Below, piece after piece: positions 1-29,240 of a DNA stretch of 29,240 bases. The notes beneath the pieces were generated by a model. The model was not told where the DNA came from, made no database searches, and saw only the letters and a list, made by a program, of their open reading frames with translations. The DNA comes from Spirogloea muscicola (Eukaryota; Streptophyta; Zygnematophyceae; Spirogloeales; Spirogloeaceae), in assembly GCA_009602725.1 (NCBI GenBank), contig WELB01000199.1, forward strand, positions 62,443-91,682, given 5' to 3'. The first letter of the stretch is position 1, and each line of letters starts with the position of its first letter. The translations under genes were made by a program, and so were the position numbers.

Positions 1-200
1 GGACCCACTTCCAGGAGCCCAGCATCTCTGATCTGCGGCTGCTTAGCAGGGGTTACTGAGTGTCTCGTAGCAGCTTTGTTTCTGTTACTTAGCGCTTCCC
101 CTGGCCCCCTTCTCGTACTCTGTTCATTCTTTTTCGGGCTGGTTGTTCCAGCCCCTATTCTCAATGGGCGAGCACTTTCTTCTCCCTGATTTGGCACTAT
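1..200 (+). repeat. Degenerate copy of the window's dispersed repeat family
   Basis: This segment resembles better-preserved copies at 7.5-7.9 kb (reverse) and 18.2-18.9 kb. It holds a GATCTGCGGCTGCTTAGCAG-like end, then a CATTCTTTTTCGGGCTGG hairpin core, a loop, CCAGCCCC, and AATGGGCGAGC. The element is cut by the left edge. No open frame here looks like a real protein. From 200 to 549 I see only the 3' flank of the minus-strand gene and no other feature. Confidence 0.6.
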
Positions 201-549
201 ACATTGTGAATCCACTCGACTCAGTGGTTGCTAGTGCCCTGTTCTGTGTGGGCTGCAGCCTCCGCACCACTATCCACACTTGAGCTGAAGCCAACACCGA
301 GTCCAGTAGCAGCTGGCCAAGTCTCTTGGGGGAGATTGTCAGTTATTTCAGTGGCTGCACAGGATCCAGCAATGATGGGTTCTTGGCTCTGCTTGCACAC
401 GCCATCCTCTGTCACACCCCACAAAAGCATTGCTGTTGAGGCAGAATTACTTGCTCAGCGTGCAAAATAGGTCCACCCAATGATGGCAAATATGCAGGGT
501 TGTACCTCCTCTGCAAGCTTTCAGTCAGTTAAGCCTTATCGCCGAGCAA

Positions 550-3500
550 CTAGGAACTATGGTGCAGGGTGGAAGGGAAGGCACCGTGCTCTATGTGCTG
601 GATGTATGTTATGAAGCCAAGCCTTCTTGCTTCCAGCAATGGGCCATCTAAAAGGGAGTGCGAGCAGTCCTTCCATTGTTGATGATGAGGGATGCTAGCT
701 TTCTGTAGCAAGTCGTAGGTATCACACGAGGTATCCTGCACAATAACAGCATATGCTTGTTTTCAAACCTCACAGCAAGCTCATAGCATGTCATTGTTGC
801 GGCAACAGCCTTCTCCTCATGCACAATGTGATGCTTCGAGCAGAGGCGTCATACATGATCGCATACCTGTCGTAGAGTGAAAAGTTCTTTTAGCTCCTCT
901 CTACTGAAGTGGCGCTCTGATATGCTATGACGTCCTGCGTCTGTGCCTGCCACGGCGGCTGCCACCTCCCCCTTGATGATTTGCCGCTGATAAATTTTCT
1001 CTTCAATGCTGGAAAAGCCATGGCAAGAGCCTGTGAGACGAGGGAACAAAGCTTGACAGGCTATCTTTGCCTGCCAGGTCCCTCCTCACACAATATCCGG
1101 ATTGTGAATCAGTCACTAGCCTTAGGTATCCTCATCTCAGCTCAATGAGTTTGAATAGGACTAGCTTGCACCTGCCAGTCACTAACATTCTGTATATCAC
1201 AACGGGTCTTCTTTGACCGTCCCTCCAGATGCGGCCCATAGCCTGTCCATGTATGCCACATCAGTCACAGTGCAAGGCTGTCTGAAGCCATCAAGTTGCC
1301 TGATGTATGTCAACAGCAGAATAGCATATGCGCAAAGAAACAGCATAGGCACAAGGGCCAAGGCAATACATAGTCTCTGATATGATAACATGATCTTGCA
1401 GATTTCTTACTGCAGGCAAGGCCAAATTCTGGTGACTAGAATGAAAACATGCAACATGTACCTGAGCATCTGTGGCGGGATTCCAGTCTGGATCGAACAT
1501 CACCAGCCTGCATGAGTTGTAGTGCATTAGACAACCATGACCAATGTATACGCTTGGCATACTCCTGCTAATGATTACATACTTTCATGCTGCCTCTTTC
1601 AAGGCCAGGTGGACTTGTTATTAAATTGCCACTGACATCCAGGCTTGTGGTTAATAGCTTCTTGACTTTGCCCATTCGTTTGGGAGCACCTGTTAGAGCA
1701 CAGCGACGTGGCTACTCACCGATTTGCTCCTACCAGGTTGAGTCCGGCACCACCTGCTTTCGAAGAGAGAAGGAAAACCATCTCATTAGAAGTGCCAGCA
1801 TTGAAGCGGTCCACCATCGGTTGGCGATCCGAAACGTCTGTTGAACCATCCAGCCTGCACCACTTCCAGCCCTCGCACTCGCACATGTTCTGGCCAAGCC
1901 AATTGCGTCACGTCGATAACATGAGAGAGAGCGAGGAAGAGCGCATGGTATACAATGATCAGTCCAGCTGCAATGCATGACCACAGATAGCCATGCTGAT
2001 GCAACCACTCGTATACATGACAAGTAGTCAGCGGCAACACATATGGCAGCCTCAAGGTAAAAGAGCAGGATGCAGCACCTGAAGGATATCAAGAGTCTGC
2101 GTAAAGTTAGACACAAGGACCATCCTCTCAGTTTCTCCTACAGTAGCACTACTGGCCATATGGTGCAGCATGCGGGAGAGGCAGGCCATCTTGCTAGAGA
2201 CCTTGTAAGATTCACAAGCTGCACGACTGCAGTTGCCATGACCCCCCATTTTAGCTGTGTTAGCAGGAAACGTCAGTGCTACAAATGCTTCCGTCAAGGT
2301 CAGTATGCAAAGATATTCTTTGTTCCTGCTGGCAATGATAGAGGCATTCGCATGCGCGTGCGTCTTTACAAAGCATACTGACATGATGCAGCCACATGCT
2401 ATCTATAAGCGTCGCATCTTCCACAACGTTCAATATCATCCTCTTAAGTATGTCCTTGAATTCAGTCTTTGACATACAGAGACAACATACATGTCTGAAG
2501 TTCCAGTCATCTTTGCTTCATGAAGAGCACCGTGTAGTCTGACTGAGGTCTTCTTTTGATTGGTGAGACAGGCAAGCGGGCCTCCTTGATGGTTTTCTTC
2601 GGTGGGAAATAGTTTTGGATGATTGCACACCTTTCGTAGGGTTGCAATTGCAACAAGGGGGTTGGTAGAGTCTCCAGATCCAGTAACAAGGGAAACAACA
2701 GTCTGCAAGGAAGACACCAGCCATACATTGCAAGCAAGCTCATATAAGTGAAAGCTTGTATAAAATACTGTACTTAAGATAACGAATAGGTGTATGAACA
2801 GCATCTACACAGAAATATCCATTGCCAAATTTCAGTTTGATCTTGATTTTTGTATGTTCTTCATTTCTATCTCTTCTGCAGTTCTAGATTGTGGATTCAA
2901 CTTGACAACACTTGCTCTTTGGAAGTCACTGAAGCATTGTAGGAGGGAATGCTCATCCGTGATTGAGGAGCCTTTAGGTAGCACACCACTTGAGGTTATG
3001 CATGGAGAGTTCTGACCTTACTCTGTAGATACCTCATGTAGAGCTCAATCTGAAGTGGGTGCAACTTGCAGAAGACTACATACCTGAAGACCACATACGC
3101 AAATGAGATCCTATGCTGGCAGTCATGTGCTCTAGTTGCTGCCAGGAGGTTGATATTCGGCAGTCAATTGCTGCTTTGTGTCTGCAGCATATGCAAGCTG
3201 AGGCATCAGGCTCATGATCCCTCACTCATTCTTTGGAGGCAAGTGCTGTGCAAGAACTGAGGCTGTACGTCTGAGCATGCAGGCATTGATCATGTGCTGC
3301 AGCTTCTCAGACCTGTGCTTTCCCAGCAATTGCTCCTCTACACTGTGAACAGGCAATGTTGTGTAAGAAAGCAACTAGAGCGTTGTCAAGCTCCCATTCT
3401 TGATCATTCCTCAGAGCACAAAAACAGCGTTCATTAATATGGCTGGTATAAGTGACGCGCAAGACTGATAGTGTAAACTTTATCTGGGAAGTCAATCATC

Positions 3501-6500
3501 AAAGCGGGGGCTGGGATACCTAGCATCGCGGTCGCGGCTTCGTTCAATTGGATCAGTGTATACTCTCTTGAAGGTGGGAAGAGGTCCAAGCAGGTTGGGG
3601 TTGACAAAGTCGACCATGGCATACAACTCATTAAGGTCATTCTGCACGGGGGTGCCAGTCTGCATAGCAGCAGAGAAGATGAGCTGCAACTGGTCCTTAC
3701 GCCAGACATTTCACATTTCATTGTCTTCACCTCGTGACCTGGTTGCCCTGAAACATGAGCTTGTATCCACTTCATGCAAGGCGACTCCTTGTTTGCTTGG
3801 TGTTTACTCAAGTAAGAGTTGCTAGACTGCATGATACAATTGCTTAGTAAGAGCTTGGATGCTGTTATACCAAGAGGATGCGTCGGGGGCACTCCAAGGA
3901 AGTAAGTGCGCTGATGGTCTTGCTCCCTAAGGCAATTGATAACCAGTAAATCGGTCACAATAGGGGCAGCATCTCGGCTAAGGGAGCCAAGACACTCCCG
4001 GATACAAACAACATCGCATGCTACGGCTGCTATTACAATCAGAGAGGTTGGCAAGTAAGAATGTGGACAGGAACGCTTCCTCTCATTGGACTTGCAGAAT
4101 TTTGAGTTATGATCATCTCTGCTACTGACCTTGAGCATTCTTCAGTCGATGACCTTCATCACAAACCAGCAAGCCTGGCTGCGCCTTGCTGATTGTATCC
4201 GCATACTTCCGAAGTAGATCATAGGAGATGATAAGCAGGGGACATACATAACCATTCCTAAAGATCTCAACTCTTGATGTGGCCTGTAATACCAAAGTGT
4301 CGCTATTGAGATTGATGCTATTCTGGAAGTGCTGAATGCACTGATGAAGGCAATGAAAGCAAGCGATTTGGCCAGGTAAGAACTGGATCATAGGAATTGC
4401 ATTGAGTTGGGCTGGTGTAGTACCTGCTGCACCGACAGGCTTGCATGCACTGCAAGAGTTTTTAACCTTTCAGTACCTAGCCACTTCTTCACCTGGACAC
4501 AGGCAGGCCAAGCTGTCAAGAGTGCAAAGTCAAGCTTTTCCCTCAAGTCTTAGTAGTCACAGATGAGACAGTCTAGCTCAAAACAAGCAGGTATACCGTG
4601 TCGACAACAAGCATCTTACCTCTTTCTCCCAATTGTGCACCAAAGATGAAGGGCATACGACCACAGCACGTTTCAGTGTAGGTTTGCCTTGCAGGCCCTT
4701 GTAGAAGGAAAGGTGAGCGTGATGAGAGTAGCGTGCCAAACAATGCATCACACTCTTTCACATCTTGAGGCTATACCAATGCTGCCAACATCTTTGACAG
4801 TCGGCATGACAATACGATCTCATCATTTCTCATGTGTATATGTCATAAGACTTATTCTCGACCATGTGCCATGCTGAACAGTATAAGAATGAACCTGTTT
4901 CAGAAGAGTCCATGTGAGTGCCAAAACCTGCAGAGTCTTGCCAAGACCTGCATCAACAAGCCTAACAATGTAATCCGCTTCGGCCTAAGCAGTGCCAATG
5001 GGTGGCAACCCTCAGGTATGGTACGCAGGTATGGTACATTTGAACAATGGTGTACCGAATCATCAAAATTAAGTCCCGCAAGATGAAAATAGTACCCATC
5101 TCGTCAGCCAGAAGGCATCCTCTGAAACTTGAAACTCGTAAGCCAGTGACACATTCAAGCATGAACTTGACGCCGTCAAGTTGGTGAGGCCGCAATTTTT
5201 GGACAAAGAACTGCCACACAAGACAGGAGATTGCTTTTGACTTATTGTCTACTCGTAGGCATAGTGTAGCACTCCTGCTGTACAGATGCAGGCTGCACGC
5301 TATGATCACAGTACAACTGCAATAATAGGGCCTTCCATTGCAGTCTTGCACTATACCTGGTCAAGCCAGACAGGACTGCTGCTTTCTGTACCCTCCACAA
5401 GCAAGTGCACACCCTCCTGGAAGGGAAAAATAGTCATATTATTAGATACCTCCACATCACAGGACTCCATACATGATATTCCAGGTATACCACGGTAGTG
5501 CCAGCAGTCCACTGCTGCCTTCAAAGAGGAACTTCACAAGCATTTGTTGAGATCGTATCTAGGCAAAACATTCTGTTAGTCACCTTAGGTGGTAAAGGCC
5601 GCGGATCTGTCTTGGCAAGTGGACGTGTTGGTCTGCAAAATGTCAACATCAGCCCGCAGCTTCCAGAATGCAAGTTTCTGGAAGACCTAACTGCTCTGAC
5701 TTCAGCAAGCCTTGCTTAAAATTACATGCACCTCGTAAGCCTTGAAAAGGGTGTCGTCAGTCTGGTAAAATCACATGCACCTCGTAAGCCTTGAAAAGTG
5801 TGTTGTTGGTCTGGTGCTGTTTGCCTGTCCCAGGTCATTACACGTACTTGATGAACACCAGGGTAAGAAGACGGTTCCACTTGTATAGGCTTCTTCATCG
5901 ACTTTGTCCATCACCTCGACGTGGTAATTGCCTGTCTGCAGATTGATCTTAAGACCTAGCTAAGAACTGACTGCACCAGCATATCTTTCCGCAAGATTCT
6001 GAAAGGCCAACCCAGTTGCTGACGGGGCTCATGTTCCTACCAATGACTGTAGCTAGATCAAAGTGGCAATTGTATGCAAATTATCTTCACAATGGAACAG
6101 GATCCTTGACATCACACCTCAATTGTTGCTCCAGAAGGCATGCCCTCACAGCCACTGATGCTGCTCTTGCCCAGTTGCTTGCCTCCGTTGTCTTGAAGAA
6201 TGCAGGACTTGCCCTTTACAATCAGTATGCCATCTGACCAGGGGCCTTTGTGCTTAGCATGTTTCTTCTTCTTGCAGAACATGATACTGTAGTAAGTTGC
6301 AGTTGCTGGAGGTTCTTTTACTAAGTGTCTTGCGCCTGGCACGCAATCCTCAGGCAGTCCATCTGCTGGCGTCTGTGTCCCATCTGACTTGCACAGTAGA
6401 TCCTCAGAAAGCCTTGGCGAGACAAACTTGCGTTTACTTGTCATTCTTCCTCCCGCAGTATATCCTTGTTCTTTGTCCTCAAGCCGTTTAGACGAGCGCT

Positions 6501-6507
6501 CATGCAT
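550..6507 (-). CDS. RAD54B: RAD54B/RDH54-type Swi2/Snf2 DNA translocase (multi-exon)
   Basis: This is an ATP-driven dsDNA translocase that helps Rad51-type recombinases in homologous recombination in the nucleus. Seen in exon order: N-terminal RAD54B-like [14 protein letters not shown] and [12 protein letters not shown] (6118-6507); [12 protein letters not shown] (5848-5935, 3' end unsure); 5584-5632; 5357-5416; [12 protein letters not shown] and ADEMG (5096-5210); Walker A LGKTLQ (4895-4947); 4620-4697; 4424-4492; DEGH box (4130-4283); 3871-3926; [15 protein letters not shown] (3520-3659); LRRTASVL (3226-3342); 3033-3083; KVCNHPK (2544-2702, 3' end tentative); [13 protein letters not shown] (2079-2201); [11 protein letters not shown] (1720-1889); [11 protein letters not shown] (1462-1507); [10 protein letters not shown] (1172-1242); IEEKIYQRQ (867-1008); 550-735. 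Frame is continuous over 5416-3033 and 2702-550. A short exon between 3033 and 2702 and the 5.45-5.95 kb junctions are unresolved. The start could also be 6444 or 6594. The N-terminus favours RAD54B over RAD54. Confidence 0.9.
5718..5815 (-). repeat. 49-bp tandem duplication carrying two copies of a mini-exon
   Basis: Two adjacent 49-bp units (5718-5766 and 5767-5815) differ at about five positions. On the minus strand each holds a CAG acceptor, a 30-nt open segment (5781-5810, then 5732-5761) and a GAG/GTGCAT donor. The segments read [10 protein letters not shown] and [10 protein letters not shown]. They lie inside the RAD54B-like gene where homologues have a short basic/aromatic linker. Only 19 nt separate the two segments, too short for a normal intron, so both could not be spliced in together. 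I could not phase either segment cleanly with the neighbouring exons. Confidence 0.75.
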
Positions 6508-6879
6508 GCTGATGTAAGGTGACAACTGCCAAGGTAGACACCATGGCCTGTTAGTCCAGGCAAACGTTGAGGGCATCAGAGAGCATTGTGGCAAGCGTTA
6601 CACATTCTCTTGACCAAGATTCGATGTCAGGGGGTTCTGTTCGTTCTGATTGATTAGGGAGCTCACGTAAGAGGTCGATGAGAAGGCAACAATACAGCCA
6701 GTAGGTTCTGAGGTAGACCTCGTAGCTGAAATGGATTTGCCACCAAATCATCACCCCATCCGACTGCCTGGCTGCCGCCTTAGAGCCACGAGACAAAGAA
6801 AATTTGTGGCGCCTTGGACCAGCGGTGCCCCGAGTGCGCAGCCACGGGAACTCTGCGAGCAGGATCTCTACCAAAGCAG

Positions 6880-7080
6880 CCAGAGGAGAGAGCGGAGACC
6901 AGCGGCACAGGGCAGCCTCGGCGGCCGGGTGGACGGAGGCGCCGACGGGAAGCTGCGGCGGCGGCGGCCAGCCATGGCGGCTGCCGGCGCGGCGCCGCTG
7001 GCGATCTGCTGCGCGGCCGCCACAGGTCCTCGTCGGGCGGCGTGCGAGGCCACAGGGAAGGCCGGTCTCCTTCCGAAGTT
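6880..7080. promoter_or_regulatory. GC-rich island upstream of the RAD54B-like gene
   Basis: This block, rich in GCG/GGC/CCG, contrasts with its moderate-GC surroundings. It lies 0.4-0.6 kb upstream of the minus-strand start. Similar blocks sit at the 5' end of the other genes in the window. Promoter or 5'-UTR function is inferred from position only. Overlapping open frames on both strands are long because GC-rich triplets lack stops; none looks like a known protein. Confidence 0.4.
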
Positions 7081-7129
7081 CGTATATTCGAACGGGCTCA
7101 AGGGGCGCCAAAACCAGGCCCCGGAAGAA

Positions 7130-7445
7130 GTGGCACTCCCAATGGGGGCAAGGGCTGCGAGAAGCCAGCCCAAAAAGAATTGACAAAGGTTCGGAGGGGC
7201 CTGCAAGCGTGTAGCCGCTACAAAAAGAAGAAGGCTCGCCCATAGAGAAAGAGGGGCTGGCAAAGCCAGCCCAAAAAGAATGGACAATGTCCAAAGCCGA
7301 AAAATGAGAAGCCGAGGAAGGACGCCTCTACTCTACCACTCACGACAACATACTAGGGAAGCTCAGTACCCGCGAGTGAGCAACATCAGGTCCGAGTAGC
7401 TCGAGGCAGGGAAGGAGGCACTCCGCCGAGACCCGGAGGCCGCCT
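7130..7445 (-). repeat. Repeat-family block including the left 215-bp inverted arm (7227-7441)
   Basis: Read on the minus strand, 7441-7227 matches plus-strand 8541-8755 almost base for base, with only a handful of differences over 215 bp and no length change seen. The arm contains the hairpin core GGGCTGGCTTTGCCAGCCC and the ACTCGCGGGTAC-like segment. A second, related hairpin unit (GGGCTGGCTTCTCGCAGCCC on the minus strand) lies just beside it at about 7137-7190. No transposase or reverse transcriptase frame is present. Confidence 0.85.
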
Positions 7446-8540
7446 ACAAAGGGGCCTGAAGATGCTATGTCAGAACAGGGGGAGGATGGATCACTCAGTA
7501 GTTACGAGTGAGGAGCCTCAGATCCGACAGACTAGCTGCCGGAAAACTATCCCCCTGACGAAAGCCGGAGGCCGCAGCGAGAGCACGGCCAGCACGCAGA
7601 GGAAGAGCTGTGAAAGCCAGCCGAGAGCAAACTGGGGAAAGTGAGCTCTTCCAACGGGGGTGGGGGCTGTGAGAGCCAGCCCAGGAACGAGAGCCAGAAG
7701 TGAAGGCGCTCGGTGCGCATGAGTGAAAGTGAGGCCAAGCAAGCCAGTACACTGTGTGTAATGAGAATGAAGGACGCTTCCAGGAGAGGGCGGTGGCTGT
7801 GAGAGGCCAGCCCAGGAAAAAGAATGAACACAGACTGAAGGGGCCAGGGAAAGCTCCAAAGCACACAGAAAATCAAGAAGCTACGAAGCAATCAGTAACC
7901 TCTAATGAGCAGCCGCGGGTCGGAAGAGCTGCAAGAAAACAAAAAACGTTCCAACAGAGACAGAAGCAGCAGCCAAAGAGTGCCTGCAAGTGGAGAAGCA
8001 AGAGAACGCTGGAGCGAGAATGTCAGGCGCATGCGGAAAATCTGAGCGAGCGACCCAGCGGCATTAATAAAGCGGGGCTGAGAGAAGCACACATCTCTTT
8101 TAATGTAAGGCAATGTAAAAGAAGTAGCAACGTGGCAGGCTCTCTCGCTCAGGTGTATTGCATGCGCCTGTCAATACTGTACGCTGCAGCGGTCAATGGC
8201 ACACGCGTAGCATCTGCGTGCCTTCTGCGCTTTGGCGGCAGCCTCTGGCTATAGAAAGAGGACCTCCTACCCAAACATTAGTTTCTCTGCCCTGCTGCTG
8301 CTCAGTACGGGATATTGAGCACCCAGTGGCCACTTGAGTCGCTGTGTGCTTTGAAAGAATCACGTTCTCACAGCGGCTTGCTCGTCAGGCTATTGATCGG
8401 CGGTCGGGTCCGCCCGGGGCGCTGCCCGGCTTCAACGCCGCCGGGTCGCTCGCCCAGGTCTTTCGCATACGCTTGGCGGTATCGTTTCAGCGATCCCTTG
8501 CCCACGCTGTCCACACGCGCGCAGGACGCGCTCTGGCCGC
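7446..8540. repeat. Further diverged copies of the same repeat family between the two arms
   Basis: Minus-strand sequence at about 7490-7900 contains a unit starting GATCCGACAGACTAGCTGCC on the plus strand, whose reverse complement recurs at 18.2-18.3 and 18.6-18.7 kb. Blocks at 7895-8085 (minus) and 8430-8540 (plus) share a GGGTCGCTCGC(C/T)CAG core and form a second, weaker inverted pair. A third related block is at 8125-8260 (plus). I see no gene in this 1.1 kb; its open frames are by-products of the repeats. Confidence 0.7.
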
Positions 8541-8755
8541 GGCCTCCGGGTCTCGGCGGAGTGCCTCCTTCCCTGCCTCGAGCTACTTGGACCTGATGTT
8601 GCTCACTCGCGGGTACGGAGCTTCCCTAGTATGTTGTCGTGATTGGTAGAGTAGAGGAGTCCTTCCTCGGCTTCTCATTCTTCGGCTTTGGACATTGTCC
8701 ATTCTTTTTGGGCTGGCTTTGCCAGCCCCTCTTTCTCTATGGGCGAGCCTTCTTC
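8541..8755 (+). repeat. Right 215-bp arm of the inverted repeat
   Basis: Partner of 7227-7441. It runs from GGCCTCCGGGTCTCGGCGGA to GGGCGAGCCTTCTTC. Most of its second half also recurs at about 18427-18535, starting at AGTAGAGGAGTCCTTCCTCG. High identity between arms points to recent duplication or gene conversion. Confidence 0.85.
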
Positions 8756-8984
8756 ATTCCCTCACAGTGGAAGCGCTATTTCATATTGAAGCTAGCAAAC
8801 CATCAGCACCAAGCTACGTGGCCACACAGGCCACGGACTATTATGACCACCAGTAGCTGGCTGTCGGCATTACTGGCGCTTAGTGTTGAGGTTGAGTTCT
8901 GGTTACAATTGTCTTGGGCCCTTACCGTCGGGGCACGACCGCTACAGTATGAATAGGCGGCTCCCGTTGGCAACGTTGGCAACG

Positions 8985-9190
8985 ACATTGGGCGGCCTGG
9001 CACTGGCACTGGCAACGCCGCCGCGCCGCCGCTGCGCCGCCGCCGCCCCGCCCGCGCCCGCGCCCNCGCGCGAGCTCCGCGGCGGCGTCGTCGGTCGCCG
9101 CCGCGGCTGCTCTTGGTCCGCCGCGCGCGCGCTGCGTCCATGACCTCCGAGCCGCCGGGCCGGGCAGAAGCCCGCCTCGGAGCTCCTGTG
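8985..9190. promoter_or_regulatory. CpG/triplet-rich island upstream of the 5'-nucleotidase gene, with one N
   Basis: Dense GCC/CGC triplets, about 0.2-0.4 kb upstream of the chosen ATG at 9376. An unresolved base at 9066 lies inside it. It is probably promoter or 5'-UTR sequence, inferred from position and from the matching islands at other gene starts. No TATA box was recognised. Confidence 0.45.
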
Positions 9191-9375
9191 AGGCGTGTGC
9201 GTCGGGCGACGCAGGACGATCCCATCGGCCTCCGTTGCTGGCCATGAGCGTCTGCACGCTGAGCCGCGGGGAGACTGCGGCTCTGCTACCGCTCGTCCTG
9301 ACGTCTATTCAGCACAGCAGCCACTAGGCTCGACCTCCAAGAACCAGGCTAGCTCCTCGAGGACGGGCACCAACA

Positions 9376-12300
9376 ATGGCTGCCGTTCATTCATCCTTTA
9401 CCTTGCAGTATGCCAGAGGGGGAGCTATAGTTGTCATCGACCATTATTCAGCAGGCCTCTGTCATGGCTGTCAAAGGCCTGCTCAGCTTGTAGGCCCGAC
9501 AAAATGGCAGCAAGTACGTGTGATGGGATTAAGACGGTCGAAGCGGACGTCGGAGTGGAACTCCTGCAGCCGAAGCCTCAAGCTTCTGCCAATCAGGTCT
9601 GGCAGGAGTACAAATAGCAGTCCTAGAGGCTCACTGCAGGGGGCGCAGACAGGCAGCGGCGACAGTCAAGGCAATGGAGCTGCGGCCCCACCTACATTAC
9701 CAGAGGGGAGCCTCATGGAAAGGTCTTTCGAGGTCGTGACGACCTCCAAGCATAGCAAGTTCGACATAGATTACCTTGGCGAGAGCACCAAGGGCGACAT
9801 GAAGCTGCACCGCCGGCAGTGGGAAACATGGGGTGAGTGAGCATTGACCGACGACCAACTAATAGGATACATAACTGTGCCGATAAGTTGCTGCGTCGAG
9901 AAGACAATACCAGTGCCTTGCTATTCCAATGGGCACGCCTGATGTGTGTCACTTTGATCCTCCTCTGCCTGTCCCTGACTCCAGAGAATGAGGGAGTCAC
10001 ACCGCTGAAGGATGGCGATATTGAGACGGTCTCAAAAGAGGAGACAAGAGATGCAGAGGACCTACTAGACAGACTATCAATCTCGGTTGTGCCAACCGAC
10101 CTCTGCCTGCCGTACTGCTTGATTCAGAAGGACACTTAATTCAGAGGGTCTAGCTTGTGCACGAACAGGTCTTGCCTGATCATAATAGGGTCAGGGCTTA
10201 GTTGCGAGGGTTAGTATTGGCGTCTGGATTCAGCTTGTGATGCTTACCTTCAGCTGAGGTCCAGATGCTCCTGCATATGTGATGCATTAGCTTGGTTAAA
10301 TTTTAAAGCACTTCGCTGTTCGATGACTAGCAAGCGTTGCAAATTTGCTTATTAATTGACACAATAAGAGTGCTGATAAGCATCGCTGCATATTGCAGGC
10401 TGGTTTCCCTTATGGCCTGGCTTCCAGAGGGATCTACTGTAGCAGGACTTTGAATCTGCGCTCCATAACCACAATAGGATATGACATGGATTACACACTG
10501 ATCCACTACAATGTGAACGTAAGCGAAGCCCTGTAGAGCAAAAGCATCATGTAACCTCCTCTGCTTTGGCAATGCAGTCAGCTTCATCTGATTAAGGCAG
10601 GATGTTGGGATTGAAGTATCATGCTTGTGCTGGTGATGCTATGTGATTGCTTGTTGTGGACATGAACAAGGACCACTCTTGGTCGAGGTCCTCACAACCC
10701 TTGCAGTTGATTGTAGGCTTGGGAAGGTAGGGCTTATGACTACGGCATGGCCAACTTGCGGGCAAAGGGGTACCCAGTTGATGGGCTTAAATTTGACCCT
10801 GACCTGGTGAGTCGTGCATCACCAGCTTGTCAAGGCATCGGAACTTACCACTATATTTCAGACATTATGCTCTGAGCCCGTATCCTTTCCTGACTGATCG
10901 TAGCTTGAGGAGATCTATGCCAAGCTGACGAACGAGAACTGCAGCTTAGGAACAATCTTATTGCATTGTGCTCAGGTGATAAGGGGCCTAATCGTAGACA
11001 AAGAGAACGGAAACCTTGTGAAAGCAGACAGGTTTGGTTATGTGAAGAGGGCTATGCATGGGACTGAGATGCTATCCAACCGAGCAATCAGGTGACTGTC
11101 CAAGGTGTGCCATGTGATGACTTCCAAGGTTGCGCTTGCCCATGCTCATCTTGACCAGCAACTGGTCTTTCAGCGCGTCCACTTACTACTGTCTAGTGAG
11201 GACTGGCATTGCATGAGCATATGCGATGCAGACATTCTTGGTAGAGCTCGATGCTTTTGGTGTGAAAGTCATGATGGAGTGAAAGTATTCATGATTGATG
11301 CATGTCGTGTATTGTGCAATGCAGTGGAGCGTATGGGAGAGAGTTTGTGGATTTAAGGGATGAGCACAGATGGGAGTTTCTCAACACATTGTTCTCTGTC
11401 AGCGAGGCTGTCATGTACATGCAAATGGTGGAGCAGTTGGACGCAGGCCGCCTGCCGCCTGACATAGGTCCTCAAGACTATCAGGGCCTTTTCAAGGTAC
11501 TTTTCACCATATTGAGCATGGTTGGCGGATTTCTCACTTGGCTGCTAATCCTACAGGCTAGACTTATTGACATGCTCAACATGTCATGCAACATGACAGG
11601 TTGTCTCAAAGGCTTTATTCAGGGCACACGTTGAAGGCCAGTTGAAGGTCAGCTATGCAAAGCAGATTCCAACAATGTAGCAACTCAGTATTGAGTAGAA
11701 GCTTAGCTACTCAGAAGCTCTCACTATCTGCAGAATGGATTGACAACTGGTTAGCCTTTGCACCTGGGCTGTAAACACTTTTGACAGCAACCAATTGCAT
11801 AATGTCACATAAAGGGCTTCTTTCGCCAGATGTTTCTGGGTTGGCATGTTATGCCAAATGGTACTGCCTTTGCAGATATTCAAGCAGAGACACTTGTATG
11901 AGCAATCAAGGCACTTGCAGACATGTAGCAGTGTGCCATTTTCAGGTTCTGCAGCTGAAGCTGACATGAATCGAATGAATGCAGGCAGAGATTATCAACG
12001 CGCCAGACAAGTTTGTTGAACTTGACCCGGAGCTGCCTATGGCCCTCCTTGATCAGAAGGAGGTAAACATCTTGAGCCTGCAGTATGCCATTTGAGCTGC
12101 GCAACCCCACTGCTAACTAGACAAGTGATGATTCTGGAGATTGTTTGCTAACTTGTTTCACACAATCTCCAGGCTGGAAAGAGATTACTGCTGATTACCA
12201 ACTCTGACTACCACTACACCAGAACAATGATGGAGCATTCCTTTGATCGCTTCCTTCCAAATGGCATCAAGTGGAGAAAGCTCTTTGACATGGTTTACCA

Positions 12301-14955
12301 CCTATACTGTGGCCCTTTGCTGACTGAATGCAAAATGCACTACATATTGCTCACAAAGGATCAAGCAAGCCAGGCTAGCTGGAAACTCCTCTTGGGTCAT
12401 CCTGCTTCCACCCTACATTAACTTCATTGACTTCTAGCCACTCTGTGCCCTTTCACTTTGCAAACCTGATTCTGCACCCTCTGGTCGATTCAGTATCAAA
12501 AAAGTTGGACTCTGCAGTTGTTGATGTCTGCCTCTTGCAGCTGTATGTTACATGCTAAGTGATACAGTGCCCCCTTTTCAGTGCACTAAACTGTGACGTA
12601 TGTTATGTAGGTGATTGTGTCAGCTCAAAAGCCAGACTTCTTCTCTAAGAATCACCCACTGTATGAGATTGTGACTGAAGATGGTCTTATGCGGCCTTGC
12701 TTCACAGCAAGCTCAGGTTGTATTCTGACCCAAACAAAATTTTGTGTGTTTTTGTGTGCTGACTCGCTAGCCTTGCTTGCGAAGTCCAAGAAGTCCAGGA
12801 TCTTCTTTGTGCGCAGGTTTTCCTTTCACTTATTTACCAATCTGATGATTGCAGGGGGACTCTACTGTGGGGGGAGCGCACAAATGGTTGAGAAGGCACT
12901 GGGCTTTGCAGGGCAGGAGACCTTGTACGTTGGGGACCACATATATACAGATGTGAGCCAATCCAAAGTCCACTTGAGATGGCGTACAGCTCTCATCTTG
13001 CGTGAGCTTGAGAAGGAGGTTAGTCACCTTAGCGTCCGACCCTTAGGCAAATGATAAGCATGATGAGCATGTGCTGAGAACGAGCAGGCTGTGCTGTGCT
13101 AAGTCCTTCCAACAAGATCGGTCTTCAATGTTTGACGATAACTTATGACCTAAGAATACACTCTAAGCAGCTCATTGAAACTTGTCCTCCTCTGTTGGAC
13201 ATAGAAGTATATACTAGCAGCTTGTATCATTGAAAGTGCTTGAACTTGAAGGCATCAGGAGAATATATTAACGGGGTTGTTGCAGTAGGGTTACAACTAA
13301 ACAAACCATTTAGCATCAGGACTACATCTCCAAGGGTGATCATTCTGCAATGGATCAATAACGATTCACTTGGCACCCAGTTCCAAGCTGAAGCTAGAAA
13401 TACTGAATACTGATTGTCAAACTTTCGACATTGCGGGCAGGTTGATGCCTTGGAGAAAGGTAGGGAGCACAGGGAGAAACTCATTGAGCTGATGGCACGG
13501 AAGGACACACTTGGGGACGTCTTCAATCAACTTCGTCTGGCACTGCAGCGGCGAAGTACTAATAAGGAAGCGCAGGTTCTTGACGAGCGCAGCCCAAGTC
13601 CTGCTGTTGCGTACTCTTAGTTGCACTAAAAGCAGTTTATTAGGACGTGATTTTCGAAAGCTCCAGTACAGGTCTGCAATGCAGTGATGCATATACTTTT
13701 GCATTGCATGACTTGACTCGGTATTTAGCATGTTGTACCTGCTCTTTACAGGCTCAGCGGTTATGCCTGTTTTGGTCATTTTTTGATTGTCCTGAGCTCA
13801 CCTTAGTAACAGTTCTGCGTCATGGTCCTCATTCTACATCCGCAATCCGAGTCCACAGACCAAGGAGGCATCCAGGATGAGCGATGTGGAGCTTACAGAG
13901 AACATGCAGCGGCTGTTGGTGCTCATGGAGCGCCTGGACCATGTGATTGCCCCCATGCTGGAGCATGATGGTCACTACTTCAGTTCCAGGTCTGGATGAC
14001 CATGTGGCTGCTGTTGTGTGTGATTCTATGCATCAGTAAAGTGGACCCCTTAAGAGGACCACATCATGTGATCTGATCAGTGCACCATTACTGCAAGCAC
14101 AATAAGCTGTAGATTATCAGCTGGTAACTGATCAAATCATTGTGAATCTTCTTTCTTCTGATGAATCAGGTGGGGTTACCTTTCCCGTTCAGGCCTTTGG
14201 GACAAGAGTCACCTTACTAGGCAAACAGAAAAGTGAGTACAAACCCTCTCCACGATTGAACACTGATAAGTGTGCCAAATCCAGCTCTGGAAATCTATCT
14301 GCTTGGAGCAACTTCTGCTGCAGTGTGGGACTGCTTTCTCATAGGGGGGTTCGCGCAGAGAACCCCCCTATGAAACAAAGAGTAATTGCAGAAGTTGTAA
14401 GCTATTGCAGTCTCACCCTTGAGAGAAGTCTCACATGATTGTCTTCTGCTTCATGTGCTAAGATATGCGGATATCTACACATCACGAGTGTCCAATTTCC
14501 TTCGCTATACGCCCTTTATGTACTTCCGTGCTCATAGTCAAGTAAGATCCGTATGTAGTCTTTCACAAACAGAAATGTCTCAGCAGCTTGTTGTAGCCAT
14601 GAGTACCAGATCTGGGTTGATAAACTACAGAGCCATTGTCTGCAGTGTGACGTGTCAAATGCCTTAACAACCTTAGCAAGATATACTCAAACACCTTCGT
14701 AGCCCACTCCAATTTGATTATGCTTTAGTTGGTGAAGTGTTGCTTTTGCTCTTCCATGTGCCAATTTATTGTGAATCCTTAGGAGGGCGAGGTTGTGGGT
14801 ATGGTTGCTGGTGAATTGCTCATGAGCTGCTGGCACGTGTGCAGTCGCTGGCGCATGACCGCAACACCACATGGGCTGACTGCAAGCTGGAGAATCATCC
14901 AGAAGAGAAGGATGCTCTGCTGCAATCAGTTGCCAACCACTTGCCGAACCATTGA
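9376..14955 (+). CDS. HAD-IG family 5'-nucleotidase (cytosolic purine 5'-nucleotidase/NT5DC-like)
   Basis: Predicted Mg-dependent HAD-superfamily nucleotidase hydrolysing nucleoside monophosphates; exact substrate unknown. Sixteen exons join in frame to 696 codons plus TGA: 9376-9832, 9985-10085, 10399-10518, 10717-10806, 10976-11091, 11325-11496, 11600-11647, 11985-12062, 12173-12292, 12611-12716, 12855-13018, 13441-13575, 13859-13989, 14170-14232, 14463-14541, 14845-14955. HAD motif I is IGYDMDYTLIHY (D215 nucleophile, D217), motif II LLLITNSDYHY (about T403), motif III SAQKPDFF (K441), motif IV YVGDHIYTDVSQSK (D497, D502). IRGLIVDKENGNLVKADRFG and DIYTSRVSNFLRYTPFMYF are typical of plant homologues. 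The N-terminal 150 residues are Ser/Arg-rich and low in acidic residues at first, possibly a transit peptide. The ATG has a good context (ACAATGG). The exon 2 end (10085 or 10088) is the least certain junction. Confidence 0.93.
14309..14397. repeat. Nested inverted repeat (hairpin) inside an intron of the 5'-nucleotidase gene
   Basis: A perfect 13-bp pair, CATAGGGGGGTTC (14340-14352) and GAACCCCCCTATG (14360-14372), is separated by a 7-nt loop. Outside it is a second perfect 10-bp pair, CAACTTCTGC (14309-14318) and GCAGAAGTTG (14388-14397). It lies wholly within the intron 14233-14462. It could be a tiny MITE relic or a structural intron element. The chance of two nested perfect pairs appears low. 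Confidence 0.8.
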
Positions 14956-15360
14956 CGACTGTGAAGTCTCCGTGATTGGTCAGGCATCAGCACGGACTTG
15001 TAGTGGTGACCAACACAGTCACTTTTACGTGGCATGCCCTTTTGTAGGAGTGCATGTAGTCTTTCCTTTTCTCCTTGTTGCCAGCATACTTGTGACCAGC
15101 TAGGTATCAGTGGGTGTGACTGCACTGCTCGGAGCTTACGTGGTCAATCGTGGGGTTGTGTTATCATTAACCTTGATAGGAGATGCCCAAAATGGCATCT
15201 CAGCCAAGCACATGGGTATGCTCCTTGTCAACGATAAGAAGCGATACGTGTATGGCTGTACAATTGAAGCAATCAAAGCGCCCCAGACTCTCCCCCCACC
15301 GCAAACCAACAATGGCACTGAGTTAACCAGCTGGATCAGATGCTGAGCAAGGGAGGCAAC
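14956..15360. other. 3' flank of the 5'-nucleotidase gene; no gene seen
   Basis: Begins just after the TGA. A 78-codon open frame at 15110-15346 shows no family resemblance and no supporting splice structure. No clear poly(A) signal was recognised. Confidence 0.4.
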
Positions 15361-16650
15361 TTATTACCATAGCCGCCATAGATTCCATTGTGCGAGGTAA
15401 GTAAGAGGTCTCCGGGGGGGGTGCTCTCCTGTTTGTCCTCCGTTTTTCTTTCTTAAATTGTTGCCCAGCCAGGCAGTGTCTGCGTAAAACCCTCCCACAT
15501 CTTCCTTCTCTCCCTCCAATTTGTAAGAAAGCATTGATGTGGACAACGTCACGAAGGGAAGGGGTGCAGCGCGCATTAATTGAGAGGAAGCCAAAGAAAA
15601 TGAGAGGGAGGCCAAAGCAAGCCAGTACATTTTGTAAAGATCAGCGAGGAAACGGGGTAAGGTAAGGGTAAGGTAACAAAACGAAATACACAATCGAAGG
15701 GGGACTCTATTGCCCACGAGTGAACACGAGGAGGCGAAGCTCGCTGCTCCGGGGTGACAACCACGGCCAGGCAACGCATGTCTAACTTGCCAGGTCTTCA
15801 GTGAGGGGGGAATGATGCCCGACAGCTTCATTGCCAAGTGGTGCCCAACCTCGTGAAGAATGCCAGATATAGCATCTCCACTTAGCTGGTGGAAGGCAAT
15901 GCCCTCACTACCCACCACGAGGTCAGCACAGCCCTCAGCAAGTGAAGGAACTGAGTGGAGGAGGTCGCGGCATTGGCGGTGAGCTGACAAATCTGGAGGT
16001 AAGCTTGAATGGCAGGGCCCCTTTACACTGTGACCGGAAGAGGCTAATAGAAGAGGCTAATACCTCAGGGTCAGCCTGTTCTCGCCGCGTGTCTTAGCGC
16101 TCTCTGGCCCCTTCGGACCTTGACTCTTCCATCGAGTGTCCTTTCACAGCCCTCGCCCCCTTTGGTTGAGCTGCTTCTTGTTCGTCAGAGTGAAGCTTTG
16201 GAGATGCTGGAAGCACTGAAGGCCCAAAACCCCAGGGATGCTGCTCGGGTGAGGGGAGCCAGTGGGTATCAGACAAAGCCACCTTGCTGATAGAGTTGAA
16301 GAAGCAGAAGATGAAGCTCTTGCAAAAGCGAAAGTGGACAAGGTCTGGAAGGTTCAGAAGGTGCAAAACACATGAACTCTCAAAGTAGTAGTCAAGGGGC
16401 GCGGAAACACGCTGAAGCAGGGCGGCTGGCGAAGTAAACGAAGCTCATTCTGAAGGTGAAAGGAGCCGGAGCAGCGTAGACCTTGCCAATCCTTCTTGGG
16501 CTGACCTCCCAAGGCCATTGCCTTCCTCTGGAAGAGCTGCTCCTTACAGAGGGAGTCGGGTGGTGCACCAGGCCTGCGAGAGCCTGTCGGAGGCGGCGTA
16601 TCACAGCGGTGCAGAGATGGCGTCGAGTGCGGAGGTGACGGTTGTCAAGG
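15361..16650. other. Gene-poor stretch with a repeat-family fragment and one long minus-strand open frame
   Basis: At 15609-15636 the sequence GAGGCCAAAGCAAGCCAGTA matches the repeat family (compare 7731-7757), so part of 15.6-15.8 kb is a diverged copy. A minus-strand open frame of 208 codons (15364-15990) contains the protein-like stretch HEVGHHLAMKLSGIIPP, which I do not recognise. Plus-strand snippets at 16.17-16.37 kb look coiled-coil-like (LIELKKQKMKLLQKRK) but do not join into a gene. These may be gene debris; nothing is supported. Confidence 0.35.
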
Positions 16651-16910
16651 AAGAAAATTGCGCCCCCTGATATGGTAAGAGCGGCTGTTAAGGCCAGCCA
16701 GGTGCATACAGACGCTGTCGAGGAGCAGGGACAACGTTACACGGGTGGGGGAAGGGGGTGCGGGGCCGAATGGATGCGGCTGCTGATACTGAAAGAGTGG
16801 CTGTAATAGCCACAGCCAGGTGCATACAAAGGGTGTTCATGATTGTATTAGCTGAGCCACAGGCTACGCAGACAGGGCGGTCTCAGTACCCCCGTGTCAG
16901 CAGCAGCAAG
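16651..16910 (+). repeat. Two short diverged direct repeats beside the foldback
   Basis: GCGGCTGTTAAGGCCAGCCA (about 16681) and GTGGCTGTAATAGCCACAGC (about 16797) are each followed by CAGGTGCATACA. Each unit has internal hairpin potential (GGCTGT/ACAGCC-like). They are about 117 bp apart and may form the outer flank of the foldback element. No gene is seen here. Confidence 0.55.
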
Positions 16911-16914
16911 TCAG

Positions 16915-17790
16915 ATGAGCTGAGGGGAGGAAGAGCAACCCCGCTGCGCAAGCCGGAGGCTACCGCAAGGGCGCGACCGGCTCGCGGTGCAAAGCAAGCG
17001 CTTGGACTCGCTGCAAGGACACAGACAGGCGCATGCGGTAGCATGACACAAGACCCGAAGCCACCGAGCCTCCAGGAAGTGCTGCACACTGTTCGCGGCG
17101 CCGCTGGTCAGCTTGAGAGGCCAGCATCGAGAGTAACGAGGACCACCGATCCCCGCGACACCCGTGGATGTCCATGGCCAGTGTGTACGGGGTTAAAGGT
17201 ATCGCCAGCTGGGTGGTACTTGTACCTAGGTAACTTCTTCTGTTCGGCACCTTCTCAGCATAGCCGGTCTCAGAAGCTATGGGACGCTTCTTCGGTGGGG
17301 ATGACGTCCATGAGAAGCCGCTTGCCACTCCTCGAAAGAGGCGCGTCGATCTGGTGGGCGTCCCAGTGGGAGGTGGCAAGCGGCTCCTCATGGGCGTCGT
17401 CCTCACCGACAGCTTCCAGAAGAAGGGCCCCATCACTTCTGAGACCGGCTATGCTGTGAAGGTGACCGAACAGAAGAAGTTACAAGAGTACCCGGCCGGC
17501 GATACCTTTGTGCCCTGGCCATGGACATCCACAGGTGTCACGGGGGTCGGTGGTCCTCGTCACGATCACTGCTGGCCTCTCGAGCTGACCAGCGGCGCCG
17601 CGGACAGGGTGCAGCACTTCCTGGAGGCTCGGCGGCTTCGGTTCTTGCGTCCTGCTACCGCATGCGTCTGTCTATGTCCTTGCGGCGGTCCCCAAGCGCT
17701 TTGCTTTGCACACGCCGAGCCGGTCGCGCCGGTTGCAGCAGCCTCTGGCTTGCGCAGCGAAGCTGCTCTTCCCGAACACCCGATATCTAT
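16915..17790. mobile_element. Roughly 0.88-kb foldback (long inverted repeat) element
   Basis: The left half (about 16915-17325) is the diverged reverse complement of the right half (about 17385-17790), by eye roughly 80-90% matched, with the axis near 17355. Inner landmarks are GAGAAGCCGCTTGCCAC at about 17311 and its partner GTGGCAAGCGGCTCCTC at about 17371. Middle landmarks are CATAGCCGGTCTCAGAAG on the left and CTTCTGAGACCGGCTATG on the right. The outer ends carry the same repeat-family module as 8.4-8.6 kb. Open frames on both strands (for example 17279-17833 plus and 16960-17436 minus) encode similar peptides because of the palindrome, so they are not evidence for a protein. No target-site duplication could be fixed. 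Confidence 0.8.
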
Positions 17791-17819
17791 AACTACCTCG
17801 TCCACTTCTTTTGTAGCAG

Positions 17820-17913
17820 CTACACGCTTGTAGGCCCCTCCGAACCTTTGTCAATTCTTTTTGGGCTGGCTTTTCGCAGCCCTTGCTTTCCTATGGGCGC
17901 GCACATTCTTCTA
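17820..17913 (+). repeat. Repeat-family hairpin unit between the foldback and the TIR element
   Basis: Contains AGGCCCCTCCGAACCTTTGT, the CATTCTTTTTGGGCTGGC-type core (here AATTCTTTTTGGGCTGGC), GCAGCCCTTGC, and CTATGGGCGCGCAC. Its closest relatives are at 7137-7215 (minus) and 18807-18860. Confidence 0.65.
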
Positions 17914-18067
17914 CTGTCAAATCTTGTTATAGGCACGTCGGCCGGTTTGGCGAAAACATGTGACTATGTCGAGGGTGTGCGTGTTCGTTGTAGAGGCACT
18001 ATTGCCCCCAAATGTGCTTCTACCGTGACAATCAGCAATATATCAAGTTATATTGGAAATGGCTTTT

Positions 18068-18180
18068 TGGGTTTAGGTTTAGGGTTAGGGTGTAAAAACT
18101 AGACCCTAACCCTAGACCTAAACCCTAAACCCCACACCCTAAACCCTAAACCTTCTATCTAAACCTCAACCCTAATCCTC
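18068..18180. repeat. Interstitial telomere-like repeats in head-to-head orientation
   Basis: About 20 bp of TTTAGGG-type repeats (GGGTTTAGGTTTAGGGTTAG, from 18069) meets CCCTAAA-type repeats (18103-18180) across a 14-nt spacer. The right block has several units plus degenerate ones. TTTAGGG is the plant and common green-algal telomere unit. Facing arrays are what an end-to-end fusion, or repair-inserted telomeric DNA, would leave. Here they sit inside a putative transposon. Confidence 0.9.
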
Positions 18181-18204
18181 TGTTCCATGGCCCACGCTCT
18201 GCAT

Positions 18205-18426
18205 CTGCGAGCTGGCCGTGCTCTCTCTGCGGGCTCTGGCTTTCGTCAGGGTGATAGCTTCCCGGCCCCTAGTCTGTCGGATCTGAGGCTCCTCACTCGT
18301 ACTTATTGAGTGATCCATCCTCCCCCTGTTTTACCATTGCATCCTCAGGCCCCTTTGCAGCTGCTCACCGCTCTTAGGCCCCTCTGAACCTTTGTGAATT
18401 CTTTTTGGGCTGGCTTTTCGCAGCCC
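18205..18426 (+). repeat. Direct repeat copy 1 (repeat-family unit)
   Basis: A 222-bp unit from CTGCGAGCTGGCCGTGCTCT to GGGCTGGCTTTTCGCAGCCC. It is more than 90% identical by eye to 18617-18839. Its reverse complement, more diverged, is found around 7440-7600. Confidence 0.85.
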
Positions 18427-18616
18427 AGTAGAGGAGTCCTTCCTCGGCTTCTCATTCTTCGGCTTTGGACATTGTCCATTCTTTTAGGGCTGGCTTTGCC
18501 AGCCCCTCTTTCTTTATGGGCGAGCCTTCTTCTTGCCCCCATTGGGAGTGCCACTTCTTTCTTTCTTTCTGTAGAGAACATGAGAGATATGTTGATTTGT
18601 TTTCCTATAGGCACTT
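18427..18616 (+). repeat. Repeat-family spacer matching the 8.6-8.75 kb arm
   Basis: AGTAGAGGAGTCCTTCCTCG through GGGCGAGCCTTCTTC (18427 to about 18533) is nearly identical to 8648-8755. It is followed by a short TTTC microsatellite (TTCTTTCTTTCTTTC) and unique sequence. Confidence 0.8.
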
Positions 18617-18839
18617 CTGCGAGCTGGCCGTGTTCTCGCTGCGGGCTCTGGCTTTTGTCAGGGTGATCGCTTCCCGGCAGCTAGTCTGTCGGATCTGAGG
18701 CTCCTCACTCGTACTTATTGAGTGATCCATCCTCCCCCCGTTTTACCATTGCATCCTCAAGGCCCCTTTGTAGCTGCTAACCGCTCTTAGGCCCCTCTGA
18801 ACCTTTGTGCATTCTTTTTGGGCTGGCTTTTCGCAGCCC
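18617..18839 (+). repeat. Direct repeat copy 2 (repeat-family unit)
   Basis: A 223-bp partner of 18205-18426, including GTCTGTCGGATCTGAGGCTC and GAGTGATCCATCCTCCCCCC. The unit continues for a few more bases into GCCCCCATTGGGAGTGCCAC, which is also present at 7133-7155 (minus). Confidence 0.85.
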
Positions 18840-19144
18840 TTGCCCCCATTGGGAGTGCCACTTCTTCTTCTAGTGGGGAAGTCTGCCCCGAAAAACTGTG
18901 CCTGTACATACAGGCACGTTCCTATATCGAGTCACATTTGCCTGGGGAAAAAAGTGCTTCCCGCAAAATGGTGCCACTATCGAGGTTTTGCCCTAATGTG
19001 CCTATATCGAGAGGTGCCTATAACAAGGTTTGACTGTATATGGGGGAGCGCCCACCAGTGGGGCAGAGGGCCTGTCTGCCTGCCGGGGCTCGCTCGTCTT
19101 CCTCGATTGGGAAGCAGGTGGTTCCGGCCGTCAGGTTAGCGAAC

Positions 19145-19330
19145 GGGACACAAACCCCCCCCCCGATGCTGCCGCGCCTGGTCGCGCTGCGGCCGCCCGC
19201 AGCATACGCCGCCGCCGCGGCCGTCGCAAGGCCCGCCTTCTGCCGCTGCTGCGGCGGCGGCGGCGGCACTGCCACCCGCCGCGCCGCCCTGCTGGGAGGT
19301 GCGCCCGCAGCCGCAGCGACCTGACGGTCC
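19145..19330. promoter_or_regulatory. GC-rich triplet island upstream of the oligopeptidase B gene
   Basis: Dense GCC/GGC triplets 0.15-0.34 kb upstream of the ATG at 19480. Promoter or 5'-UTR role is inferred from position. Overlapping long open frames on both strands reflect base composition. Confidence 0.45.
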
Positions 19331-19479
19331 AGAGCTGGCGGCGCGATCGCATCGCAGGGCCTCGGTAGTCCCCGAGTGCTGACTTAGTGGGAGCCACGAC
19401 GCACCGTGTTCGCTTGGCTCGTGTCTGGAGACATAACGTGGCGTGGCGCTGTCGGGCCGTTCGTTCTGTGCCTGCAGCC

Positions 19480-22400
19480 ATGGCGTCCGCAATGGCCTCC
19501 TCTCAAGGGGCCGGCAGCGTCGCCGCCGCAGGTAGGGGTTGCTCTGACATTCACTTCGTCATCGCGAAGGTGTCCTAGCGATGGCGTTCATTGACGCTTT
19601 CTCGAGCGACGTGTGTTCAATTTGGTAGCTCAACTGAGACCTTATGTCGTAATTCTCCCATCAAGAGTTCAATCCATGGCTCAGTCACTGACCTCAAGGT
19701 CACTGCCCTGCGTCTCCTTTTGCTTGGCGCCTGCAGAGGTCCCAGCAGGGTCGAACAAGTACTCCAGCAGCGCAGCTGCAGCCGGGGCAGTGACCTTGCC
19801 GCAGCCACCAGTGTAAGCAGAACTGCAAGTCGCATACACTTCAGTGCTTCTTCCTGAGTCAAGCGTGTTGCTTGTCTGCAGTACCATCTAATCGAGCAGT
19901 CGACTGAATGTAGCTAAGTTCAGACTTCATGTGCTTCCGCTGTGACTTTTACTTGAAGTCTGTTTTCGTACTCACTGTCGCTTCTTTTGAATGTCAGCTA
20001 CTGAAAGCTGAATCTGCTGTCTGCAAGTTCTGACTTGCATTGCCTGCTCAATTGGCAGAACCAAGGAGGTAGAGTACAAGTTCTCCGAGCTCTTTGGGGA
20101 GGTCAGAGACGATCCCTACTACTGGCTTCGGGATGACGACAGGAATAACCCCGAGGTGCTCGAGCACCTCAAGGCTGAGAATGCATATGTGGAAGCCGTG
20201 ATGGGAGACACCAAAGCATTCCAGGAGGACCTTTACCTGGAGATGAGGGGCAAGATCAAGGAGGACGACTCATCTGTCCCAATCAGGTGCCACCTCTAGG
20301 CGCAAGAGCTGCCACTCAGCTTCGAAACAACCTGGACAAGACATCCTCTTGCCACTGTTCCTTGCTTGGCAGCTTTGATGTCAGATAGCCTCTTGGAAAA
20401 GTAATTCACCTGCAGCTGCTGTTAGCACTTGGATGCGGTCCTTCTGAACTAATTCCATCTGCATTGGGCGCTGTTTTGAAGGAAGGGTCCATATTATTAT
20501 TACACCAGAACCGTGGAAGGCGAGCAATACCGAGTGCATTGCCGCCGGAGCATTGCTGATGGAGAAGGCGAGGGGGCAGTTGATGATGTGATGGATACCA
20601 GCGAGAATGCACCCCCAGAGGAGGTGCTTCTAGACGAGAACAAGAAGGCGTCCAGCTTTGACTTTTATAAGGTTGCTGGTTTCAAGGTGAGAGAAGCCGA
20701 CTAGCTTGTACAAATCAGGGTAACAGAAAGGCCAGAAATTGATGACTACCAAAGCTGCTTATGGATCACAACTTTGGGTGGTGGATCTGCAACCTGAGCC
20801 CATAGCGTATAGAAACACGAATGAACTTCACAATGTTGAGCTTGGCTTGCGATACTCGCCATACTTGTCCATTTTGCCAAGCCCCTGCTCATGCTTGGCC
20901 TACAGGTTAGCCCAGACCACGAGTTTGTGGCGTATGCAGAGGATACGGAGGGTGGAGAGAAGCACACATTGGGGATCTGGGATCTGGCCACGACTGCACA
21001 GCTTGGGCCTGGAATACCAGCCACCAGTGGCGATGTAGCGTGGGCTAATGACAATGAAACTGTGTTTTACATCACCAAGGACAAGCTTGATCGCCCATAC
21101 AAGGTGACATTACTGACCCTGCTAATTTCAGTGCCTTCCACTACTCCTATGTGAAGTATCCTGATTAATCCTGGGGTTTCAGCCTCAGCTTGCTGTAGTC
21201 AGCAACCCAGATAAGCAATGTTTGCAGGGCAAGTCTGTTGGGTTGGCAAATCGGTGTTCTGATCCGGTCACCCTGCTCAGGTCTGGAGGCACACAGTTGG
21301 CGCAGACCCTTCCTCGGACACGTGCGTCTTCCACGAGGAGGATGAGTCGTTCTACCTCTCCTTGTCGCGCTCAGAGTCGGGGGACTACCTCTTCCTGTCA
21401 GCAGGCAGTGCAGTGACTTCTCATGAGTTCAGCATCCCCACCACCTCTCCCCAAGTGGAATGGACAGCCATCACACCCAGAGTGCAGGACGTGGAGGCCT
21501 CCGTCACGCACAGAGGGGACCACTTCTTCATCATCAGGCGCACCGAGGAGAATTACAATTCCGAGCTTTTGGTCTGCCCTGTTAGCAATTTCGGCGAGCT
21601 GATTGTGCTACTTCCACACAGGCCCAGGTCAGTAATGACTTTGCACTTTCCTGCCTTGGTTGGCCATTATCTCTGTTTGTTTAAGATATCTAATTGGCCG
21701 ATTTTAATCTGAAAATCCTGACATCTAGTCAGAGGAATAAGGGCAACTTCTGCTAACATCTCTCAATAACCTATGTACCTTCTTGTGTACAGCGTCAAGT
21801 TGGAAGGCATCCAGGCTTTCCGCGATCACCTGGTACTATTCGTAAGGGAGAATGGGCTACAGGGCATCACAGTCTATGAACTGCCTCCTGTGGGCCAGCC
21901 TATAACAAATTTGCCTCCTGGGAAGAACATTACCTTTAACGAGGAAGCTTACTCTGTCTCAGAGGAGTACGGTCAGTACAAGTCCGCAATACTGCGCTTT
22001 GGCTTCACGTCTCTCAAGACCCCTTATTCCGTTTTTGACTACGACATGAGGACTGGGCAGAGGGCATTGAAGAAAGTTCAGCCGGTAAATTTCCCGATAG
22101 TCATGTGTTGTGCTTTGGCCTTAATATGTCGCATATGCAGCCTTGATTTGTCTGCTTTGTCTAATTTGTTTGTGTATGAAGATTGTAGGAGCTCCTTGAC
22201 AAAGAGCAATCATGACAAGCTCCACCACCTTGGCCAGGTCCTAGGAGGCTTTGATAAGGACAATTATGCCACTGTCCGCCGATGGGCTACTGCTGAAGAC
22301 AACACGAAAGTGCCAATCTCCATTGTGTATCGGAAAGACAAGGCCAATCTTGATGGCACTGACCCACTTCTGCTAAATGGCTATGGAGCCTACGAGGTAT

Positions 22401-24502
22401 GTAGGTCTCCTACACAAAGCTGGGGGATTACTGTAATGTGCAGCCTCAAGTGTTTGTATTACTTGAAGAAGTGTGACACTGGCAGAAGCATTCCAGATGT
22501 TTACAGGAAAAGACATGCTATACAGTTCCCTACTAATGCTTGCTCGACTGAAAGCTGGATGAGCACTGTGTCTTGCTGCCACAGATCCCAAACGACCCCT
22601 ACTTTAACAGCAATATCCTGCCTCTGCTGGATCGCGGAGTAACTTTTGCTATGGCACACATTCGGGGGGGTGGAGAGCTGGGTAGGAAGTGGTATGAGGA
22701 CGGGAAGTACCTGAAGAAGAAGAACACGTTCTCCGACTTCATTGCCTGCTCCCAGTACCTCATTGAGCACAAGTAGGCAAGACAGTGCTCCGTCTGAGAC
22801 GCAATTACTGCCACTCATTGGATCAATTAGCGTTAGCTCTTTCCTCAATTGTCGCCATCCAAACCATTCTATGTGCTCTGCATCCTCCATCTCTGTGATG
22901 CTGCGGCTGAGGAATGGTGGCAGGCTAGTGACCCTGTCAAACTGGACGCAGATGGGTGGCTGGGGACAAGTTGTGCATTGAAGGTCGAAGTGCAGGAGGC
23001 CTTTTGATTGGAGCTGTGCTCAACATGCGGCCAGACCTTTTCCGGGTGCGTTTGGCAGGATTGGTTGCAGTCTAGATACAACATCCCACATCCTACATGA
23101 TCCCACGCTCGTCTCCTTACACATGCCAAACTCCCTTCTTGACGCCTATGACTCCTATACGGAGCACCAAACATCACGATGTGGGGTATCTTCCTGTTTG
23201 CTGGTATTGACACCTTGCTTCAGGTCGGAGGTGGCTGACCAAATTCTTGGTAGGTAGTGATAGCAGAGGCAGCCAGCAGACAGCTGTTCCATGTGATTCT
23301 TGGTTCAAGAATTTCTACCAACTAGTAACGCCCCTGTGTTCCTGAGCATGCACTTAAATTTCTGCCTCAGGTGGCCTTTGCTGGGGTGCCCTTTGTGGAC
23401 ATTGTCACAACCATGCTTGATCCTTCCATTCCCCTGACGACCATTGAGTGGGAGGTACATTCAGACTGTCGTTGCAGCACAGTAACAGTAGCTAGGAGTA
23501 GATGCCTTGTCATGCGTGAGTGAAGGATAACATTACCAGATGATGTCAACCATGGCTTTTAGTAGCAGCATCTTGAAGGACATGGAAAAGTACTGCTTAA
23601 TCAATTAAGCTTAATCAAAGCTGGATCAATCATCTGTTTTTCCAGGAGTGGGGAAATCCGAGCCAGGAGGAGTACTTCAAGTATATGATGTCATACTCTC
23701 CTGTGGACAATGTCAGTAGTCACCATCTGGCCAAGTGGCCCCTCATGTGCATGCACCTGTGTCTTTGCATCGCTACAGGCTGACATGATTCACAAAGTCA
23801 AGATCAAGTGTTGCACTTTATAGCTCGATACTATAAATTTAACGTCAAGGATGCCTGATCTGTGTGGTTGCTCTCATAAGACTGTCTTCGACAACTCTTG
23901 AGAAACTCTCATGGTTAACGTTGCAGGTGGCAAAGAGGGAGTATCCCAACATCCTCGTGACGGCTGGCTTGCATGGTATAGCCCCCACTTCCTCCTGCAA
24001 TTTGCACAAGCAATGCAGAAGCAGGCACCTAACAGGCACCTAGCATACAGCATCAGCCATGGCGCTCGTACATGTGGGAGACGCTCATTTCCAACATACC
24101 CATCGCAGATCCTAGGGTGGGGTACTGGGAGCCTGCCAAGTGGGTCGCGAAGCTGCGGAAGAACCAGCTTAATGATTCGCGCCCGATCGTATTTAAGTGC
24201 GACCTTGGTGCTGGCCATTTCTCGAAATCTGGCAGGTCTGTCATGCACTCAACCGGCCTCTTGGGCCCTCTTGATCTCCTCAAAGTATTGTGCATCACAA
24301 TGATTCAAACTTACGGCGCTGGGATGAGCTGTTGCTTCTTGACTTTGCTCTGTGCTGAGCATTCTTCGAGCAGTTCAATGTGCTGAGTTGCGGTGGTATG
24401 TGATGCAGGTTTGACAAGCTCAAAGAACGTGCATTCGAATATTCATTCACACTGAAGTGCCTCGGACTCATACAAGAGAGCCCATCATCTTCCCGCCTTT
24501 GA
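19480..24502 (+). CDS. Oligopeptidase B (S9A serine peptidase), plant/algal type
   Basis: Serine oligopeptidase expected to cut short peptides after Arg/Lys, probably cytosolic or organellar. Fifteen exons join in frame to 752 codons plus TGA: 19480-19531, 19737-19812, 20059-20286, 20482-20686, 20906-21103, 21281-21627, 21793-22084, 22238-22396, 22585-22772, 22952-23045, 23371-23454, 23646-23711, 23927-23975, 24109-24235, 24409-24502. The family N-terminal signature [10 protein letters not shown] is near residue 65. A beta-propeller (about 110-460) is followed by the catalytic domain: [32 protein letters not shown], nucleophile GRSAGG (S595), LHDPRV (D680), GAGHF (H716). The 85- and 36-residue spacings of the triad match oligopeptidase B. 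Residues 1-45 are an Ala/Ser-rich extension, possibly a targeting peptide. It is tail-to-tail with the DNMT2-like gene. Confidence 0.95.
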
Positions 24503-24792
24503 CCTGCACGCTTAAGAATGAATTTTCCAGCATGAGGGGCGTTGCTGTAGAGGAGATGGCAGAGGGCTCACATAACTGCAATACTGCAGTTTCACAACTC
24601 CAATTTTGCAACTTGGCAATTCTGTGATCAGGCATTTGCACTGTGCAATTTTTGCAATTTTGTGATTATACAGCTTTGGCAAGGGCAGAAGGCATACGGT
24701 CTGTGCATAAGCTTTGTGTGCAGGACGCTGAGTTGCTTGCACAAGCCTTGATTGTGCATCAAGAACGGAATAGAACTGGCAAGCATTGCTTG
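24503..24792. other. Convergent intergenic spacer with a small hairpin
   Basis: 290 bp separate the two stop codons, so the 3' UTRs of both genes must end or overlap here. It holds a perfect 7-bp inverted repeat (AACTGCA at 24574-24580, TGCAGTT at 24585-24591) and several short CAATTTTGCAA-like pieces at 24599-24665. No canonical poly(A) signal was recognised. Confidence 0.5.
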
Positions 24793-27700
24793 CTAACTTC
24801 CAGATATGAACTGTTCACCACCACAAGCACTCTCTTCTGCTTCTGGAATCTCCTTCTTCTTATGGGTAAATGAACAAAGAGATCCCTTTGTGATGGACGG
24901 AGGCATGAGGAGATGTTTCAGGAGAGCAGCTACGACAGTCACGTTGAGACTGTTACCAAGCATTGCATACCTGAGCCATAACAGGAATAGGAATCTGTGA
25001 AGACCAATAACAGGAGCAGCAGCAAGACTGTAATTGAATCATGGCTAGTCTCGTTCTTAGCACGCACTAAAAGGTAAGGCCCGTGAAGTGTGGCAGGAGG
25101 ATCGACACATGGGAGTTTGCGAGGCAGCTCCACAATCAGCAAGCGAGGGGAAGGGCAGTGGAAGGAAGGTGAAAGAAACTTGTTGGGTTGGGAGTTTGCT
25201 TGAAGGGTTGAGAAGAGGTTTAATTTTGGATTTAATTTTGCACCAAAAGTAGTCATTCTCGTCTCAGTTATGCGACCGTGCATCATGGATCAGTAGTCAG
25301 CGAGAGTGCAGGTCAGATACAGCACCTTTGCTTAAGGTTCACATGGCAAGGGAAGTTGAAACTCTGGGGGAAGCTATGCAGGTTCGCCACCTGCACATGT
25401 GGAGCTTGGAAAGGATCATGATCCTTTCTCTATAAATGCAAGAGAAGCATGCCAGTCATAAGCACTCGTTATGCTGTCAATGCAGGCATTGCTGTCAGCG
25501 CAGGCATCAAAATTGTACAAGAAACAAACTGTTCTGCAGAGTTAAAAGGTCTTGCAACTTCAGACTGTCTGCTCTTCTGAAGTGGCACTACATCACTGAG
25601 AGTCAGATGCAGCTTGCTTTTTTGTACCTCTCTTGGGGTGAAGTATCGAAGCCCCAACTCGTTGAGTGGAACTCCTCTCCACGTGGTCACTTCCTCTGAG
25701 CCAGTTGTGGGATGCATATCGAGACCATCGACCTGGTACGGTTCGTGTCATAATGGTTACTCTTCAAGCGCATCATCAGACAAGCTGGCCCAAGATTTGG
25801 GCTCCAGTATGTAAATAAAGGCTCCACAGCGATCAAGGAAGGACTGACAAGCATGTATGTGCCAATGGTTTATTTTTTGCTGCAAGACCTTGACCTTGCA
25901 ACATGCAATTCGTACAAGAGTCACAGGAATAAGTTTGAAAACGGAACAGCATGGTATTGGAGCCTCATGGGCAAGACGAAAATGCCGATCAATACCTTGG
26001 TTGCCAGAACTGAGCCAGTGCCCTTCGCATATTTGACATAGCTCTTTGTAAAGCAGCAGCACCTAAGCGATTGATCCGTTGTAATGTCTGGCACACATGT
26101 ACATGACTGGCTGTCAATGAGAAATACTATCTGACATCACATATCTTCATGATGCCACTTCTTAAAAGCAGGCATAGGGATACTTGCAATTAGCAAACAG
26201 TATGACTCTCAGAAGAACTTCGAAAAGTTTATATGAAGCATAATTATTATGCATATCAGAAGAAGGCGCATATCTGACAAGCAAGCAGGAGTCCCGTTCT
26301 GCAATTGTCTATGTGGCTAGCTTCAAGTCTTACTTCTAGTACAGCACCCAACAACGTAAATGGATGACATAACTTGGCGACTTGGACCACAGACATGAAT
26401 CTTCCAAATTATGTGTAGTGCCAAGCACCTACCAAGCACTTCGCCCCAACGTTGCAATATGCTGGGTGATACCTTGTACTGCTGCCATGAGTTGCCGCTC
26501 TCATCGATGCCCTCTGCCAGCTGTGCAGTACTGCTTGAACTCTCAGAACCTGGTGCTGCACTCCTACTGTGCATATCCCCTGGCCTTACTGGTTGGTCTG
26601 AGTGAGCAGCACTCTCGGAGCTGACCACATCCAATGCTTGCAGAGGCCGACAAATGGAAGCTTGGGTAAGGTCTGAGGTGCTCGCTGTGCCTCCTACAAA
26701 GACCAAGTCTTGCGGTTCTTTGAGTTCACCACACGCGTCCGTTTCTGATTCCAAGAATTCACCAAGTAGCCTAGGTGCTCGTGGGGGCCAGCAATCACAC
26801 AGACCAGCTGGGCTCCCAGCATCCTGCCGTACGCTGTGGTCAGCTTCTACATGTTCCGCGACACGCGACCTGCACTTCACTGTCAGTTCATCTTCCTCTG
26901 CTCCCTCCCTGATGCTGTCGCCGGAGTAACAAAGAGGTACTGCAATATCCTGGTTGTAGCAATCAGCCAGGCTCGGGCTGCAATCTGCAACCGTCCTGTG
27001 CTTTGCCTGCATGACGATACTTCAACGTCAGTGCAGAATGTATAACCAACGCAAGCAACATGCTTAATAATAACAATGACATCAAGGTGCTTCTTGCTGT
27101 TGGTACAACAATTAATGTCAAGCAGGCAAGAGGGGGCCACTGTCCAAGTCGAAATGACCAAGCCCAACCTCTTCTGCAACAGAGGTGCACAATGAAGGGG
27201 TAGAAGTGCTGAGAACATACCAGGCAAAAGTACCGAGGCCTTGAGTATGGTATGCCAAAGTCGATGGGGCTGAGGACAAACTCCTGAGCGCGGAAGTCTG
27301 CTTGCTCCAGTGCACACATGAGCCGAGCATGTGTGTCTGACACCTGATAAGGACCTGTCAGACATCCTGCTCGTTTCTTGCTCTCACGCTGCCTGTAATT
27401 GGCAGTGATTGGCAGTAATGGACAATTAACTCCAACAATACATTCTGCCGGGACAACGGGGGGTGGGGGGCAGCTGGGACACCTCGAAGCCCACAACATT
27501 CTCCACGAGGAGGTAGCGAGGGGGTTTTCGCATCTTCTGGAGCTTCTCCAGCAAGCTCAGGAAGGATGTGGCTCTGCCATCAGACGAGTCCTTCTTGAGG
27601 CCTGCCACGCAAGCTTCGATGAGGGGACGCCAACTCACTAAAGTAGTCCCGTTGCAAAGAGAGGATTACAATAGCAAGAAAGAGAGATGACAAGCGATGC

Positions 27701-28636
27701 AGTCCAAAAAGGTGTTGCAGTATTAAATCTCGCTATGTACCTACAAACGACAGAGTCACACAGCAATTTGAAGCATGGACATTATCTAATTGACCTGCCC
27801 CGAAGGCGACTGTTAATCCATGACACAGATGTGTGCAGGACGGCCTCTTCTGCACCCTCACACACCTGAGGGCCTTACCCTGCCGGGTGTACGGCTGGCA
27901 GGGAGGGGACATCAACCAGACATTGCTGTCGTATTTGTCCAGCTCCTCGACACTGAGCCTCTGGACGTTTCCCTGCGCCGCAAGCAAGCGCGCGGACTGT
28001 TCAGAAAGCCGCCCACATTGACGCACCTGGATCAAGCCTCAGTGCAGGCATGGCACCATCATATCAACTAAAGCAAAGAGTAGTTGCTCGTGCAGCCATG
28101 CTTGCAATTCAACTAGGACACAGCGAGAGCCAGAGCCGACATTGTAGCTGCAGCAGAGAGAGCTTGAGCAGGGCCTCAGACTAGAGCGACTGCCATCGAG
28201 GAGCCAAGTACTGGCAACTTCCAGCTGCGCGCCTGCCATTGGCATGTGTTGACAGCTGCAGCATTAGGCTCAACCTGGCTAGGCCTGTGGCCAAAGTTGT
28301 GCTCGTAGACGTCGTTGGCGACCTCGTTGATGTCAAACGCGCTCACAACGACGGCGGAGACGCCCGAGGACTCCAGCGAGTACCTCTGCTCATACAGACC
28401 ATTGTGAGCAAGCCAAACATGCGAAGCGCATGTTAAGAGCACCATGTGCTGTGAATGTAGGACCTGAAGCACACATTCGCATATTTTGGCTGACTGGCAA
28501 GCCTACGAGCGTGCCATGAAGGCATTGAAGGCAGGAATGTGTTCCCGGGCGTGCGTACGGCCTGCGGCAAGTGCCTCACCAGGCCGCCGATGCCGCTGTA
28601 GAACTCGAGGACTCGGAGCGGCGCCTGCCCCCCCAT
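24793..28636 (-). CDS. DNMT2: DNMT2/TRDMT1-type tRNA (cytosine-5) methyltransferase
   Basis: SAM-dependent methyltransferase of the DNMT2 family, which methylates C38 of tRNA-Asp and some other tRNAs. Ten exons join in frame to 505 codons plus TAG: 28580-28636, 28275-28385, 27879-27972, 27483-27601, 27221-27343, 26433-27006, 25996-26087, 25628-25732, 25326-25390, 24793-24970. Motif I is [29 protein letters not shown] follows; motif IV is SPPCQPYTR (catalytic C81), motif [10 protein letters not shown] (121-123), motif [22 protein letters not shown]. The DNMT2-specific CCCFTKSY is at 369-376, then [16 protein letters not shown] and [10 protein letters not shown] (motif X). Exon 6 encodes a long Ser/Glu/Asp-rich linker (about 170-340) before [15 protein letters not shown] lies directly before the chosen ATG, so either this is the true start or an upstream exon joins at that AG. 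Confidence 0.95.
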
Positions 28637-28913
28637 CTATTCGGTGCCGGACGCTGCCGTCTACCGCCAGCTTCTGTCCTCTGCCGTGCTAAGCCCTGGC
28701 CGCAGCTCGGCTTCCAGAAGACGGAATCCAGCTTCGCCGGCGCCAGCACAAGCCGGGGAGACGGCGAAGCGGCCGCGTCCGGCAAGCTCGCCGCCTGGAA
28801 TCTACTGCCGGCCCCGCGCGGGCCACGCGAGAGCTGCTCCCGCGCCGAGGCAAGGCCGTGCTCCAAGGCTGAGCGCGGCGGCGGCTCCGGAGGAGGCGGC
28901 AGCCGCAAATCGT

Positions 28914-28944
<31 letters not shown>

Positions 28945-29000
28945 GCGGAGCAAGGGGGCCGGAGTGCAGGCCTTATAACCGCCGCGATAACCCTCGGTCA
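28560..29000. promoter_or_regulatory. GC-rich island at the DNMT2 5' end, with a (GGC)9 tract
   Basis: GC-rich sequence covers the first DNMT2 exon and about 360 bp upstream. It includes an uninterrupted nine-unit GGC tract at 28914-28940. The plus-strand gene starting at 29198 is divergent, so 28637-29197 may be a shared promoter region. Long open frames on both strands here (for example 28644-29129 plus, 28576-29019 minus) are low-complexity and match nothing I know. Confidence 0.45.
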
Positions 29001-29197
29001 GCGTCGAAGAGAGTGACATTTATGTATTGGGACACCAAAAAGTGCTCAGATTTCGGTGCACGCACACCAGGGTCCTGGCTGGCCCAAATGCAAAATCACG
29101 GACGTGTTAAGAAGCCATTACGAGTATAAGTGATCTCACTAGTCAGCTCAAGAACCCCCCCTCCGGCGGTAGTCTCGAAGGGGTTTTTGCGGCGGCC

Positions 29198-29240
29198 ATG
29201 GCGGCGGCCAAGGGCGCCGCCGCCGCCGCCGTGCCGGCCG
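29198..29240 (+). CDS. Possible start of a plus-strand gene, cut by the right edge
   Basis: An ATG in good context (GGCCATGGCG) opens MAAAKGAAAAAVPA and then the window ends. The Ala-rich start and adjacent GC-rich triplets resemble the first exon of the oligopeptidase B gene (MASAMASS). Function cannot be told from 14 codons. Confidence 0.4.
   Translation, partial: MAAAKGAAAAAVPA

Follow-up and report, generated by a model that had tools for sequence, protein, structure and literature searches.

A pogo-type MITE family with an internal head-to-head telomere-like core

Related elements and the host genome

Pogo-type MITEs are a known kind of element. Among them is Emigrant, a MITE of the Lemi family, and the family described here resembles Lemi/Emigrant, which are pogo elements of land plants, in its TA target, in ends that start with CAGT, in the combination of HTH_Tnp_Tc5 and DDE_1 domains and in the existence of short non-autonomous derivatives. 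We know of no telomere-like core in Emigrant. Short interstitial telomere tracts, on the other side, are commonly interpreted as traces that chromosome fusion or break repair has left.

HTH_Tnp_Tc5 together with DDE_1 is among the domain sets given for pogo transposases in PMC7386202, which, in the part available to us, describes Lemi as DD29-42D with a single HTH_Tnp_Tc5 among its forms and records it from red algae, eudicots, Chromista, fungi and others, with one Fot-like species for the green algae. DNA transposons that carry telomere-like sequence have been reported as the TBE elements of Oxytricha, members of the Tc1/mariner group (PMC7325037, in part). The MITE described here belongs to the same wider transposon group and also carries telomere-like sequence; unlike TBE, as portrayed in that part of the source, it has this sequence internally, in head-to-head order and only in the short form. 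The transposition of interstitial telomeric sequences (ITSs) by mobile elements has been proposed in general terms, for large heterochromatic blocks and with no internal-core MITE named in the portion of the paper at hand (PMC6410037). A MITE with an internal head-to-head telomere core was not found in the literature searched, which was covered in part and mostly as titles and abstracts, nor in the available portions of PMC7325037, PMC6410037, PMC9498494, PMC8621592, PMC6532368 and PMC6947457. The novelty is this internal core in a MITE, pogo-type MITEs themselves being already known.

The stretch of DNA analyzed here, called the window, is 29,240 nucleotides long and corresponds to C199:62443-91682 of a 153-Mb genome assembly of 471 contigs, which has gaps, so that repeat counts are lower bounds. 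The host genome encodes chlorophyll a/b-binding proteins; the top PDB match of its LHC protein was LHCI-2 of 9vfj, followed by chlorophyll a-b proteins that include 8htu and 7xqp, and these chains come from mosses. Its telomere unit is TTTAGGG: three exact consecutive units were matched 752 times genome-wide (reversed control, 0), and among the 100 places listed of these matches there were TTTAGGG arrays at contig starts, e.g. in C10 and C22. Interstitial CCCTAAA tracts are present as well. Within contig C27 (905600-906500, L063) a (TTTAGGG)n array is followed by a single N and by (CCCTAAA)n, so that two telomere arrays lie head-to-head; this junction reflects a genuine fusion or else scaffolding across two telomeres. 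Each of two flank queries returned two further copies with 82-88% identity and one short, weak extra match, and the two further copies per query suggest an old triplication of the host genome. Together with the LHC matches, this would suit a zygnematophyte with a triplicated genome, e.g. Spirogloea. A Pfam scan of nine reading frames in the window detected one domain, Peptidase_S9_N (prolyl oligopeptidase), at 21770-22642, and DNA of this region is also found in C309 and, partly, in C16. An Rfam scan of the window gave nothing at the gathering score.

Structure of the window copy and of the MITE family

The window segment 17914-19036 is one copy of a pogo-type MITE, the intact members of which are ~466 bp long. 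Its 5′ terminal inverted repeat (TIR), CTGTCAAATCTTGTTATAGGCAC (family form CAGTCAAACCTTGTTATAGGCAC), is located at 17914-17936 on the plus strand, and the 3′ TIR, at 19014-19036 on the minus strand (C199:81456-81478), has the exact family form with 0 mismatches. The strandless TA dinucleotides at 17912-17913 and 19037-19038 are the left and the right target-site duplication, and TA flanks occur in other copies, too. The preliminary description of this DNA, made from the letters of the window, was therefore correct about near-matching 23-bp TIRs with TA outside both, and also about the facing TTTAGGG and CCCTAAA arrays: the G-rich arm of the telomere-like core, in the TTTAGGG sense, spans ~18066-18091, and the C-rich arm that faces it, in the CCCTAAA sense, spans ~18102-18179 (both on the plus strand).

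The same description regarded the 1123 bp as a single unit that contained two direct repeats of ~222 bp. This had to be abandoned, since the blocks 18184-18567 and 18619-18866 (plus strand) are missing from the sister copies and lie outside the MITE proper. What remains is a left part of the MITE body with the core (17914-18183; element positions 3-270 correspond to positions 3-257 of the sister copy L014 with 92.5% identity), a middle part (18568-18618; L014 253-303, 96%) and a right part (18867-19036; L014 299-467, 97%), all on the plus strand, which together make a ~466-bp MITE with ~13 extra core bases. Judged by their sequence, the two blocks are two later insertions into the window MITE, because they are absent from the sisters, derive from a repeat that is very abundant in the genome, have pyrimidine-rich 3′ tails and are accompanied by ~5-bp duplications (inspected by eye, the overlaps give TCTGT at the first and CTTCT at the second). 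What had been described as ~222-bp direct repeats corresponds to the portions in which these two later, unrelated insertions are alike.

With the window element as a query, the abundant repeat accounted for 3582 first-look candidates, and the 40 that were scored yielded 111 matching pieces. Elsewhere in the window, pieces of it are present at 98-183, 7235-7281 and 17803-17882, the last just outside the element. Hairpins of the form GGGCTGGC..GCCAGCCC and pyrimidine-rich tails characterize it, its 5′ ends vary, and it is possibly a retroposed family. We also considered a telomeric tract as a regular neighbor of this repeat and rejected it, as there was none in the 160 bases upstream at L003-L012. 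Just left of the MITE, positions 16929-17772 form an imperfect palindrome of ~840 bp with arms ~80% alike, including a 173-bp stretch at 90%; related DNA is also present in L011.

A genome-wide search with the family TIR (≤3 mismatches) gave 130 matches, 64 on the plus and 66 on the minus strand, and none for the reversed control. Among the 100 places listed of these 130, inward-facing ends within 8 kb of each other were assembled into 32 TIR pairs, 24 of which enclose the telomere-like core. All 24 core-bearing pairs are 459-541 bp long (464-470 bp in 20 cases); the eight without the core measure 208 bp in one case and 1,761-5,910 bp in the other seven, of which the 5,910-bp pair on C137 is possibly not one element. 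L014 as a DNA query returned 112 candidates, of which 40 were scored, and the full-length copies were 87-100% identical to it. TA was found on both sides in 14 of the 15 TIR-bounded loci fetched first (the exception was L014) and in 30 of the 35 MITE-type copies with both ends located; the exceptions in the larger set were L014, L031, L041, L047 and L057, with L041 and L047 truncated at one end. Thirty of the 35 copies were aligned, leaving out L027, L041, L047, L057 and L059 as composite, truncated or over-long. The family thus consists of short, TIR-bounded elements in many copies of fixed length, as is characteristic of MITEs, and the genome does hold other TIR-paired copies with TA flanks, the absence of which would have counted against the transposon reading of the preliminary description.

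Three kinds of unusual members were noted. L028 (C398:36361-36568) is a 208-bp element with the family ends and no core, inserted in the abundant repeat. L015 (C11) and L016 (C57) are 1.76-kb members with the family ends that are 99.7% identical to each other, which suggests a recent movement of a second deletion form. L060-L062 (C51, C35 and C3) are partial copies with identical 262-bp ends that start right after N-runs; they are probably gap-edge artefacts and are outside all pair and alignment counts.

Longer relatives, transposase and empty sites

Six longer members with the family ends (1.8-4.4 kb) were read, and none of them has the telomere-like core. Their left ~146 bp are 84-87% identical to the window copy, and within their right ~215 bp identity is 82-92% over 50 bp and 89-99% over 170 bp. 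In a 4.0-kb element an interior of ~3.7 kb occupies the place where the MITE has its ~100-bp core, and the sequence agrees on both sides of it. In the 30 aligned MITEs the core is preceded by AATGGC in 25 copies and followed by CTGTAGAG in all 30; both motifs are also found, with small variations, at the interior edges of the six long elements.

The DDE_1 profile matched the genome 26 times and 14 control genomes not at all; four of the 26 matches fall inside L017 and L018. In L017, HTH_Tnp_Tc5 (E=3.5e-07) and DDE_1 (E=3.5e-26) were found in separate reading-frame pieces with scores that exceed the Pfam cut-offs, while DDE_3 was under its own cut-off and a third piece had no Pfam match; the HTH_Tnp_Tc5 scan covered L017, and DDE_1 is present in both elements. 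L017 and L018, which share the ends and contain DDE_1 sequence, are therefore candidates for the autonomous copy with a DDE transposase that the preliminary description had advised looking for. In both, the transposase sequence is spread over different frames, whether because of introns or of damage, and they may no longer be active. The DDE_1 domain, the HTH_Tnp_Tc5-type domain and the TA target place the family in the pogo superfamily. In the translation of L017, 41 residues were counted by eye between the last two aspartates, and this DD41D spacing, rather than a tree, makes the transposase compatible with the Lemi range.

The sites of insertion were analyzed by joining the flanks of an element with one TA and comparing the joint with the loci in hand. 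This was done for 33 of 37 candidates (L014, L031 and L057, which have no TA/TA, and L059 were left out; L025 and L027 were outside the set). A match that crosses the joint was obtained for seven of these 33 TA/TA joints, and none among the loci in hand for the other 26. Besides these seven, the joined flanks of L028 were 100% identical to uninterrupted copies of the abundant repeat in four rows of 83-87 bp. The core-bearing copies L021, L039 and L045 had gapless rows across the joint, e.g. 64 bp at 86%, 65 bp at 88% and 39 bp at 90%, and L021 and L039 had in addition some rows with a gap near the joint. In the matches of L020 and L054 the gaps were away from the joint, and for L016 and L036 all matches lacked 9-12 bases close to it. 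A target-site duplication together with a one-TA empty site was therefore found for L028, L021, L039 and L045. The expectation that empty sites restore a single TA was borne out by most of the readable joints; two of the seven differ by 9-12 bases near the joint.

Comparisons with homoeologous contigs were made as well. The copy on C45 (L023) is absent from the homoeologous contigs C32 and C71, where indels hide the exact TA; a short query made of the joined L023 flanks had no direct match in either contig. A query with the flanks of L026 matched the abundant repeat and no homoeolog. For the window copy no exact empty site was readable, C16, the third homoeolog, being without the whole stretch 15446-19049. 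C309 (L002/L013), when compared with window positions 18282-19281, was 100% identical over element positions 369-1123 (755 bp), with a single N at the breakpoint, and its blocks beyond window position 19281 are 81-96% identical to the homoeologous C199; the 755-bp identity may be due to gene conversion or to an assembly artefact.

The telomere-like core and its origin

The core consists of ~25 bases of TTTAGGG type, a spacer of ~10 bases (GTGTAAAAACTA or similar) and ~65 bases of CCCTAAA type, the C arm being ~2.5 times as long as the G arm. Its units are degenerate, with forms such as TTAGGG, GGTTTAGGG, CCTCAACCC and CCCCACACCC, and there is no clean TTTAGGG array. The family TIR contains no telomeric unit, and the core is internal to the element; as a tract of the host telomere unit away from chromosome ends it is an ITS, albeit a degenerate one. 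Chance was assessed on the sister copy L014, in the core of which 72 of 100 bases lie in exact (TTTAGGG)n/(CCCTAAA)n 7-mers, whereas 2000 dinucleotide shuffles gave 8.5 such bases on average and 39 at most. Folded as single-stranded DNA, the L014 core was predicted to form a long hairpin of -22.9 kcal/mol (shuffles, -11.2 with sd 2.26; 0 of 200 as good). All 30 aligned MITEs have the core, as does the window copy; in L056, 13 of its bases are missing. Whether other copies hold the core, as the preliminary description had asked, was answered by a pattern search at a tolerance of 3 mismatches, which returned 41 matches on 35 contigs and 0 for the reversed control. Forty of the 41 are in MITE-like sequence, one element having two matches; the exception, C67:126572 (L073), has no MITE body around it and matches only in pieces of 26-51 bp.

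The suggestion that a transposon could spread internal telomere tracts is supported: 24 of the 32 TIR pairs have the same core, joints with one TA exist, and relatives with the same ends contain DDE_1. We are highly confident that the window element is a pogo-type MITE with a core common to its family, and that telomere-like tracts have been spread as its passengers. The other suggestion of the preliminary description, an insertion of the element around an old fusion site, has a negligible probability, and so has an assembly of the element across an old telomere fusion at the window locus. Joins of telomeric DNA do exist in the assembly (C27:905600-906500), but copies on many contigs contain the same core at the corresponding position, the core travels with the element, and these core-bearing copies elsewhere rule out an insertion around a fusion site.

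The core looks like telomere-like filler that entered a single time, when the MITE came into being, and then spread by transposition, because it takes the place of ~3.7 kb that the longer element has and the MITE lacks, a pattern expected of break repair with filler. A long element would have been broken internally, e.g. when the gap left by its excision was repaired incompletely, and the break closed with head-to-head telomere-like DNA, telomerase adding repeats at the broken 3′ ends before these were joined. The transposase of the long element would recognize the intact ends and move the short form, dispersing the telomere-like tracts as its passengers. The window copy was later struck twice by the abundant repeat. 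In mammals, telomere repeats are inserted at breaks, often with a deletion, and 1-5 in-register bases favor telomerase; random breaks would offer at least three such bases in ≤1.56% of cases, and 65 of 130 rodent ITS insertions are accompanied by a deletion only (PMC2246262, in part). The core resembles these short ITSs at double-strand breaks in the tract at a break, the deletion and the in-register bases at one junction; it differs from them, as described in that part of the paper, in that they are species-specific insertions at single sites, whereas here the tract is head-to-head, inside a transposon and in about forty copies. The right break of the parent element, read outward, ends in ...CAGG, and CAGGG is found in 24 of the 30 copies, so that its AGG keeps the register of the repeats; in 5 of the 30 copies this junction reads CAGAG. 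The left junction (..GGC|TTTTTGGG) has no such microhomology, so it is the right junction that points to a telomerase step, and the degeneracy of the core counts against this step. Telomerase-assisted break repair is our first, if tentative, choice among the possible sources of the filler.

Gap repair of a broken long element could instead have copied an interstitial telomere tract that already existed, after which the MITE spread. This has a smaller chance of being correct: the core shows the degeneracy of an old interstitial tract, interstitial CCCTAAA tracts occur in the genome and one core-like match, that at C67:126572, is without a MITE body, but the 41 matches included no donor of the full core at ≤3 mismatches, a tolerance that a more diverged donor would escape. 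The orientation of the core fits a head-to-head joining of two telomeres, and fold-back copying would fit it as well, a single tract at one broken end having folded back and been copied into a palindrome with no second telomerase-healed end. The arms of the L014 core do pair as a strong hairpin, and in the four copies that could be parsed (L020 could not) the G arm is in register with the adjacent C arm at 22 of 23 positions in L050, 21 of 23 in L046 and L014 and 20 of 23 in L049. However, a unit-shuffled null reached the observed register score in 616 of 3000 trials, so that the register does not distinguish between the possible origins; good folding is expected of any head-to-head telomere-like arrangement, and the C arm is the much longer one. 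We regard fold-back copying as unlikely. Slightly less unlikely, yet still doubtful, is a double chromosome healing, in which telomerase would have capped both ends of a break made by the transposase and the mini-telomeres would have been fused head-to-head and copied to about forty sites; if so, the transposon would be a vehicle that seeds telomere-fusion-like, break-prone tracts across the genome.

A function of the core, either as a telo-box-like site for a telomere-repeat protein that serves the MITE or the host or as a cruciform that aids transposition, appears improbable to us. Each copy contains several AACCCTA-type units, a hairpin is predicted for the L014 core, and in Arabidopsis telo-boxes bind TRB proteins and recruit PRC2 (PMC10167121, in part). 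Nevertheless, there are long elements, as well as a 208-bp member, that lack the core, and in the 30 aligned copies there was no sign of selection on it, because its mean pairwise identity (0.942) is similar to that of the left (0.962) and right (0.933) body, i.e. it varies about as much as its surroundings. TRB is also reported, in the same part of that source, as absent from the Zygnematophyceae studied, so that the known reader of telo-boxes may be missing if the host belongs to this group.

Returning to the passenger spread of the core, tracts in fusion order have been dispersed in this genome by a transposon, and to count each of them as a separate scar of fusion or repair would be wrong here. 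Their junctions constitute a multi-copy record of telomere-like filler entering a transposon.
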